DNA of 64,000 bases from positions 62,001-126,000 of the forward strand of contig WGMW01000040.1 of the NCBI GenBank assembly GCA_016124845.1, in the 5' to 3' direction. This DNA comes from Flavobacteriales bacterium. Its GTDB lineage: Bacteria; Bacteroidota; Bacteroidia; UBA10329. Positions 1 to 64,000 of the stretch are shown one piece after another. Both the position numbers and the translations under genes were made by a program. The stretch's first letter is position 1, and every line of letters starts with the position of its first letter. The notes beneath the pieces are model-generated. The model did no database searches, was not told the origin of the DNA, and worked only from the letters and a program-made list of their open reading frames with translations.

Positions 1-1428
1 GAAGCGCACGTGGTAAGTGATGAAGGTTGGGATTGCATCGGAGGACTTTTTCCTGGTGGCACCACCGTTTTTGTCGGCTCGAACCAGAACCTTGGCTGGG
101 GGCACACCTTCAACTACCACCAGTTTGGCGACATCTATAAATTGGAGATCAACCCGAAAAACAAGAACCAATATAAATATGATGGTGAGTGGAAGGATTT
201 CTACATCCGAAAAGTGAAGTTGAAAGTGAAAGTGGCGGGAATGAGGATTCCTGTCTCTCGCAAGGTGAAATGGTGTACTTACGGCCCCGTTTTCGAGAAC
301 AAGTACGGTTCGTGGGGATTCCGATTCCCTGCATACAACGACATTCGGGCAACCGAACAATGGTTCCGAATGAACAAGGCCCAAAACTTTGGGGAGTTTA
401 CCGAGGCGATGAAAATGCAAGCGGTTCCACTCTTCAATACGGTGTATGCAGATAAGGACGGAAACATCATGCTGCACTCTGGCGGAAAAATGCCCAAGCG
501 CAATCCAAAGCTCAATTGGACCTATCCTATCACGGCCAATACATCTGATTACAAATGGACGGAGATCCTTGATTATGAGCAGCTGCCACACGTGGAAAAT
601 CCCGAATGCGGTTTTGTTTACAACGCCAATAACACACCGCTCCATTGCACAGGCGACAGTTGCAATTGGAATGAGTATTTCCCTGGACTTCAGACGTTTG
701 AGTACAACCGAGGCGAGCGTTTCGGCTACCTGATGAAAAGCCATGAAGGATCATTTACGGAAGCCGACCTGAAGCGCATCAAATTCGACATGAAGTATCA
801 CCCGAATGGAATTTACGAGCACAAATTCGCAGCCATGTACAACTTGGACGAAACGAAATATCCAGACATTGCCGATGCCATCCAAAAACTGAAACATTGG
901 GACAAAGCGGGCAATGCCGATAACATGGATGCGGCCTTGGCCATGGTCACGCACGAGTTTCTCCGCCAAGCCATTGATGCACCTTTTGCGCTGCTGATGG
1001 TTCGGCAGGAACCGCTTTCGGAGGAAATGGCCGTGGACGCCATCCGCAAAGCGAAGAAATTGCTACTGAAAACGCACGGAACATTGGATGTTCCTCTCGG
1101 AGAAGTTCAACGTCTTGTAAGAGGAGATGTCAGTTTCCCGGCCAACGGTCTTCGCGAAGTTCCACGCGCCAGCGACACCAAACTGCACGACAAGAAGAAT
1201 GGAATCTATAAGGTAACGGGTGGCGATGGTTACATTCAGATAGCGCGGTTCGGGAAAGATGGCGTGAACATCCGCAGCATCAATGCGTTCGGTGCAAGTT
1301 CTCGGCCAGAGAGTTCGCATTACACCGACCAGATGAAACTCTTCACCGACCACGAATACAAGCAAGTTCCAATGGACAGAGCAACATTGGAAAAGAATGC
1401 CGAGCGGGTATATCATCCCGGAGAATAG
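1..1428 (+). CDS. Penicillin acylase family protein (N-terminus outside window)
   Basis: Amidohydrolase of the Ntn-hydrolase penicillin acylase superfamily, normally a secreted enzyme that splits itself into two chains and hydrolyses amide side chains of beta-lactams, acyl-homoserine lactones or related compounds. The frame is open from the first base (E-A-H-V-V-S-D-E), so the GTG at position 10 is internal and the true start lies upstream. FPGGTTVFVGSNQNLGWGHT is the family segment that follows the nucleophile region, and YNANNTP resembles the conserved Asn-containing loop of the large chain. The C-terminus (HYTDQMKLF...YHPGE) is typical of the family. The signal peptide and the nucleophilic Ser/Cys are not visible, so neither activity nor substrate can be judged. 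Confidence 0.85.
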   Translation, partial: EAHVVSDEGWDCIGGLFPGGTTVFVGSNQNLGWGHTFNYHQFGDIYKLEINPKNKNQYKYDGEWKDFYIRKVKLKVKVAGMRIPVSRKVKWCTYGPVFENKYGSWGFRFPAYNDIRATEQWFRMNKAQNFGEFTEAMKMQAVPLFNTVYADKDGNIMLHSGGKMPKRNPKLNWTYPITANTSDYKWTEILDYEQLPHVENPECGFVYNANNTPLHCTGDSCNWNEYFPGLQTFEYNRGERFGYLMKSHEGSFTEADLKRIKFDMKYHPNGIYEHKFAAMYNLDETKYPDIADAIQKLKHWDKAGNADNMDAALAMVTHEFLRQAIDAPFALLMVRQEPLSEEMAVDAIRKAKKLLLKTHGTLDVPLGEVQRLVRGDVSFPANGLREVPRASDTKLHDKKNGIYKVTGGDGYIQIARFGKDGVNIRSINAFGASSRPESSHYTDQMKLFTDHEYKQVPMDRATLEKNAERVYHPGE

Positions 1429-1530
1429 CCCCTTTTCTATGTAATGTATCTGACAATGGAGAATTCCTTATGATTTCCATCACATAGCACTCGGCTCAAA
1501 CTCGCATATTCGCACCCATTAAAATTTACC

Positions 1531-4035
1531 ATGAAAAAACTGACCCCATTCCTTCCCTTCCTTCTTTCCGTTGTGTTTACCTCAGCGGTGTATTCGCAGC
1601 AGAGCTGCTCATTCATCATCCACGTAGATGGAGACAACGGAACCGATGATGCTTCCTGCGGAGGCGAAGGTTCTCCGTGTGCCACCATCAACTATGGTAT
1701 TCAGAGGGCTGGAACCGAAGGTTATTCTGACGTCCGCATTGCAATTACCACAAACCCTTACGCGGAAATTGTGGAGATAGCCGATGGAATCAGCCTCTGG
1801 GGCGGATTTGATTCTCAATGGAATCTGGTGGGACTCACCGAAATTGAAGGAGGACTTGACAACAACAGCGAGGTTTATACTGTCAAGGCCAGCAATGTCA
1901 ATTCGACCACTGTGCTTTCCGATCTGGAAATAACCGCGCCCAACGCTACCATTGCCGGTAGAAGTTCTTACGGAATGCATATTTCCAACAGTACGGGGTT
2001 GGTATTCCAGCGCGTGACCATTCATGGTGGAACAGGTTCACAAGGTGATTCTGGAACTGGGGGAACCGATGCTACCGTGGTTGCCGTGAATGGCACAAAT
2101 GGAGGCGATGGTGACGAATACAACACCTCCTGCAACGACAGTAGCGCAGGAAGCGGTGGTACAGGCGCGACAACTCCTGGCTATGCGAACACGAAAGGAG
2201 GAAACGGAGGCCGTGGCGGACACATGGACAGCGATTGCAGCTTTCCTCCCAGCTTGAACGCAACGGATGGCGTTGCCGGATCGAACGCCACGGATTTTCA
2301 GACCAATAGTTACGGTTACCGAGGTGGCGGTGGCGGTACATGCAGCAATGGAAGCCCCGGGCAGAACGGCAAAACCGTTCATGGCACAGGCGGCACGGGT
2401 GCAACGTCTTCGGCTACATTGAATGGAGATTTTTGGATTGCCACAACAGCTGACCCAGGCACTTTGGGCGATAATGGCACCGGAGGTGGCGGTGGCGGTG
2501 GCTCAGGCGGCTGCGACAGCGGAACCGATTCTTATGGAGCCGGTGGCGGTGGCGGTGGATCTGGCGGCATTGCCGCTTCTACGGTTGGTACCGGTGGCCA
2601 ATCCGGTGGCAATAGTGCTGCGCTTTTTCTTGTGAACTCCACTTGCTCGGCCATTGATTGTTCCTTCCTTCTTGGCTCGGGCGGTATTGCAGGTGCCGGT
2701 GGCGAAAGCGGACAAGGCACAGCTGGCGGCCAAGGTGGTCAAGGCGGTTACGGACCAGGAACTGGAGATGGCGGAAATGGCGGCAACGGTGGCGATGGCG
2801 GCAACAGCGGTGGCGGTGGCGGTGGAGCCGCAGGCTCTGCTTACGGCATTTACGGAGTCAACTCCACCATCAACCGAACAGGTTCCAATTTTAGCGGAGG
2901 AACAGCCGGTGTTGTTGGAACAGGAGGTGCAGGAACACCAGCAGGGGTTGCTGGCACAGATGGAGCAGTTGGTGAAGTGGCCAATGTGGCCGGAACCATT
3001 ACCGATAACGTAGGCGTGTTGGCTTTGCAACCTGATCCATGTGTTGAAATTGTGACAACCGACCTTGCAACCTTGGAATTCTGTGCTGGCGATTCTACAT
3101 CCATTACATTCAATGCGATTGGAAGTTTTACAGGTGCAAATGTGTTCACCGCTCAACTTTCGGATGCCAGCGGAGATTTCACTTCTCCGACTGACATTGG
3201 CACATTGAACGGAGCTACGCCCGGAGCGATCACGATTACGTTCCCAGCAAATACGGCTCAAGGAAGTGGCTACCGCGTGCGCGTGAATTCAACAGCCTCT
3301 CCAACAACGGGAATGGAAAACGCAACGGATATCACCATCAACGCATTACCAACAGTTGTTGCAAATGCTACTTCGCAAACGGTTTGTGCAGGAGAGCAGA
3401 TCACACTTTCAGGAAGCGGTGCTGACAGCTACACGTGGAACAATAATGTGACAGACGGTGTCGCTTTCGCACCAACACAATCGGGCTACTTTACTGTTGT
3501 TGGAGTGAACAACACCACGCTTTGCTCGAACATGGATTCGGTGATGGTAACGGTGAATGACCTTCCAGACACATCTGTTGTTCAGAATGGAAACCAATTG
3601 GCCGCGGTTCTTGCAGGTGCAACGTATCAGTGGGTTGATTGCGATGACAATTTCTCGCCTATCGCCAATGCAACGGATCAGACATTCGTTCCTTCAACTA
3701 CTGGAAACTATGCATTAGTAGTGACGCAGAACGCCTGTTCCGACACATCATCTTGCTACAATGTGATGACCGTTGGAATTGAGGACGCAACGGCAAAAGA
3801 AATCGTGCTTCTACTCTACCCTAACCCAAGCAACGGTGAGTTCAGAATGATCTCGAATGTGGAAAGTCCGATGGAAGTGAACGTGTTCAACATGATGGGA
3901 CAAACGATCTACACCAGTTCAAATGTGAAGAACAATAGTGTGATCGACCTTCAAGGAGTTGAGAACGGATTGTATTCTATCCGTTTCCACAATGACGAAT
4001 TGAATGTGCTAAGACAGGTGATCGTAGCGAGGTAG
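1531..4035 (+). CDS. Glycine-rich secreted protein with T9SS C-terminal sorting domain
   Basis: An 834-residue secreted protein. A signal peptide (MKKLTPFLPFLLSVVFTSAVYS) is followed by a parallel beta-helix-like start (about 25-160), a long Gly/Thr/Asn-rich stretch (about 165-480, with many GGxGG and GGNGG runs), and two Ig/PKD-like segments marked by CAGDS and CAGEQ (about 525-720). The last 75 residues form a type A sorting domain: LYPNPSNGEF, then VFNMMGQ, then GLYSIRF and a basic end. It is therefore predicted to cross the outer membrane by the T9SS and to be attached to the surface or released. The family function is unknown; the low-complexity core suggests a structural or adhesive role. 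A bidirectional terminator follows the stop. Confidence 0.88.
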   Translation: MKKLTPFLPFLLSVVFTSAVYSQQSCSFIIHVDGDNGTDDASCGGEGSPCATINYGIQRAGTEGYSDVRIAITTNPYAEIVEIADGISLWGGFDSQWNLVGLTEIEGGLDNNSEVYTVKASNVNSTTVLSDLEITAPNATIAGRSSYGMHISNSTGLVFQRVTIHGGTGSQGDSGTGGTDATVVAVNGTNGGDGDEYNTSCNDSSAGSGGTGATTPGYANTKGGNGGRGGHMDSDCSFPPSLNATDGVAGSNATDFQTNSYGYRGGGGGTCSNGSPGQNGKTVHGTGGTGATSSATLNGDFWIATTADPGTLGDNGTGGGGGGGSGGCDSGTDSYGAGGGGGGSGGIAASTVGTGGQSGGNSAALFLVNSTCSAIDCSFLLGSGGIAGAGGESGQGTAGGQGGQGGYGPGTGDGGNGGNGGDGGNSGGGGGGAAGSAYGIYGVNSTINRTGSNFSGGTAGVVGTGGAGTPAGVAGTDGAVGEVANVAGTITDNVGVLALQPDPCVEIVTTDLATLEFCAGDSTSITFNAIGSFTGANVFTAQLSDASGDFTSPTDIGTLNGATPGAITITFPANTAQGSGYRVRVNSTASPTTGMENATDITINALPTVVANATSQTVCAGEQITLSGSGADSYTWNNNVTDGVAFAPTQSGYFTVVGVNNTTLCSNMDSVMVTVNDLPDTSVVQNGNQLAAVLAGATYQWVDCDDNFSPIANATDQTFVPSTTGNYALVVTQNACSDTSSCYNVMTVGIEDATAKEIVLLLYPNPSNGEFRMISNVESPMEVNVFNMMGQTIYTSSNVKNNSVIDLQGVENGLYSIRFHNDELNVLRQVIVAR

Positions 4036-4057
4036 AACTACGAACAATTTGTGTTTC

Positions 4058-4088
4058 AAAAGCCCAAGCCGCTATGGTTTGGGCTTTT
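4058..4088. terminator. Bidirectional intrinsic terminator
   Basis: Perfect 10-bp arms AAAAGCCCAA (4058-4067) and TTGGGCTTTT (4079-4088) around an 11-base loop, with T-rich sequence on both strands. It lies between two convergent genes, the T9SS protein and the sodium symporter, and can serve both. Confidence 0.85.
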
Positions 4089-4091
4089 GTT

Positions 4092-5843
4092 TTAGAACCT
4101 TCTCCAGAAGGAAACAAGAATCGCTACAGAAAGTATCGAAACGGTTGCCAACCCTATGCCAAGCATCATATTTCCGTAGATGAAAGAGCCAGCGGAGAAA
4201 AGTGCGGTGTAAACCACTACACAACCGAGGAACATCCCAAGAATTTGCAAAGGCAGATTTCCGGAAACTGTCATTCCTTCGGAACGATAGTTCTTCCAAC
4301 CGATTGTCGGATTGACCTTGGCGCAGAAGCCTTTCAACGTTTCTTCTGTTTCGGACTGCGTTAGAAAGGTAACGGCCAACCAACCAATGGTGGTAATTGC
4401 AACACCGATCACCAAATTCCAATGTGCGGCAATCTCAATAAGTTCAAATTTCGGATTAATAATATGGAAGAAGATGGCCACAAGGAATGAGATCACCATC
4501 CCGCTGATCTCCGTCCACGCATTGATGCGCCACCAGAACCAGCGCAGGATGAAGATAAGACCCGTGCCAGCTCCAACTTGCAGCAGAATTTCAAACGCCT
4601 GCAAAGCGTTATTCAAGACCAAGGCGAACAAAGCTGCGAACGCCATTAGAAGTACCGTAGTTATGCGACCCACCATCACCAGTTCCTTTTCGGAAGCATC
4701 AGGCTTCACAAAACGCTGGTAGAAATCGTTGACCACATACGAACTGCCCCAATTCAGGTGGGTTGAAATGGTACTCATGAATGCCGCAATGATAGAAGCG
4801 ATCACCAGCCCAAGCAATCCGGTAGGCAGTAAAGTGAGCATGGCGGGATAAGCGATGTCATCATTTATTATTCCTATGTCAACATTCGGGAAAGCATTGG
4901 AAATACTTTTCAGGTCAGGAAAAACTATGACCGAACACAAGGCGATGATGATCCAAGGCCAAGGTCGCAAAGCGTAATGCGCAATATTGAAAAGCAAGGT
5001 TGCGCCCATCGCGTTCTGTTCATCTTTTGCGGCCAACATTCGCTGCGCAATGTATCCGCCACCACCTGGTTCCGCACCTGGGTACCAAACGCTCCACCAC
5101 TGCACCGCCAACGGAATAATGAGCAATGGAATCAATGCTTCGGTATCAGAGAAGTCTGGAAGAAAATTGGTCAATGAAGCTACTTCCTGATGCGCCAACA
5201 GGTTTTCCAATCCGTTAACCTGCGGCAGGTCGAGCATCACATTCGCTGCCCAAACCGTTCCGACCATCGCCAAAATGAACTGAAAGAAATCGGTGATCAG
5301 AACGCCACGCAAACCTCCCATCGAACTGTAAAGAACCGTGACAACACTTGCAATCAACAGCGTTTGTTCGGGCGAAAGCCCAAGCATCACGCCACCGATC
5401 TTGATGGCGGCCAAACACACCGTGGCCATGATCATCACATTGAAGAAAACACCGAGGTACAAAGCTCGGAAACCTCGGAGAAATGCCGCACTTTTTCCTC
5501 CGTAACGTATCTCATAGAACTCCAGATCGGTGAGTACGCCAGACCTCCTCCACAGCTTGGAATAGACAAAAACTGTCAGCATTCCTGTCAGCAGAAACGC
5601 CCACCAGACCCAGTTGCCCGAAACGCCATTCTTACGAACGATATCCGTTACCAAATTGGGCGTATCTGCCGAGAAGGTCGTTGCTACCATCGAAATTCCC
5701 AACAGCCACCAGGGCATGTTTCTTCCCGAAAGGAAAAACTCTGCTGAACTGCTTCCGGCCTTGCGCGAAACAACAATTCCGATAATGAGCGAAACGATAA
5801 AAAAGGCCGCAATGATGGCCTGATCGAGGAGTGTGAGTTGCAT
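4092..5843 (-). CDS. Sodium:solute symporter (SSF family)
   Basis: A 583-residue inner-membrane transporter of the solute:sodium symporter family, which couples sodium entry to uptake of a sugar, amino acid or organic acid. About 13 hydrophobic segments alternate with short loops. Family signs are FFLSGRNMPWWLLGISMVAT after the first helix, SADTPNLVTD, and a Gly-rich loop WYPGAEPGGGGYIAQR. I chose ATG 5843 (MQLTLLDQAIIAAFF); an upstream ATG at 5906 would add 21 polar residues ahead of the first helix, which is unlikely. The substrate cannot be deduced. It is divergent from the nucleotidyltransferase gene. Confidence 0.9.
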   Translation of the reverse strand: MQLTLLDQAIIAAFFIVSLIIGIVVSRKAGSSSAEFFLSGRNMPWWLLGISMVATTFSADTPNLVTDIVRKNGVSGNWVWWAFLLTGMLTVFVYSKLWRRSGVLTDLEFYEIRYGGKSAAFLRGFRALYLGVFFNVMIMATVCLAAIKIGGVMLGLSPEQTLLIASVVTVLYSSMGGLRGVLITDFFQFILAMVGTVWAANVMLDLPQVNGLENLLAHQEVASLTNFLPDFSDTEALIPLLIIPLAVQWWSVWYPGAEPGGGGYIAQRMLAAKDEQNAMGATLLFNIAHYALRPWPWIIIALCSVIVFPDLKSISNAFPNVDIGIINDDIAYPAMLTLLPTGLLGLVIASIIAAFMSTISTHLNWGSSYVVNDFYQRFVKPDASEKELVMVGRITTVLLMAFAALFALVLNNALQAFEILLQVGAGTGLIFILRWFWWRINAWTEISGMVISFLVAIFFHIINPKFELIEIAAHWNLVIGVAITTIGWLAVTFLTQSETEETLKGFCAKVNPTIGWKNYRSEGMTVSGNLPLQILGMFLGCVVVYTALFSAGSFIYGNMMLGIGLATVSILSVAILVSFWRRF

Positions 5844-5954
5844 GATGGAAATTACGCGGTTGCGAGGCCGCTCATCGCGCATCCTTAACGAAGTATTAAC
5901 AGGCATGCGTTAATGCTTCGGCAACTCAACAGGCCGCAGAAGAAATGGGCTTTC

Positions 5955-5962
5955 TATATTCG
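5955..5962 (+). promoter_or_regulatory. Likely -7 box (TATATTCG) for the nucleotidyltransferase gene
   Basis: TATATTCG differs in one base from the Bacteroidota -7 consensus TAnnTTTG and lies about 14 bases before the ATG at 5976. No clear -33 element was seen. The TAnnTTCG variant recurs before other genes here (9012-9019 before the WG-repeat gene, 13541-13548 before the small sorting-domain protein). Confidence 0.5.
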
Positions 5963-5975
5963 CGACAAATAACCA

Positions 5976-6878
5976 ATGAACATGAAACCGACACTTCTAA
6001 TACTTGCAGCAGGAATGGGCAGCCGTTACGGTGGTCTCAAGCAGATCGATCCGCTTGGCCCGAACGGAGAAACCATCATCGAATACTCGATCTACGATGC
6101 CATTCAGGCAGGTTTTGGCAAAGTGGTTTTCGTTATCCGCGAGAGTTTTGCGGATGATTTCAAAGCGCGTTTCACAGGGAAGTTCGAGGATAAAATTGAG
6201 ATCGCGTACGCGTATCAGGATGTGAACACACCTGTTGAAGGTGTAACCGATCTTCCGCATCGCGAGAAACCTTGGGGAACCATGCATGCCGTGTTGGTTG
6301 CCAAGGATGTGGTGAACGAGCCTTTCGCGGTTATCAATGCAGATGATTTTTACGGTGCGGATGGCTTCCATCAGGTGGCCGATTTCTTGAAGAATAAGTG
6401 CACCGAAGACACGTACACCATGGTCGGTTACGTGCTTCGCAACACGTTGAGCGATCACGGACAGGTAAGTCGTGGTGTTTGTGTAGCTGACAGCGGAAAT
6501 AACTTGTCGCAAGTTGACGAGCGTACCAAGATCCATTGGGAAGGTGAAAAAGTGGTTTACCACGATGCAGATGGCGCACATGAAGTGGATCCTGACAGCG
6601 TTGTTTCCATGAATTTCTGGGGTTTCCACCCGAACATTTTTGAAGTGAGCCGACACATGTTCATCGACTTCGTGAAGGAGAACCGCGATAATCCGAAAGC
6701 GGAATTCTTCATTCCGTTGGTGGCCGATAACCTCATCAAAGCGGGCGATGCCAAATTCCCGATTCTGACCAGCAACGACCGTTGGTATGGCGTAACGTAT
6801 CAGGAAGACCGTCCGATGGTGGTGAACGCCTTCCAAAAACTCGTTGACGAAGGAAAATATCCGAGCCCGCTGTGGTAG
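5976..6878 (+). CDS. Nucleotidyltransferase (sugar-phosphate NTP transferase family)
   Basis: A 300-residue cytosolic enzyme with a Rossmann-like NTP-transferase fold. The N-terminal nucleotide-binding loop is LILAAGMGSRYGGLKQ, and INADDFYG (about 108-115) carries the metal-binding Asp pair. Relatives attach a nucleoside monophosphate to a sugar phosphate or similar acceptor, but the substrate of this Bacteroidota subgroup is not known to me. The start is ATG 5976 (MNMKPTLLI), with ATG 5982 an equal alternative. It stands alone between a divergent transporter gene and a palindromic repeat. Confidence 0.85.
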   Translation: MNMKPTLLILAAGMGSRYGGLKQIDPLGPNGETIIEYSIYDAIQAGFGKVVFVIRESFADDFKARFTGKFEDKIEIAYAYQDVNTPVEGVTDLPHREKPWGTMHAVLVAKDVVNEPFAVINADDFYGADGFHQVADFLKNKCTEDTYTMVGYVLRNTLSDHGQVSRGVCVADSGNNLSQVDERTKIHWEGEKVVYHDADGAHEVDPDSVVSMNFWGFHPNIFEVSRHMFIDFVKENRDNPKAEFFIPLVADNLIKAGDAKFPILTSNDRWYGVTYQEDRPMVVNAFQKLVDEGKYPSPLW

Positions 6879-6946
6879 ACCCCTCTAAATCTCCCCCAAA
6901 GGGGAGACTTTTTCTCTCCTCCCTCTTGGGGAGGTCGGGAGGGGCT
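6879..6946. repeat. Composite palindromic intergenic repeat
   Basis: A C/G-rich element with nested inverted repeats: outer CCCCTC (6880-6885) with GAGGGG (6939-6944), an inner hairpin TCTCCCC/GGGGAGA (6890-6907), and a second CCTCCC...GGGGAGG hairpin (about 6919-6934). It starts directly after the stop of the nucleotidyltransferase gene and probably also ends its transcript. From memory, elements with this CTCCCCCAAAGGGGAGA core are dispersed through many Bacteroidota genomes. Confidence 0.7.
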
Positions 6947-6960
6947 TTTAATTTTACTGC

Positions 6961-7935
6961 ATGCCAGCCAACAAATACGCCCTACTCCGCTACCGCATTA
7001 TTGACGATTGCCTGACCAACAAAGGCCGTAAGTTTCCGACCAAGGAAGATTTGCAATACGCTTGTGAACAGGCGCTTTATGGCAGTTCGGGCGAGCGCGT
7101 TTCCATCAGTACCATTGAGAAGGATATGTGGGCGATGAAGAACGAGAGCGAACTCGGCTACTACGCGCCCATTGCGTATTCAAAACTTGAGAAAGGCTAC
7201 TACTACGAAGACCCGAATTACACCATCAAAGAAATCAGTCTGAGCGATGAGGACAAGGAGGCCATCCGCTTTGCGGCCACTACCCTTTTCCAGTTCAAAG
7301 ACCTATCGATTTTCGATCAGTTCGGGGCGGCCATTCAGAAGATATTCGACCGACTGAACATTTCGCCAGAAATGCAAGACGAAGCAATTGAACGCTTCGT
7401 GCAGTTTGAGAACACGCCTGTTGCCAAGGGAACGGAACATCTGCCGCTGTTGCTACAAGCCATCAAAGAAACCCGCGAGGTGCGATTCCGCTATCTTTCA
7501 TTCTTGGATGAAAGCGAAACCGAGCGCGTGCTGCATCCTTATCTTTTGAAGGAATACCGCAACCGTTGGTACGTGATAGGAAAAGATGCCGAAGCTGGAA
7601 AAGTGAAAACATTTGGCCTTGACCGCATCTCCGACCTGTCCATTCGCGAGAACTACTTTACAGTTGATAAGAACTTTGACCCTGAAACGCTTTTCAAGTA
7701 CAGTTTCGGCATTACAGCAGGCGGTAAACCTGAGAAGGTTGTTTTGAAGTTTGCACCACAGGAAGGCCGTTATGTGAAGGCGCAACCGCTTCATCCAACG
7801 CAGAAGATCATCAAGGAAAATGCTGATGGCTTGACCGTTCAACTGAAGGTGATTCCAAGCTATGAGTTGAAGGCGACCATTCGTTCGTTTGGGGATAATG
7901 TGGAAGTGCTGGAACCGAACCATCTACTCGACTGA
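6961..7935 (+). CDS. WYL-domain transcriptional regulator
   Basis: A 324-residue cytosolic DNA-binding regulator. An N-terminal helix-turn-helix of the DeoR/HTH_11 type (about 1-75, with SISTIEKDMWAM) precedes a WYL domain (about 160-235) that contains NRWYVIGKD, and a C-terminal WCX-like extension. WYL domains bind ligands, often nucleic acids or nucleotides, and such regulators frequently control DNA-damage or defence genes; no such gene is adjacent. The next gene begins one base after this stop, so the two are probably co-transcribed. Confidence 0.88.
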   Translation: MPANKYALLRYRIIDDCLTNKGRKFPTKEDLQYACEQALYGSSGERVSISTIEKDMWAMKNESELGYYAPIAYSKLEKGYYYEDPNYTIKEISLSDEDKEAIRFAATTLFQFKDLSIFDQFGAAIQKIFDRLNISPEMQDEAIERFVQFENTPVAKGTEHLPLLLQAIKETREVRFRYLSFLDESETERVLHPYLLKEYRNRWYVIGKDAEAGKVKTFGLDRISDLSIRENYFTVDKNFDPETLFKYSFGITAGGKPEKVVLKFAPQEGRYVKAQPLHPTQKIIKENADGLTVQLKVIPSYELKATIRSFGDNVEVLEPNHLLD

Positions 7936-7936
7936 T

Positions 7937-8989
7937 ATGCGTCTTCTTGCAATTCTCACCGTGATACTTCTTCTGTCTTCCTGCCAGAAAGACCCCATCG
8001 TTCTTACAACAACTGTTTCCACTTTCCGCGAAAGCGGCTTGGCCGTTGATTGGGACAGGTCGGGAAGCAATTTGATCGCCTATTCATCAAAAGGCGCAGA
8101 CGGCTACTACGATATTCATTTGGCGTTGCCTGATGGTTCGAATGATACCTGCCTGACCTGCGATCATCCCGACCTTCCCAACAGACATATCGGTTCGGCC
8201 AGTTGGCATCCTTCGGGAGAATGGTTGATGATCGAGGTTGAAAAAGCGGATCATTCTGGTTCAAGCACAGATGCTTTGCCTGGATTTGGCGCTTACACAG
8301 ATGTGTGGCTCATCAGCAAAAACGGACAGAAAACCCACAAGATCATCGACATTCCGAACGATTACGACCACGGTGTCATCGCTTCGCGCTTTTCGCCTGA
8401 TGGAACGCAGATCGTTTGGACGGACCGTAAATCATCTCCAAACCCATTGTGGCCGCCAGAAACCTTCGGGTATTGGCGCATTAAACTGGCCGAGCTGAAC
8501 TGGAGCGAGGACAGCATTCCGTCCATCTCCAACATCCGAACCTTTGAACCTGATGGAAGCGCATTTTACGAATGCTACGGGTTCAGTCCTGATGGCAGCA
8601 AACTGATCCTTTGCAGCAGTGTGAATCAGGCAAGTACCTGGGACCAACGCATCTACACCCTTGATCCGATATCTGGCGAATTCATCAAACTGACCGACAA
8701 GGATTATAACGAACATGCGTTCTACACGCCAGATGGTTCGCAGATAGTTTGGATGACGAACAAGGACGCACAATACGGTGGAAGTGATTGGTGGATGATG
8801 AACGCGGATGGAAGTAATAAGCATCGCCTCACCTATTTCAACAACCCTGATAACGAACAGGATATGGGGCATGCGGTTTGGGCTGGGCTCGGCTCGTTCA
8901 GTCCAGAAGGCGACAGATTTATCGGTGGTCTTCAACTCGACCTCGTATCTCAGGAAGGGAAAATTGTAATGGTTGAACTGAACCCGTAA
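7937..8989 (+). CDS. Beta-propeller (TolB/PD40-like) lipoprotein
   Basis: A 350-residue lipoprotein. ATG 7937 gives MRLLAILTVILLLSSCQKD, with lipobox LSSC, so Cys18 is the lipidation site; an upstream in-frame start at 7889 would bury this signal. The mature part holds repeated blades with the PD40 signature: RFSPDGTQIVW, GFSPDGSKLIL, YTPDGSQIVWMT, SFSPEGDRFI. TolB-like propellers bind protein or peptide partners at the envelope; this protein's partner is unknown. It starts one base after the WYL gene. Confidence 0.85.
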   Translation: MRLLAILTVILLLSSCQKDPIVLTTTVSTFRESGLAVDWDRSGSNLIAYSSKGADGYYDIHLALPDGSNDTCLTCDHPDLPNRHIGSASWHPSGEWLMIEVEKADHSGSSTDALPGFGAYTDVWLISKNGQKTHKIIDIPNDYDHGVIASRFSPDGTQIVWTDRKSSPNPLWPPETFGYWRIKLAELNWSEDSIPSISNIRTFEPDGSAFYECYGFSPDGSKLILCSSVNQASTWDQRIYTLDPISGEFIKLTDKDYNEHAFYTPDGSQIVWMTNKDAQYGGSDWWMMNADGSNKHRLTYFNNPDNEQDMGHAVWAGLGSFSPEGDRFIGGLQLDLVSQEGKIVMVELNP

Positions 8990-9011
8990 CCGTCTGTTCT
9001 TATACAAACCC

Positions 9012-9019
9012 TAAATTCG
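9012..9019 (+). promoter_or_regulatory. Likely -7 box (TAAATTCG) for the WG-repeat gene
   Basis: TAAATTCG, a one-base variant of TAnnTTTG, lies 17 bases before the chosen ATG at 9037, in the 47-base gap after the lipoprotein gene. No -33 element is obvious. Confidence 0.4.
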
Positions 9020-9036
9020 CCTGCAAACCATTGATC

Positions 9037-10083
9037 ATGAAAGCACTACTTACGTCCATTCTCTGCCTCACAGTTTCAGTAAACGTATTCTCGCAGGAAC
9101 TCTTGGCCCAAGCCAAACCTGTCGATTCGGACGAATGGGGATACATCAATCCGAAAGGCGATTTTATCATCCCCGCCCAATACAGGAATTGCAATGCCTT
9201 TTCCAGCGATGGTCTGGCTGCCATCTATGACAAAAAGTCGAAGCAGTTCTACTTTATTGACACCAAGAACAATAGATTGGAAACGGATGTGAAAGATTTC
9301 AAACTGAAGAACATTTTTGGTTTTGGCACCGTGGGATTTGTCGATAACATGGCCATGGTGGAAATTGATAGGAAGTGGGGATACTTGGACAAAAAAGGTC
9401 ATCTGTCCGTTGCCGCCAAATATGACGATGCTACGGTTTTCGATAACGGTTACGCGCTGGTAAAATCGAAGGATAAATGGCTGATAATTGACAAAGTGGG
9501 AACTGAGCAACCGATACAGGAAAACGTGGAGGATGCCAAACATTTTCAGGAAGGACTTGCTCCAGTAAAAGTTGGCGACAATTATGGATTTGTGAATACT
9601 ACGGGGAAATTAGTGGTCGAAGCGAAGTTTAAAAGTGTCGGTTATTTTGTCCACGGAAAGGCCTGGGCTAAAACCGAAAGCGGGAAGATCGGTTTCATAG
9701 ACCCATCTGGCAACTGGGTTATCGAACCGATATACGATGCGGCAAAGGACGGTTCGTATAGCACGGCATGTACACGCGTCAAAGAAAATGACCAATGGAA
9801 ATTTATTGACAAGAAAGGTACTGTTGTTGACGCGGCAAGTGCTGACTCCTATGGCAATTTTGAAGACGGATTGGCCTATGCAAAGGTCGGTGGACTGGTA
9901 GGCTTTATTTCAGCAACAGGTGCTTGGGCCATTGAACCTCAGTTTGAAGCTGTACGTGATTTCAAAAATGGTTATGCTGCCGCGAAGCAAGGCGACAAAT
10001 GGGGTTTTATTGACAAAACTGGCAACTGGGTCATCAAGCCTCAGTTCGATAGTGTCAAGGATTTCGAAAAAGCTGGAAAATAG
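9037..10083 (+). CDS. Secreted WG-repeat (KWG Leptospira-type) protein
   Basis: A 348-residue protein with a signal peptide (MKALLTSILCLTVSVNVFSQ) followed by about seven WG repeats, each of the form W-G-(Y/F)-I-(D/N)-x-(K/T)-G-x-(W/F)-V-I-x-P-x-(Y/F). Examples are EWGYINPKGDFIIPAQY near the start and KWGFIDKTGNWVIKPQF at the end. The repeats are thought to form a beta-rich solenoid used for binding; no catalytic function is known. ATG 9037 is preferred to the in-frame TTG 9031 because it begins directly with the Lys-containing signal peptide. Confidence 0.87.
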   Translation: MKALLTSILCLTVSVNVFSQELLAQAKPVDSDEWGYINPKGDFIIPAQYRNCNAFSSDGLAAIYDKKSKQFYFIDTKNNRLETDVKDFKLKNIFGFGTVGFVDNMAMVEIDRKWGYLDKKGHLSVAAKYDDATVFDNGYALVKSKDKWLIIDKVGTEQPIQENVEDAKHFQEGLAPVKVGDNYGFVNTTGKLVVEAKFKSVGYFVHGKAWAKTESGKIGFIDPSGNWVIEPIYDAAKDGSYSTACTRVKENDQWKFIDKKGTVVDAASADSYGNFEDGLAYAKVGGLVGFISATGAWAIEPQFEAVRDFKNGYAAAKQGDKWGFIDKTGNWVIKPQFDSVKDFEKAGK

Positions 10084-10102
10084 CTTTCCGTCTCATATTT
10101 GG

Positions 10103-10110
10103 TATCTTTG
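10103..10110 (+). promoter_or_regulatory. -7 box (TATCTTTG) with a long leader before the cold-shock gene
   Basis: TATCTTTG is an exact match to TAnnTTTG. It predicts transcription starting near 10117 and an untranslated leader of about 130 bases before the ATG at 10249. Such a long leader is unusual beside the near-leaderless genes nearby, but typical of cold-shock mRNAs. Confidence 0.6.
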
Positions 10111-10248
10111 TCTCGCTGCCGTTGAGTTTATTTGGTGTTCAGCGGCCATCGATATTGCTCCCCGAGTGCGCCTTCAGTTTGTGTGCTTAGCCTGTGATCC
10201 CTCGGTTTTCATGCACCAAACGCAATTAAAACAAGCAGATTAATATCT

Positions 10249-10698
10249 ATGGGTAGATCTCAAGAAACATTCGGAAAAAAAGAACGGGAAAAGAAAAAAG
10301 CGAAGAAGCGTAAAGAGAAGGAAGAGGCCAGATTGGCAAGAAAGGAAGAAGGGAAAAGCAGCTTTGACGACATGATTGCCTACGTTGACGAGAACGGAAT
10401 GATCGTTGACACACCACCGGATCCAACTGCAAAAAAGCAGGAGATCAAAGCCGAAGATATTGAGCTCGGAATTCCCAAAAAGACGGAAGAGGATGAACCT
10501 ACCGTTCGCAAGGGCGTGGTTTCATTCTTCAATAGCGAAAAAGGCTACGGTTTCATAAAAGATGCTGACTCTGGCGAAAGTATTTTCGTTCACGTGAACA
10601 ACACTTTGGAAGAAATCAAGGAGAACAACTTGGTAACCTTTGAAATGCAACCTGGATTGAAAGGTCCAGAAGCTGCCAAGGTTCAAGTGGTTCGATAA
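10249..10698 (+). CDS. Cold-shock-domain protein with lysine-rich N-terminal extension
   Basis: A 149-residue nucleic-acid-binding protein. The first 40 residues are highly basic (KKEREKKKAKKRKEKEEA), followed by an acidic linker and a C-terminal cold-shock domain (about 85-149). The RNA-binding motifs are KGYGFI (RNP1) and IFVHV (RNP2). Proteins of this build are common in Bacteroidota; the family binds single-stranded RNA or DNA and melts structure at low temperature. A strong terminator follows, shared with the convergent fadD gene. Confidence 0.92.
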   Translation: MGRSQETFGKKEREKKKAKKRKEKEEARLARKEEGKSSFDDMIAYVDENGMIVDTPPDPTAKKQEIKAEDIELGIPKKTEEDEPTVRKGVVSFFNSEKGYGFIKDADSGESIFVHVNNTLEEIKENNLVTFEMQPGLKGPEAAKVQVVR

Positions 10699-10718
10699 TC
10701 CTGCAAAAGACATCACTA

Positions 10719-10745
10719 AAAAGGGCCGCAAATTGCGGCCCTTTT
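10719..10745. terminator. Bidirectional intrinsic terminator
   Basis: Perfect 13-bp arms AAAAGGGCCGCAA (10719-10731) and TTGCGGCCCTTTT (10733-10745), with T runs on both strands. It separates the convergent cold-shock and fadD genes. Confidence 0.9.
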
Positions 10746-10768
10746 CATTTTACGGCATCATCCTAAGA

Positions 10769-12448
10769 TCAGGCAGGTTGCTTCGCCTTTTCTTCATCGC
10801 GAAGTGCTCTACGCAGAATCTTACCAACGTTTGTCTTCGGAAGCTCATCTCTGAACTCGATGTGCTTCGGACGCTTGTAACCTGTCAGTTCTTCGTGGCA
10901 GTAAGCTTTCAACTCCTCTACAGTCAGCGATTGGTCTTTCTTCACCACAAAGATCTTAACCGCCTCGGTCGATTTTTCATCTGGAACACCAACTGCCGCT
11001 ACTTCCAGCACCTTTGGATGCGAGGCAACCACGTCTTCTACTTCGTTCGGATAGACATTGAATCCTGAAACAAGGATCATGTCCTTGATACGGTCAACGA
11101 TGGTGAAGAATCCATCTTCACTCATCACGGCCACGTCACCTGTACGCAACCAACCGTCCTTAATGACATTGGCAGTTTCCTCAGGACGGTTATAGTAGCC
11201 TTGCATCACTTGCGGCCCTTTGATGTTGATCTCGCCACGCTCACCAACTGGGACTTCATTCCCATCCTCATCACACAATTTCATTTCTGTTGAAGGAACT
11301 GGCACGCCAATGGTTCCGATGCGAGCGCGCCCATCCAGTGGGTTGGCCGAAGCTACAGGCGAACTTTCTGTCAATCCGTACCCTTCCACCAACAGGTTTC
11401 CAGTTACATCACGCCATTTCTCCGCAACTGCTTTCTGAATGGCCATGGCACCACCGATGACAGCTTTTACCGAGCTGAAATCCAGTTGTTTGAACTCTTC
11501 ATTGTTTAACAGGCCGTTGAAGAGTGTGTTCACACCTGTCATCACCGTCCACTTGTGTTTGCCAAGCTCTTTCACGAAAGCTGGAATGTCACGAGGATTC
11601 GTGATCAAAACGTTCTTTCCTCCCAAACAGATGAAAGAAAGACAGTTCACCGTCAAGGAGAAGATGTGATACATCGGCAAAGGCGTAACGATAATCTCCT
11701 TGCCTTCTTCAAGCACATTTCCCATCCAGCCTTTCATCTGCTCCATGTTTGCAATCACATTACGATGCGAAAGCACGGCTCCTTTCGAAACACCCGTTGT
11801 TCCACCAGTATACTGAAGGAAAGCGGTATCTGTGTTCTTGATCTCAACTGGCTTCACTTTCAGACCTCGGTCTTTCACCAACTCACGGAAATCGATCGTG
11901 TTCTTTATGCTGTAAGGCGGCACCATTTTCTTCACGTGCTTCAGCACCAGATTCACAATAAACTGCTTTGGCTGCGGAAAGAGGTCTGGAATCTGCGTTA
12001 CGATGACATGCTTCACCGTTGTCTTGTGCAAACATTCTTGCAATTCAGCACAAAAGTTGGCAACGATCACAAGTGCTTTGGCGCCTGCATCATTCAACTG
12101 ATGCTCCATTTCGCGCGATGTGTAAAGCGGGTTGACATTCACCACAACCAATCCAGCCAAGAAAGAACCGTAAATACAAACGGGGTATTGAAGCAGGTTC
12201 GGCATCTGAATGGCGATCTTATCACCTGGTTTCAGGTCGGTATTGTTCTGAATCCAAGCAGCAAAATTGTGCGCCTTTCGCTTCAGTTGGTTGAAGGTCA
12301 TCGGAACACCCATGTTCTCAAAAGCCACCTTATCCCCGAACTTATCGCAGCTCTCTTCAAATGCTGCAACGATGTTGGGATAACTGTCAGGGTTTATCTC
12401 TTTCGGAACGCCTCCTGTGTAATGCTGATACCAAACAAAATCTGCCAT
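10769..12448 (-). CDS. fadD: Long-chain fatty-acid-CoA ligase
   Basis: A 559-residue adenylate-forming enzyme that activates long-chain fatty acids with ATP and CoA at the inner face of the membrane, feeding beta-oxidation or lipid remodelling. Signature motifs in order: YTGGTTGVSKGA (213-224, the AMP-binding P-loop), YGLTE (about 373), GWLRTGD (about 440), DRIKDMI (FACS motif, about 459) and the catalytic lysine in KTNVGKILRR near the C-terminus. The length is usual for FadD. A TAGATTTG -7 box lies about 40 bases upstream of the start. Confidence 0.93.
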   Translation of the reverse strand: MADFVWYQHYTGGVPKEINPDSYPNIVAAFEESCDKFGDKVAFENMGVPMTFNQLKRKAHNFAAWIQNNTDLKPGDKIAIQMPNLLQYPVCIYGSFLAGLVVVNVNPLYTSREMEHQLNDAGAKALVIVANFCAELQECLHKTTVKHVIVTQIPDLFPQPKQFIVNLVLKHVKKMVPPYSIKNTIDFRELVKDRGLKVKPVEIKNTDTAFLQYTGGTTGVSKGAVLSHRNVIANMEQMKGWMGNVLEEGKEIIVTPLPMYHIFSLTVNCLSFICLGGKNVLITNPRDIPAFVKELGKHKWTVMTGVNTLFNGLLNNEEFKQLDFSSVKAVIGGAMAIQKAVAEKWRDVTGNLLVEGYGLTESSPVASANPLDGRARIGTIGVPVPSTEMKLCDEDGNEVPVGERGEINIKGPQVMQGYYNRPEETANVIKDGWLRTGDVAVMSEDGFFTIVDRIKDMILVSGFNVYPNEVEDVVASHPKVLEVAAVGVPDEKSTEAVKIFVVKKDQSLTVEELKAYCHEELTGYKRPKHIEFRDELPKTNVGKILRRALRDEEKAKQPA

Positions 12449-12487
12449 GTAACTCTATTTTTTTTAGTGAATTGGGGGAATGGAGAA

Positions 12488-12495
12488 CAAATCTA
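12488..12495 (-). promoter_or_regulatory. -7 box (TAGATTTG) for fadD
   Basis: On the minus strand this reads TAGATTTG, an exact TAnnTTTG match, giving a predicted leader of about 33 bases before the fadD ATG at 12448. No -33 element is clear. Confidence 0.5.
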
Positions 12496-12608
12496 ATGTT
12501 TGAATCAGTTCTGCCTATGCTGCGAAAGGAATTGCAACAAATTTTCACTCCGTAAATAGTTTACGATGTGCTGCTGTTGGTTTGCTGACGTAATCAAAAC
12601 AACACGTT

Positions 12609-13082
12609 ATGAAAAGCAGCAAAAACAACACAAAAGAACTTGTTCTGGAAGTAGCCAAAGATGGTTTCCGAAGATTGGTTTACCGCACTTGGAACAATGA
12701 TGGAAGCGTTCTTTTTCTGGAGGAAAGTGATCTGGAAGATTTCTCACGCCCCATTTGTGAAAACAACGATTTCAATGTGTTCTTCTCGGAGCGAGACCTC
12801 TGGAAGTCATTCACCGATTACACATCAAGCGAAGGCGTTCTGAACCGTTCGGTCTGGCATGAAACTGCCGATGAATGGCTTCAGTTGAAACCACTTTTCA
12901 TCCATCAGGATATGAAACTTCTGATTCAGAATTCGCTGGCAGACGCAACCCGTGAGATCCAGATCAATGATACCCGAAAAATTGACGGTATCAGGATGTG
13001 GTTACGCGCCTTGTCCAAACCAACTCAGAAACTGGAAAAAGCTGTTACAAACCCTCTTGAAACTTACCGTCATGCTGTCTAA
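12609..13082 (+). CDS. Protein of unknown function, first gene of a two-gene unit
   Basis: A 157-residue soluble protein that I do not recognise. It has no signal peptide or membrane segment. The N-terminal half is acidic and aromatic (VYRTWNNDGSVLFLEESDLEDF), the C-terminal half more helical (WLRALSKPTQKLEKAV). Its last 11 bases overlap the start of the next gene, which has a HIRAN-like pattern, so the two are probably translated together and may work together. Confidence 0.65.
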   Translation: MKSSKNNTKELVLEVAKDGFRRLVYRTWNNDGSVLFLEESDLEDFSRPICENNDFNVFFSERDLWKSFTDYTSSEGVLNRSVWHETADEWLQLKPLFIHQDMKLLIQNSLADATREIQINDTRKIDGIRMWLRALSKPTQKLEKAVTNPLETYRHAV

Positions 13083-13449
13083 ACACACATACTTCACCAC
13101 CGAAAACCTGAGTACAAATCCGTTATTGGTTCAGCACCGCGCGTGGCTTGGTGCTATGGATAAAAGCGAAGTTCCGTATGTCTATCATCACTTGCGAAAA
13201 GGCTGCATTCTTCAACTGCATTCGGTTTCGGGTTCAGATTCCCGCCATTTGATGTACACAGTGAAATATGGATCCTACTTTCTGGGCGTGTTGAGCAGTT
13301 CGTTGGCAAGACGCGTGCAACAACTCGAATTGGAAGGAAAGGTGTATCGATTGACCATCTCCAATATTGTCAAGGAAAAGTACCTGCCACCGACCGCCAT
13401 CGAGGTGGAACTGGAGTGCGAATCAGGATTTCTCACAGATGCTGCGTGA
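13072..13449 (+). CDS. Small HIRAN-like protein
   Basis: A 125-residue protein starting at ATG 13072 (MLSKHTYFTTENLS), which overlaps the preceding gene by 11 bases; an in-frame start at 12952 would lie deep inside that gene. Residues about 38-115 follow the HIRAN order: LRKGCILQLH, a strand ending in GSYFLGVLSSSLARRVQQLE, EGKVYRLTISNI, and a closing strand PPTAIEVELE. The Asn and Asp found in classic HIRAN domains are not obvious. HIRAN domains bind DNA 3' ends or stalled-fork structures. The assignment is by pattern only. Confidence 0.6.
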   Translation: MLSKHTYFTTENLSTNPLLVQHRAWLGAMDKSEVPYVYHHLRKGCILQLHSVSGSDSRHLMYTVKYGSYFLGVLSSSLARRVQQLELEGKVYRLTISNIVKEKYLPPTAIEVELECESGFLTDAA

Positions 13450-13582
13450 TTCACGTAACAACAAGTTTTGAATACAGAATTGAACATTCAATTGTTGATA
13501 AAGATGCAACATTCCGACAAACGGAGTAGCACACGGATCCTACATTCGCGGCATCAAACAAACCAACATGCGTCCCCAATTT

Positions 13583-13912
13583 ATGAAGCAGTTTTTCGGT
13601 ATTCTCATGATTTCTTCCGTAGCGTTCGGAAGTCATGCAAATAACGTTATAGGTGAACCTAATTCAGAGAAATCGGTCATCATCTATTCTGAGGTAAAAA
13701 CCAATATGCTCAGCATTCAGGTTGATGACCAATTGGCTGGAACGTCCGTAACCGTTTCCATTTTCAATTCCATCGGTGAAATTGTGCTGGAGAACACACT
13801 TGGGTTGGGCTTGAACAAGATCAGCGTAGCTGGTTTGGAGAAAGGCGAATATATAGCTGTTGTGCGCGAGAATGGCGTTTACACCAGTAAATCCTCTTTC
13901 GAGGTAAAATAA
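13583..13912 (+). CDS. Small secreted protein consisting mainly of a T9SS-type sorting domain
   Basis: A 109-residue protein. From ATG 13583 it begins MKQFFGILMISSVAFGSHAN, a signal peptide; ATG 13568 would add five residues. After about 25 linker residues the rest (about 40-109) has the fold order of a type A C-terminal sorting domain: MLSIQVDD, then VTVSIFNSIGEIV, GLNKISVAGLEKGEYIAVV, and a final strand SSFEVK. No cargo domain precedes it. A TACATTCG box (13541-13548) is a likely promoter. Confidence 0.75.
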   Translation: MKQFFGILMISSVAFGSHANNVIGEPNSEKSVIIYSEVKTNMLSIQVDDQLAGTSVTVSIFNSIGEIVLENTLGLGLNKISVAGLEKGEYIAVVRENGVYTSKSSFEVK

Positions 13913-13935
13913 CCTCAACCGTTTTTGATCACACG

Positions 13936-13970
13936 AAGCTCGGTTCGCCTCAGGCGAATCGGGCTTTTTA
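13936..13970. terminator. Bidirectional terminator with GCCTCAGGC core
   Basis: AAGCTCGGTTCGCC (13936-13949) pairs with GGCGAATCGGGCTT (13953-13966) with two non-Watson-Crick positions around a TCA loop, followed by T's. It lies between the convergent sorting-domain gene and the photolyase gene. The core resembles the terminator at 15344-15372. Confidence 0.8.
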
Positions 13971-15275
13971 TTTGAGCGCGATTTTGTAACGGTCAAGCGC
14001 ACGTTCACGAGCAAACTTGTGCTCGATAATAGGTTTGGGATATGTCAGTTCTTGAAATTCTGGCACCCACTTTTGGATGTATTTCAACTGCGGATCGAAC
14101 TTCTGCGTTTGCAGATCAGGATTGAACACGCGGAAATACGGAGCAGCATCGCAACCTGAACCTGCCGCCCATTGCCACCCTCCATTGTTGCTTGATAGCT
14201 CAAAATCCAATAGTTTCTTGGCGAAATAAGCTTCGCCCCAACGCCAGTCCAGCAACAGATGTTTGGTAAGGAAACTGGCCACCACCATCCGAACGCGATT
14301 GTGCATCCAACCTGTTTCATTCAGTTCACGCATGCCAGCATCCACGATCGGATAACCCGTTTCGCCTTTGCACCAGGCTTCGAAGTGTTTTTCATTTCGC
14401 TCCCACGCTATTTGGTCGTATTGCGGTTTGAACGCACCACCGACCACATGCGGAAAATGCCACAGGATCATCATGTAGAAATCCCGCCAAATGAGTTCGT
14501 TCAAGAATTTGCCGTTGGTCTCCTGTGCCATTCGCGCCAGTTTTCTGATGCTAATGGTTCCGAACCGCAGATGAACACTTAATCGTGATGTTCCATGGAT
14601 GCTCGGAATATCCCGTGTGTTGTGGTAATTCTTGATGATGTCCAATTCCACTTCTGAAGAAGGAACATCAACATAAGTTTTCAGAAAACCGATTTCTTCT
14701 AAACTTGGGAAATGGGCTGCTTCGAACTTCAAAAAGTTGTCGAAATACTTCTCCGTTGGATATGAACTCAGGTAAAATGCATTCACCTTCTCTTTCCACT
14801 TCTTGGAATATGGCGTGTAAACCGTGTATGGCTTTCCGTCATCCTTCAGCACCTCATCTTTTTCGAAAATGCATTGGTCCTTTGAGGTGTGGAAACCCGC
14901 TCTGTTTTCATTCAGCAATTCAGCAATTTGCCTGTCACGTTCTTGCGCGTAAGGCTCATAATCGTGATTGGTGAAAACCGCTTTGACCGAATATGCCGAA
15001 AGCAACTTCTTGTAAACCTCCAACGGACTTCCGTGAAATACCAGCAAATCGGAACCCAACGCCTTTAGTCGCGATTTGAGCTCTTCCAGCATTCGATGAA
15101 TGAAATCAACACGCCTGTCTGCTTTGTCTTCCAGTTTGGAGAGAATGTGCTGATCGAAAATGAAAATGGGTAAGACGGGATTTCCTGAGCGCAAGGCGTG
15201 ATACAATCCTGCGTTGTCATCCAATCGCAGATCGCGCCTGAACCAAAAAACAGATACTTCTCTCTTATCAGTCAT
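13968..15275 (-). CDS. phrB: Deoxyribodipyrimidine photolyase
   Basis: A 435-residue FAD enzyme that uses blue light to split cyclobutane pyrimidine dimers. The N-terminal antenna-binding domain starts FWFRRDLRLDDNAGLYHAL. The C-terminal FAD domain carries GTSRLSVHLRFGTISIR, ELIWRDFYMMIL, TGYPIVDAGMRELNETGWMH and NNGGWQWAAGSGCDAAPYF, the regions that hold FAD and the electron-transfer tryptophans. The length is typical of class I CPD photolyases; a cryptochrome cannot be fully excluded. It is the last gene of a co-directional block containing folE, idi, an ECF sigma factor and a B12-type MerR regulator, consistent with light-induced expression. Confidence 0.93.
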   Translation of the reverse strand: MTDKREVSVFWFRRDLRLDDNAGLYHALRSGNPVLPIFIFDQHILSKLEDKADRRVDFIHRMLEELKSRLKALGSDLLVFHGSPLEVYKKLLSAYSVKAVFTNHDYEPYAQERDRQIAELLNENRAGFHTSKDQCIFEKDEVLKDDGKPYTVYTPYSKKWKEKVNAFYLSSYPTEKYFDNFLKFEAAHFPSLEEIGFLKTYVDVPSSEVELDIIKNYHNTRDIPSIHGTSRLSVHLRFGTISIRKLARMAQETNGKFLNELIWRDFYMMILWHFPHVVGGAFKPQYDQIAWERNEKHFEAWCKGETGYPIVDAGMRELNETGWMHNRVRMVVASFLTKHLLLDWRWGEAYFAKKLLDFELSSNNGGWQWAAGSGCDAAPYFRVFNPDLQTQKFDPQLKYIQKWVPEFQELTYPKPIIEHKFARERALDRYKIALK

Positions 15276-15303
15276 TCTGGATTTATTTCAGAAACTAAAC
15301 CCA

Positions 15304-15330
15304 AGATGCTGAAACAAGTTCAGCATGACG
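15304..15330. repeat. Short dispersed-type palindrome (ATGCTGAA core)
   Basis: ATGCTGAA (15306-15313) and TTCAGCAT (15319-15326) are perfect 8-bp arms around ACAAG. From memory, the sequence around GCTGAAACAAGTTCAGC is a repeat found many times in some Bacteroidota genomes. It lies between folE and phrB and may also affect the transcript joining them. Confidence 0.6.
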
Positions 15331-15343
15331 GGAAAAAATAAAA

Positions 15344-15372
15344 AACCCCATCCGCCTCAGGCGGACAGGGTT
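15344..15372 (-). terminator. Intrinsic terminator after folE
   Basis: AACCC and GGGTT outer arms with an inner TCCGCC/GGCGGA stem and TCA loop; on the minus strand a T run follows (complement of the A run at 15335-15345). It lies 22 bases beyond the folE stop, so phrB may need its own promoter or read-through. Confidence 0.75.
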
Positions 15373-15393
15373 CATTTATCGGTCAAGAAAAAT

Positions 15394-16089
15394 CTACTTC
15401 GTTCCGTAAACGTACTGCAGGAACTCCTTCTTGGTTTCTTCATTTTGGAATGCGCCACCGTAGCTGGCCGTAACCGTGCTGCTGCTCGTGTCCTCTACTC
15501 CACGCAATGACACACACATGTGTTTGGCATCAATGATCACCGCCACATCTTCCGTACCCAACGCTTCTTTCAGTTCGTTGGCAATTTGCATGGTCATGCG
15601 TTCCTGAACCTGTGGTCGCTTGGCGAAATAATCGACAATGCGGTTGAGTTTGGATAGACCGACAACCTTACCACTGTTGATGTAAGCCACGTGAGCCACA
15701 CCGATGATCGGCACAAAATGGTGCTCACAGAACGAATGGACCTTGATATCCTTTTCCACCAACATTTCGTTGTAGCCGTACTTGTTCTCGAAGAGTTTGA
15801 CGTCAGGTTTATTCATCGGGTTCAGCCCGCTGAAAACCTCTTCCACGTACATTTTGGCCACGCGCATAGGTGTTCCTTGAAGACTATCGTCAGACAGATC
15901 CAAGCCAAGCGTGTCCATGATGTAAGCAAAATGCTCCGCGATCTTCGCCATCTTTTCCTTGTCGGAAAGGACGTGCGCATCAGGCTTCATCGGTGTTTCG
16001 AGCGTTGTGGAGATGTGGTTATCGCCAACCTCTTCGATCAACTCGATGTCTCTATCCTTCAAATTCAACAAAATTCCGTTCTGTCTCAT
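15394..16089 (-). CDS. folE: GTP cyclohydrolase I
   Basis: A 231-residue zinc enzyme that converts GTP to 7,8-dihydroneopterin triphosphate, the first step to folate and other pterins. The motif HSFCEHHFVPIIG gives zinc ligands Cys121 and His124, and KHMCVSLRG gives Cys192. GLSKLNRIVDYFAKRPQVQE is the classic family block. The ATG at 16089 lies within the 3' end of the preceding pterin synthase gene (38-base overlap); the N-terminus DIELIEEVGDNHI matches relatives, which supports this start. Placement beside a photolyase is notable, because reduced folate is an antenna cofactor of many photolyases. Confidence 0.95.
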   Translation of the reverse strand: MRQNGILLNLKDRDIELIEEVGDNHISTTLETPMKPDAHVLSDKEKMAKIAEHFAYIMDTLGLDLSDDSLQGTPMRVAKMYVEEVFSGLNPMNKPDVKLFENKYGYNEMLVEKDIKVHSFCEHHFVPIIGVAHVAYINSGKVVGLSKLNRIVDYFAKRPQVQERMTMQIANELKEALGTEDVAVIIDAKHMCVSLRGVEDTSSSTVTASYGGAFQNEETKKEFLQYVYGTK

Positions 16090-16462
16090 GTAAAACGATT
16101 TTTAGCTCCAATTCCTTCTTCAAATGTGGTCGAAGCTTGTTCCAAATAACCACCGCGATATTCTCTGCTGTGGGGTTCAAATTCTTGAATTCTTCTGTGT
16201 CCAAATTGAGGTTGCGGTGATCGAAAGGCTTCTCAACATATTCGCTGATCAGCGCCTTCAATTCCTTCATATCGATGACGTAACCCGTTTCAGGGTCAAT
16301 TGTTCCCTTCACGCTTACGGTCAGTTCATAATTGTGGCCGTGGTAGTTCGGGTTGTTGCATTTTCCGAACACCTCATTGTTCTTCTCCTCTGTCCAACTT
16401 GGGTTGAAAAGTCGATGGGCGGCATTGAACTGCGCCTTTCTGCTGACGGTTACTTTCATCAT
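16052..16462 (-). CDS. queD: 6-pyruvoyl/6-carboxytetrahydropterin synthase family protein
   Basis: A 136-residue enzyme of the PTPS/QueD family, which acts on the product of GTP cyclohydrolase I to make 6-carboxytetrahydropterin (queuosine precursor) or 6-pyruvoyltetrahydropterin. Zinc ligands are His16 (NAAHRL), His41 and His43 (YHGHNY), with the catalytic Cys35 in GKCNNPNYHGHNY. The 3' end overlaps folE by 38 bases, so the two consecutive pterin enzymes are tightly coupled. Whether the product feeds queuosine or another pterin cannot be told; no queC, queE or queF is in the window. Confidence 0.88.
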   Translation of the reverse strand: MMKVTVSRKAQFNAAHRLFNPSWTEEKNNEVFGKCNNPNYHGHNYELTVSVKGTIDPETGYVIDMKELKALISEYVEKPFDHRNLNLDTEEFKNLNPTAENIAVVIWNKLRPHLKKELELKIVLHETERNFVEFEG

Positions 16463-16468
16463 CCTACA

Positions 16469-17017
16469 TTATACTCCCACCGACCGCAGCCGATGTTCCA
16501 TTCCTGTAAGGTGATCCCTGAACTTATCGATGATAATGCGGAACCAGATCGAGTAGCGTTCTGGCCTGTTGGCCGCGTCCGTGAATACCTTATCTAACGA
16601 TGCAAAAGTACAATCTTCTGCCTCGTTTGGGTTCAATTCTATTTTCCCTTCGTGAACTCCGAAGAAAACATGATCGAATTCGTTCTCAATGAGGCCATTT
16701 TCAACCTCGCCTTTGTACACGAATGAGAACTGTTCTTCCAACTTGGTTTCGATGCCCATTTCCTCTTTCAACCTGCGCGAAGCACATTCCAAATTGGTTT
16801 CTCCATCTCGCGGATGCGTACAACACGTGTTGGTCCACAGTCCCGCACCGTGGTATTTGGTGGCTGCGCGCTTCTGTAACAGCAATTCGCCCTTTTTGTT
16901 GAAGATGAACACGGAAACCGCCCGATGCAACACGCCTTTCTGATGCGCTTCCAACTTTTCCATCAGACCGATCTGCTCGTCCTGCTCATTGACCAATATG
17001 ACTTTTTCAGTACTCAT
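16469..17017 (-). CDS. idi: Isopentenyl-diphosphate delta-isomerase (type I)
   Basis: A 182-residue Nudix-fold enzyme that interconverts IPP and DMAPP, supplying the primer for carotenoids, quinones and other isoprenoids. Key features are the active-site Cys in WTNTCCTHPRDGE, the Nudix-like SRRLKEEMGIE, and a C-terminal RYSIWFRII block. ATG 17017 (MSTEKVILVNEQ) is the start; the longer in-frame ORF from 17071 would run through the terminator hairpin at 17028-17060. It lies six bases before queD. Its presence in this block suggests that it supports light-induced carotenoid synthesis, though no crt gene is in the window. Confidence 0.92.
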   Translation of the reverse strand: MSTEKVILVNEQDEQIGLMEKLEAHQKGVLHRAVSVFIFNKKGELLLQKRAATKYHGAGLWTNTCCTHPRDGETNLECASRRLKEEMGIETKLEEQFSFVYKGEVENGLIENEFDHVFFGVHEGKIELNPNEAEDCTFASLDKVFTDAANRPERYSIWFRIIIDKFRDHLTGMEHRLRSVGV

Positions 17018-17027
17018 TGAACAAACA

Positions 17028-17060
17028 AAAGTCGTCAACTTTCGAAAAGTTGACGACTTT
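17028..17060 (-). terminator. Terminator after the sigma-factor gene
   Basis: Perfect 15-bp arms AAAGTCGTCAACTTT (17028-17042) and AAAGTTGACGACTTT (17046-17060) around a 3-base loop, followed on the minus strand by TTTTG. It sits between the sigma-factor stop and the idi start, so idi-queD-folE may be partly separated from the sigma transcript. Confidence 0.85.
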
Positions 17061-17087
17061 CCAAGATCCATCAGAATTGCCTAATGC

Positions 17088-17594
17088 TCAATTACGATAA
17101 TCCTTCAGGTCTTTCATCAAGGACTGCTTCGCAAAATAGATGCGGCTTTTCACAGTACCGATCGGAATATCCAGGTGCGCTGCGATCTCTTTGTACTTGT
17201 ACCCTTTCAGGTGCATGGTGAACGGAATACGTGTATTGTCGTCCAAAGCATCTATCACCTTGTTGATTTCCTTGGTGGCGTGCATGCTTTCTGGCGTATC
17301 GTCCATTGTGGCAGGCACAAAATCCAACACTTCCACCTCATCTTTTGTGGTGATCACCGTATTGGCACGCTTCATCTTGCGGTACTGGTTGATGAACGTG
17401 TTCTTCATAATGGTGTGCAACCACGCTTTGAAGTTGGTGTTCGGTGTATACTTATCCTGGTAAGTGATGGCTTTTACCATGGTTTCCTGTAGGAGGTCTT
17501 GGGCATCCTCCCTGTTCTTTGTCAGACTCAGAGCGAAATACTCCAACACATCGCTCATTTTCAGGAGTCTGTCGTTAAATGTTAATGCTGACAT
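17088..17594 (-). CDS. ECF-type RNA polymerase sigma factor
   Basis: A 168-residue sigma-70 family protein with region 2 (about 10-75: DAQDLLQETMVKAI, FKAWLHTIMKNTFINQYRK) and region 4 (about 112-165: LKGYKYKEIAAHLDIPIGTVKSRIYFAK). It directs RNA polymerase to a dedicated promoter set. No anti-sigma gene is adjacent. Its promoter region holds several TTGTTYAAC-type sites, and a B12-binding MerR gene lies just upstream in the same direction. In other bacteria the LitR/CarH regulator controls a neighbouring ECF sigma (LitS, or CarQ-like) that drives light-induced genes, so this may be the LitS counterpart. Confidence 0.92.
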   Translation of the reverse strand: MSALTFNDRLLKMSDVLEYFALSLTKNREDAQDLLQETMVKAITYQDKYTPNTNFKAWLHTIMKNTFINQYRKMKRANTVITTKDEVEVLDFVPATMDDTPESMHATKEINKVIDALDDNTRIPFTMHLKGYKYKEIAAHLDIPIGTVKSRIYFAKQSLMKDLKDYRN

Positions 17595-17607
17595 GACTTA
17601 TATGATT

Positions 17608-17680
17608 TTGTTTAACAATCTAATTAAATGGTTGAACAAACATAGATTTCAATGTTTAAACATCCAAACTTTTGTTCAAC
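17608..17680. promoter_or_regulatory. Cluster of TTGTTYAAC-type sites before the sigma-factor gene
   Basis: Four related sites: TTGTTTAACAA (17608-17618), GTTGAACAAA (17631-17640), ATGTTTAAACAT (17652-17663) and TTTGTTCAAC (17671-17680). The second and fourth are a perfect 10-bp inverted repeat, and the self-complementary third site lies almost at their centre. A further ATGTTAAACAAT occurs at 17756-17767. Such dyads suit a dimeric or tetrameric MerR-type repressor. That the B12-type MerR encoded next door binds here is inference. Confidence 0.6.
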
Positions 17681-18017
17681 TTTTTTTCATCATTTTTAGA
17701 CATTCTACGCAGTAACGCCTCTAAAACCTCAGTATTGCCAAGGTTTTCAGCGCAAATGTTAAACAATCTTAAAGGGGATTTCCAGCTCGTTAATGCTGGA
17801 AATGGTTATCGGTTAACGGATTTATAAAGTAAACGGTACAAAAGCGTTGAGTTCCTTCCTTCTTCAGGAAAACAAGAACAAAGTTTGGCTGCTTTTCCGA
17901 ACGCAGTGAGGAACCTCAGCTCGAACCCATCAACTTTACAATTCTGTTGGTTAATGATAATAGTTATTAGGAGAGATAGCTTTTCCAATAGCTAAAAACT
18001 CAATAACGAATGGCCAT
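17681..18017. other. Intergenic stretch without a recognised gene
   Basis: Between the MerR gene stop and the sigma promoter sites I see no convincing coding frame or RNA family. It holds one further motif copy (17756-17767) and a perfect 8-bp hairpin TTTCCAGC/GCTGGAAA (17779-17802) without a T run. A 60-codon minus-strand frame (17806-17988) has no coding character. Confidence 0.5.
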
Positions 18018-18899
18018 TTAACGCTTCTCGATGAGAGAAATGAAGTCGTAAGGCGTGTGAACGGGCTTTACGTTCTTAGGTAACGAACAGTCTTGGTGGC
18101 ACACCTGATAACCCGATGCATAGATGGTTTTGTCTTTGAATTCTTTTCCCAGTCTGTTGAGGTAATTCTGCATGTGACCACCAGGGGAGTTGGCAACAAA
18201 TGCAGTAACCAACACATCGGGTTTGTGCGCCTTTACCACCTTTACCACATCATCATACGGAACCGACTGCCCAAGATAGAACGTCTCGTACCCACGTTTT
18301 TTCATCAGATAACGGAAGAAAAGCAGCCCCATTTCGTGGTATTCTCCTTCGGGAAGAAAGAGCAATGCCTTTCTCGCGTTTACAAGATCGGGCTGATAGG
18401 CCTGATCAATGGCCACGTACAATTTTTGAATGATGAGACTACTGATGAAATGCTCCTGAGCGGGGTTGATGTCGTCCGTTTGCCACATCACTCCTACTTT
18501 CTGAAGAAATGGATAGAGAATTCGGATGGCTGTATCCTCAAAACCGATACGCAGCGTGCTATCGCCCAATATCTTCTCAAACTTTCTTCTATCCAGATCG
18601 ACCATGGCCACCACCAGCATGTCTATCTGAACTTGAAACTCCGCCTCCTTCTCGTTCAATTTCTCCAATTCCGTGTTCATCGTCTGCTGACAGAACTTGG
18701 CAATCTTGGAAATCTTGAAACCGTGGTTGTTGAGAATGGCCACGTTGAGCAACTTCTTCAACTCACAGTCAGAATACTTGCGGATGTTAGTATCGGTCCG
18801 ATCGGGTTTGATGATGTTGTACCGCTTCTCCCAAATACGGATGGTGTGGGCCTTTATGCCCGAAAGCTTTTCCAGATCGCTGATACTGTAGTTGCCCAT
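18018..18899 (-). CDS. MerR-family regulator with B12-binding domain (CarH/LitR-type photoreceptor)
   Basis: A 293-residue regulator. An N-terminal MerR winged helix (1-75: YSISDLEKLSGIKAHTIRIWEKRY) is followed by a four-helix cap and a cobalamin-binding Rossmann domain. The cap has the CarH signature W-x9-EH (Trp139, Glu149, His150 in MWQTDDINPAQEH). The B12 domain has EYHEMG (186-191), an E/DxHxxG motif whose His188 would be the lower axial ligand, then GQSVPYDD and SPGGH. In CarH, adenosylcobalamin holds a DNA-bound repressor tetramer in the dark, and light breaks the Co-C bond and releases DNA. All residues needed for that are present. The SRPBCC gene ends 6 bases upstream, so they share a transcript. 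Confidence 0.9.
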   Translation of the reverse strand: MGNYSISDLEKLSGIKAHTIRIWEKRYNIIKPDRTDTNIRKYSDCELKKLLNVAILNNHGFKISKIAKFCQQTMNTELEKLNEKEAEFQVQIDMLVVAMVDLDRRKFEKILGDSTLRIGFEDTAIRILYPFLQKVGVMWQTDDINPAQEHFISSLIIQKLYVAIDQAYQPDLVNARKALLFLPEGEYHEMGLLFFRYLMKKRGYETFYLGQSVPYDDVVKVVKAHKPDVLVTAFVANSPGGHMQNYLNRLGKEFKDKTIYASGYQVCHQDCSLPKNVKPVHTPYDFISLIEKR

Positions 18900-18904
18900 G
18901 GCTA

Positions 18905-19387
18905 TTACTCTGACGCTTCTGTTAACACACTTTTAACAAACTTGTTCTCAAGTACACGAAATCTGTATTCAAATATGCCTTTAACCTTACGTTCGATGAA
19001 AAGGGCATTGATCAACTTACCAACAATCCCAAGTGGAACACGGTAATGCAAAATATCGGTCATCAATGTGCCATTCTCCATCTCTTCGAAAATGTGCTGA
19101 TGATGCCAGAAAGCGTACGGTCCAAAACGCTGCTCATCCACAAACATTTTGCGGTCTTGCACATGCGTTATCTCGGTGACCCATCCCATTTTCATCATCG
19201 GGAAAGGCGTGACATTATACTGAATGATCTGCCCTTCGTACATCTTCGGAATGTTCTCCGTCAGAATCTCAAACTGCATATCATCTGGCGTGATCTCGTT
19301 CAGATTTTCGGGGCGAGAGAAGAAATCCCAAGCCTCATCCAATGAAATGGGCAGTAACTGTCGGTATTCCTGTCGGTGAAGTTTCAT
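18905..19387 (-). CDS. SRPBCC family protein (START-like ligand-binding fold)
   Basis: A 160-residue protein of the polyketide cyclase/START-like superfamily, whose helix-grip fold forms a deep hydrophobic pocket. The start HRQEYRQLLPISLDEAWDFF and the ending IFEYRFRVLENKF are typical. It overlaps the upstream TIGR01777 gene by four bases (ATGA) and lies six bases before the MerR regulator. SRPBCC and TIGR01777 genes recur next to LitR/CarH regulators in other bacteria, but their biochemical role is not known; binding of an isoprenoid or lipid is a guess. Confidence 0.85.
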   Translation of the reverse strand: MKLHRQEYRQLLPISLDEAWDFFSRPENLNEITPDDMQFEILTENIPKMYEGQIIQYNVTPFPMMKMGWVTEITHVQDRKMFVDEQRFGPYAFWHHQHIFEEMENGTLMTDILHYRVPLGIVGKLINALFIERKVKGIFEYRFRVLENKFVKSVLTEASE

Positions 19388-20289
19388 TGTAAAAGATCGT
19401 TGAGTGCTTCCTGCAATTGTGGATGGGTGAATTCGAACCCCGCATCCATGATCTTCTGTGATGAGACACGTGATCCTTCCGTGACCACTTTGGCCATTTC
19501 GCCCATTACGGTACTTACCAAAAACTTCGGAACGGAAGGAAGGAAAACAGGTCGTTTCAACGACTTCCCAATCCTCTGAATGAACTTGGTCTGTGTGGCA
19601 TTTTCTGGAGCCACCGCATTGTAAGCTCCGTGCATGTGGTTGTTCTCCACCGCATGCAGATAAATGGAAGTCATATCATCAATATGAATCCACGGCATCC
19701 ATTGCTTGCCCGAACCGATGGCCGCGCCAACTCCAAATCTTACAGGTATTGAAAGCTTGGGAAGCGCACCATCACCTTTCATCAACACAATTCCAGTTCG
19801 CACGCGCACTTCTCTATCGGCAACAGGTTTGAAAGATTGAACTGCGTCTTCCCACAGTTTACAGGTGGAACCAAGAAAATCATTCGCGGGAGCGTCTTCT
19901 TCGGTGAAAACCTTTTCTGAAGTAACCGCACCATAATAACCGACTGCGGAAGATGAGATGATGGCCTCAATACATTGGTTCCTTTTCTTCAAAACGTCAG
20001 AAAGAAGTTGCAAGGGTTTTACGCGGCTTTCAATAATTTCCTGCTTGCGCGATGGCGACCAAGGTTTATCGGCAATTCCTGCACCAGCCAGATGGATAAT
20101 GTGCGTCACATCCTTCAAGGCACGTTCATCCAACGTTCCTTTTTGCAGGTCCCACGTGAAACTTGGAACATCCAAATTCTTGTGAACTGAACGGCCAATA
20201 ATTGCCACAGCATGTCCATGCTCGCGCAGCTTTGGAATAAGCCTGCGACCAATGGAACCCGAACCGCCTGTTATGAGAATATGTGCCAT
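19384..20289 (-). CDS. TIGR01777 family NAD(P)-dependent epimerase/reductase
   Basis: A 301-residue short-chain dehydrogenase-like protein of the extended (epimerase) class. The N-terminal nucleotide-binding motif is ILITGGSGSIGRRL, and the active-site region is SSSAVGYYG (about 113-121), with the YxxxK motif weakly kept. The C-terminal DUF1731-like tail includes LPSVPKFL and VSSQKIMDAGFEF. Members are often annotated as YfcH-like or cell-division inhibitor SulA-like on weak grounds; the reaction is unknown. It is the first gene of the run TIGR01777-SRPBCC-MerR and follows the terminator of the DUF4397 gene. Confidence 0.88.
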   Translation of the reverse strand: MAHILITGGSGSIGRRLIPKLREHGHAVAIIGRSVHKNLDVPSFTWDLQKGTLDERALKDVTHIIHLAGAGIADKPWSPSRKQEIIESRVKPLQLLSDVLKKRNQCIEAIISSSAVGYYGAVTSEKVFTEEDAPANDFLGSTCKLWEDAVQSFKPVADREVRVRTGIVLMKGDGALPKLSIPVRFGVGAAIGSGKQWMPWIHIDDMTSIYLHAVENNHMHGAYNAVAPENATQTKFIQRIGKSLKRPVFLPSVPKFLVSTVMGEMAKVVTEGSRVSSQKIMDAGFEFTHPQLQEALNDLLQ

Positions 20290-20302
20290 TTCTTTAATGA
20301 AA

Positions 20303-20332
20303 AGCGCCCCGTCCCTTTCGGAACGGGACGCT
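20303..20332 (-). terminator. Terminator after the DUF4397 gene
   Basis: AGCG/CGCT outer arms and a CCCGT/ACGGG inner stem with one mismatch between them. On the minus strand T-rich sequence (GCTTTTCATT) follows. It lies between the DUF4397 stop and the TIGR01777 start. Confidence 0.75.
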
Positions 20333-20348
20333 CTATTCTGCAGGGAAA

Positions 20349-22082
20349 TTATCGAACTACTTGCAGTTTTGTAGATACAACACCTGAGTTGGTGCGTAGG
20401 TTCACGAAGTAGAATCCTGGTGCCATTTCCGAAGCTGGAATCTCCACTCTGTGATTTCCAGAAAGCATCTCTCCGAAGCTTCGCACAAATACGCGCTGAC
20501 CCATTGTGTTCACCACTTCCAAGTTGATGTTCTCTTTTTCGACCAGATCAAAGAACATGGTGGCATTATCATTTGTAGGATTTGGGAACAGAACTGAGTT
20601 GCTGATGGATTGCACCTCCTCAATTCCCGTCACATTGCTCAACGGAACCAATGCGCCTTGCGTTCCCAATGAAACCCACAGTCCGAAACCTGCTCCATTG
20701 GAATTCATGCTTGGGTCTAAGAAACCTGAGGCAAGCACCGTGATGGCGGCATCTTCCAGCATCAGGTCGGCCAACGGTGCTGCAAATGAAGCTACGTTGG
20801 TTGTACCTGTTTGATCCTGAATGGTCAGCTGATAATTCGATGTCCCCAATTCCAAATATCCCTGAAATTCTCCGTACGAGATATTGTCTACAACAGTCCC
20901 AGCACCGACTCCCGTTTCGGCAACATCAACTGTTGGCGCATCGGTAGAACCATGATATACGAGAACATCTGTCTGACTCATACCTTGGCTGGCCGCAGCC
21001 TCTCTTGCACCTTCGTAAATATCCAGCCCAAATGCTGGAGCAGGTGAGTAACCAGAACCACTTACGATTCCGTTTGCAATGGCGATATAGGTCTCTCCCG
21101 ACTTTAAGAATGGAATATCGATCGTACCGACCGAACCACCGATTCCTGCACCATCAGGAGCTACATCAATGGCCAATGGCATTCCCGCTGGCACATCAAT
21201 GAAGCCAGTAGTGGTTCTGAACTCAAAGTTTGGAATTGCCTCGCTGCCGTTGATGAATACATCCACAATGGCAGCGGCAGCATCTGCAGAATTATGGATA
21301 ACTTCCAAACGCGCCATTGCAGTCGGCAGTTCCAACAATGGACCAGCAGCCCCTGTCGATACGAAAAGGCCGAAAGCCGCACCATTGCTGTTCATCGATG
21401 GATCGAGGAAACCTGAAGCAAGTACTGTAATCGCTGCTCCGTCCACTCCAAGCGTTGCCAATGGCGCATCGAAAGCCGCAACAGCAGCTCCACTTGCAGC
21501 AGCTTGAACCTGTAAGGTGTAATCCTCAACTCCCAGGGTCAGATAACCTTGAAATTCTGAATACGAAAGGTCGTTCACGGCCTGTGCATTCAGAACGGCC
21601 AATTCCTGCACGTCTACCATTGGCGCATCTGTTGCACCGTGGTAGACCAACACATCGTTGGTTCCCGAACCACCTGTTGCCGATTCTCTCGCTCCAGTAT
21701 AGATGTCTAAACCAAAAGCAGGAGCCGGCATGTATCCGCTTGGAGAAATGATACCATTCGCAATGGCGATGTATGTCTCGCCAGCGGTCAACGGTCCAAC
21801 CGGTACGGTGGCAATAATGTCTCCTGGGCCAGTACTTGTTGAAGGTGCCACACCGATGGAAAGCGCCACTCCAGCAGGTACGTCAACAAATCCAGAAGAA
21901 GTTCTGAATGCGAAGTCGTCAATGAACGGTGAAGCTCCTCCATTCACGTACACGTCAACCACGGCCGCAGCGGCATCAGCAGAATTGTGAATGACCTCCA
22001 GTCTTGCAGTTTGAGCTTGAGCAACGCTGACCGAAGTAAAGCCTGCCAGCATCACGGAGAGAAATAGTTTTGTGTTTTTCAT
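20349..22082 (-). CDS. Secreted protein with two DUF4397 units and a T9SS sorting domain
   Basis: A 577-residue surface or secreted protein. After a signal peptide (MKNTKLFLSVMLAGFTSVSVAQA) come two units of about 230 residues (26-253 and 257-487) that are clear copies of each other: both begin ARLEVIHNSADAAAA, and both hold GETYIAIANGI, DVLVYHG(A/S)TDAP, F(Q)GYL and AITVLASGFLDPSMNSNGA. Each unit looks like a pair of DUF4397 beta-sandwiches. The end is a type A sorting domain (VLFPNPTNDNATMFFDL... VSTKLQVVR). Function unknown. The upstream region has an 8-bp inverted repeat TTGTTTAA...TTAAACAA like the sites before the sigma-factor gene. Confidence 0.9.
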   Translation of the reverse strand: MKNTKLFLSVMLAGFTSVSVAQAQTARLEVIHNSADAAAAVVDVYVNGGASPFIDDFAFRTSSGFVDVPAGVALSIGVAPSTSTGPGDIIATVPVGPLTAGETYIAIANGIISPSGYMPAPAFGLDIYTGARESATGGSGTNDVLVYHGATDAPMVDVQELAVLNAQAVNDLSYSEFQGYLTLGVEDYTLQVQAAASGAAVAAFDAPLATLGVDGAAITVLASGFLDPSMNSNGAAFGLFVSTGAAGPLLELPTAMARLEVIHNSADAAAAIVDVFINGSEAIPNFEFRTTTGFIDVPAGMPLAIDVAPDGAGIGGSVGTIDIPFLKSGETYIAIANGIVSGSGYSPAPAFGLDIYEGAREAAASQGMSQTDVLVYHGSTDAPTVDVAETGVGAGTVVDNISYGEFQGYLELGTSNYQLTIQDQTGTTNVASFAAPLADLMLEDAAITVLASGFLDPSMNSNGAGFGLWVSLGTQGALVPLSNVTGIEEVQSISNSVLFPNPTNDNATMFFDLVEKENINLEVVNTMGQRVFVRSFGEMLSGNHRVEIPASEMAPGFYFVNLRTNSGVVSTKLQVVR

Positions 22083-22128
22083 GATGTTGTTTTTATGGTT
22101 TGGCGATACAACATCACGAGAAATTATT

Positions 22129-22160
22129 TTGTTTAACTTTTAATACAATTAATTAAACAA
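22129..22160. promoter_or_regulatory. Inverted repeat TTGTTTAA-N16-TTAAACAA before the DUF4397 gene
   Basis: Perfect 8-bp arms at 22129-22136 and 22153-22160. They match the site type found before the ECF sigma gene. On the minus strand one half lies between a TTG and a TAATTTC that could act as -33 and -7 elements, the placement MerR-family operators often have. The promoter reading is weak. Confidence 0.5.
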
Positions 22161-22181
22161 TAATTTGTTTTGCTCTGATAA

Positions 22182-23738
22182 TCAACCACTTGAAATTGAA
22201 ATATTTTCCGATATTCTTTCTCCATCAATGGCTGCAGAGACAATTCCACCCGCGTAACCACCGCCTTCTCCGCATGGGAAAAGTCCTTTGATCTGTGGAT
22301 GTTCTCCATGTTCATTTCGTGGAATGCGAACGGGAGACGATGTGCGACTTTCCACCGCCACAGCAACGGCCTCGTTGGTCAAATAACCGCGCATTTTCTT
22401 GCCGAATTCCTGAAAACCGCCACGCAAGCGCTGATGTATCGCCTTTGGCAACACCTCAGAAAGTTGCATGGAAACCGTTCCTGGTCTGTAGGAATTGACC
22501 GGAAGGTCTGAACTCAGTTTTCCATTTACGAAATCTGACAATCGCTGCGCTGGTGCGGTCTGAGTTCCACCAGCCATTTTGCAAACGGTCTGCTCCACAA
22601 ATTGCTGATAGCGCAATCCGGCCAACGGACCAGCAGATGCGAACTGTTTGTAATCTTCTGGCTCCACAGGAACAACAATTCCCGAATTGGCAAACGGATT
22701 GTTCCGCTTGCTGGGACTCCAACCGTTGGTAACGATCTCTCCAGGAGCGGTGGCGCAAGGCGCGATAATCCCGCCAGGACACATACAGAAAGAATACACA
22801 CCACGGTTGTTTACCTGATTGACCAACGCATACGCAGCAGGCGGCAGCGTTTCGCAGCTCACTCCGTGATATTGAATGGAATTGATGAGTTCCTGTGGGT
22901 GCTCCACCCGAACGCCCATGGCGAACTGCTTCGCCTCTATTTCAATTCCCTTTTTGTGAAGCAACTCGTAAATGTCTCTGGCCGAATGACCCGTTGCCAG
23001 TACCAAATGCTTGGTTTCGAGTTTCTCTTCACCATTAATGACAACGCCAGCGACTTCATTATCCTTCAGAAGAATGTCGGTGAGTTTGGAATTGAAACGG
23101 ACTTCGCCACCACAAGCCACGATCTGTTCCCTGATTGCAGTAATGATATTGGGAAGTTTATTGGTGCCAATGTGTGGATGCGTGTTCACCAGAATATCAT
23201 CATCTGCACCGAACTGAATGAACGTGCTTAGAATGCGGTTCACGTCTCCCCTTTTGGTGGAACGCGTATAGAGCTTTCCGTCCGAATAGGTTCCTGCCCC
23301 GCCTTCACCAAAGCAGTAATTGCTTTCTGGATTGACGATATGCTCTTTATTAATGGCTGCGAGGTCTCTCCTTCTTTCACGCACGTTTTTTCCGCGTTCC
23401 AAAACGATCGGTTTCTTGCCCAATTCAATCAATCGCAAGGCGGCAAACAGACCAGCCGGACCAGCACCGACAATTACCACATGCTCTGCTTTGGAAACAT
23501 CTTGAAACTGTCGAGGCTCGAATTTGGGATGATGTGCTTCCACCTTCTCGCCCTTGGCGTAAACCCGAAGGCTGAGATTGAATTTGATGCTCCGATTCCG
23601 TGCATCAATGCTTCTTCGCAGTTCCTGAAAGCCGTTGATCTCGTCAAGGGGAATTCCTGAAGCGCGCGAAACGGCCTGCTTCATCAATGTCTCATTTCCG
23701 TAGTCCTGAGCGGGTATGACGAGATTGACATCTTTCAT
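22182..23738 (-). CDS. FAD-dependent oxidoreductase (COG2509 family)
   Basis: A 518-residue flavoprotein. After an N-terminal segment of about 85 residues comes the dinucleotide-binding motif VVIVGAGPAGLFAALRLIELG and the ERG end of the second strand. Family blocks follow: SNYCFGEGGAGTYSDGKLYT, LATGHSARDIYELL, GVRVEHPQ, FCMCPGG and the closing GLFPCGEGGGYAGGI, which is typical of this flavoprotein fold. The reaction is unknown; such proteins are very widespread. It is co-directional with the light-related block, 99 bases upstream of the DUF4397 gene, with no sign that it belongs to it. Confidence 0.88.
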   Translation of the reverse strand: MKDVNLVIPAQDYGNETLMKQAVSRASGIPLDEINGFQELRRSIDARNRSIKFNLSLRVYAKGEKVEAHHPKFEPRQFQDVSKAEHVVIVGAGPAGLFAALRLIELGKKPIVLERGKNVRERRRDLAAINKEHIVNPESNYCFGEGGAGTYSDGKLYTRSTKRGDVNRILSTFIQFGADDDILVNTHPHIGTNKLPNIITAIREQIVACGGEVRFNSKLTDILLKDNEVAGVVINGEEKLETKHLVLATGHSARDIYELLHKKGIEIEAKQFAMGVRVEHPQELINSIQYHGVSCETLPPAAYALVNQVNNRGVYSFCMCPGGIIAPCATAPGEIVTNGWSPSKRNNPFANSGIVVPVEPEDYKQFASAGPLAGLRYQQFVEQTVCKMAGGTQTAPAQRLSDFVNGKLSSDLPVNSYRPGTVSMQLSEVLPKAIHQRLRGGFQEFGKKMRGYLTNEAVAVAVESRTSSPVRIPRNEHGEHPQIKGLFPCGEGGGYAGGIVSAAIDGERISENISISSG

Positions 23739-23820
23739 TCGAAGGGCAAAGAACGAGAATTGTTGAAAGCACGAAATCCGAATCGTTCAAATTCGAAATG
23801 GTTTCTCGCTTCTATTCCAG

Positions 23821-24273
23821 TTACTCAAAATAAAGCGAGAACAGAAAGGTTTTGGAGTTGAGCGACTGAATGGAGTTGGTAAATACCGTTTGGTCTTTGA
23901 CCATGAGGTTGTTCAGCCCGAAGGCCATTTTCACTTCGGTGGTGAGTTTGAAATATTCGAGGTAGAAATCGACACCGACACCCAGATCCCACGTGTAATC
24001 TTCCCGTTTCATTTTCAGTATCACCTCATCACTTTTCACATCGGCCTTCGTTGCCATATCGTACATGAACTTGCCACCGCCCATGATGTACACGCGCCAG
24101 TTGTTGATCCTGCGTGAGCGGAATTTGAAATACAACGGCACTTGCAGATAAACGGAATTGACGGTCTTGTCGTACACAACTGGGACCGTATCCTTCTCAT
24201 AAATGGTGTATTCCATGGTTCGACCGATGAACGAGATGCCCGGAATGAAACGCAGGTTGAAATGTTCGCCCAA
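23821..24273 (-). pseudogene. porT: PorT-like outer-membrane beta-barrel fragment, 5' end damaged
   Basis: A 150-codon frame encoding the C-terminal two thirds of a PorT-like barrel, part of the type IX secretion machinery: LGEHFNLRFIPGISFIGR, YLQVPLYFKFRSRR, YIMGGGKFMYDM and the final strand TFLFSLYFE. There is no ATG or signal peptide: the frame opens with TTG and is stopped in frame by TGA at 24286-24288. In the next frame FLKPDSGFTDSIRA reads up to the junction as PorT might, so one or more frameshifts seem to separate it from the body. About 80-100 N-terminal residues are missing, and the divergent coiled-coil gene starts 95 bases away. A sequencing error cannot be excluded. Confidence 0.6.
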
Positions 24274-24367
24274 GCGCGAATGGAGTCAGTAAAACCGGAA
24301 TCGGGCTTTAGAAATTATCCAGGCTCTGCACTTTGAAACCGTAAGTTTGTATCTTCATACGACCTCT

Positions 24368-24658
24368 ATGGAAAACCTGAACACATACATTGGCACACTT
24401 ACCGGCCGCGTGGAAAAACTGGTGAAGTCGCAGACTGAACTTCGCGGTGAGAATGCAGAATTGAAGCAGAAGAATGCAGAATTGGAGCGGTTGGTAAGTA
24501 CACAAAAAAATGCGTTGACGGAACTGGAGGAACAGAATAAAGTTGTTAAAATTGCAAAGGCGGTTACGGATGGTGAGGAGGATCGCAAAGAGCAAAGAAA
24601 GAGGTTGAATGACCTCGTGCGGGAGATTGACAAGTGTATAGCACTTCTGAATAATTAG
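24368..24658 (+). CDS. Small coiled-coil protein upstream of zapA
   Basis: A 96-residue protein starting at ATG 24368 (MENLNTYIGTLTGRVEKLV); an in-frame start at 24347 adds seven residues. Almost the whole sequence is heptad-patterned and charged (LVKSQTELRGENAELKQKNAELE...LVREIDKCIALL), so it is a predicted parallel coiled coil. It ends 15 bases before zapA. The build and place recall ZapB, which bridges ZapA and the division ring elsewhere, but that role is inferred from context only. Confidence 0.75.
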   Translation: MENLNTYIGTLTGRVEKLVKSQTELRGENAELKQKNAELERLVSTQKNALTELEEQNKVVKIAKAVTDGEEDRKEQRKRLNDLVREIDKCIALLNN

Positions 24659-24673
24659 GATCGTTCTTTTTGA

Positions 24674-24961
24674 ATGGGAACTCAGGCGATAACAGTAAGG
24701 ATAGCAGGGAAGAGTTACCCGATGACGGTGGAATCACCGCAGGAAGAAGAAACCATAAGGAAGGCGGAGCGGCAGATACGGGAGCGGGTGAAGATGTATG
24801 AAGAGAAGTATGCCGTTACGGATGTTAGAGACCTGTTGAGCATGTGCGTGCTACAGTTTGCCACAGAGGCGTTGGAAAGCGAGGAGAAGGCGGGCGGAGT
24901 GGAGCAGGACGTGTTAAGCAGATTGAAGGCAATAGAGCAGGTGCTCGATGCCAACACTTGA
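24674..24961 (+). CDS. zapA: Cell division protein ZapA
   Basis: A 95-residue protein that binds and bundles FtsZ filaments at the division site. The N-terminal globular part is ITVRIAGKSYPMTVESPQEE (about 6-25), followed by a coiled coil with AERQIRERVKMYEEKY and DLLSMCVLQFATEAL, the usual ZapA pattern. It follows the small coiled-coil gene and precedes the 6S RNA candidate and rny, an order shared by many Bacteroidota. Confidence 0.88.
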   Translation: MGTQAITVRIAGKSYPMTVESPQEEETIRKAERQIRERVKMYEEKYAVTDVRDLLSMCVLQFATEALESEEKAGGVEQDVLSRLKAIEQVLDANT

Positions 24962-25050
24962 TCAACAAGTAGTTCGTTCTTTACATAAGATATTTAGTAG
25001 GTGAACAGTTGGTTCTCTTTGATGAACTGGCCGTAAAACCTCAACGATTT

Positions 25051-25248
25051 CCCGCATAGATCGATCGTTTGTTAAACTCAACGTTTAAAAAATTGAGATC
25101 AAGCTCATGGGTGTTAAAGAAAGGCCTCAACTGCGCTTCGGTGCAGTTTCCGAATTCGTTCGGGACAGTGGAACTCTGATGCGCTCGGCAGTCTCAATCA
25201 TGTCTTAATTGGAGTTTAATTAAGCCAAGGATCTGTGCGGGTTTTTTT
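25051..25248 (+). ncRNA. ssrS: 6S RNA candidate
   Basis: About 198 bases between zapA and rny that can fold as a closed rod. The ends pair over 12 bp with one G-U: CCCGCATAGATC (25051-25062) with GATCTGTGCGGG (25230-25241), followed directly by seven T's. Further in, ATTGAGA (25092-25098) pairs with TCTCAAT (25192-25198). The apical part holds AACTGC/GCAGTT and CCGAA/TTCGG hairpins, and a CTTAATT/AATTAAG hairpin lies at 25204-25224. The length, closed ends, internal bubbles and position after zapA fit 6S RNA, which binds RNA polymerase holoenzyme in stationary phase. No covariance model was run. Confidence 0.75.
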
Positions 25249-25270
25249 ATGAATAAAAGTTGAATAGAAA

Positions 25271-26833
25271 ATGGAGTTAGTAGTAGGAGTAGTGGCTGCG
25301 TTGCTGGGGGTTATCCTTGGGGGTGCGGGAGTGATGGTTTACAACAAAAAGGTTGTGAACGATCAAGCCAACAGCATTCTGGAAGAGGCCAAGGCAAAGG
25401 CAGAAGTCATCCGTGAGAAACGGATAAGTCAGGCGAAGGAGAAGTTTCAGGAAATGAAAGCCGAGCATGACCGGAAGGTGAATGAACGGAATCAGAAATT
25501 GATCGAAGCAGAGAACCGCGTGAAACAGAAAGAGGGTTCGCTTAACAAGAAGTTTGAGGACGTGAAACGCGAGCGTCAGGCTGCTGAGCGCGAACTTGGA
25601 GAGGCCAAGAAAAAGCAAGAGAAACTTGATGGTCAGATCGAGGTTTTCAATAAGAAGCTGGAAGAGGTTGAACGCGATCGTCAGAAGCAAGTGGAGCAAC
25701 TTGAAAAAGTTGCTGGAATGAAGGCTGATGAAGCCAAAGCACAGTTGGTTGAAGCCTTGAAAGCTGAAGCGCAGACTGCTGCAATGGCGGCCATCAACGA
25801 AACAGTTGAGGAAGCCAAAATGCAGGCTGACAAGCAGGCGAAGAAAATTGTGATTCAGACCATTCAGCGTGTTGCTACCGAGCACACGATTGAGAACGCG
25901 GTTTCCATTTTCAACATTGAAAGTGACGAGATCAAAGGGCGTATCATCGGTCGTGAGGGACGAAATATCCGAGCGCTTGAAGCGGCAACTGGAATTGAGA
26001 TCATTGTAGATGATACGCCAGAGGCGATCATCCTTTCAGGATTCGACCCTGTAAAACGTGAAACGGCTCGACTGGCGCTACACCAATTGGTGACGGACGG
26101 ACGTATCCACCCAGCACGAATTGAGGAGGTTGTGGCCAAGACCAAAAAGCGTTTGGAGGAAGAGATCATCGAGATCGGTAAGCGAACTGCAATCGATCTT
26201 GGAATTCACGGTCTGCACCCGGAATTGACCAGAATGGTAGGTCGTATGAAGTATCGTTCTTCTTACGGACAGAATCTGTTGCAACACAGCCGCGAGGTAG
26301 CGAACATGTGTGCTATTATGGCTTCAGAATTGGGACTTGATCCGAAGAAGGCGAAACGCGCTGGACTGCTTCACGATATTGGTAAAGTTCCAGATGAAGA
26401 ACCAGAATTGCCACACGCAATCCTTGGTATGAAACTGGCCGAGAAATATGGTGAAAAACCGGACATCTGCAACGCCATCGGAGCTCACCACGATGAGATT
26501 GAGATGACCACGTTGATCTCTCCGATCATTCAAGTTTGTGATGCGATCTCAGGTGCTCGTCCAGGTGCAAGACGCGAGATCGTTGAAAGCTACATCAAGC
26601 GTATCAACGAGTTGGAAGCGTTGGCGTTGGCTTATCCAGGTGTGACGAAGACATTCGCTATTCAGGCGGGTCGTGAATTGCGTGTAATTGTGGAAAGCGA
26701 GAAGGTTTCTGATGCGCAGGCAGATCAATTGGCAATGGACATTTCTATGAAGATCCAAGATGAAATGACCTATCCGGGTCAAGTACGTGTGACTGTTATC
26801 CGTGAAAAGAGAGCAGTTGCTTACGCTAAGTAG
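25271..26833 (+). CDS. rny: Ribonuclease Y
   Basis: A 520-residue membrane-anchored endoribonuclease that starts mRNA decay. The N-terminal membrane helix (about 3-23, [20 protein letters not shown]) is followed by a long coiled coil (about 30-200), a KH domain with [15 protein letters not shown] (about 220-235) and a metal-dependent HD domain with HSREVA and LLHDIGK (about 335-370). The size and domain order are those of standard RNase Y. A terminator follows at 26866-26898. Confidence 0.97.
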
Positions 26834-26865
26834 GTGATCAGTTGATCAGGGAATTAGTGAATTAG

Positions 26866-26898
26866 AAGGGCGTTCGATCTGGGGTCGGACGCCCTTTT
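26866..26898 (+). terminator. Intrinsic terminator after rny
   Basis: AAGGGCGTTCGA (26866-26877) pairs with TCGGACGCCCTT with one G-U, then TTTT. It lies 33 bases after the rny stop. Confidence 0.85.
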
Positions 26899-26902
26899 CA
26901 AT

Positions 26903-26932
26903 TGTAGAGACGCGATTCATCGCGTCTCTACA
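26903..26932. repeat. Dispersed-type palindrome (TGTAGAGACGCGA)
   Basis: Perfect 13-bp arms TGTAGAGACGCGA (26903-26915) and TCGCGTCTCTACA (26920-26932) around TTCA. From memory, the GTAGAGACGCG palindrome occurs in many copies in Bacteroidota and Cyanobacteria. Here it contains the stop codon (26928-26930) of the FemAB-like gene, so insertion or variation of the repeat may have set that protein's end. Confidence 0.75.
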
Positions 26933-27857
26933 GCAATTTCAACAACTTCGAATCCGTTTTTCGAATCTCGAAATAGGGAGTTTGCTTGGCCCCGAACGAA
27001 CGGAAGAAACGTTCCACAGGCTCAATCATACTTCCCTCAAAATTGAACTTATCAGCTACGCTCGAAGCAAAAAGTATGGCTGTCCACATGAGCAGGCTCA
27101 TCGCGCCTGAGTTTTTGTTTTCAGGGTCTGTTGCACCTGCCAAGTAATAAGCTGAATCATGATCCCAAACCAGTAGGAGAGAAGCAATAGGATTTCCATC
27201 GGCATCACTTGCAATCCAAGCTTTACAGGCATCTTTCGTATTCAACTTCTCAAAAACACGATTGAAATATGCTTCTGAGTAGTTCAGCTCCTGACCTTTG
27301 ATAGCAAAGTCCTTCAATTTTAGATTATGAAGCGTCTTTACTTCGTTCACTTCAGAAACGGTCAGTGATTTCTGTGCTTTAGAGATTTCCCTTCGGATGT
27401 TTCCTTGCAGGTTTTCGTAGAGGATGTCAGCATCCGAAAGGTCGTCAATGATGTATGTGTAACGGGTCGATTGCTCGAAATCGTTCCAGAAGAATGGAAG
27501 CCAATTCGTCACTTCGGGATGGAAATACTGAATGAATTTATCGGTCTTTGGAAGCTGCTCGATGAGTTGCTCGTACATCTTCTTCTCAAAGGAAAGTCGC
27601 GTAGCTTCTTTCTGTCCTTCAGGATAATGAAGCCACGGCCCCATGTAAGGCGTCAATGGCGGAACCGTAATAATATCGAACTGCAGTTTTCGCTTTTTGA
27701 AGTATGGCATGAACGCCTGAACATCATTCTCAGAACCTACCAAAGCCACGTCCCATTGTTCGGGTTTGGCCACAATTTCCATCCAATCGTATTGCAGAAA
27801 CAAGGGGATTTCTGGATGCTTGGCACACCAATTCTTGAAAATCTCCTTGTTGCTCAT
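26928..27857 (-). CDS. FemAB/GNAT-like acyltransferase family protein
   Basis: A 309-residue protein with the double-GNAT look of FemAB/BioF2-type proteins, which transfer amino acids or acyl groups, for example to peptidoglycan precursors or lipids. LFLQYDWMEIVAK opens the first half and YTYIIDDLSDADILYENLQGN the second; RREISKAQKSLTV and PIASLLLVWDHDSAYYLAGATD are the recognisable C-terminal GNAT strands. ATG 27857 (MSNKEIFKNW) is preferred over ATG 27863. The substrate is unknown. The stop lies in a palindromic repeat. Confidence 0.75.
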   Translation of the reverse strand: MSNKEIFKNWCAKHPEIPLFLQYDWMEIVAKPEQWDVALVGSENDVQAFMPYFKKRKLQFDIITVPPLTPYMGPWLHYPEGQKEATRLSFEKKMYEQLIEQLPKTDKFIQYFHPEVTNWLPFFWNDFEQSTRYTYIIDDLSDADILYENLQGNIRREISKAQKSLTVSEVNEVKTLHNLKLKDFAIKGQELNYSEAYFNRVFEKLNTKDACKAWIASDADGNPIASLLLVWDHDSAYYLAGATDPENKNSGAMSLLMWTAILFASSVADKFNFEGSMIEPVERFFRSFGAKQTPYFEIRKTDSKLLKLL

Positions 27858-27907
27858 GTTCAACTATTCCGCGTTCTATACGGTTGCGAGCGTAAATTAT
27901 TGCGAAT

Positions 27908-28765
27908 TCAGAAAAGCGCCAAAAGCTGATCGACCTGATCGAGTTTTCGGTACTTGCCAAGTCGCTTGTAAGCCGCTTTCAACTCAGTTAGAAGTCGCTT
28001 GATGATTTCTTTGTTGGTCATCGGTTTCAGACTTTCCACCGTTACTTCCAGCTGCATCTTTTCAATGTAGCGTTCCAGTTCTCCTTTGCCAAAAACCGCT
28101 CCTTTGCTGAACGGATTGATATAGAAAAGCACATCGCCATCGGCCGCATTGTTCACGTCCAAGTAACCCAAGATGAAATGTTGCGGAAGGTCGATGCCTA
28201 CCACAGGAAGTTCAAGCCTGTCGGCAATGACTTTATACAGAATTCCCAATGCTGTTGGACTTCCGTTGAGTTGTTCCAGTACATTGCTGATGAAGTAACT
28301 CGGATATGAATTGGGATATTTCGGATATCCGTGGAAACGGTGTATCTCGTACAGGATATGGTTCAGCACACGGATCTTCTCCAATGATGTGAGGTGATCG
28401 TTCAGTTCGATCCAAACATCTTTCCGAAGTAATTCCAGCCGCGATGCCATGAAATCGATATGCTGATCCGGATATTGGAACATCGAAGCTGTAACGGCTC
28501 CTTCGTAGAGGTCTTCGGAACCGTTTCCGATCCAATCCGCCAAGGCAATTTTGCACGAATCGAACTCTATTTGCTGAATGATCTCTTCAATACGGTTCTG
28601 AATAGCGAGATGGGCACTTGTTTCCCATTCAAATTCCAAATGTGGAATGACATTCTTGCCGTAAGAAACCAGTCGGTCGCTCACATTCTGATAGACAGAA
28701 TCATCGGGGTCATCCAGCAGCTGAATGAGCGCTCGTACTTCCGTATATCCGGATGGCCATTGCAT
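27908..28765 (-). CDS. SirB1/transglutaminase-like family protein
   Basis: A 285-residue soluble protein (from MQWPSGYTEVR; ATG 28774 would add three residues). A helical N-terminal part with HEAT-like character (about 1-80) precedes the SirB1-type domain with LNHILYEIHRFHG and SYFISNVLEQLNGSPTALGI, then LPVVGIDLPQHFILGYL. The latter resembles the transglutaminase-like fold, with a His in PQHF but Ser where a catalytic Cys would be expected (LNGSPTAL), so enzyme activity is doubtful. Function unknown. Confidence 0.8.
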   Translation of the reverse strand: MQWPSGYTEVRALIQLLDDPDDSVYQNVSDRLVSYGKNVIPHLEFEWETSAHLAIQNRIEEIIQQIEFDSCKIALADWIGNGSEDLYEGAVTASMFQYPDQHIDFMASRLELLRKDVWIELNDHLTSLEKIRVLNHILYEIHRFHGYPKYPNSYPSYFISNVLEQLNGSPTALGILYKVIADRLELPVVGIDLPQHFILGYLDVNNAADGDVLFYINPFSKGAVFGKGELERYIEKMQLEVTVESLKPMTNKEIIKRLLTELKAAYKRLGKYRKLDQVDQLLALF

Positions 28766-28879
28766 CGAGTGCAAATTACGATCGAGGTAGCCACCTGTAA
28801 TTGGCTGATAATCACAGTTTTCATCAAGCCTGTGTTAATTAGTTTGAATCTCCTACTTTTATAACAAGGAGAAGTGAAG

Positions 28880-30943
28880 ATGAAAGTTTGGAATTCATTT
28901 CCGATGCTTCGTGTGGTTTTGCCGATCATTTTCGGGGTGATCGTGGCTGCATTTGCACTTGAGTCTGTTCGTCCAACCACCGATCAGATCTGCATTATTT
29001 ACGGTTGCGCCATTCTTCTATCGCTCGGAACGATTTTATTGAGTTTTATCGGTAGGAGACCCTATTTGTTCGGAATTGCCCTGTGGCCAGTACTTTTTCT
29101 ATTGGGATCATTGCTCACTGTTTCCGTTTCCGACTATGTTTTTCCCAATTACCTGAACCCAGAGAAAGCAGGGGAACAGGTCTTTATTGCGGAGGTTGGT
29201 GAACAGCCGCGTGTTCGGACCAACTCTGTGGAGGTGATCGCGGACGTAACGGATGCCGAGCGTAAGTCTTTTGGTAAGGTACTGTTCTATTTTGACCTTG
29301 ATTCTGCCGCAAGAAGGGTCAAGTACGGGCAGGAACTGGTACTGAAAAGTGCTGTTGATCGAGTTCGTCCGCAGGGAAACCCAGATGAGTTCAACTATGC
29401 ACGCTATCTGCGTTTTCATAATATTCTGTTCCGAGGATTTGTGCGGAGTGGCGATTGGGAAGTTCTCTCTAACGGCAATCCTGGAATTGTAGGTTGGTTT
29501 GCTGACGCGCGGACATTCCTGATCGGGAAGCTGAAAGAATCTGGACTGGAAGGTGATGAACTTGCCGTGGCCTCGGCATTGATACTTGGCTTCCGCGACA
29601 ACTTGGACAAAGAACTGATGTCGGCTTATGCAGGTGCTGGCGCAACCCATGTGCTGGCAGTTTCCGGTCTGCATGTGGGTATCGTTTATCTCATTATCAA
29701 CTTCTTTCTCCGATTTATGGACAGGAGCAATTATCTGCGCTGGTTAAAGACCTTGCTTCTGGTAGTTCTGTTGGTCGGGTATGCCGCTCTGACAGGATTT
29801 TCAGCCTCTGTTTCCCGTGCGGCACTCATGTTCACATTTGTTGCTTTGGGCAAGGCCATCAATCGAGATACCAACATATTCAATACGCTGGCTGCATCGG
29901 CCTTCGGGCTGATTCTCTACGACCCAATGATTGTGATGCAGGTTGGTTTTCAACTCTCCTATGCTGCCGTTTTCGGTATTGTGGTCATCCAGCCGAAGCT
30001 GGTGCAGCTGAAGAGTTTTGAAAACCGTTGGCTCGATTGGGCATGGTCCATCAGTTGTGTTTCCATCGCTGCGCAGATCGCCACATTTCCGTTAGGATTG
30101 CTCTATTTCCATCAGTTTCCATTGCTTTTCCTGCTGTCCAATCTTATTGTCATTCCAGCAGCGGCACTTATCCTTTACATCGGCTTCGGTCTGTTTGTCC
30201 TGTGCTGGTGGAAACCGACCCTGCTTTTCTTCGGTTTCATCCTTCGTTCGGTCATTTCCATTCTCAATTTTCTGGTCGTTCAAATTGAGCAGATACCGAA
30301 TTCGGTCCTTATGGGAATAGACATCACAACTTTTGAAACGCTACTTATCTACCTCATTATCATCAGCGTTCTCGTGTTTTATCTGCAAAAGCAGAAACTT
30401 GGACTTTACGTGTCGCTGTTCGTTTCCATCGTACTTGTTTTGATGCAAGTGTGGGAAGTGAACCAACAACAGCATCAACGTTTCTCTACCATCTACAATG
30501 TCAGAAAGGAAACGGTGGCAGCATTCGTCAATGGAACTGAGCTGACCTTTGTATCAAGTTCAAAGTTCCGATCTGATGCAAGCGCGATGCTTTTCAATGT
30601 GAAACACCATTGGTGGAAAAAAGGAGTTGATGAGGAAAATTGGGTGGAACTTTCTGATTCGGTCTGCAATCGGGTTCTCGAATTTGGTGATGAACGATTT
30701 GCCATCCTCAATTTGAAACCCTCCAATGATCAGGCGATGTCTTGGAAACCATCAGATTCGCTTGACTTCGCCATCATTCATTCAATTGGATGGGATCTGA
30801 TAGACCAGTTGGTTTCATTGCCTACATCAAAATTGATCATCTCAAATACGTTAGGTACAAAAACAAAGGAACGCCTTACGGGCGTTCCAAATAAAGAAGT
30901 TGTATTTGTTTCGGAAGCTGGGGCGTATCCGTTCTCTTACTGA
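28880..30943 (+). CDS. comEC: ComEC/Rec2-family DNA uptake channel protein
   Basis: A 687-residue inner-membrane protein that would carry single-stranded DNA into the cytoplasm during natural transformation. Two to three N-terminal helices precede a DUF4131 soluble part (about 90-200, with NPDEFNYARYLRFHNI), then the competence domain with GATHVLAVSGLHVGIVY (about 254-270) and 8-9 further helices. The C-terminal 150 residues are soluble, but I see no metallo-beta-lactamase HxHxDH motif. ATG 28880 is preferred over GTG 28874 because an unusual Shine-Dalgarno, AAGGAG (28866-28871), lies eight bases before it. The 3' end overlaps the convergent gene by seven bases. Confidence 0.9.
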   Translation: MKVWNSFPMLRVVLPIIFGVIVAAFALESVRPTTDQICIIYGCAILLSLGTILLSFIGRRPYLFGIALWPVLFLLGSLLTVSVSDYVFPNYLNPEKAGEQVFIAEVGEQPRVRTNSVEVIADVTDAERKSFGKVLFYFDLDSAARRVKYGQELVLKSAVDRVRPQGNPDEFNYARYLRFHNILFRGFVRSGDWEVLSNGNPGIVGWFADARTFLIGKLKESGLEGDELAVASALILGFRDNLDKELMSAYAGAGATHVLAVSGLHVGIVYLIINFFLRFMDRSNYLRWLKTLLLVVLLVGYAALTGFSASVSRAALMFTFVALGKAINRDTNIFNTLAASAFGLILYDPMIVMQVGFQLSYAAVFGIVVIQPKLVQLKSFENRWLDWAWSISCVSIAAQIATFPLGLLYFHQFPLLFLLSNLIVIPAAALILYIGFGLFVLCWWKPTLLFFGFILRSVISILNFLVVQIEQIPNSVLMGIDITTFETLLIYLIIISVLVFYLQKQKLGLYVSLFVSIVLVLMQVWEVNQQQHQRFSTIYNVRKETVAAFVNGTELTFVSSSKFRSDASAMLFNVKHHWWKKGVDEENWVELSDSVCNRVLEFGDERFAILNLKPSNDQAMSWKPSDSLDFAIIHSIGWDLIDQLVSLPTSKLIISNTLGTKTKERLTGVPNKEVVFVSEAGAYPFSY

Positions 30944-33900
30944 ATGGCAATCCAATCCAGCATCAGGCTTTGTCCCCAAGCAGAACCATCAACACGGTAA
31001 ACGTTAACTTGAAAGCTGCTGGTACCGATACTTTTGGTTGTGACCGCGAACGTGTCCGTATAGGTCTGTCCTGTTTCAGTTCGTACTGTGCATATAACTT
31101 TCGGTGCAGAGCCGAATGAGGAAGGAAAATTAACTGTATAAGTGGAGATATTGGATCCAGAACCAAGAGTGGCGGTACCCGATTGAATCATTGAATGCGT
31201 TGTTCCACCACCTACTTGCAACTGGTCGGTTTCAGTTTTTCCGGCAACATCAAGTTTCGAGGTTGGCGATGCTGTTCCAACACCAACATTACCAGCACCT
31301 GTAACAATCAACGTGTTTGTATTCCCCCAAAGTCCGAGGTTAATGTAGTTGGAACTGTTACCGTCACTCACATGGTTGTAACGGAACTCGGCCATGTTAT
31401 TCGCTGTTTCCGCCTTTCCGAATTCAAATCCCACTAACGAGCTGGAGGCCAAAGAACCATTCACCAACTTGACCGCATTGCCTGTCAAAGATGTGTTCAA
31501 GTGAAGTATTCCAGTTGGAGATGAAGTTCCGATACCTACGTTACCACCGCTTTCCACCGTCATTTTCACGCTACTGCCTGTAACGTCCTTGATCAAAAAT
31601 TTGCCAGCTCCCTCACCGGCCGCATTGGCCGTAGAAATTAGTTCCCAAACCCGTCCTCCGGAGGCCATACTGTTTACATACAGAGCCGTTCCATACGTAT
31701 TGGAACCATCAAATCGGGCAACATCATATGGCGTTGTGCTGTTGGCCACCACATGTAGCGGATTGGAAGGGGAACTTGTGCCAATACCTACACTTCCTCC
31801 GTTGGTAATTGCCAATCTGTTGGTTGAGTTGGTATAGAAATCCAAACCAAATGCATTGCCACCGGCATTTCTCTTGGATCCGATTCCTTCACCGGATGCA
31901 TTGCCAAACGCAAGTGCACCTGCCGCAACGGATCCACTGTTGGTGTTATTGTTATCAACAGTAGCACCGGCTCCAACGGTCAGTCCTCCGTCCATCCTAC
32001 CTCTGCCGCTCACCCAAAATTCGGAGGAAGATTGCTGAGAACCGTACTGATTCTGAATGTAATCTCCATCACCGCTTGGAACATCGCTGGAGATAATGAG
32101 ATCACCATTTGAGTTGGCCTGAACATTGCCTCCAGCAGAAAGCCCTGATATGCGAACGTTTCCTACTACCTCAAGTTTTTGAGCAGGGGATGTTGCGCCA
32201 ATACCAATATTGCCATTTGCAGAGATTCTCAACCTTTCAGCCGCAGCAGAAGAGCCAGGTGTTCCAGTTGGTTTGGTAAAGAATGTCAAATAACCACCTT
32301 TGTTGCTGTTTCCTTGATCTTCAGCAGCAAAGGCACGGATACCGGCACTTGCGTCTGTCGATGATGGGCCAGTATCGTCTGTGCTGTCAAAGAGTAGAGA
32401 ACCCAAGGCATCATCAACAGCAGTGGTAGGGTCTTCGCGGGTAATGAAAATGGTTCCACCCGTAGGCTCTCCTACATTCAACTTGGCATCGGGCGTGCTG
32501 GTTCCCATTCCAACACGATTGGTTGATGCATCCAAATAGAACGTATTTGCGTCAGTGTCTCCCTCAATTTTAAAGTCTCGGTCAAGCCCCTGAGCGTTGA
32601 AAATCACATCTCCATCTCCGTGAATTGTGTGGTTGACGAGACCATCGGTGAATACTTCTATTTTTCCGTCATTCCCACCAGTACCTGCATCGCTTATCTT
32701 GACCAGGTTTGTGCCGTTGACATCCGTATCGTTGAAATATGTGTCACTACCAAAAAGGGCATCTCCGTTAGATGCCACCTTGAAGTGATCCACACCTCCG
32801 TCCTGAACCACAAATTCACCAGTTCCATCAAGGTTTACGGTCAAATTGTAAGAACCATTCGTAATTGTTGTTGCCTCCGTCAAAGAACCTCCAAGTCGAA
32901 TCATATCAGCTCCAGCGTTCACATTCAATCCGTTGTCGGCCGATGCATTCAACGTTACATCACCTGTTGTTCCGCCACCAATAATTCCGTCACCAGCAAC
33001 CACGGAAGTTATATCTCCTGCATAAGAATCTTCCCACGTTACTGTTCCACCACCAGCAGAGGTCAGCACTTGACCCGTAACACCTGTGTGTCCTCCTATC
33101 AGAACGGCTCCCGAAAGATTGATATCTCCAACTACATCAAGTTTATATTCAGGCGTAGATGTTCCTATACCAACGCGGTCGGTTGATGCATCCGTGAAAA
33201 GCAGATTGGCGTCAGTATCTCCCTGTGCATTAAAATCAACATCTGTTCCTGTTGGGTTGACAGAAACTTTATCGGTTCCCGTTACTTCGGTCAGGTCGAA
33301 CATGCTTACCCCTCCTGCCCAAATCGTGATCTGGTCGGTATTGAATTCAAGTTTAGTGTCAACATTACCATTATGAGAAAGGTATTGGTCAATGCCAACA
33401 TCACCGGCAACATCCAATTCATAGTCTGGAGCAGTTGTGCCGATACCAACGTTGCCATTGTCCAGAATGGTCATTCGCGTTGCGGGTGCACCAGAACCGT
33501 TACTGGTGCGGAAGAACATGGCGGCATCGCCCGTTGCGTCACGGTTTGTACGTCTAACTGCAATCTCACCAGAACCCGGACTTGAAGTAGTAGATGTACT
33601 GTTGGTAAACCGTAGAATGGACCCTGTCTCATCTGCTGATGAGTTGGAGTGTAAGTTAAGTAAGGATGTTTCGGCACCACCAGTACCTCCCGAAATCTGG
33701 AGCTTGTAATCGGAGTTGGTGTTGCCGATCCCCACATTTCCAGATACCAGCAGCCCATCAGCTCCCTGAACATCTACGGCTCCAGCGTCAGCGGTTATCA
33801 CCCGCCCAACTCCTGAACCACCACCGTCATAGGCCCCATCAAGCGTAGTAACGATACCTGCCGTGTTGGGAATTTCTCTCCAAGAATTGGCCGTACCATC

Positions 33901-34164
33901 CCAATACCAGAAACTCTCCGTGTCCGTGTCGTAGACCAACATGCCGTTATCAGAACCGTTGGTCGGAGCAAATGCTCCACGTTGTGTCGTGGTCATTCTT
34001 GGCAGTAGAACACCCTTGTCTGTGGCGGTGATGTCAAGAATGGACTGTGCATCCGGAGCAGCTCCCGAAGAATTGATTGAAACCGCCTGACCAAAGGTTC
34101 GAGAACCGAAAGATCCTATGATTGCAACAGTAACAAGAATTTGCAGAGTACGATTTGATCTCAT
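30937..34164 (-). CDS. Large secreted tail-fibre-like repeat protein with H-type-lectin-like C-terminus
   Basis: A 1075-residue secreted protein. A signal peptide (RTLQILVTVAIIGSFGSRTFG) is followed by a head with ILDITATDKGVLLPRMTTTQR, then seven or so copies of a tail-fibre motif such as GNVGIGTTAPDYELDVAGDV and DRVGIGTSTPEYKLDVVGDI, with long Gly/Ser/Thr/Asn-rich beta spacers. These resemble the shaft of phage-type trimeric fibres. The last 80 residues (FPSSFGSAPKVICTV...FQVNVYRVDG...LMLDWIAIQ) look like an H-type lectin or fibre receptor-binding domain. No T9SS sorting domain or S74 chaperone is visible, so the export route beyond the periplasm is unclear. No phage genes are nearby. Confidence 0.85.
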   Translation of the reverse strand: MRSNRTLQILVTVAIIGSFGSRTFGQAVSINSSGAAPDAQSILDITATDKGVLLPRMTTTQRGAFAPTNGSDNGMLVYDTDTESFWYWDGTANSWREIPNTAGIVTTLDGAYDGGGSGVGRVITADAGAVDVQGADGLLVSGNVGIGNTNSDYKLQISGGTGGAETSLLNLHSNSSADETGSILRFTNSTSTTSSPGSGEIAVRRTNRDATGDAAMFFRTSNGSGAPATRMTILDNGNVGIGTTAPDYELDVAGDVGIDQYLSHNGNVDTKLEFNTDQITIWAGGVSMFDLTEVTGTDKVSVNPTGTDVDFNAQGDTDANLLFTDASTDRVGIGTSTPEYKLDVVGDINLSGAVLIGGHTGVTGQVLTSAGGGTVTWEDSYAGDITSVVAGDGIIGGGTTGDVTLNASADNGLNVNAGADMIRLGGSLTEATTITNGSYNLTVNLDGTGEFVVQDGGVDHFKVASNGDALFGSDTYFNDTDVNGTNLVKISDAGTGGNDGKIEVFTDGLVNHTIHGDGDVIFNAQGLDRDFKIEGDTDANTFYLDASTNRVGMGTSTPDAKLNVGEPTGGTIFITREDPTTAVDDALGSLLFDSTDDTGPSSTDASAGIRAFAAEDQGNSNKGGYLTFFTKPTGTPGSSAAAERLRISANGNIGIGATSPAQKLEVVGNVRISGLSAGGNVQANSNGDLIISSDVPSGDGDYIQNQYGSQQSSSEFWVSGRGRMDGGLTVGAGATVDNNNTNSGSVAAGALAFGNASGEGIGSKRNAGGNAFGLDFYTNSTNRLAITNGGSVGIGTSSPSNPLHVVANSTTPYDVARFDGSNTYGTALYVNSMASGGRVWELISTANAAGEGAGKFLIKDVTGSSVKMTVESGGNVGIGTSSPTGILHLNTSLTGNAVKLVNGSLASSSLVGFEFGKAETANNMAEFRYNHVSDGNSSNYINLGLWGNTNTLIVTGAGNVGVGTASPTSKLDVAGKTETDQLQVGGGTTHSMIQSGTATLGSGSNISTYTVNFPSSFGSAPKVICTVRTETGQTYTDTFAVTTKSIGTSSFQVNVYRVDGSAWGQSLMLDWIAIQ

Positions 34165-34202
34165 GCCTGATTCAGATTTTAGTTGTTTCGATAAACTTAT
34201 GA

Positions 34203-34250
34203 CAAACCATGCCGTGCTGATGGTTTTTATCGATGAACACCATCGGTTTG
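34203..34250. promoter_or_regulatory. Nested inverted repeats in a divergent promoter region
   Basis: Outer arms CAAACC (34203-34208) and GGTTTG (34245-34250) enclose inner arms GATGGT (34219-34224) and ACCATC (34239-34244), with ATCGAT near the centre. They lie between the divergent fibre-like gene and the helical repeat gene. They could be an operator or an RNA hairpin in the fibre gene's leader; no T run follows. Confidence 0.45.
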
Positions 34251-34371
34251 CCGACTAACAAATATATGTTATCAGAAGTATAGACCGCTCACAAACCGAA
34301 CATCCTTAAAGTCAATTTAATTTTCAGATTGTAAAATCATAGGTTTTGTTTTACTTTCAATGCGCAATCAC

Positions 34372-35916
34372 ATGTCAAAGGGAGATAAGTTATATCAGCT
34401 GGTCCATTCATTGGAACTGAATGAGAAGCGATATTTCAAGTTGCAGGCGTCACTTCAGAAAAAGGACAGCAATTTGGCCCGCCTGTTCGATTACTACTCC
34501 GATTCGAAGGGATTTGATGAAAAGGAGTTGCGCAACAGGTTCAAGGGCGAAAAATTTCTGGATCAGCTTGCGGTTACTCAGAATCATCTTTACGAACTGA
34601 TTCTCAAAACGATGAGACTCTATCACCTGAAGCGGTCAATAGAGTTCAGTCTTCAAGGAATGTTGCAGGACGTACAGTTCCTATACGAAAAGGGGCTTTT
34701 TGAACATTCTGCTCAGTTGTTGCGAAAGGTGCGTAAGGCGGCTGTGAAAAATGATTGCCACCTTGTGTTGCTCAGTGTCCTTGAATGGGAAGCCATGCTG
34801 TTGGCAGAAGGATTTTATGTTGGGAATGATGAAATGGATATTGACGCCATTTCAGATGAGTATTACGAAATTCTGGGAGCCCTGCAGAATGAGCGCGAAT
34901 ATGCAGACCTTCAATCCAAAGTGTTCAACAATTACTACAAGATAGGGATTGAGCGCGGCAACGAAGGTCACAAGACCAATGATCAGATAATCAATCAGTT
35001 TGCACTACGCGATCCCTCACGTGCTTTGACCTTCAGGTCCAAATGCTGTTTTCTCAACATTCACGCACAATACAACAAGATAAACGGGAACTGGGAAGCC
35101 GCTTACGATTATCGCAAGCAACTTTTTGAACTTGTGGACGAGCAGTTCGGAAGTGGTTACAATAAAGATATCGTCAAGCGATATTTTGTCGCACTGAACA
35201 ATCTTGTCCCTGTTTGCATAAAGTTGAAAAAGTGGGAAGAGGCTGAGACCTGCCTGGCCAAGATGGAAGCGATCGAGGAGCAATCATTGAGTTCTTATTT
35301 CTCTGAGGAAATGAGAATGCGCATTCTGATGCAGACGGCAATCGGTAAATTGGCACTTTACACCCGTTTGGGAGACAAGGAGAAAGGACTTGATCTTGTA
35401 GAGAAATTGGCGGAACGAAAAGACCTACTGGAGAATTATCACAGAAAGTACGTGGTCCTTCATCTTTACTTCAATATTTCCTATTTCCTTTTTACAGTCG
35501 GTCTCTATTCCCGTTCCATCCGATGGCTGAACATGGTGCTGAACGATACGGCTATCAAATCGGCTGAGGATCTGCATGCTTCCACACGCCTTCTTACCCT
35601 CATTCTCCAATTTGAACTCGGTCGTAGTGAGTTGCTGGATTACTTGGCTAGATCAACCTACAGGTTTCTTACAAAATTGGAAGGACTGTACAGATTTGAA
35701 GAGGTGATGCTTGCCTTCATGAAGAAGTTCTCGAAGAACGATGCAATGCGGAAAAACAAGGAATTGTTTGCTCAGTTGAAACGAGATCTGGAAGATGCAG
35801 GATATGAACCCGGTGAGCGTAATTCGCTCTCAACCCTGGATTTGATATCGTGGGTGGATTCCAAGATGACCGAGCTACCATTGTTCGAAATTCTAAAAGA
35901 GAAAAACGTTGTTTAA
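34372..35916 (+). CDS. Helical (TPR-like) protein of unknown function
   Basis: A 514-residue soluble protein starting MSKGDKLYQLVHSLELNEKR at ATG 34372; ATG 34360 overlaps a possible TACTTTCA -7 box (34351-34358) and is less likely. It is helical throughout, with TPR-like pairs such as GNWEAAYDYRKQLFELVDEQ and LKKWEEAETCLAKMEAIEEQ. I do not recognise the family; similar proteins of about 500 residues are common in Bacteroidota. Its end overlaps the proposed TTG start of hutH by eight bases, so the two are co-transcribed. Confidence 0.75.
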   Translation: MSKGDKLYQLVHSLELNEKRYFKLQASLQKKDSNLARLFDYYSDSKGFDEKELRNRFKGEKFLDQLAVTQNHLYELILKTMRLYHLKRSIEFSLQGMLQDVQFLYEKGLFEHSAQLLRKVRKAAVKNDCHLVLLSVLEWEAMLLAEGFYVGNDEMDIDAISDEYYEILGALQNEREYADLQSKVFNNYYKIGIERGNEGHKTNDQIINQFALRDPSRALTFRSKCCFLNIHAQYNKINGNWEAAYDYRKQLFELVDEQFGSGYNKDIVKRYFVALNNLVPVCIKLKKWEEAETCLAKMEAIEEQSLSSYFSEEMRMRILMQTAIGKLALYTRLGDKEKGLDLVEKLAERKDLLENYHRKYVVLHLYFNISYFLFTVGLYSRSIRWLNMVLNDTAIKSAEDLHASTRLLTLILQFELGRSELLDYLARSTYRFLTKLEGLYRFEEVMLAFMKKFSKNDAMRKNKELFAQLKRDLEDAGYEPGERNSLSTLDLISWVDSKMTELPLFEILKEKNVV

Positions 35917-37387
35917 AGGTAAACTCACGGTTGCGAAGCTGTCCAAGATGTTGGGCAGCGGAAAGTTGTATGCGGAAGACGAGACACTCGAGCGCATCGA
36001 AAAATCTGCAAATTACCTTTATGATAAGGTCAACACCACCAAGGCGACCATTTACGGGGTCAACACAGGTTTCGGCTCGCTGAGTAATATTCGTATTGAA
36101 GAAGATGAGTTGGAGGAATTGCAATCCAACCTGATTCTGTCCCACGCGTGTGGAACGGGCAAGCGAATTCCAGACAATATCGTCCGTGCCATGCTTTGCC
36201 TCAAAGTATGGAATATGCTTTACGGTAATAGCGGTGTGCAGAAGGAAACCGTACTGCGTTTGATCGATCATTTCAATCAAGATGTGCTGCCCGTTGTTTA
36301 CACGCAGGGCTCGTTAGGGGCGAGTGGTGATCTTGCTCCATTGGCGCATCTGTGTCTTCCGCTCATCGGAGAAGGAAATGTGATTCTGGACGGAAAAGAA
36401 GTTCCGGCCAAAGAAGCACTACTTTATTTAGGTTGGAAGCCGCTTCAACTCAAAATGAAGGAAGGCTTGGCGCTGCTGAACGGAACTCAGTTCATGTCGG
36501 CTTATGGTGCTTACTGCGTCTTTCATGCAGAGCGACTGGCCGTTTTCGCGGATTTGATCGGTGCCATTGCATTGGATGCCTACGGTGGATTGACTGCTCC
36601 TTTTGATGCGTCAGTTCATCAAGTACGGCCTCATCCCGGGCAGATTGAATCTGCAAGAAGACTGCGCGAGCTTTTAGAAGAAAGTCCGCTGGCGCGGAAA
36701 GAAAAAGAGCACATTCAGGATCCGTACTCTTTCCGTTGCATGCCGCAGGTTCATGGCGCAAGCATTGATGCGATTACCCACGTAAAGCAAGTGGTGGAGC
36801 GTGAATTGAATTCCGTTTCAGATAATCCACTCATTTTCCCTGATGAGGATAAGATCATTTCGGCAGGTAATTTTCATGGACAACCGCTGGCCATTTCGTA
36901 CGATTACCTCTCAATCGCGTTAGCGGAGTTGGCCAACATTTCGGAGCGCAGGACTTTCCAACTCATCATGGGTAAGAACGGTCTGCCCGTTTATTTGGTG
37001 AAGAAACCCGGGTTGCATTCAGGATTCATGATTCCACAATACACTTCGGCCGGAATTGTAAGTCAGAACAAACAATTGTGCAGTCCTGCTTCGGTGGATA
37101 GTATCGTCAGTTCCAACGGGCAGGAAGACCACGTGAGTATGGGCGCAAATGCCGCCACCAAACTCTACGAAGTGGTGGAGAACGTCTATCAGGTTTTGGC
37201 CATCGAACTTTTCACGGCCGCGCAAGCATTGGATTTCCGAAGACCAGAAAAGTCGTCACTAGTGATTGAGAAATTCTTGAGTGAGTATCGCAGCATTGTT
37301 CCGTTCCTTCATGAGGACGAGCAGATGCATCCGCACATGATGAAGACCAAGGATTTTCTGATGAACGTGAAGCTGCCGAATGTGTAG
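35909..37387 (+). CDS. hutH: Histidine ammonia-lyase
   Basis: A 492-residue enzyme that removes ammonia from histidine to give urocanate. The MIO prosthetic group forms from the Ala-Ser-Gly of GSLGASGDLAPLAHL (about 135-148). Other family blocks are YGVNTGFGSL, SDNPLIFPDED, FHGQPLAISYDYL and SSNGQEDHVSMGA. No ATG precedes the conserved FKGKLTVAKLSKML; TTG 35909 overlaps the previous gene by eight bases and is my start, while ATG 35948 would remove the first 13 residues. No other hut genes are nearby. The stop directly abuts the convergent DUF4159 gene. Confidence 0.9.
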   Translation: MFKGKLTVAKLSKMLGSGKLYAEDETLERIEKSANYLYDKVNTTKATIYGVNTGFGSLSNIRIEEDELEELQSNLILSHACGTGKRIPDNIVRAMLCLKVWNMLYGNSGVQKETVLRLIDHFNQDVLPVVYTQGSLGASGDLAPLAHLCLPLIGEGNVILDGKEVPAKEALLYLGWKPLQLKMKEGLALLNGTQFMSAYGAYCVFHAERLAVFADLIGAIALDAYGGLTAPFDASVHQVRPHPGQIESARRLRELLEESPLARKEKEHIQDPYSFRCMPQVHGASIDAITHVKQVVERELNSVSDNPLIFPDEDKIISAGNFHGQPLAISYDYLSIALAELANISERRTFQLIMGKNGLPVYLVKKPGLHSGFMIPQYTSAGIVSQNKQLCSPASVDSIVSSNGQEDHVSMGANAATKLYEVVENVYQVLAIELFTAAQALDFRRPEKSSLVIEKFLSEYRSIVPFLHEDEQMHPHMMKTKDFLMNVKLPNV

Positions 37388-38086
37388 TTATAGACTGTCA
37401 GGGTCGTTGCCCATCAACACATACTGTAGAATATTGCAGCCCATTTGCAATGCCTTGGTGCGCGCTTCCTGACTGTCGCCATGCACTTCGGGGCTTTCCC
37501 AACCATCGCCAAGGTCACATTCGTACGAATAAAATAGCACCAATCGCCCGTTATGCACAATTCCAAATCCTTGGGGGCGCTTGTTGTCGTGCTCGTGGAT
37601 TTTCGGCAATCCGTTCTTAAAATCGAACTTCTGATGATAGATCGGATGTGAGAATGGCAGTTCGACCAATTCGTATTCTGGGAACACCTTTTTAATCTCC
37701 GTGCGGATGAACTGATCCATCCCGTAGTTGTCATCAATATGAAGGAAACCGCCAGCTAAGAGGTACTTTCTCAGATTCTGTGCTTCCTGATCGGAGAAGA
37801 TCACATTGCCGTGTCCTGTCATGTGTACGAAAGGATATTTGAAGAGGTCTTTCGAACCCACTTCGGCCACTTCCTGTTCCGTGTCTATTCCTGTGTTGAG
37901 TTCCTTATTGCAGAACTGAATGAGGTTTGGGACAGAGGTCGTAAGATTCGCATACCAATCGCCACCACCATTGTATTTCAATACAGCGAGTTTGAAATTC
38001 TGTGCTTGAAGCGAGCCAAATCCTAACGTCATTGCGAGGGCGAAGGACGAAGCAATCTTTATCAATATTCGAATATTCGTGAGCAT
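37388..38086 (-). CDS. Secreted DUF4159 protein
   Basis: A 232-residue protein with a signal peptide (IKIASSFALAMTLGFGSLQA) and a single DUF4159 domain: FKLAVLKYNGGGDWYANL, YPFVHMTGHGNVIFSD, LLAGGFLHIDDNYGMDQF and GRLVLFYSYECDLGDGWE. The fold resembles a glutamine-amidotransferase-like sheet; the function is unknown. Its stop codon abuts that of hutH with no base between, so transcripts must overlap or end inside the neighbour. It lies 12 bases downstream of rsmE on the same strand. Confidence 0.88.
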   Translation of the reverse strand: MLTNIRILIKIASSFALAMTLGFGSLQAQNFKLAVLKYNGGGDWYANLTTSVPNLIQFCNKELNTGIDTEQEVAEVGSKDLFKYPFVHMTGHGNVIFSDQEAQNLRKYLLAGGFLHIDDNYGMDQFIRTEIKKVFPEYELVELPFSHPIYHQKFDFKNGLPKIHEHDNKRPQGFGIVHNGRLVLFYSYECDLGDGWESPEVHGDSQEARTKALQMGCNILQYVLMGNDPDSL

Positions 38087-38098
38087 TCGGAATTCGTA

Positions 38099-38785
38099 TC
38101 AGTCCTGTAGAAAATTCATCACCGAAAGTGCAAATATTCCAGCGGTTTCGGTGCGTAAACGGCTTTTTCCAAGATCTATTTCAGTAGCACTTTTGGACAG
38201 CACCAATTCAATTTCTTCCTGTGTGAAATCTCCTTCTGGACCAATAAGAATCCAGCTTTCCGTATTCAAATCCTTGTTCAGCGATACTTTCTTTCCATCT
38301 CTACAATGCGCGAGGAGCATTGGATGTTCAACACTGGAAACGAAATCTGCGAACGAGGTCAACGGCAGAATGGTCGGCAACCAATTCCGCTGACTTTGCT
38401 TCATGGCCGCAAGCAACACTTTTTCACTGCGGTCCAGTTTCAGGTTTCTGCGCTCAGAATTCGTACACAGAATCGGACAGATCTCACTCACGCCAATTTC
38501 AACTGCTTTCTCCAAAAACCACTCAAAACGATCGATGCTTTTGGTTGGTGCAATGGCCACTTTTGGCAGAACAGGCTTTTCCTCTTTCACCTGTTCCACG
38601 ATCTGAAACGCACAACTGCGCTTCGAAATTTCCGAGATTTCAGCAATGGCCCGAACACCTTTTCCGTCCGTTACTTCCACGCGTTCGCCAACACCCAAAC
38701 GAAGCACACGAACCGCATGGCGTGTTTCTTCTTCGCTCAGTTCAAGAAGGCCGTTCTGTAGATTGGGTTGGTAGAAGAGATGCAT
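38099..38785 (-). CDS. rsmE: 16S rRNA (uracil(1498)-N(3))-methyltransferase
   Basis: A 228-residue SPOUT-fold methyltransferase that uses S-adenosylmethionine to methylate U1498 of 16S rRNA. The N-terminal PUA-like part has HAVRVLRLGVGERVEVTDGKG. The knotted C-terminal part has ATKSIDRFEW-type sequence (APTKSIDRFEWFLEKAVEIG), LLAAMKQSQRNWLP and the SAM loop WILIGPEGDFTQEEIE, then LGKSRLRTETA. It lies ten bases from the endonuclease/phosphatase gene upstream and is probably in one transcript with it. Confidence 0.93.
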   Translation of the reverse strand: MHLFYQPNLQNGLLELSEEETRHAVRVLRLGVGERVEVTDGKGVRAIAEISEISKRSCAFQIVEQVKEEKPVLPKVAIAPTKSIDRFEWFLEKAVEIGVSEICPILCTNSERRNLKLDRSEKVLLAAMKQSQRNWLPTILPLTSFADFVSSVEHPMLLAHCRDGKKVSLNKDLNTESWILIGPEGDFTQEEIELVLSKSATEIDLGKSRLRTETAGIFALSVMNFLQD

Positions 38786-38794
38786 TGGCCGAAT

Positions 38795-39445
38795 TTACAA
38801 CTCGAGTCTGACACAAACTCCCTTATGATCAGAGAGCGTCTTATCCGTATTCCATTCCTGCAATTTCATCGAACAACCTCGAAGAAATTCCTCTGTGACG
38901 CAGATGTGGTCAATAGTCTCGGCAAGCTTCGCGGTCAAATTCTTTATCCGATTCTGTTCAAAGGAATTGTTTAAAGAATCCCTTCCAAAGTTGGTGTGGT
39001 AGTAATTGTCAGAAAAACTGATGTTGAAATCTCCAGATATACACAGATTCCTACCTGACAATCGCTCAAAATCTTGTAGCTGTTCTATAAGGTCTTCTTT
39101 AAAGCTTGGTCTGCGATTACCGTGAATTCCGATGATGGTTCCATAGACCAACAGATTACCAATGGGTGTTGCAATTTCTGGACAAACGGCCGTTCGCTCA
39201 TCATATGTTTCATGATTTGAAACAATCTCAAATTTTGAATGAATTGTAACTCGTCTTTCCGTGTTTTGATAGTAATCAGTATTCAATGGAGAAGACATCG
39301 AAACAAATGGATAATCAAGCTTGATTCGCGTGTCGCTTTCGGTTAGAATCAGAATATCAGCATCGATTGCCTGAATTGCTTCTTCCATTTCAGTCAATCG
39401 CTTTGCGTGCTTCAAACGCTCGATATTCCAAGTTGCAACTTTCAC
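38795..39445 (-). CDS. Endonuclease/exonuclease/phosphatase family protein
   Basis: A 216-residue member of the metal-dependent EEP fold, which includes DNA nucleases and phosphoesterases. Active-site motifs: KVATWNIERL at the start, ILTESD (metal-binding Glu), GIHGN, SGDFNIS (Asp and Asn) and the final SDHKGV (Asp-His). The protein is shorter than exonuclease III and lacks a signal peptide. The substrate is unknown. It sits between rsmE and a toxin-antitoxin pair. Confidence 0.85.
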   Translation of the reverse strand: MKVATWNIERLKHAKRLTEMEEAIQAIDADILILTESDTRIKLDYPFVSMSSPLNTDYYQNTERRVTIHSKFEIVSNHETYDERTAVCPEIATPIGNLLVYGTIIGIHGNRRPSFKEDLIEQLQDFERLSGRNLCISGDFNISFSDNYYHTNFGRDSLNNSFEQNRIKNLTAKLAETIDHICVTEEFLRGCSMKLQEWNTDKTLSDHKGVCVRLEL

Positions 39446-39460
39446 AACTCAGCCAGTCTT

Positions 39461-39733
39461 TCAATAGACTTCATCATGCGTTCCAATATCGATCAGAAGC
39501 GCGGCAGTTTGACCGTCAAGGAATTTGAAGACTACCCGACAATCATACGCCACCGTAAAGGCCCAATGTCCAGTCAGCTGCCCAGTAAGTTTATGTGTTC
39601 TGAGTGACCTGTCAAACGGATCCTGAACAAACGTTTCAATAGCTGTTCTGAATCGTTTTTGAAGAAATGGGTCTCGCAGAATCCGTTTGCGGTAAGCACG
39701 TTTAAAACTGGAATCCCAAACCAGTTCAATCAT
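39461..39733 (-). CDS. RelE/YafQ-type toxin
   Basis: A 90-residue type II toxin of the RelE/ParE superfamily, probably a ribosome-dependent mRNA interferase. The pattern VWDSSFKRAYRKR, HKLTGQLTGHWAFTVAYDCRVVF and the ending DIGTHDEVY, with its catalytic-type His, is characteristic of the YafQ/RelE branch. It overlaps the antitoxin gene by four bases, the usual coupling, with the antitoxin first. Confidence 0.85.
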   Translation of the reverse strand: MIELVWDSSFKRAYRKRILRDPFLQKRFRTAIETFVQDPFDRSLRTHKLTGQLTGHWAFTVAYDCRVVFKFLDGQTAALLIDIGTHDEVY

Positions 39734-39942
39734 GCGTCAAGATCGTTGAAAAGGTCATCAACGTTTCCACGTTTTACCTTACCGTATTTCAGGTTTTCTT
39801 CGGCAACTTTGGCGTTGGCGGCAATCGAGTTTCGCTTTATCTCCGCCACCGCTTTACGGATAATATCCAGCGCCATTTCCTTCTCATCGTCTTCAAGCGC
39901 GTTGAAGTCGTCAATAAGGGTATTGATCGTTTTTGAACTCAT
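39730..39942 (-). CDS. Antitoxin of the RelE/YafQ-type pair
   Basis: A 70-residue acidic, helical protein (MSSKTINTLIDDFNALEDDE...) encoded directly upstream of the toxin and overlapping it by four bases. The acidic C-terminus (GNVDDLFNDLDA) is suited to wrap a basic toxin. No clear ribbon-helix-helix or other DNA-binding domain is evident, so autoregulation cannot be judged. Confidence 0.78.
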   Translation of the reverse strand: MSSKTINTLIDDFNALEDDEKEMALDIIRKAVAEIKRNSIAANAKVAEENLKYGKVKRGNVDDLFNDLDA

Positions 39943-39980
39943 GGTATGTAAAAGTACTGAATACCAGTTTTGGATAAAAG

Positions 39981-40010
39981 AAAACCCTTCCCGTTTCCGA
40001 GAAGGGTTTT
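39981..40010 (-). terminator. Terminator after pckA
   Basis: Perfect 10-bp arms AAAACCCTTC (39981-39990) and GAAGGGTTTT (40001-40010), with T's after the hairpin on the minus strand, 21 bases beyond the pckA stop. Confidence 0.85.
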
Positions 40011-40030
40011 CCGATCAATTCAATTTGTAA

Positions 40031-41644
40031 TTAAGCGCTCTGCGAAATCTTTGGCGCAGCAGCCATGATCTCCGCATTGGCTGTGTCAGCGTACTGCTCA
40101 AAGTTCTTCACGAACGAAGCAGCCAATTTCTCAGCCTTCGCATCGTAAGCGGCCTTGTCAGCCCACGTTTCACGCGGATTCAATAGCTCGGTTGGCACAT
40201 CTGGACAAGAAGTAGGCATTGCCAATCCGAAAATGCTGTCAGTCGTGTACTCAACGCTATCCAGCGTGCCGTTCATCGCAGCCGTGATCATCGCACGTGT
40301 GTACTTCAACTTGATGCGGCTTCCAACTCCGTAAGGACCGCCAGACCAGCCTGTGTTCAACAGCCAAACATTCACTTTATGCTCGTTCATCTTCTCACCC
40401 AAAAGCTCTGCGTAGCGTGTTGCAGGAAGCGGAAGGAACGCCTCACCGAAACCAGCAGAGAACGTCTGCTGTGGCTCAGTAACACCAACCTCAGTACCAG
40501 CAACCTTCGCGGTGTAGCCAGAAATGAAGTAGTACATCGCCTGTCCAGTGGTCAATTTCGAGATAGGAGGAAGGATGCCGAACGCATCAGCCGTAAGTAG
40601 GAAGATGTTCTTCGGGTTCTTTCCGTAAGATGGATTCATCACGTTATCGATGTGATGGATCGGGTACGCAGCACGCGTGTTCTCCGTTTTCTCAACGTTC
40701 TCGTAATCAACCGTTGAAGTTCCAGGATAGAAATTCGTGTTCTCAACCAACGCTCCAAACTTGATAGCATCGAAGATCTGTGGCTCTTTCTCACGCGTAA
40801 GGTCGATACACTTCGCGTAGCAACCGCCCTCAAAGTTGAAGATGGTGTCGCCATCCCAACCGTGCTCGTCATCACCGATCAATTTTCTCTCTGGATCGGC
40901 AGAAAGCGTGGTTTTTCCTGTTCCAGAAAGACCGAAGAAAATAGCCGTGTCGCCATCCTTGCCCACGTTGGCAGAGCAGTGCATCGAAAGCACGTTTCTC
41001 TCGTGCGGAAGCACAAAATTCAATACAGAGAAGATACCCTTCTTGATCTCGCCCGTGTAAGCCGTTCCACCAATAAGGATCATCTTCTTGGTGAAGTTCA
41101 ATACCGCAAAATTGTGCTGGCGCGTACCGTCCTTCTCTGGGTCGGCATAAAATCCAGGTGCACAAAGAATCGTCCATTCAGGAGTAAAATTCTCCACTTC
41201 CTCCTTGGTCGGACGAAGGAAAAGGTTGTTCGCAAACAAGTTGCTCCACGGAAGCTCCGTAGCAACACGGATGTTCATTCTGTGCTTCTCACTCGCACAA
41301 GCGTATGCATCACGCACATACACCTCTTTGCCTTGGAAATAGGTGCACACCTTCTCATAAAGATGGTCGAAATTCTCAGGCGTAAACTTGATGTTGATGT
41401 TTCCCCACGCAACCGCGTTTTCGGTCTTTTCATCACAAACAATGAAACGGTCTTTCGGAGAGCGTCCCGTGAACTCGCCCGTATCAACAGCCAGCGCGCC
41501 CGTGTCGGTCAATGCGCCCATACCATTCAAAAGTGTCTCTTCTACAAGCTCCGCTGGGGTCAGATTCCAGTAAGCGGCAGCCACGTTTTTCAGGCCAAGG
41601 TCAGCAACAGTAGCTCCTTCTGCCTTCAATCCGTATTCATCCAT
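40031..41644 (-). CDS. pckA: Phosphoenolpyruvate carboxykinase (ATP)
   Basis: A 537-residue enzyme that converts oxaloacetate and ATP to PEP and CO2, the entry to gluconeogenesis. GDTAIFFGLSGTGKTTLSAD carries the P-loop and GDDEHGWDGDTIFNFEGGCY the kinase-2 region with its metal-binding Asp; TGEFTGRSPKDRF is the substrate-binding block. The length is typical. A TACCTTTG promoter box (41676-41683) gives a leader of about 25 bases. Confidence 0.97.
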   Translation of the reverse strand: MDEYGLKAEGATVADLGLKNVAAAYWNLTPAELVEETLLNGMGALTDTGALAVDTGEFTGRSPKDRFIVCDEKTENAVAWGNINIKFTPENFDHLYEKVCTYFQGKEVYVRDAYACASEKHRMNIRVATELPWSNLFANNLFLRPTKEEVENFTPEWTILCAPGFYADPEKDGTRQHNFAVLNFTKKMILIGGTAYTGEIKKGIFSVLNFVLPHERNVLSMHCSANVGKDGDTAIFFGLSGTGKTTLSADPERKLIGDDEHGWDGDTIFNFEGGCYAKCIDLTREKEPQIFDAIKFGALVENTNFYPGTSTVDYENVEKTENTRAAYPIHHIDNVMNPSYGKNPKNIFLLTADAFGILPPISKLTTGQAMYYFISGYTAKVAGTEVGVTEPQQTFSAGFGEAFLPLPATRYAELLGEKMNEHKVNVWLLNTGWSGGPYGVGSRIKLKYTRAMITAAMNGTLDSVEYTTDSIFGLAMPTSCPDVPTELLNPRETWADKAAYDAKAEKLAASFVKNFEQYADTANAEIMAAAPKISQSA

Positions 41645-41675
41645 GCGTTAGAATTTCGTTAGTGTAAAGAATGCG

Positions 41676-41683
41676 CAAAGGTA
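41676..41683 (-). promoter_or_regulatory. -7 box (TACCTTTG) for pckA
   Basis: An exact TAnnTTTG match on the minus strand, 32 bases before the pckA ATG. A perfect palindrome CTGACAACTGTCAG (41718-41731) lies 35 bases further upstream and could be a regulator site. Confidence 0.6.
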
Positions 41684-41847
41684 ACCGTTCTCTTCTACCT
41701 GCCGCTCAGTTTTGTGTCTGACAACTGTCAGTTTTCCACATGTTTTGCCCAAGTTTAGATTTGATATTGAACTAGTATTGTTCTTCCCTTTTTAAAGAAT
41801 AGGATCTGATTTTTCGCCTACGGCTAAATCCTTGTAATTTGCTGCAA

Positions 41848-43554
41848 ATGCGAAATCCAATCCTCATCACGGTTTTATTGAGCATCGCACTTATGTCGAA
41901 TGCCCAGCAATACGCCAATCCACTCGATGGCGAATTGATCCTTTCTGGAAACTTCGGTGAGGTACGAGGCAACCATTTCCATTCAGGGCTTGACCTGAAA
42001 ACGGGTGGTACGGAAGGAAAATCGGTTTACAGTATTGCAGACGGCTACGTGGTTCGAATCGCGGTTTCTGGAGAAGGTTTTGGCAAAGCCATATACATCA
42101 ATCACCCAGATGGCAAAACCTCCGTGTACGCTCACCTTCGGGATTTTGCTCCAGAAATTGCGGCTTATGTGAAAGAGCAACAATACGCCAAGCAATCTTT
42201 CGAGGTCGACCTGAATGTTGCTGCTTCCAAATTCCCTGTGAAACAAGGACAGGTGATTGCCAAAAGCGGCAACTCAGGAAGTTCAGGCGGGCCGCATCTG
42301 CATTTTGAAGTGCGAGAAACAGGTGCGCAGATTCCTGAGAACCCGTTGAACTATGGTTTTAAAGTGAAAGACCAACGCCACCCAGAGTTGAAAAAACTTT
42401 GGGTCTATTCGCATTCAGAACAAGGTCATGTTGATGGACTTCTTGACGAAAAAGACTTCCAACTTTCAGGTACCTCGGGTAATTACTCAACTGTTGATAC
42501 CATTCGTGCGTTTGGACCAATCAGTTTCGGAGTTGCTGCGCAAGACCGTTTTTCGAGTTCTGAGAACGTTTGCGGGATTTATTCAATGACCGTGAAAGTG
42601 AACGGTGAAATCCTTCATCAGCAACAGATTGACAAGTTTCCTTTTGACAAGAAACGGATGGTGAATTGCCATGTGGATTACGAAAAGCGCGTGACCGAAA
42701 AGCAGAACGTTTATCGCACGTACATCGCACCAGAAAACTCACTCAAGCTTTATCCGAACGTCAGGAACAGAGGAATAACGAAAATCGAAAAAGGAAAAAC
42801 GTATCGTGTTGAAGTTGAAGTGAAAGACCACGCTGGCAACATTTCCCAATTCAGCTTTGTGGTTTTGGGAGCTGAAAGAAAAGGCTCAGCAGTTTCAGCA
42901 ACCGAACAGATTACCGACATTTTCTACCCGAATCGTGAGAATAGTTTTTCCAATCATTCATTACGTGTCAACATTCCCAATGGCTGTTTGTACGATACGC
43001 TGAAATTCAAATACGACCTGAAACCTGCTTGCGCCAATTGCATTTCACCTGTCCATTCCATTGGCAAACTCTCAGACACCCCTTTGGATAAGTACATGAC
43101 CGTTTCCATCAAACTGGATAAGGTTTCGGAAACAGCGGCCGGCAAAGCCGTCATTGTTTCATTCGATAAGAACAACAGACCGATTGCGGAGGGCGGCTCA
43201 TCCCAATGGAATTGGATCACCACCAAAACACGCAGCTTTGGTGATTATTCCGTGATGCTCGACAGCCTCGCTCCCATTCTCAAGCCCAAGAATTTCAATC
43301 CCGATAGCTATCGGGACCAAACCTCCACGGCTGGCATCGACACGCTCAAATTCCATTTGGAAGACGACCTTTCAGGCATCCGTTCCATCTCAGGAACGCT
43401 CAATGGCAACTGGGTTCTTTTAGAACACGACCCGAAAAATGACCTGCTCTTCTATGTCAAAGACGAGCGTTTCATCAGCGGTCAGAACACGATTAGAATT
43501 TCCGTGAAAGATAAGGTTGGGAACGTAAAGGAATTGAGCGTTACGGTTCGGTGA
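41848..43554 (+). CDS. Secreted M23-family peptidase
   Basis: A 568-residue periplasmic or secreted protein. ATG 41848 gives the signal peptide MRNPILITVLLSIALMSNAQ. The LytM/M23 domain (about 25-165) carries zinc ligands in NHFHSGLDLK (H-x3-D type) and GGPHLHFEVRE (HxH), plus GQVIAKSGNSG. M23 enzymes cut peptidoglycan cross-links. The C-terminal 400 residues form beta-rich domains (for example SIKLDKVSETAAGKAVIVSF, LDSLAPILKPKNF) of unknown binding role. No T9SS sorting domain is present. Confidence 0.9.
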   Translation: MRNPILITVLLSIALMSNAQQYANPLDGELILSGNFGEVRGNHFHSGLDLKTGGTEGKSVYSIADGYVVRIAVSGEGFGKAIYINHPDGKTSVYAHLRDFAPEIAAYVKEQQYAKQSFEVDLNVAASKFPVKQGQVIAKSGNSGSSGGPHLHFEVRETGAQIPENPLNYGFKVKDQRHPELKKLWVYSHSEQGHVDGLLDEKDFQLSGTSGNYSTVDTIRAFGPISFGVAAQDRFSSSENVCGIYSMTVKVNGEILHQQQIDKFPFDKKRMVNCHVDYEKRVTEKQNVYRTYIAPENSLKLYPNVRNRGITKIEKGKTYRVEVEVKDHAGNISQFSFVVLGAERKGSAVSATEQITDIFYPNRENSFSNHSLRVNIPNGCLYDTLKFKYDLKPACANCISPVHSIGKLSDTPLDKYMTVSIKLDKVSETAAGKAVIVSFDKNNRPIAEGGSSQWNWITTKTRSFGDYSVMLDSLAPILKPKNFNPDSYRDQTSTAGIDTLKFHLEDDLSGIRSISGTLNGNWVLLEHDPKNDLLFYVKDERFISGQNTIRISVKDKVGNVKELSVTVR

Positions 43555-43572
43555 ACGAATTCCCAAACGCCC

Positions 43573-43869
43573 TCAGTAACGCTTTCTTTTCGGATTCTGA
43601 CGATTGTCGAATAGATTCAAGACAATCAAACGCTGGTTATCGAACCGATAAAACAAACGATTGTGTTTGGTCAATCTGAATCCGTAAATCCCTCTTTCCG
43701 AATTCTCAACTGTTCCTAATTCTGGGTTTCGAGACAGTAACTCCAAAACTGTTTCTGTCCTTAGAACGAAAGCACGAACGACATTCTCATTCCAATCCTC
43801 CTCCAGATACTCGATAATGACATCAAACTTCCTGGAGGCCCGCTTAGTCCAAACTACTTTTTTCGCCAC
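43573..43869 (-). CDS. RelE/ParE-type toxin
   Basis: A 98-residue type II toxin: VVWTKRASRKFDVIIEYLEE at the start, ELLSRNPELGTVENSERGIYGF in the middle and HNRLFYRFDNQRLIVLNLFDNRQNPKR at the end, the standard ParE/RelE strand order. It overlaps the upstream antitoxin gene by 16 bases. This is the second such pair in the window and is not a close copy of the first. Confidence 0.85.
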   Translation of the reverse strand: MAKKVVWTKRASRKFDVIIEYLEEDWNENVVRAFVLRTETVLELLSRNPELGTVENSERGIYGFRLTKHNRLFYRFDNQRLIVLNLFDNRQNPKRKRY

Positions 43870-44093
43870 TTCAGGTGCTTTTCCATCACCATATTATGAT
43901 CGATGAGGTTCTCCTCATTCAAGCTATCCTCGTATGAAATTAGAAGTTCTTCTTTCTCCGAGTTGGAGAGGGAATTCCATAACTCACCTTCTCCCTTTTG
44001 GTTCAGAACACTGATCAACTGATAATACGATCTCAAGACAGCTTCGTCTCCTATCTCATCAATCAACTTATGGAAAGCCTCTCTCGTTTTCAT
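43854..44093 (-). CDS. Antitoxin of the ParE/RelE-type pair
   Basis: A 79-residue helical protein from ATG 44093 (MKTREAFHKLIDEIGDEAVL); ATG 44126 is possible but overlaps the upstream gene's stop by two bases. SLSNSEKEELLISYEDSLNEENLIDH is an acidic helical segment typical of addiction-module antitoxins of the DUF2683/RHH-less group. It precedes and overlaps the toxin gene. Confidence 0.78.
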   Translation of the reverse strand: MKTREAFHKLIDEIGDEAVLRSYYQLISVLNQKGEGELWNSLSNSEKEELLISYEDSLNEENLIDHNMVMEKHLKWRKK

Positions 44094-44127
44094 GAGCTTG
44101 AAATTACCGAATTTGCCAATTATCAAA

Positions 44128-46212
44128 TCAATACGCCCCCAGCCGCTTCCTTACAAACCACTCCAAACTCAACAACGCCAGAAGTAAGAAGAAAATCCAC
44201 TTCAGGTGAATTGCTTCTTTGAACCAGGTCTGTTCGTACACCACGTTGCGGATGTCATCACGGTTTTTGATGGCTTCGGCCAGTTTGTCCAGTTCGCTAG
44301 GATAGAAAAGTTCTCCGCCTGAACCATTTGCCAACTTGTACATCAACGCATGGTCGGCCGTGGTGCGCGTGGTTTCCAATTTGAGAGCCGCCACCATGAA
44401 CTGCCCTTTGCTTTCAAACACCTTTCCGCCATGGCTCACCTGCGCCACAAAGCGGTAATTGCCTTCCTTAAAACTTCCAGCGTTCAAACGGTAGGCATTG
44501 TCTGTACGATTGAACTGGTATTCGTATGATTTTCCCGCTTCGTCTGTAATGGTCAATTCCACTTCGGGTTCGTTGATTGGCTCGTAGGTTTCATTGTAGA
44601 GTTCTGCATTGAAAACCACCGCCTCATCTTCATGGTAACGGTTTTTCGTGTTCACGCGGAACAGACTTTTGTCGGTTTTGAGCGCAAGAAATTGAACCAC
44701 TTTCGATAGCATTCGGTCGAATATTTCGTGCGAGCCGTTCTCCTCAAAATCACGGATGCGCCACCGCCAAATTCCGTCACCGACCAACACGCCCATTTTC
44801 CTTCCCGAAACATCATTGAATAGGAGCAGCGGATTTTCCGTATCCACATTTCCGATGCGCTGATTGAACAGCGTTTGAGCAGAACCACTGGACGAATATT
44901 CACCGAAAGGCGCGTTGAGAGGCGGAAAACGCTGCACCATTCTTCGCACATTCTCATCCAAAGTAAAGAGCGAAAACCCTTTGGCAAAAACAGGCAGCAC
45001 CTCGTTCTTTGATTGGCGTGCTGCATTTATCTGCAGCCCGAAACCCATGTCGTTGAACCAACGCAGGTCGGTCTTGCCGCCCACAATGCAGAAAACAGGA
45101 ACCGATGAAGCGCGGACCTTGTCCATTTCGGTACGTCCGCGACCACCAGTCATTGGCAATTGGTGTAAAATGATGAGGTCGTATTTCTCAGGCGTGAATT
45201 CCTTTTCGCCCAGCACAAAAGCATCCACTTCGTAATTGTCATTCTCGCTGATACTGCGTCTGATGGCGGCAATATCTGGATGCGGATTGGCCGCCAGAAT
45301 CAGCACTTTTTGTCTTCCATCCAGCACCTCCACAAAGAAATCCTGTGAGTTATTGCTTCGCGAAAGTTCTCCGCTCAACTCGCTCACACTGGCCTTGATG
45401 CGGTTCAATCCAGGAACTTCGGCCTTCAGTTTTGCTGAAAGCACTTTTCGAAACGAATTGCTATTGATATTGACGCGCTGCTCCCACAGAATTCCGTTCT
45501 CGCCCGAAAGCTGAACGGTCACATCCTTTCCTTGAAATTTCTCTGCTTCAATGGTTATCTCCACAGGAAATTCATTGCCGAGATACGCATAGCGGTTGTG
45601 TTCCACTTTCTTCAGAATCACATCGCGTTTGATGCTGGTATCTCCCAATGCAATGGAATAGATGGGCGCGTTCAAGTGCAACGGACTGTAGATCGGGTCG
45701 CGGCCAAGGTTGTAAAGTCCATCTGAGGCAAGAACAACAGCACCGACATTCCGATTGGCGTAAACGTTATCGAGTTCCTCGAAAAGCTCCGACATGTCCG
45801 TTCGGCCATCCGAGAAATCAGCCGTTTCCATTTCTGTAACCGCATTACCGAAAACGTAGCTGCGGACTTCATAATCACTCGATAGCTGTTTTCGGAGTTC
45901 GTTCAGTTTCTCCTGATATTCTGTTCTGTAAAATGCGCTATCGCTGTTCAGCGGAATGGAAGATGAATTATCCTGCGCAATGACAACGATTGGTTTTTCA
46001 GTGCGCTTGGTGGTTGACTTGATAAGTGGGCCGATGAGCAACAACACGATCAGCGCGACCACAATCCCACGCACAGCAGCCAACGCCTGCCTCATCCATT
46101 TCGGGAATTCAGCCGTACGCTTTTCGCGGAAGTACATTCCGAACGCATATGCCACGCCCGCGACAATGGCGAACAGTACAAACCAAGTTGGATATTGAAA
46201 AACGATACTCAA
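44128..46212 (-). CDS. VWA-type membrane protein
   Basis: A 694-residue protein with two N-terminal membrane helices (about 7-27 and 43-64), a large extracytoplasmic part and a C-terminal helix (LKWIFFLLLALLSLEWFV). A von Willebrand A-like domain follows the second helix: VVIAQDNSSSI is a MIDAS-type DxSxS, and GAVVLASDGLYN is the later strand. A glutamine-amidotransferase-like segment (VLILAANPHPDIAAIRRSI, LIILHQLPMTGGRGR) comes after. Similar proteins sit near MoxR/BatA systems, but none is adjacent here. Function unknown. Confidence 0.83.
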   Translation of the reverse strand: MSIVFQYPTWFVLFAIVAGVAYAFGMYFREKRTAEFPKWMRQALAAVRGIVVALIVLLLIGPLIKSTTKRTEKPIVVIAQDNSSSIPLNSDSAFYRTEYQEKLNELRKQLSSDYEVRSYVFGNAVTEMETADFSDGRTDMSELFEELDNVYANRNVGAVVLASDGLYNLGRDPIYSPLHLNAPIYSIALGDTSIKRDVILKKVEHNRYAYLGNEFPVEITIEAEKFQGKDVTVQLSGENGILWEQRVNINSNSFRKVLSAKLKAEVPGLNRIKASVSELSGELSRSNNSQDFFVEVLDGRQKVLILAANPHPDIAAIRRSISENDNYEVDAFVLGEKEFTPEKYDLIILHQLPMTGGRGRTEMDKVRASSVPVFCIVGGKTDLRWFNDMGFGLQINAARQSKNEVLPVFAKGFSLFTLDENVRRMVQRFPPLNAPFGEYSSSGSAQTLFNQRIGNVDTENPLLLFNDVSGRKMGVLVGDGIWRWRIRDFEENGSHEIFDRMLSKVVQFLALKTDKSLFRVNTKNRYHEDEAVVFNAELYNETYEPINEPEVELTITDEAGKSYEYQFNRTDNAYRLNAGSFKEGNYRFVAQVSHGGKVFESKGQFMVAALKLETTRTTADHALMYKLANGSGGELFYPSELDKLAEAIKNRDDIRNVVYEQTWFKEAIHLKWIFFLLLALLSLEWFVRKRLGAY

Positions 46213-46331
46213 GATTGAATTGAAATTTTATCGGCCACTGAAGCACAGAAGACACTGAATGCTTTCACAGAAAAAATATTCTGCTCTGAGAAATCTGTGA
46301 AAATCTGTGTTTCTGTGGCTAAAAACATGTC

Positions 46332-47069
46332 CTAGGTCAACATTCCTCCGCACACAGATATTGCCTGCCCCGTGACATAAGTACTCATATCGCTGGCCAG
46401 AAAAAGCGCGGCATTGGCCACATCTTCGGGCGTTCCACCACGTTTCAGCGGAATCTGTTGCCGCCATTCTTCCACCACTTTCTCATCCAATGCATCCGTC
46501 ATTTCCGTTTCGATAAAACCAGGTGTAATAGCATTACAGCGAATATTTCTGGAACCTAACTCCTTGGCAATGCTCTTCGTGAAACCGATAATTCCAGCCT
46601 TGCTGGCGGCATAATTCGACTGCCCGGCATTTCCTTGAACACCAACGATCGAGCTGATGTTTATGATGCTTCCGCTTCGTTGCTTTAGCATGGTCCGTTG
46701 CACCGCCTTTGTCACATTGAAAACTGACTTCAAGTTGGTGTCCATCACGGCATTCCAATCTTCCTCTTTCATTCGCATCAGAAGATTGTCGCGGGTAATT
46801 CCAGCATTGTTCACAACCACATCCAACTGTCCGTATTTCTCCACGATCTGGTTCACCAACGCTTCGGTCTCGGTAAAATTGGATGCATCCGAACGAACCG
46901 CCCAAGCTTTAGCTCCAAGTTCACTTTCCAGTTGCTTGGCCTTCTCTTCCGAACTTACATAAGTGAAAACGACCGTAGCACCTTGCTCAGCAAATTTCTG
47001 GCAGATGCCTTTGCCGATGCCGCGCGTACCGCCCGTTACCAAAGCCACTTTGCCTTCCAACAATTTCAT
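46332..47069 (-). CDS. fabG: 3-oxoacyl-[acyl-carrier-protein] reductase
   Basis: A 245-residue short-chain dehydrogenase that reduces 3-oxoacyl-ACP with NADPH in fatty acid elongation. Motifs: nucleotide loop VTGGTRGIGKGI (about 11-22), VVNNAG (about 86), catalytic Ser in NISSIVG, and YAASKAG (Tyr-x3-Lys, about 151-157). The ending GQAISVCGGMLT is standard. The TATCTTTG box at 47087-47094 is its promoter. Other SDRs cannot be wholly excluded, but the match to FabG is close. Confidence 0.93.
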   Translation of the reverse strand: MKLLEGKVALVTGGTRGIGKGICQKFAEQGATVVFTYVSSEEKAKQLESELGAKAWAVRSDASNFTETEALVNQIVEKYGQLDVVVNNAGITRDNLLMRMKEEDWNAVMDTNLKSVFNVTKAVQRTMLKQRSGSIINISSIVGVQGNAGQSNYAASKAGIIGFTKSIAKELGSRNIRCNAITPGFIETEMTDALDEKVVEEWRQQIPLKRGGTPEDVANAALFLASDMSTYVTGQAISVCGGMLT

Positions 47070-47086
47070 ACGAGACTGATTTCGGC

Positions 47087-47094
47087 CAAAGATA
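47087..47094 (-). promoter_or_regulatory. -7 box (TATCTTTG) for fabG
   Basis: An exact TAnnTTTG match on the minus strand, 17 bases before the fabG ATG, predicting a very short leader. Confidence 0.65.
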
Positions 47095-47197
47095 GAGGAA
47101 AGCGGTTGGCAACATGGTTTGAGCTCATTATTCCAAACAATAAGAATTCTTAACTGTTTCTGACTTGCGGATGTCCGTTTTCAACATCGGTAAACCG

Positions 47198-47205
47198 TAA
47201 GTTTG
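47198..47205 (+). promoter_or_regulatory. -7 box (TAAGTTTG) for the metallophosphoesterase gene
   Basis: An exact TAnnTTTG match only four bases before the ATG at 47210. Transcription would start at or next to the start codon, so the mRNA may be nearly leaderless. Confidence 0.65.
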
Positions 47206-47209
47206 CAAC

Positions 47210-48457
47210 ATGGTTGTCTATTACCTGATATTGTTCGGAACAATTACGCTGATCGCGTACTCATACCGTTCGGTACATATCGTCACACAAAAGATGTTGC
47301 CCAGATACAAGTGGCTTTTCAGAATTGTATTTCTGGTAACGGCCATTTTCATCTACGGTACCACCTCTTATTTTGCGGTGAACCGCGATGAATATCGCGA
47401 TCAGCCTTGGATACGAAGCTACACGATCGTTGGAGCCATCACGCTAGCGGTAACGTTGCTCAGCATCAGCATTTTTCAACTTTTTTCCGATCTGATGCTA
47501 CTGACCCGTTTCGGGGTTTTCCGAATGCGGGGAAAACACAAAGAGGGTGAAACGCTCAGTCGAAGAACCTTTATGAACAAAGTTGCTCTAGGTTTTGGAG
47601 GACTGATGCTCGGCTCGGTGCTTTGGGGAACCACCAAAGGCAAATTCGGGTGGCGGATCTTGGAGAACAAGTTGACGTTCGACAACCTTCCGAAAGCGTT
47701 CGATGGCCTGAAGATCGTTCAGATATCGGATCTTCACTTGGGAAGTTTTGAGAACAATTACGAACCGTTGGAAGAAGCGGTTCAGATGGTGAACGAACTC
47801 AATCCTGACTACATTTTCTTTACTGGTGATCTCGTGAACGAGCATCCCGAAGAAGCCGAAAACTGGATCAGCGTTTTCACCAAACTGAAAGCCAAAACGG
47901 GCAAGTACGCCATTCTCGGAAACCACGATTATGGTTGGGGTAGAGGCGGTAAACTGACCGAAGAAGTCAAGACCCAGAATTCGCTCGGAGTGAAGAAAAT
48001 GATCGAGCGGATGGACTTCAAAATGCTGATGAACGAGCACGACATTTTGGAGAAAGATGGCGAGAAGATCGGACTTGTTGGAGTAGAGAATTGGGGCTAT
48101 ACACCGGAAGGTTGGTTCCCTACCCGTGGTGATTACAAAAAGTCGGTGGAGAATATGGAAGACGTTCCTTTCCGAATTCTATTAAGCCACGACCCAACGC
48201 ATTGGGACCATCATATCCTTGCCAAAGAAAATGTTGACCTCACACTTTCTGGCCACACGCATGGCGGACAGTTCGGGATTTCGATTCCCGGGTTGGTGGA
48301 ATTGAGCGCAGGTAAATTCTTTTACGAACGCTACGCAGGTCTCTACACAAAAGGCCGTCAGCATCTGTATGTTAATCGTGGCATGGGCTATCTCATTTTC
48401 CCTGGGCGTGTGGGCATGCCTCCTGAAATTACCTTGCACGAACTGAGAACTGCTTAA
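47210..48457 (+). CDS. Membrane-anchored metallophosphoesterase
   Basis: A 415-residue protein with three or four N-terminal membrane helices (about 1-100), then a twin-arginine-like LSRRTFMNK segment before another hydrophobic stretch, and a calcineurin-type phosphoesterase domain (about 165-410). Metal-binding motifs: ISDLHLGSF, FTGDLVN, LGNHDYG and SGHTHGGQFG. YaeI-like relatives act on UDP-linked or lipid phosphoesters outside the membrane; the substrate here is unknown. It runs into the next gene with a three-base gap. Confidence 0.9.
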   Translation: MVVYYLILFGTITLIAYSYRSVHIVTQKMLPRYKWLFRIVFLVTAIFIYGTTSYFAVNRDEYRDQPWIRSYTIVGAITLAVTLLSISIFQLFSDLMLLTRFGVFRMRGKHKEGETLSRRTFMNKVALGFGGLMLGSVLWGTTKGKFGWRILENKLTFDNLPKAFDGLKIVQISDLHLGSFENNYEPLEEAVQMVNELNPDYIFFTGDLVNEHPEEAENWISVFTKLKAKTGKYAILGNHDYGWGRGGKLTEEVKTQNSLGVKKMIERMDFKMLMNEHDILEKDGEKIGLVGVENWGYTPEGWFPTRGDYKKSVENMEDVPFRILLSHDPTHWDHHILAKENVDLTLSGHTHGGQFGISIPGLVELSAGKFFYERYAGLYTKGRQHLYVNRGMGYLIFPGRVGMPPEITLHELRTA

Positions 48458-48460
48458 GAC

Positions 48461-49408
48461 TTGAAAGCAGTCGTTTACAAAAATTACGGTTCGCCCGATG
48501 TACTCTCTTTGGAGGAAATCGAGATGCCGACACCGAATGAAAATGAAGTGTTGATCCGGGTTTATGCAGCAACTGCCAACCGAACGGACTGCGCCAACCT
48601 TACGGGAAGACCGTTCATCATGCGTCTCATGTTAGGCATGTCCAAACCCAGAAAACAGATTCTCGGAACCGATTTCGCTGGTGTGATCGAAGCTGTTGGA
48701 AGCAAGGTGAGCAAATTCAAGGTCGGTGACCGCATTTTCGGTTTCAACGATAACATACTTTCATCTTTTGCCAAGTACATGGTTCTTTCTGAGGACGAAG
48801 CCATTGCCAAAATTCCCGACAACACCGATTTTGAAGCAGCTGCCGCCAGCTTGGAAGGAGCGCACTACGCTTACAACTTTATCAATAAGGTAAACGTGGA
48901 AGGAAAAACGGTACTTGTTCATGGAGCAACCGGTGCCATCGGGTCTGCATGTGTTCAGCTGTGCAGATATTTCGGGGCAACAGTTACCGCCACCTGTGGA
49001 ACAGGTCATGAAGAGCAAGTGAAAGACCTCGGAGCCGTACGGACCATCAATTGGCAGAAAACCGATTTCACCAAAGACAGAGAGCAGTTCGATTTTGTGT
49101 TTGATACGGTCGGAAAAAGCAGATACAGGCTTTGCAAGCGGCTGTTGAAACCGAACGGTGTTTACATCTCTTCCGAACTCGGCCCGAACTTGGAGAATAT
49201 TCCGCTCTCCATCTTTAACAAGCACGTAAAATTCCCGCTGCCGCTGGACAGACCGAGGTCGGTGAATCTAATGGCAGAGCTTCTCCAAAAAGGTGAATTC
49301 AAACCGCTAATAGACCGAACTTATCCACTGGAAGAGATTGCCGATGCCTTTCGTTATGTGCTTTCTGGAAAGAAGATCGGCAACGTGACCATAGTTTTCA
49401 ACCGCTGA
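48461..49408 (+). CDS. NAD(P)-dependent alcohol dehydrogenase / quinone reductase-like protein (MDR family)
   Basis: A 315-residue medium-chain dehydrogenase/reductase without structural zinc Cys residues. The N-terminal half has MKAVVYKNYGSPDVLSLEE and GTDFAGVIEAVGSKV; the Rossmann half has VLVHGATGAIGSACVQL. The only fitting start is TTG 48461, three bases after the metallophosphoesterase stop; the next ATG would cut into the conserved domain. The substrate is unknown; relatives reduce quinones, enones or aldehydes with NADPH. Confidence 0.88.
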   Translation: MKAVVYKNYGSPDVLSLEEIEMPTPNENEVLIRVYAATANRTDCANLTGRPFIMRLMLGMSKPRKQILGTDFAGVIEAVGSKVSKFKVGDRIFGFNDNILSSFAKYMVLSEDEAIAKIPDNTDFEAAAASLEGAHYAYNFINKVNVEGKTVLVHGATGAIGSACVQLCRYFGATVTATCGTGHEEQVKDLGAVRTINWQKTDFTKDREQFDFVFDTVGKSRYRLCKRLLKPNGVYISSELGPNLENIPLSIFNKHVKFPLPLDRPRSVNLMAELLQKGEFKPLIDRTYPLEEIADAFRYVLSGKKIGNVTIVFNR

Positions 49409-49459
49409 ATTTCGGATTCAGGAATTCACTAAAATTGGTGTGGTTTTAATCCATTAGCC

Positions 49460-49570
49460 ATGTCAAAAGGACAAGACAAGAAAAAGGAGACGAAGAAAGC
49501 TCCAGCGAAATCGGCCAAAGAGAAACTGGCAGAAAAACGTGCAAACAAAGGCAAGACGAAGTACGATTAG
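49460..49570 (+). CDS. Very small lysine-rich protein
   Basis: A 36-codon frame, MSKGQDKKKETKKAPAKSAK followed by EKLAEKRANKGKTKYD, with 15 lysines or arginines and no hydrophobic core. Compact Lys/Ala/Glu composition and an ATG in a 160-base gap argue for a real gene. From memory, similar small MSKG-type basic proteins are annotated in other Bacteroidota. Function unknown; RNA or ribosome association is a guess. Confidence 0.6.
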   Translation: MSKGQDKKKETKKAPAKSAKEKLAEKRANKGKTKYD

Positions 49571-49646
49571 TTTTGTCCTAAGTCAGGAAATGGGGTCACG
49601 TGATTCTTTGATCCATTTACTTTGTCTGGCAAAACATCATCAAACA

Positions 49647-49913
49647 ATGATGGAATATTTCGTTTTCCTGTTGGGAATATTGATGGTATGCTTCCTTTCA
49701 GAATATACTAATTGCTACAATGCCGAATTATGTGTAAAGAATACTGGCAACGACACCATCTATTATTGTTGGGCAGCGAATTTACTTCAAAACACTCTCT
49801 TTCCAGACCAGATTACTTGTATCCTAGTCGGGCCAATCAAGAAGAACATCACCACGAAACAGTATACGTATGGCGACCTCTTTTCTGACCATAGCCACTA
49901 TACTCGATATTAG
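49647..49913 (+). CDS. Possible small exported protein
   Basis: An 88-codon frame starting MMEYFVFLLGILMVCFLSEY, a hydrophobic leader, followed by a Cys-containing part with VKNTGNDTIYYCWA, a pattern seen in small Bacteroidota proteins where a (V/F)KN(N/T)xNDTIY strand recurs. An in-frame start at 49539 would overlap the small lysine-rich gene. I do not recognise a family with confidence. Confidence 0.4.
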   Translation: MMEYFVFLLGILMVCFLSEYTNCYNAELCVKNTGNDTIYYCWAANLLQNTLFPDQITCILVGPIKKNITTKQYTYGDLFSDHSHYTRY

Positions 49914-49958
49914 TGGATGACTGCGAGGTCGTAAGCTTGATCGAATAGCTCTCGAAAA

Positions 49959-50516
49959 TTAGAGATTGTCGGTGACACACTTCCGAGTTCCATCATTTTC
50001 CATACCCGTTTTCCACTTGGCACATTTCAATACAGCCAGACCTTTCTCATTACCAGCAAATGCCTTCTTGGCTTTCCCACTTGTGATTACAAATATTTCA
50101 GAGTTCATATCCACCGAAATATGGTATCTACTGAATTGATAATTATCTTGAGTATTTGGTCTATCGGCTCGTTCCCCAATATAATTCAGACTCTTTCCAA
50201 TTCCATGCTGGTAGAAAACCAACTCTGGAGCAACTATGTCTACCCGGTAAGGTGTGTTGTGATCAACTCTGTAAAGTGCTGAATCAACCGTGAATCCCCA
50301 AAACCCATCCGTATTTGTTTTGACCTCTCTGCCTCCGTTCTTAGTTACCAAGACAAACTCTCGTAAAGACCAGAAAAAATTCCAAAACTCTCCAATCTCT
50401 TTCCCATCCCTCTTCTGATACGCCTCATAAGTCTTGTAAACTTTAACGACATGTTCTTGAGCAAAAAGCTGATAGGATGCACATAAAAGAACGCTCGACA
50501 AGATAATTAACCGCAT
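49959..50516 (-). CDS. Small secreted protein of unknown function
   Basis: A 185-residue protein with signal peptide MRLIILSSVLLCASYQLFA (ATG 50516; ATG 50519 adds one Met). The mature part is aromatic and charged (GEFWNFFWSLREFVLV, YHISVDMNSEIFVI). I do not recognise the family. It lies 37 bases downstream of sucD on the same strand, so read-through from sucD is possible. Confidence 0.7.
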   Translation of the reverse strand: MRLIILSSVLLCASYQLFAQEHVVKVYKTYEAYQKRDGKEIGEFWNFFWSLREFVLVTKNGGREVKTNTDGFWGFTVDSALYRVDHNTPYRVDIVAPELVFYQHGIGKSLNYIGERADRPNTQDNYQFSRYHISVDMNSEIFVITSGKAKKAFAGNEKGLAVLKCAKWKTGMENDGTRKCVTDNL

Positions 50517-50555
50517 CACTTTTCCATTTTTGATTTTCCAGCTTTCACTTATCTA

Positions 50556-51437
50556 CTAAGCCGTAACTCCCATCGCTTTCGCCATGGTAACACCAATGTC
50601 CGCAGGCGAAGCAACCACGTGAATTCCGCACTCGGCCATGATCTTCATTTTGGCTTCTGCCGTATCTTCAGCTCCACCAACGATGGCACCTGCATGGCCC
50701 ATTGTACGTCCTTTGGGAGCAGTCTGACCAGCGATAAAACCAACAACGGGTTTCTTGTTTCCAGTTGATTTGATGTAAGCAGAAGCTTCCGCCTCCAACG
50801 TTCCTCCGATCTCACCGATCATTACGATCGCATCCGTGTCATCATCATTCATGAACAACTCAACCGCCTCTTTGGTAGTAGTTCCAATAATCGGGTCACC
50901 ACCGATTCCGATGGCAGTTGAAATTCCCATTCCAGCTTTCACAACTTGGTCAGCAGCTTCGTAGGTCAACGTTCCTGACTTCGAAACAATACCAATTCTC
51001 CCTTGCTTGAAAACAAATCCTGGCATGATGCCGACCTTTGCTCCTCCTGGCGTGATGATGCCTGGGCAGTTAGGTCCGATCAAACGTGTTTTTGTTCCCT
51101 TCAAATAATCAGCAGCTTTCACCATATCCGCAACCGGTGTTCCCTCGGTAATGGCAACCACCAACGCGATGCCTGCTTCAGCAGCTTCCATAATTGCATC
51201 TGCCGCAAATGGTGGCGGAACGAAAATGATGGAAACATTGGCTCCCGTTTCCTTCACAGCCTCAGCAACTGTGTTGAACACAGGACGGTCCAAGTGAGTT
51301 TGTCCTCCTTTGCCCGGAGTTACGCCACCGACCACGTTTGTTCCGTACTCGATCATCTGACCAGCATGAAACGTTCCCTCACTGCCCGTGAACCCCTGTA
51401 CGATCACCTTCGAATTCTTATCTACTAATACACTCAT
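50556..51437 (-). CDS. sucD: Succinate-CoA ligase, alpha subunit
   Basis: A 293-residue subunit of succinyl-CoA synthetase, which makes ATP or GTP from succinyl-CoA in the TCA cycle. The CoA-binding Rossmann part begins [39 protein letters not shown] follows; the phosphohistidine lies in GHAGAIVGG near the C-terminus. The beta subunit gene sucC is not adjacent. A TACTTTTG box at 51467-51474 is the promoter. Confidence 0.96.
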
Positions 51438-51466
51438 CGTGTCTTTTCTTACGGATTTAACGCGGC

Positions 51467-51474
51467 CAAAAGTA
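51467..51474 (-). promoter_or_regulatory. -7 box (TACTTTTG) for sucD
   Basis: An exact TAnnTTTG match on the minus strand, 29 bases before the sucD ATG. A TTG lies 20 bases further upstream and could be the -33 element. Confidence 0.65.
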
Positions 51475-51507
51475 GGTCATTGACAACGGATACCCAACAT
51501 TAAGGGC

Positions 51508-51515
51508 TACTTTTG
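51508..51515 (+). promoter_or_regulatory. -7 box (TACTTTTG) for mnmE
   Basis: An exact TAnnTTTG match, and near mirror image of the sucD box: the GCGGCC-flanked TACTTTTG faces outwards on both sides of the divergent region. It shows that the in-frame TTG at 51513 cannot be the mnmE start. Confidence 0.65.
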
Positions 51516-51551
51516 CGGCCGCAACTTTTCCACAGTAGAATTAAGCACAAA

Positions 51552-52946
51552 TTGGCCACTCTCAACACGCTGGATGATACGATAATGGCCTTGGCCACCG
51601 CCTCTGGAGCGGGTGCAATTGCTGTTATCCGCATCAGCGGGAAAGATGCTTTTACGATTGCCGACAAGGTTTTTCGTCCCAAAGGGAAAAAGAAGGTGTC
51701 TGAAGCTGATTCGCATACCATTCTGTTCGGTGAGATTCTGGATGGCGATGAGGTTGTGGACGAAGTGCTCGTCAGCGTTTTCCGAAATCCGAAGTCATTC
51801 ACAGGTGAGGATTCGGTGGAAATCTCGTGTCACGGTTCCACTTTTATTCAGAAACGAATTCTGAACCTTTTGAGTGCAAACGGTTGCCGCATGGCCAAGC
51901 CAGGCGAATATTCGATGCGCGCCTTCCTCAACCGAAAAATGGATCTTTCGCAAGCGGAAGCGGTTGCCGATCTAATTGCTTCTTCATCTGAAGCCGCGCA
52001 CAAAGTAGCTATGCACCAGATGCGTGGCGGATTCAGTTCTGAGTTGAAAATCCTGCGGGAAGAATTGGTTCATTTCGCTTCGCTGATCGAGTTGGAACTG
52101 GACTTTGCGGAAGAAGATGTGGAATTCGTTGATCGCACCGAGATGAAGAATCTAATTTACCGTATCAATTCCAAAATTGACCAGCTCATTGGTTCGTTTG
52201 AATTGGGAAATGTCATCAAAGAAGGAATTCAAGTCGCCATTATCGGAGAACCGAACGCGGGAAAATCGACCTTGCTGAACGCACTTCTGAATGAGGAACG
52301 CGCCATCGTTTCTGACATTGCTGGCACTACGCGCGACACGGTGGAGGACGAAATGACGATTGAAGGAATCCGTTACCGTTTCATCGACACTGCTGGTATC
52401 CGAAAAACGGAGGACACGATTGAAAGTCTCGGCATTGAACGCACCATGCAAAAGGCCGAGCAGGCTGATGTTGTGCTGTTGCTTTTTGATGCTTCCACCT
52501 ACGATTCTGAAAGATTGAAATCCGAAATCGGAAATCTGAAAACTCGGAAATCTGACATCGAGAAACACCTCATTCTTGTTGCCAACAAATCAGACAAGAC
52601 TGTTGAGAATGTCGAAGAGAAATTCTCCGATTTTGACATCATCTCCATCTCAGCGAAAGAGAAAACGGGCATTGACGAACTGAAAAACCGACTGACGGAA
52701 TGCGTCAATCTTTCACCACTCAAGGAAGACCAGACCATCGTCACGAACACGCGCCACATTGAAGCGCTTCGCAACGCCAAAAATTCATTGCTTGAAGTTG
52801 TGACAGGTTTTAACAATCAAGTTCCGGGAGACCTTGTGGCCATTGACATCCGTAAGGCGCTGTTTCATCTTGGAGAGATCACTGGAGAGATCACAACAGA
52901 TGACCTTTTAGGGAACATTTTCAGCAAGTTCTGTATCGGGAAGTAA
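51552..52946 (+). CDS. mnmE: tRNA uridine-5-carboxymethylaminomethyl(34) synthesis GTPase MnmE
   Basis: A 464-residue GTPase that, with MnmG, modifies the wobble uridine of several tRNAs. The N-terminal formyl-THF-binding part starts LDDTIMALATASGAGAIAVI. The G domain holds GEPNAGKSTLLNALL (G1), DIAGTTRD (G2), DTAGI (G3) and NKSD (G4), and the protein ends in the required CIGK. No ATG precedes the conserved DDTI; TTG 51552 lies about 35 bases after the -7 box and is my choice, while ATG 51585 would remove conserved residues. Confidence 0.94.
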   Translation: MATLNTLDDTIMALATASGAGAIAVIRISGKDAFTIADKVFRPKGKKKVSEADSHTILFGEILDGDEVVDEVLVSVFRNPKSFTGEDSVEISCHGSTFIQKRILNLLSANGCRMAKPGEYSMRAFLNRKMDLSQAEAVADLIASSSEAAHKVAMHQMRGGFSSELKILREELVHFASLIELELDFAEEDVEFVDRTEMKNLIYRINSKIDQLIGSFELGNVIKEGIQVAIIGEPNAGKSTLLNALLNEERAIVSDIAGTTRDTVEDEMTIEGIRYRFIDTAGIRKTEDTIESLGIERTMQKAEQADVVLLLFDASTYDSERLKSEIGNLKTRKSDIEKHLILVANKSDKTVENVEEKFSDFDIISISAKEKTGIDELKNRLTECVNLSPLKEDQTIVTNTRHIEALRNAKNSLLEVVTGFNNQVPGDLVAIDIRKALFHLGEITGEITTDDLLGNIFSKFCIGK

Positions 52947-52952
52947 GCCGAT

Positions 52953-54239
52953 TTACCCAACCTTCACCGCCTCCATCTTCTGGCGAATCTCACCGAGACA
53001 TAGATTGCCGATGCTTCCTTCGTGCGTGTGGTGCACATCTCGGTTAGGGATGAATGTTCCATCGTTCACTTCCTTGCCCAATTGCTGGTAAGCCGTACGG
53101 AATGGCATTCCTTTTAGCACGAGTTCGTGCAGCGATTCCACCGTGTACATGGCATCGTAGATCGGCAACCCAACAATTTCGGGCTGCACCTGAATATGTT
53201 TCAGCATGAAAGTGGCCACCTCCAAATTGTCGATGGTGGTCTCGATGCTTTCCATGAAAACACCTTTCAGCTCCTGAAAATCGCGGTGATAACCGCTGAT
53301 CAGATTGGCCGTGAGCAACGTCAAATGTGCCGTTGACTGCTGTACCGAATTGCACCGCGCACGCATCACCTCGAACACGTCTGGATTCTGCTTGTGCGGC
53401 ATAATGCTCGAACCTGTTGTCAGCTCCTTCGGGAACGTAACGAACCCGAAATTCTGGCTCATGTAAAGACAGATGTCATCCGCCAATTTGCCAAGCGTGG
53501 CCGAAATACTCGACAAAGCAAAACTTACCGATTTCTCCAATCTGCCGCGTGACATCTGTGCCCCCACGCTGTTGTAACGCATGGTTCCGAAACCAAGCAG
53601 TTCGGTTGTCAATGTGCGGTTGATAGGAAATGAGGAACCATAACCCGCAGCCGAACCCAACGGATTCTGATCAGCCATTCGGTAAGCCGCTTGCAGCAGC
53701 AACATATCATCCACCAAACTTTCGGCATACGCGCTGAACCACAGTCCGAAAGAGGACGGCATGGCCACTTGCATATGGGTGTAACCTGGCAACAGACGGT
53801 CTTTGTGTTCTTCGGCCAATTCCATCAATTGGTCAAATAGTGTGATGACGGCCTCGCTAATGACCACCACACTGGCCTTCGCATACAGGTGAAGATCCGT
53901 GAGCACTTGGTCGTTCCGCGAACGTGCGGTATGGATTTTACGCCCTGCGTCTCCGCATTTTTCGGTCAACAGGTGTTCCAGCCAACTGTGCACGTCTTCA
54001 AACTCCTCCCCGATGGTCAAACCCTCGGTTTCCCATTGCTTTTGCAGCTCATCCAGCGCAACAGCAAGCGCATTCCATTCCTCCGCAGAAAGCAACCCGA
54101 TCTGATGCAGCATGGCAGCGTGTGCGCGGTTGGTCTGAATATCGAACGGAATGAGGCGCTGATCCCATTCGCGGTCGTTGCCCACCGTGTAGCGCTCCAC
54201 CAAATTGTTTACCGTGTATCCTTTGTCCCAGAGTTTCAT
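52953..54239 (-). CDS. argH: Argininosuccinate lyase
   Basis: A 428-residue enzyme of the fumarase/aspartase superfamily that splits argininosuccinate to arginine and fumarate, the last step of arginine synthesis. Conserved blocks are HSWLEHLLTEKCGDAGRKIH, TARSRNDQV, HMQVAMPSSFGLWFSAY and the signature GSSIMPHKQNPDVFE with its catalytic Ser. It is the last gene of the arginine operon, overlapping argE by four bases. Confidence 0.95.
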   Translation of the reverse strand: MKLWDKGYTVNNLVERYTVGNDREWDQRLIPFDIQTNRAHAAMLHQIGLLSAEEWNALAVALDELQKQWETEGLTIGEEFEDVHSWLEHLLTEKCGDAGRKIHTARSRNDQVLTDLHLYAKASVVVISEAVITLFDQLMELAEEHKDRLLPGYTHMQVAMPSSFGLWFSAYAESLVDDMLLLQAAYRMADQNPLGSAAGYGSSFPINRTLTTELLGFGTMRYNSVGAQMSRGRLEKSVSFALSSISATLGKLADDICLYMSQNFGFVTFPKELTTGSSIMPHKQNPDVFEVMRARCNSVQQSTAHLTLLTANLISGYHRDFQELKGVFMESIETTIDNLEVATFMLKHIQVQPEIVGLPIYDAMYTVESLHELVLKGMPFRTAYQQLGKEVNDGTFIPNRDVHHTHEGSIGNLCLGEIRQKMEAVKVG

Positions 54240-55324
54240 TTCCGTGAGTTTAGCAGTTCGAAATAGGCGTCCAGCAGCTGTTGGTAGCCGCTCAATCCGT
54301 CATTCAATTCCTGTAAAGTGATGTATTCATCGGGGCGGTGCGAACGCTCGGTTTCGCCTGGTCCCATTTTAAATGATGGTCCGTTGAGCAACGCCTGATC
54401 GGAAAGCGTTGGCGAACCATAGGGTTTTCTTCCAAGCTCTATGGCGCATTTCACCACCGGATGATCGGCAGGAATGGCCGAAGACCGCAAGCGGAACGAA
54501 CGCGCGGTGAGCGTTGCCCGGAGTTCCGATTGAAGTCGTTCGAAAACCTCCTCAAGCGTGTAAAGCTCGTTCGCACGAACATCCAGCACGTAACTGCATT
54601 CCGCAGGAACCACGTTATGCTGAGAACCCGCGTTCACCTGCGTCATGGTCACTTTCACAGGGCCAAGAAATTCTGAAACACGCTCAAATGCCAATGTTTT
54701 CAGCTTCGCGATGTCATCCGCCAAATGGTAAATGGCCATGTCATCTTTGATGTGAGCCGCGTGTCCAGCCGTTCCCGTCAGCACAGCATCAATCACCAAA
54801 AGACCTTTTTCGGCAATGGCAGGCTGCATGCTTGTCGGTTCACCGACCATCGCCCAATCCCATTTTGGAAGGTCGTTGCGCAGCAATTGCATGCCTCCTG
54901 AACCTGAGTTTTCTTCCTCAGCCGAAATGGCCATGCACAGATTCACAGGCAGATTCTCCTTCGCATGAAAATGCAGAAACGTGTGCAGCAACGTGACCAA
55001 AGAAGCTCCTGCATCGTTGCTTCCCAACCCGAAGAGTTTTCCGTCCTCCACCGCACCATCAAAAGGATTGCGAGTGTAGGCCGCATTCGGTTTTACCGTG
55101 TCGATGTGCGAATTGAGCAGCACCGTAGGCAACGCTTCATTATAGTTCCGATTGACCATCCAGCGGTTGTTTCCCACGCTGTGGAACTCAATTCCGTGCG
55201 ACCGCAACCAAGCATCAACCACCGCCAACGCATCATTTTCCTGTCCAGAGAACGATGGTTTCTGGATGATCTCCGATAGCAGTTCGACCATGGAATTCAG
55301 ATATGGATGCTCCGAACAGCTCAT
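54236..55324 (-). CDS. argE: M20-family N-acylornithine deacylase
   Basis: A 362-residue zinc amidohydrolase that would release ornithine or citrulline from its N-acyl form. Motifs in order: NSHIDTVKP (His and Asp zinc ligands), GLGSNDAGAS, AISAEEENSGSGG (catalytic Glu pair), GTAGHAAH, and the final RSHRPDEYI with a zinc His. Its place between argB and argH, with a carbamoyltransferase that acts on acylornithine, suggests that it acts on N-acylcitrulline. It overlaps both neighbours by four bases. Confidence 0.88.
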   Translation of the reverse strand: MSCSEHPYLNSMVELLSEIIQKPSFSGQENDALAVVDAWLRSHGIEFHSVGNNRWMVNRNYNEALPTVLLNSHIDTVKPNAAYTRNPFDGAVEDGKLFGLGSNDAGASLVTLLHTFLHFHAKENLPVNLCMAISAEEENSGSGGMQLLRNDLPKWDWAMVGEPTSMQPAIAEKGLLVIDAVLTGTAGHAAHIKDDMAIYHLADDIAKLKTLAFERVSEFLGPVKVTMTQVNAGSQHNVVPAECSYVLDVRANELYTLEEVFERLQSELRATLTARSFRLRSSAIPADHPVVKCAIELGRKPYGSPTLSDQALLNGPSFKMGPGETERSHRPDEYITLQELNDGLSGYQQLLDAYFELLNSRK

Positions 55325-56088
55325 GCTTTGATCACTGTTCCGCCTGTTTGCCAGTTTTCGGGATGGGTGATTCTCACGGATGAAACACCTGCCTTTAACG
55401 CCTCAAACGCAGTATGAAGTTTAGGAAGCATTCCCGAATGAAACTGCCCCGAAGCTTTGCCTTGCTCATACATGGAATGCGTGAGTTCAGCAATCACAGA
55501 ACTGTCGTCCTTATCATCAGCCAGAACACCGGGTTTTTCAAACAGATATGTGAGTGAAACGTCAAATTCAGCCGTCATGGCTTTGGCCACACTGGCCGCG
55601 ATGGTGTCGGCATTCGTGTTCAACAATTGACCGTTTCCGTCATGTGTGATGGCGCAGCAAACGGGTGTTTGCCCATTTTTTAGAAGCTGCGAAAAGAAGG
55701 CTGCATTCACCGTTTTGACATCACCAACCCAACCGAAATCGTGCTCCAAAACAGGGCGTTTTTCTGATAGAATACTGGTTCCATCAGCTCCGCTGAGACC
55801 AATTGCATTTCGGCCGCAGGCCTGAAGCCAGGCCACCAGCTGTTTATTCATCAGCCCAGCGTAAACCATCACGGCAACTTCGAGGTCGAGGTCGGTGGTT
55901 ATTCTTCTACCATCCACCATTTTGGGTGTTCCGCCCAAGGCTTCGGTTACTTGCGAAGCACGGTTTCCTCCACCATGCACAAGTACAAGCGGATGCGAAA
56001 GTTCGGCCAATTCACGAAGCAAAGCCTTCCATCGTGGCGCATCTTCCAGCAGTTTTCCACCAGCTTTTATGACCAGCAGTTTATCCAC
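55321..56088 (-). CDS. argB: N-acetyl(acyl)glutamate kinase
   Basis: A 255-residue amino-acid-kinase-fold enzyme that phosphorylates N-acylglutamate. Motifs: VIKAGGKLLED (ATP loop), LVLVHGGGNRASQV (substrate glycines), VDGRRITTDLDLEVAVMVYA and the later LNTNADTIAASVAKA. Because the pathway's carbamoyltransferase resembles the succinylornithine type, the natural substrate could be N-succinyl- rather than N-acetylglutamate. It overlaps the carbamoyltransferase gene by eight bases. Confidence 0.92.
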   Translation of the reverse strand: MDKLLVIKAGGKLLEDAPRWKALLRELAELSHPLVLVHGGGNRASQVTEALGGTPKMVDGRRITTDLDLEVAVMVYAGLMNKQLVAWLQACGRNAIGLSGADGTSILSEKRPVLEHDFGWVGDVKTVNAAFFSQLLKNGQTPVCCAITHDGNGQLLNTNADTIAASVAKAMTAEFDVSLTYLFEKPGVLADDKDDSSVIAELTHSMYEQGKASGQFHSGMLPKLHTAFEALKAGVSSVRITHPENWQTGGTVIKA

Positions 56089-57028
56089 CTTGAAGCAATT
56101 TGTAGAGTGCCACTTGCGCGCTGATCACGCGATTTGCAGCCTGCATGATGACCAAACTCTGCGGACTGTCGAGCACGGAATCAGACACAACTACATTTCT
56201 GCGCACAGGCAAACAGTGCATGAAACCACCGTTGTCGGTCAGCGCCATTTGTTCTGAAGTGATCTGCCAATCGGTCAGTTCGGGTGCGGTTTTCCCGTAC
56301 GGTTCGTAAGCCGACCAGTTTTTCGCATACACGAAATCTGCTCCAGACAAAGCCGCCTTTTGATCATGTGTGACGGTTACGCCTCCCATGAATTCGGGCG
56401 CGAGTTCAAATCCTTCGGGATGCGTGACGACCAATTCCACATCGGCCTGTTTCATCCACTCCACAAACGAATTTGGAACCGCTTGCGGCAATCGCCTTGG
56501 ATGCGGAGCCCATGTGAGCACCACTTTCGGTCGTGGCTTGGTAGCCAAACTCCGAACCGTGATGAGATCCGCAAACGATTGCAACGGATGGCGTGTGGCA
56601 CTTTCCAAAGAAAGAATCGGAACCGTTGCGTACTTCTTGAACGCTTCCAACACAGGTTCGGCATAATCCGCAGCGCGGTCCTCCAAACTTGGAAACGAAC
56701 GCACCCCAATCACATCGCAGTATTGCGACAAAACCTGCGCGGCCTCTTTCACGTGCTCCTGCGCATTGCCGTTCATCACAGCTCCATCCTCCATTTCCAG
56801 CTGCCAGCCGTCCTTATCGAGGTTCATCACCATCACATTCATGCCCAGCTGATAAGCGGCTTTCTGCGTGCTCATCCGAGTTCTGAGACTCGGATTCAGG
56901 AACAGCAATCCAAGGATCTTTCCCTTTCCAGCTTCGCTGAAATGAAACGGATCTTTTTGGAACAGATCAGCCAGCGAAAGCCATTCGTTCATATCATCGA
57001 CATCATGTACAGATGTGAAATGCTTCAT
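56081..57028 (-). CDS. argF': N-acyl-L-ornithine carbamoyltransferase (SOTCase/AOTCase type)
   Basis: A 315-residue transcarbamylase that acts on N-acylated ornithine, as in Bacteroides fragilis. It has LNPSLRTRMSTQKAA (carbamoyl-phosphate site), TRHPLQSFADLITV (HPxQ), WAPHPRRLPQAVPNSF and HCLPVRRN. It aligns without gaps over its N-terminal part to my memory of the B. fragilis succinylornithine enzyme. The residue said to decide between succinyl (Pro90) and acetyl (Glu92 in Xanthomonas) substrates is Gln90 here (MNGNAQEHV), so specificity is open. It overlaps argD by four bases and argB by eight. Confidence 0.92.
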   Translation of the reverse strand: MKHFTSVHDVDDMNEWLSLADLFQKDPFHFSEAGKGKILGLLFLNPSLRTRMSTQKAAYQLGMNVMVMNLDKDGWQLEMEDGAVMNGNAQEHVKEAAQVLSQYCDVIGVRSFPSLEDRAADYAEPVLEAFKKYATVPILSLESATRHPLQSFADLITVRSLATKPRPKVVLTWAPHPRRLPQAVPNSFVEWMKQADVELVVTHPEGFELAPEFMGGVTVTHDQKAALSGADFVYAKNWSAYEPYGKTAPELTDWQITSEQMALTDNGGFMHCLPVRRNVVVSDSVLDSPQSLVIMQAANRVISAQVALYKLLQGG

Positions 57029-58152
57029 TGCAAACAGGATTTCAGTGCGGCAAAAAACCGCGTGAGTTCTTCTTTGGTGACCGAAAGCGGTGGCAGAATG
57101 CGCAGCACTTTCGGGTCGTTGGCGCTCCCCGTGAAAATGTGGTGTTCAAAAAGCAGCTTTTTGCGCAATTCGCCCACAGGGAAATCGAACGCCAGACCAA
57201 GCATCAAACCTCGTCCTTTCGGCTTTGCCGGAATTTGATGCGCGCTGATCTGCTGCACGAACCACTCACCCAACGCTTCAGCGTGAGCAACCAGTTTCTC
57301 TTCTTCGAGCACATCCAAAACAGCCGATCCGCCTGCACATGCCAAATGATTTCCACCGAACGTGGTTCCCAACATACCATGCTTTGCAGGGATTTCGGGA
57401 TGGATGAGAATGCCTCCGATCGGAAATCCATTGCCCATTCCTTTTGCCATGCTGATGATGTCGGGTTGGATGCCATGATGCTGAAACGCGAAGAATTTCC
57501 CCGTTCGACCATAGCCTGCCTGCACTTCATCGGCAATCAGTAGCGTTCCTGTTTCGCGGCACGCTTTTTCAACCTCTTGGATGAACGTGGTTTCGACCTG
57601 GTCGAGACCGCCCACGCCCTGCACACATTCTACAATCACAGCCGCCACATCTTGCGACTGCAACGCGTTTTTCACGGATCCCAGATCATTCAGCGGACAG
57701 AAAACAACTTCGTGCTGCGCATTGAGCGGAGCAACAATCGAGGGATTGTCGGTTGTCGCAACCGCAGCGGAAGTGCGTCCGTGAAAACTTCCTTTGAAAG
57801 CAAGAATCTTCTTCCGACCCGTTTGAAAAGAGGCGAGTTTCAGCGCATTCTCATTGGCCTCAGCTCCCGAATTGCACAGGAACAATTGATATCCTGTGCA
57901 ACCTGAAAGTGCTTCCAGCTTTGACGCAAGTTCCTCTTGCAGCGGATTCTTTACCGCGTTGGAATAGAATCCCAACTTGGCCACCTGCTGCTGAATGCGC
58001 TCCACGTAATGCGGATGCGAATGACCGATGGAGATCACGGCATGACCTCCATACAGATCTAAATATTCCTGTCCCTTGGAGTCGAAAACCTTGCAGCCTT
58101 CGGCCCGTTCGGGCGTGATATTGTAAAGCGGATAAACGTCAAAAAGTGGCAT
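57025..58152 (-). CDS. argD: N-acylornithine aminotransferase
   Basis: A 375-residue PLP-dependent class III aminotransferase that converts N-acylglutamate semialdehyde to N-acylornithine. Family blocks: YLDLYGGHAVISIGHSHP, FLCNSGAEANENALKLA, FKGSFHGRTSAAVATT, LIADEVQAGYGRTG and SMAKGMGNGFPIGG, whose Lys binds PLP. It shares one base with the argC stop (TGATG) and overlaps the carbamoyltransferase gene by four bases. Confidence 0.94.
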   Translation of the reverse strand: MPLFDVYPLYNITPERAEGCKVFDSKGQEYLDLYGGHAVISIGHSHPHYVERIQQQVAKLGFYSNAVKNPLQEELASKLEALSGCTGYQLFLCNSGAEANENALKLASFQTGRKKILAFKGSFHGRTSAAVATTDNPSIVAPLNAQHEVVFCPLNDLGSVKNALQSQDVAAVIVECVQGVGGLDQVETTFIQEVEKACRETGTLLIADEVQAGYGRTGKFFAFQHHGIQPDIISMAKGMGNGFPIGGILIHPEIPAKHGMLGTTFGGNHLACAGGSAVLDVLEEEKLVAHAEALGEWFVQQISAHQIPAKPKGRGLMLGLAFDFPVGELRKKLLFEHHIFTGSANDPKVLRILPPLSVTKEELTRFFAALKSCLQ

Positions 58153-59120
58153 CAGAAAGCAATTGAGCGAAGGTTCAACCCTGTGGTTTCGGCCAACCCG
58201 AAAATGCGGTTCATGTTCTGAACTGCTTGGCCTGCCGCACCTTTCAAAAGGTTATCGATGATGCTGGTAACCAGCAGTTTGCCATCAATGACCTGAACTT
58301 GAATCAAGCAATAATTGGTACCGACAACTTGTTTCAATTCGATGGTTTCGTCCGAAACATGAACGAACGGTTTGTCGCGGTAGAAATCCTGGTAAAGTTT
58401 CTTTGCTTCCACCTCATTCAAACTTGTTGCCGAGTAAACGCTGGCGAAAATGCCACGGGCAAAATCGCCTTTCACCGGTAGAAATGACACTTCGGGCAAT
58501 TCGGCCTGACCAGCATTCTGCCACGTCTCCCCTATCTCTGCCAAATGCTGATGCGAGAACGGTTTGTAAATGCTCAGGTTATTGAGCCTGCGGCTGAAGT
58601 GCGAGTAATCGTTGAGCGATGCGCCCGCGCCTGTCGAACCCGTGATGGCGTGAACGTGAATGGAATCTGTGAGCAAACCTTCGGAAGCCATCGGCAAAAG
58701 TGCCAACTCAATGGCCGTGGCGAAACAGCCCGGATTGGCAATATTCATTCCCGTTTCCTGAGGAAGTTCAGCCAAACCGTACGTGAATTCACGTTCACCG
58801 AACTGCGAATCTTGCTTCAGGCGGAAATCGCTTCCGAGGTCGATGACACTTACTTCTTTCGGCAGCGGATGTTCCTCCAAAAACTTCCGAGAAAGTCCGT
58901 GACCCAAACACAGAAAAACCACATTCACATCGGTTGAAACCTTATCGGTGAATCGCCATTCCGGTTGGTAAAACAGATCGCGGTGTACAGAAGAAACCGC
59001 TTCGCCCGGCTTCGAATGACTGTAGGTGAACGCCACCTCCACTTCGGGATGATTTCCCAGAATTCGGAGCAGTTCGCCTGCCACGTATCCTGTTCCGCCC
59101 GCTATGCCAACTTTGATCAT
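58152..59120 (-). CDS. argC: N-acetyl(acyl)-gamma-glutamyl-phosphate reductase
   Basis: A 322-residue NADPH enzyme that reduces acylglutamyl phosphate to the semialdehyde. ATG 59120 gives MIKVGIAGGTGYVAGELLRI, the usual start; a longer frame from 59213 lies inside argG. NPGCFATAIELALLP carries the active-site Cys, and HAITGSTGAGASLNDYSHF and HQHLAEI are conserved. It overlaps argG by four bases. Confidence 0.95.
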   Translation of the reverse strand: MIKVGIAGGTGYVAGELLRILGNHPEVEVAFTYSHSKPGEAVSSVHRDLFYQPEWRFTDKVSTDVNVVFLCLGHGLSRKFLEEHPLPKEVSVIDLGSDFRLKQDSQFGEREFTYGLAELPQETGMNIANPGCFATAIELALLPMASEGLLTDSIHVHAITGSTGAGASLNDYSHFSRRLNNLSIYKPFSHQHLAEIGETWQNAGQAELPEVSFLPVKGDFARGIFASVYSATSLNEVEAKKLYQDFYRDKPFVHVSDETIELKQVVGTNYCLIQVQVIDGKLLVTSIIDNLLKGAAGQAVQNMNRIFGLAETTGLNLRSIAF

Positions 59121-60322
59121 CCTTCTTTGCTGTTGTCCTGTTGAACGGTTCGGTGCAAACGCAACGAAGTGCTGATCACCTTCGTGAATCCTTTCACATC
59201 CTCGCCCGTCCACTTTTCGTTCATTTCGCCATACGTCCCGAAGCTGCTTTGCATCAGATCGAAAGACGAACGGATGCCGTCAACTGAGAATCGATACGGC
59301 AAAAGCGTCACGATCACTTCGCCTGTCACGGTCTTCTGCGTGTCTTCCAAGAACGTCTCAATGTTGCGCATCACAGGCTCAAAGTACTGACTTTCGTGCA
59401 GGAACATTCCGTACCAATCGCCCAACTGCTGTTTCCAATGCAGTTGCCATTTGCTCAGTGTGTGCTTCTCCAAAAGATGGTGCGCCTTGATGATGACCAA
59501 CGGTGCAGCCGCCTCGAAACCAACACGACCTTTGATGCCGATAATGGTATCTCCAACATGCACATCGCGGCCAATGCCATAACCAGCCGCCATTTCCTCC
59601 AGCGCATTGATGGCTGAGACCGGATCCATTTCGGTTCCGTTCAATCCTGTCAATTGCCCTTCGGTGAATTGCAGCGTAACCTCCAGCGGTTCGGTTTTGG
59701 TAACGGGCGTTGGATAGGCCGATTCTGGCAATGGTTTGTCCGAAGTGAGCGTTTCCGCGCCACCCACACTCGTTCCCCATAAACCTTTATTGATGGAATA
59801 CTGCGCTTTGGTCCAATCGAGTTCGATGCCAGCTTCTTTCAAGTAATCGATCTCCTGTTGGCGACTCAATTTCAGATCACGGATCGGAGTGATGATCTCG
59901 GTCCCAGGCAACAAAAGCCCGAAAGCAAGATCGAAACGCACTTGGTCGTTTCCTGCGCCTGTACTCCCGTGCGCAATCGCATCGGCATTGATAGATGCCG
60001 CAAATTCTGCCAACGCAATGGCCTGATAAACGCGCTCGGCACTTACCGACAACGGATAGGTGTTGTTCTTGAGCACGTTTCCGTAGATCAGATATCGGAT
60101 GATGCGCTGATAGTAATCGTTGGTGCGTTCCAACACGCGGAATGAATCAACTCCTGCCAAGTCTGCGCGCTTTTCGATGCGTGTTTTCTCCTCTTCGGAA
60201 ATACCACCAGTATCAACCAATGCGGCATGCACTTCCATGCCTTTTTCAATGGTCAAGTACTTGGCGCAGAAAGTGGTGTCCAAACCACCGCTGAACGCCA
60301 GTACGACTTTCTTCTTTGTCAT
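59117..60322 (-). CDS. argG: Argininosuccinate synthase
   Basis: A 401-residue ATP-dependent ligase that joins citrulline and aspartate. The ATP motif VVLAFSGGLDTTFCAKYL is at the N-terminus, and HGSTGAGNDQVRFDLAF, SINKGLWGTSVGGAETL and GIKGRVGFEAAA follow. The argininosuccinate synthase fold is full length. It overlaps the upstream GNAT gene by four bases. Confidence 0.96.
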   Translation of the reverse strand: MTKKKVVLAFSGGLDTTFCAKYLTIEKGMEVHAALVDTGGISEEEKTRIEKRADLAGVDSFRVLERTNDYYQRIIRYLIYGNVLKNNTYPLSVSAERVYQAIALAEFAASINADAIAHGSTGAGNDQVRFDLAFGLLLPGTEIITPIRDLKLSRQQEIDYLKEAGIELDWTKAQYSINKGLWGTSVGGAETLTSDKPLPESAYPTPVTKTEPLEVTLQFTEGQLTGLNGTEMDPVSAINALEEMAAGYGIGRDVHVGDTIIGIKGRVGFEAAAPLVIIKAHHLLEKHTLSKWQLHWKQQLGDWYGMFLHESQYFEPVMRNIETFLEDTQKTVTGEVIVTLLPYRFSVDGIRSSFDLMQSSFGTYGEMNEKWTGEDVKGFTKVISTSLRLHRTVQQDNSKEG

Positions 60323-60999
60323 TTGCTTTCAGTTTGTGTTGCCTGTTTCAACGCAGGCTTAAGTGATGGAAATGATGGGATGAGATTCTGAAGTCGTTTT
60401 CCTCGTTCCACCATGAATTTCTTGAAACCTGCCCAACGTTGAACCTTGGTTTCTACCACAGGTTGACTTACCGTTTTTTCCATGTACATCATACCTGTGC
60501 ACATACACATGGTGCGGTTCGTTCGCTGCAATACGTCAAAGTTCACACAGCTTTGGCAGCCTTTCCAAAATGCCTCATCCTGAGTGAGTTCTGAGAACGT
60601 GACAGGTTTGTAGCCGAGGTCTGAATTGATCTTCATCACCGCCAAACTGGTAGTAATTCCGAACAACTTTGCCTCGGGGAACATTTCTCGCGATAGCTTG
60701 AAAATGGCCGATTTGATCGCTCTTGCCAAACCTGTTTTACGATAATCGGGATGAACGATGAGCCCTGAATTGGCGACATACTTCTTGTCTTCCCAACTTT
60801 CAATGTAGCAAAAGCCGACCACGGAATCGCCATTCAAAGCAATGACCGCCTTCCCTTCAGACATCTTTTTCTGAACATATTCGGGTTCGCGTTTGGCAAT
60901 ACCTGTTCCTCTGACCTTGGCGGCCTCTTCCATCATTTGGCAGATGGTGAATGCAAATGGATGATGGCTAATGTCAGCCACCTTGACTTCATAATTCAT
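60319..60999 (-). CDS. GNAT N-acyltransferase heading the arginine operon (argA-like candidate)
   Basis: A 226-residue GNAT-fold protein starting MNYEVKVADISHH at ATG 60999; a start at 61050 adds 17 residues upstream of the recognisable domain. The acyl-CoA site is LIVHPDYRKTGLARAI (RxxGxA), preceded by VIALNGDSVVGFCYIE. A Cys cluster CxxC-x13-CxC (Cys148, Cys151, Cys165, Cys167) could bind metal. As first gene of a complete arginine operon that otherwise lacks an N-acylglutamate synthase, it is the best candidate for that step (acetyl- or succinyl-CoA as donor); this is inferred from context. Confidence 0.82.
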   Translation of the reverse strand: MNYEVKVADISHHPFAFTICQMMEEAAKVRGTGIAKREPEYVQKKMSEGKAVIALNGDSVVGFCYIESWEDKKYVANSGLIVHPDYRKTGLARAIKSAIFKLSREMFPEAKLFGITTSLAVMKINSDLGYKPVTFSELTQDEAFWKGCQSCVNFDVLQRTNRTMCMCTGMMYMEKTVSQPVVETKVQRWAGFKKFMVERGKRLQNLIPSFPSLKPALKQATQTESK

Positions 61000-61069
61000 G
61001 AAATACGAATGATTGTTTTGTTCAATTGGTGGAATGCGCACTGACCTCAACGGTCCAAGGAAGTGCGAC

Positions 61070-61189
61070 TCAGACCCTCAGAATGAAAAAGCGCGGGCAC
61101 GCGTTCTGCCGCCTCGCGCAAATGCCAGCTTCGCACTCATGAAGAAGTGCCAGAAACTGAATACCGTTCATATTGAACTCGTTTTGCAT
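61070..61189 (-). CDS. Possible leader peptide of the arginine operon
   Basis: A 39-codon frame that starts just after a TAATTTTG promoter box: MQNEFNMNGIQFLALLHECE, then AGICARRQNACPRFFILRV. Four arginines occur, two adjacent (AGG CGG at about codons 26-27). The 5' arm of a GC-rich terminator overlaps exactly these codons. A ribosome stalled there for lack of arginyl-tRNA would mask that arm and allow read-through into the operon. The enrichment in Arg is moderate, so the frame could be fortuitous. Confidence 0.5.
   Translation of the reverse strand: MQNEFNMNGIQFLALLHECEAGICARRQNACPRFFILRV
61086..61119 (-). terminator. Attenuator-type terminator in the arginine operon leader
   Basis: On the minus strand GCGCG (61119-61115) pairs with CGCGC (61095-61091) and GGC (61113-61111) with GCC (61098-61096), with one bulged A and a 12-base loop, then TTTTT (61090-61086). 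It lies between the leader promoter and the first structural gene, so unless suppressed it would stop transcription of the operon. Confidence 0.65.
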
Positions 61190-61193
61190 GGCG

Positions 61194-61201
61194 CAAAATT
61201 A
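61194..61201 (-). promoter_or_regulatory. -7 box (TAATTTTG) for the arginine operon
   Basis: An exact TAnnTTTG match on the minus strand, four bases before the leader frame ATG and about 195 bases before the first structural gene. An imperfect dyad ATGTTC-N8-GAACAT lies just upstream (61206-61225) and may be an operator. Confidence 0.55.
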
Positions 61202-61330
61202 AAAGATGTTCAATTTTCCGAACATGATTTTTAGCAATTGGAGCAGAATTAATTGAAGCTTAACCCAATACACCTGTATATCTGGCCAACGCAAAATGTC
61301 AGAACGCAAGAGTTCCATCACCGCGATTTC

Positions 61331-61338
61331 TACTTTTG
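61331..61338 (+). promoter_or_regulatory. -7 box (TACTTTTG) for the desaturase gene
   Basis: An exact TAnnTTTG match, four bases before the ATG at 61343, so the transcript is probably almost leaderless. It fixes the start at 61343, since the longer in-frame start at 61253 lies upstream of the promoter. Confidence 0.7.
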
Positions 61339-61342
61339 CACC

Positions 61343-62302
61343 ATGAACCGATTCAACCTCGTTCGTTATAAAGCGGATTACCGCACCATTGCCACCGTAG
61401 TGGCTTACGCCATTTTCTACCCCATCAGTTGGTACTTGTGGGGCGAATTCGGTTGGGTTGGAAAGACCATACTTGTACTGGTGCATTGCAACTGGCAATT
61501 CTTTATTGCCACCATTATTCACAACACGATCCATGTTCCGATTTTCAGGAGTATGGCATGGAACAAGGCTTTCCAATTTCTGCTTTCGGCTGTGAAGGGA
61601 AACCCTGTAAGTGGGTATGTTCCTGGGCACAATTTGAGTCATCACAAACATTTGCAGACACCAAAAGATGCGGCCCGCACAACCCGCGCCAGATTCAAAT
61701 GGAATTTTCTGAATCAGCTTCTGTTCTTCTTCTTGCTTGCGCGAGACATTATGAAGTCGGAAAAGGCTTTCGTTCAGCGAATGAAGGATGTAAAACCAGG
61801 TTGGTCTTCCCAGTACAAAAAGGAAGCAATTTTAGTGGGAACGATAAAAGTGGTCGCTCTTATCGTTGATTGGCAGCGCATGCTCTTCCTCATCTTCATT
61901 CCAAATATGTATTCGCTTTGGGGCATTTTCGGAACGAATTACTGGCAGCACGATGGTTGCGATGAAACGCATCCTTACAACCATTCGCGCTCATTCACTG
62001 GAAAGTTGTTCAATTGGATGGCGTTCAACAATGGTTATCATGGCATTCATCACATGTACATGGGAGTGCACTGGAGTCTGTATCCAGAATATCACGAACG
62101 ATTGTTGAAACCGTACGTTCATCCAAGCCTCGACCAGAAATCACTTTTCGTTTATCTGTGGAAGTCGTGTATTTGGCCTGGGAAACGTTTGGATTACCTT
62201 GGAAATCCAGTGAAACTTCCTGCACCAGTTGAAACGGCAGATTGGGTAAGTGATGTTTCGATAGACCCAGAGGCAAAAGTGGCCCTGGGAGCAATTCAGT
62301 AA
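61343..62302 (+). CDS. Membrane fatty acid desaturase-like protein
   Basis: A 319-residue membrane di-iron enzyme of the fatty acid desaturase/hydroxylase family. Three His boxes are present: HNTIH (about 59-63), HNLSHHKH (about 92-99) and NNGYHGIHHMYMGVHW (about 227-242), flanked by hydrophobic helices. Such enzymes introduce double bonds or hydroxyls into fatty acids, or modify carotenoids. The exact substrate is unknown. The YceI lipoprotein gene follows after 83 bases. Confidence 0.87.
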   Translation: MNRFNLVRYKADYRTIATVVAYAIFYPISWYLWGEFGWVGKTILVLVHCNWQFFIATIIHNTIHVPIFRSMAWNKAFQFLLSAVKGNPVSGYVPGHNLSHHKHLQTPKDAARTTRARFKWNFLNQLLFFFLLARDIMKSEKAFVQRMKDVKPGWSSQYKKEAILVGTIKVVALIVDWQRMLFLIFIPNMYSLWGIFGTNYWQHDGCDETHPYNHSRSFTGKLFNWMAFNNGYHGIHHMYMGVHWSLYPEYHERLLKPYVHPSLDQKSLFVYLWKSCIWPGKRLDYLGNPVKLPAPVETADWVSDVSIDPEAKVALGAIQ

Positions 62303-62316
62303 TTTTTTTCGAACTG

Positions 62317-62362
62317 GTTGAACATTTGTATTCTTGTACCGTTTCAATCAATGTTTAAACAT
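62317..62362. promoter_or_regulatory. TTGAACA and ATGTTTAAACAT sites before the YceI gene
   Basis: GTTGAACA (62317-62324) and the palindrome ATGTTTAAACAT (62351-62362) repeat the two site types found before the ECF sigma-factor gene, where the same 12-bp palindrome occurs. TATTCTTG (62329-62336) between them is a one-mismatch -7 box. The sites suggest shared control with the light-related block. Confidence 0.55.
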
Positions 62363-62385
62363 TAATTAATCTCAAACCAATAATC

Positions 62386-63015
62386 ATGAAAACAAACAGA
62401 CTTGTATTAGCAATGGCCGTTACTGGAGGACTTTTTCTTGCCAGTTGTGGAGGAAATCACACTCATGAGGCCGAAGGGTCGGCTGAAAATGCACCAGAAG
62501 CTCCTGCTGCCGAACCTCAGGAAGTTGTTGTAGACCTTGGCGGAAGCAACGTAAAATGGACAGGAGAAATGCTGGGAATCAAAGCCCATTACGGAAACAT
62601 CGCACTTTCTGAGGCCAAGCTGATCTTGGCTGGGGATAAAGTGAACGGAGGAACATTCGTGATCGATATGACCACCATTGAACCAAAAGATGATGTGTAC
62701 GATTCAGAGCACACACCTGAGAAATTGGTCGGACACCTGTCTTCACCCGATTTCTTTGATGTTGCCAACCATCCGACAGCCACATTCGAGATCACTTCTG
62801 TTTCTGAAGATGGTTCCACCGCAACGGGAAAGCTGACCGTTCGTGGCATCACCAACGAGGAAACTGTAAAGGACATCAAAGTGGCAGATGGAACAGTTAG
62901 CGGTACTTTGACCTTCGATAGAAAAAAATACGATGTGGCTTGGGATGCTCCGATGAAAGATGCGGTTCTTTCAAATGACATTCCGTTGGAGATCACATTG
63001 AAAGTGGCAGGATAA
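62386..63015 (+). CDS. YceI-family lipoprotein
   Basis: A 209-residue lipoprotein. The signal MKTNRLVLAMAVTGGLFLAS ends at lipobox LASC (Cys21), followed by a Glu/Ala/Pro linker and a YceI lipocalin-like barrel (about 45-209): VKWTGEMLGIKAHYG, GTFVIDMTTI, HLSSPDFFDVANHPTATFEI and GKLTVRGITN. YceI barrels bind long isoprenoid or lipid chains in the periplasm. Its promoter carries the same palindrome as the light-block sigma gene, consistent with an isoprenoid-handling role under the same control. Confidence 0.9.
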   Translation: MKTNRLVLAMAVTGGLFLASCGGNHTHEAEGSAENAPEAPAAEPQEVVVDLGGSNVKWTGEMLGIKAHYGNIALSEAKLILAGDKVNGGTFVIDMTTIEPKDDVYDSEHTPEKLVGHLSSPDFFDVANHPTATFEITSVSEDGSTATGKLTVRGITNEETVKDIKVADGTVSGTLTFDRKKYDVAWDAPMKDAVLSNDIPLEITLKVAG

Positions 63016-63036
63016 GATTCCGTTTAAAGAATTGAG

Positions 63037-63071
63037 GAAAGGGCCATCCGATTGAATCGGATGGCCCTTTC
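63037..63071. terminator. Strong terminator between convergent genes
   Basis: Perfect 16-bp arms GAAAGGGCCATCCGAT (63037-63052) and ATCGGATGGCCCTTTC (63056-63071) around TGA, followed by TTTT on the plus strand. It ends the YceI transcript; the minus side has only a weak T run. Confidence 0.9.
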
Positions 63072-63073
63072 TT

Positions 63074-64000
63074 TTAGAACTCAAAGTGCAGTCCTGCAAT
63101 GAAACTGAACCGCTGCACAGGATATTGGTTCCATATCTCGTAGCGCATGGCTGCGAGATTTCTCAGGTCGATGAAAGCTCCGATCCAACGCTTGTAGCGA
63201 TATTCGGCACCAAGGCTGATGTCTGCGTAACCGCCCATTTTTATTGGTTGAACATGCGTTCCCAAACTGTCGGTAGCATAGCCTTTGGCAACACGGTTTC
63301 CGTTGGCCGTGATGGAAGCCTTGAAAATGAACTTGTTGTTCAGATTATAATTGCCCGCAAACGTAAAGGTGAAAGGTGCTTGATGCCATGGAAGAATGCT
63401 GTCATTCGGCATTCGAAAAAGTCGATACTGAGCCGTTGCTTGCACGAACAGTTTCTCACCGATATCGTAGCTCAACGAACCTCGGAAACGTGTGATCTTC
63501 GTGTCGTGATATTCAGGCAAAAAGCGGTTTCCGATGCCATCTGAAGTATCATTCACGAAATACAATTGGTTCTGCGTGATGATCTCCGCCACCGAAACAT
63601 CGAAGCCCAATATCTTGAAAATGTTGCCTTTGAAACCAGCTTCCGCATTCAGTCTTTCGTAGCTGTTCTGGCGCAGAATATCCGTCTGCGCATACGGATT
63701 GATCTGTGAGATGGTGCGCAATCCGTTCCGTTGAACGCCACCACTCGCGTTCAAATAGAACCGCACCATGTCCTGCGCCAAAAAGTAATGGAATTTGAGC
63801 GTGGGAAAGATGAGCGGCCTCACATACGTTTCCTTGCCATCCACATTGAACTTGAAACCCGCATTCACGCCCCAACGTTCGCGCTGATGCACAAATTCAC
63901 TCTCCAACCCAAAGATGACGTTATTCTCCATTCCGATGGGCGAACGGTTGTAGTAAGCGTCCAAATTGGAACGGACGTTCACCAAACTCTTCTTAACAGG
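63074..64000 (-). CDS. Outer-membrane beta-barrel protein, C-terminal part (continues beyond window)
   Basis: At least 308 codons, open to the window end (the TTG at 63985 is internal, since no stop precedes it). The sequence alternates polar and hydrophobic residues in amphipathic strands (YVRPLIFPTLKFHYFL, KLFVQATAQYRLFRM, KFIFKASITANGNRVA) and ends in the strand RFSFIAGLHFEF with a terminal Phe, the outer-membrane insertion signal. It looks like the barrel of a TonB-dependent receptor-type protein; the plug is not in view, so the ligand is unknown. Confidence 0.8.
   Translation of the reverse strand, partial: PVKKSLVNVRSNLDAYYNRSPIGMENNVIFGLESEFVHQRERWGVNAGFKFNVDGKETYVRPLIFPTLKFHYFLAQDMVRFYLNASGGVQRNGLRTISQINPYAQTDILRQNSYERLNAEAGFKGNIFKILGFDVSVAEIITQNQLYFVNDTSDGIGNRFLPEYHDTKITRFRGSLSYDIGEKLFVQATAQYRLFRMPNDSILPWHQAPFTFTFAGNYNLNNKFIFKASITANGNRVAKGYATDSLGTHVQPIKMGGYADISLGAEYRYKRWIGAFIDLRNLAAMRYEIWNQYPVQRFSFIAGLHFEF

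Follow-up and report, generated by a model that had tools for sequence, protein, structure and literature searches.

A putative arginine-codon leader peptide precedes the GNAT-argG operon class of Bacteroidia

Comparison of upstream regions supports a putative leader peptide, with arginine codons close to its stop, ahead of a class of arginine operons that begins with genes for a GNAT acetyltransferase and argininosuccinate synthase. Across the class Bacteroidia, the candidate ORF is specifically enriched in Arg codons, carries Arg at its stop, lies next to a promoter-like box in about a quarter of cases, is followed by structured RNA and is nearly exclusive with the repressor ArgR. The arrangement is best explained by a ribosome that stalls on the terminal Arg codons and holds the post-stop RNA out of an off-state, thereby controlling the operon, and we consider this mechanism probable.

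A short frame at the head of the arginine operon

The window is the whole stretch of 64,000 nucleotides that was analysed, from a contig of a Flavobacteriales bacterium. On its minus strand, a short frame lies between a box TAATTTTG and the first structural gene, GNAT.

61194..61201, minus strand: Bacteroidota-type -7 promoter box TAATTTTG (motif TANNTTTG), by sequence
61070..61189, minus strand: leader ORF of 39 codons plus TGA (61072-61070), encoding MQNEFNMNGIQFLALLHECEAGICARRQNACPRFFILRV and stop, by sequence and ORF list
61070..61078, minus strand: conserved core AGG GTC TGA (Arg-Val-stop), probably the decisive site of stalling and the longest exact block that the window shares with both congeners
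60319..60999, minus strand: first operon gene, GNAT acetyltransferase (Pfam PF00583, PF13508)
59117..60322, minus strand: argG, argininosuccinate synthase (Pfam PF00764, PF20979)
52953..59120, minus strand: argC-, argD-, argF'- (OTCace), argB-, argE/M20- and argH-type genes, in this order and end to end (Pfam and ORFs)

By Pfam, the operon order is GNAT-argG-argC-argD-argF'-argB-argE-argH, and the position of the GNAT product suggests an N-acetylglutamate synthase-like role. The box is separated from the leader ATG (61189) by only 4 nt, CGCC, and no clear -33 TTG was found at the usual spacing from it. The frame contains four Arg codons, all among its last 14 codons: AGG at codon 26, CGG at codon 27, CGC at codon 33 and AGG at codon 38. 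It ends in ILRV and the stop, with the last Arg at codon 38 of 39. A second overlapping Arg-rich frame, MSAKLAFARGGRTRARAFSF followed by a stop, occupies 61140-61078 of the window on the minus strand; it is not conserved and is probably a by-product of the GC-rich sequence.

In the genus of the window, argG is kept in only 3 of 9 genomes, those of the window and of two congeners (leaders L002 and L003). The other six, all among G001-G008, lack both argG and GNAT, and three of them are less than 90% complete; the arginine operon thus appears to be accessory or often lost in this genus. The longest block common to the window leader and both congeners is AGGGTCTGA, which spells AGG-GTC-TGA (Arg-Val-stop). 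With L003 this block extends to 16 identical nucleotides, a length reached by 0 of 200 shuffles. The 9-base match with L002 is not significant alone (26 of 200 shuffles), yet it coincides with the block found at the stop. Outside the stop region, the three leaders could not be aligned by MAFFT.

The arginine leader family across Bacteroidia

DNA upstream of GNAT homologues was collected from 21 relatives, 62 database genomes and roughly 100 more genomes of the class. The leader ORFs were picked for Arg content, so individual calls may be wrong, and significance rests on dinucleotide shuffles to which the same ORF selection was applied. In 143 distinct leaders, the last 14 residues of the best ORF hold a mean of 2.92 Arg compared with 1.09 in the shuffles (z 26), and at least four Arg are present in 38% of leaders vs 2% of shuffles. 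The next most enriched residue in this test is Pro (z 9), with all others at or below 4.3, and the same count on the reverse strand gives a mean of 1.35 Arg. The initial annotation of this DNA had proposed an arginine leader peptide, and the orthologous leaders bear this out in that they carry a short frame with Arg codons. Arg-rich tails are also evident by eye, for example VRPIFYIRR, RRRP, FRPRLRA, ARRPFSRRPARV, SRRRVFIPRV and PRRRPGC, each directly before the stop.

The position of the Arg codons is as characteristic as their number. Of 107 leaders, 81 have their last Arg at the final or penultimate codon; the penultimate form is the commonest (61 of 107) and is that of the window frame. 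A penultimate last Arg occurs in 54% of leaders vs 19% of shuffles under the same selection. All six Arg codons occur in the leaders, most often AGG, CGA and CGC, with no single rare codon standing out, and codon rarity was rejected as the signal. Of 110 leader ORFs, 25 have a TANNTTTG box at most 25 nt before an in-frame ATG, vs 0.55% of control ATGs. The spacing from box to ATG is 4-10 nt in most of these 25, suggesting that the leader starts near the 5' end of the transcript.

Of 33 families of Bacteroidia sampled, at least 22 have the leader. The arrangement recurs in the cultured genera Mucilaginibacter, Lewinella, Phaeodactylibacter and Taibaiella, and outside Bacteroidia in Fodinibius. 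About a third of the fetched loci without ArgR have no such leader by the criteria used, in part perhaps because GNAT is not the first gene there or because the frame has only one or two Arg. In one genus, six loci (L139, L150, L153, L157, L158 and L174) encode the Arg-poor peptide SRTNRPxTSPEVRML 220-245 nt upstream of GNAT; its sequence is more conserved than those of the other leaders.

Near-exclusion with ArgR

Of 396 genomes of the class, 19 encode ArgR (PF02863), usually next to the arginine operon; PF02863 was not found in the genome of the window (G000). Among the fetched loci, a leader is present in 73 of the 116 that lack ArgR and in 1 of the 7 that have it. In the only case with both, the ArgR match is marginal (25.0 bits), has an internal stop and lies far from the operon. 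Regions preceding ArgR genes show a weak Arg signal. The leader probably allows an arginine-starved ribosome to switch the arginine operon on where the repressor is missing.

RNA structure after the leader stop

In the window, a hairpin named H2 starts 2 nt after the leader stop.

61037..61067, minus strand: post-stop hairpin H2, CGCACU [UCCUUG] GACC GUUGA GGUC AGUGCG, -11.8 kcal/mol, with no U-tract after it

H2 is modest by comparison with shuffles (z -1.22). Hairpins start 2-4 nt 3' of the stop in the window and both congeners, and all three share one plan: an outer stem, a 5' bulge of 6-7 nt, an inner stem and no 3' bulge, with different bases. This plan was first spotted in two of the three leaders tested, and each of the three hairpins is equalled by 22-34 of 1000 shuffles. 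The lack of a U-tract 3' of H2 indicates that the off-state in the window would not be an intrinsic terminator. L002 (from G008) contains a terminator-like hairpin, ATTACGAT...ATCGTAAT plus TCTTTTTCTC, some 10 nt upstream of the start of GNAT; it is absent in the window.

In the family as a whole, the 52 nt after the stop are the most structured part of the leader, with a mean z of -1.21 relative to shuffles compared with -0.41 for the ORF and -0.57 for the stop region. Terminator-like sites lie 3' of the stop in 35% of leaders vs 12% of shuffles at -8 kcal/mol; they are enriched but not universal. A hairpin with a UAYGY-like pentaloop was detected by strict rules in 20 of 110 leaders and in 3% of shuffles. 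A set of 21 leaders from several families, including L028, L090, L151, L154, L161 and L173, carries it 10-35 nt after the leader stop, usually without a U-tract. Its stem shows 93% pairing and a covariation of 0.967 vs 0.246 in shuffles (reached by 0 of 500) and at most 0.213 when slid, in a set that was collected by hand and partly selected because bases beside the loop paired. The three outermost pairs, mostly free of this selection, are formed in 19-20 of the 21. A pseudoknot or kissing contact of the UAYGY loop with GCGUA near the stop was seen by eye in L015, L130 and L175; it is not present in most leaders and was rejected.

In five Flavobacteriaceae-like leaders (L098, L100, L108, L109 and L115), a UAGGUGAGUCC loop 3' of the leader stop is invariant and its stem varies. 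Seven Flavobacteriaceae genomes gave six matches to UAGGUGAGUCC in arg leaders and two elsewhere; apart from the latter, it occurs once per genome, before the arginine operon. The two outside matches are not leader-like, and UAGGUGAGUCC was rejected as a general element.

A proposed mechanism and its alternatives

Codons that match the product of the operon, a promoter close by and the absence of a repressor are together best read as ribosome-mediated attenuation. The transcript is predicted to begin a few bases 5' of the leader ATG, which would allow ribosomes to load immediately. Under a shortage of charged tRNA-Arg, uncharged tRNA-Arg would cause the ribosome to stall at the Arg codons closing the peptide, chiefly at the one two codons before the stop. 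Because these codons abut the stop, a stalled ribosome would have both the stop region and the base of the following hairpin (H2 in the window) within its footprint, whereas a terminating ribosome would leave. When arginine is plentiful, the ribosome would terminate and depart, and the post-stop RNA could fold into the off-state and lower expression of the operon. It is at the stop that the stalled and the departing ribosome differ, which makes the post-stop RNA the likely off-state. Control would presumably act on transcription rather than translation, most likely through premature termination, with some clades using an intrinsic terminator and others perhaps Rho. The route (intrinsic terminator, Rho or decay) probably differs between clades. 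A narrower form of the proposal, in which the stalled ribosome controls the conserved, mostly non-terminator hairpin (UAYGY, or UAGGUGAGUCC in Flavobacteriaceae) that works by a so far undescribed off-switch, for example a Rho entry or pause element, in a widespread alternative to ArgR, is put forward as a tentative possibility.

Alternative structures as in trp leaders are also conceivable, although we regard them as doubtful. Here, a ribosome stalled at upstream Arg codons would let a hairpin near the stop compete with a downstream terminator. In many leaders, Arg codons are scattered along the final 10-12 codons and a small hairpin surrounds the stop (e.g., CGCCC-CTA-GGGCG), and the window segments GCACUU, GAGUGCG, CGCACU and AGUGCG allow two pairings. 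However, this segment set was not found in the congeners, no conserved alternative pairing emerged from the comparison, and the hairpin at the stop averages only z -0.57.

The initial annotation had placed the attenuator inside the frame, in a hairpin that a ribosome stalled at AGG CGG would occlude.

61091..61119, minus strand: GC-rich hairpin GCGCGAGGCGGCAGAACGCGTGCCCGCGC within the leader ORF, -16.7 kcal/mol, followed by TTTTT at 61090-61086
61109..61114, minus strand: AGG CGG, codons 26-27 (AGG 61114-61112, CGG 61111-61109), not conserved in the congeners

The promoter-like box, the 39-codon frame, the hairpin with its five T's and the AGG CGG pair in its 5' arm were all confirmed at their positions. 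The hairpin is strong and is one of only six at or below -14 kcal/mol that adjoin five T's on both strands of the 64 kb; by our estimate, a leader of this size would contain one by chance in about 1% of cases. Taken in its entirety, the window leader is no more stably folded than shuffles (z -0.51), and a simple terminator scan did not list the hairpin and gave an overall number of sites close to chance. Neither the hairpin with its T-run nor the AGG CGG pair is found in the two congeners, though both keep Arg-Val-stop, and across the family the ORF region is barely more structured than shuffles. Moreover, a coupled ribosome translating at its normal pace would cover the hairpin just as a stalled one does, so that plentiful arginine would not cause termination. 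We therefore consider it unlikely that this hairpin is the attenuator. What recurs in related leaders is the short frame with terminal Arg codons, its stop and a hairpin shortly 3' of it, and the in-frame terminator is missing from both congeners. Conservation favours the Arg codon that precedes the stop, and occlusion by a stalled ribosome is possible at the post-stop structure.

In another reading, tRNA charging is not what is sensed: as with TnaC/SpeFL or the fungal arginine attenuator peptide, the nascent chain in the exit tunnel would itself respond to free arginine. Arrest peptides of this kind act at the stop codon, where the Arg lies here, and some clades retain a peptide motif (SPEVRM, VRPIFYIRR). 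Across families, however, only the Arg enrichment and some Pro are shared and no peptide sequence is, so that direct sensing seems improbable. It is very unlikely that the window frame is a chance ORF containing Arg codons, in view of its promoter spacing, its penultimate Arg and the exact 16-nt congener match at its stop, even though the second overlapping frame indicates that local GC-rich sequence can mimic the signal.

If stalling at the terminal Arg codons does control the post-stop RNA, it would explain control of the arginine operon in most Bacteroidia that have the operon without ArgR. It would also make ribosome-mediated attenuation a main form of amino-acid control in a phylum that seldom uses Shine-Dalgarno pairing. 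The leaders add a family of small ORFs overlooked by annotation pipelines, and their recurrence in cultured genera makes the proposal directly testable.

Comparison with known systems

In the pyrBI and tnaC leaders of E. coli, the ribosome keeps a terminator or a Rho site inactive without an antiterminator. Their signal is UTP or tryptophan, unlike tRNA-Arg charging, and we do not claim membership in this group for the leader described here. With lax thresholds, Rfam gave no relevant match, T-box included, for the window leader and 14 related loci. Bacteroid-trp (RF01692) was found in 0 of 59 related genomes, with control matches in Bacteroides. The initial annotation had called such control little described; in agreement with this, we found no Rfam family for the arginine leader class and no account of it for the phylum in the open-access literature that the search covered. 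As far as the main text goes, a study of structured 5' regions in Flavobacterium psychrophilum, of the same phylum, gives unspecified clues to leader peptides of amino-acid operons and does not name arginine in that connection (PMC9723704).

The family resembles the amino-acid attenuators of Enterobacteria (trp, his and leu), those of actinobacteria (PMC1262725) and RF01692 in having a promoter-proximal ORF with codons for the end product before the operon. It differs from them in that the amino acid is arginine, the Arg codons abut the stop and most clades have no canonical terminator. The nearest functional relatives are orf34 of Salmonella speF and rbfL of Staphylococcus aureus. In orf34, leader Arg codons sense arginine through ribosome pausing, with involvement of a post-stop hairpin and Rho (PMC6386406). 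The two arrangements share Arg codons in a leader ORF and a hairpin downstream of the stop, but orf34 controls ornithine decarboxylase, the Arg codons that decide its response (12-13) are distant from the stop, and its stop-adjacent Arg is dispensable (PMC6386406). In rbfL, ribosomes pause within a small upstream ORF when arginine is limiting, as proposed here; there, however, the paused ribosome covers the rbf ribosome-binding site and represses, in another gene and another phylum (PMC13009471).
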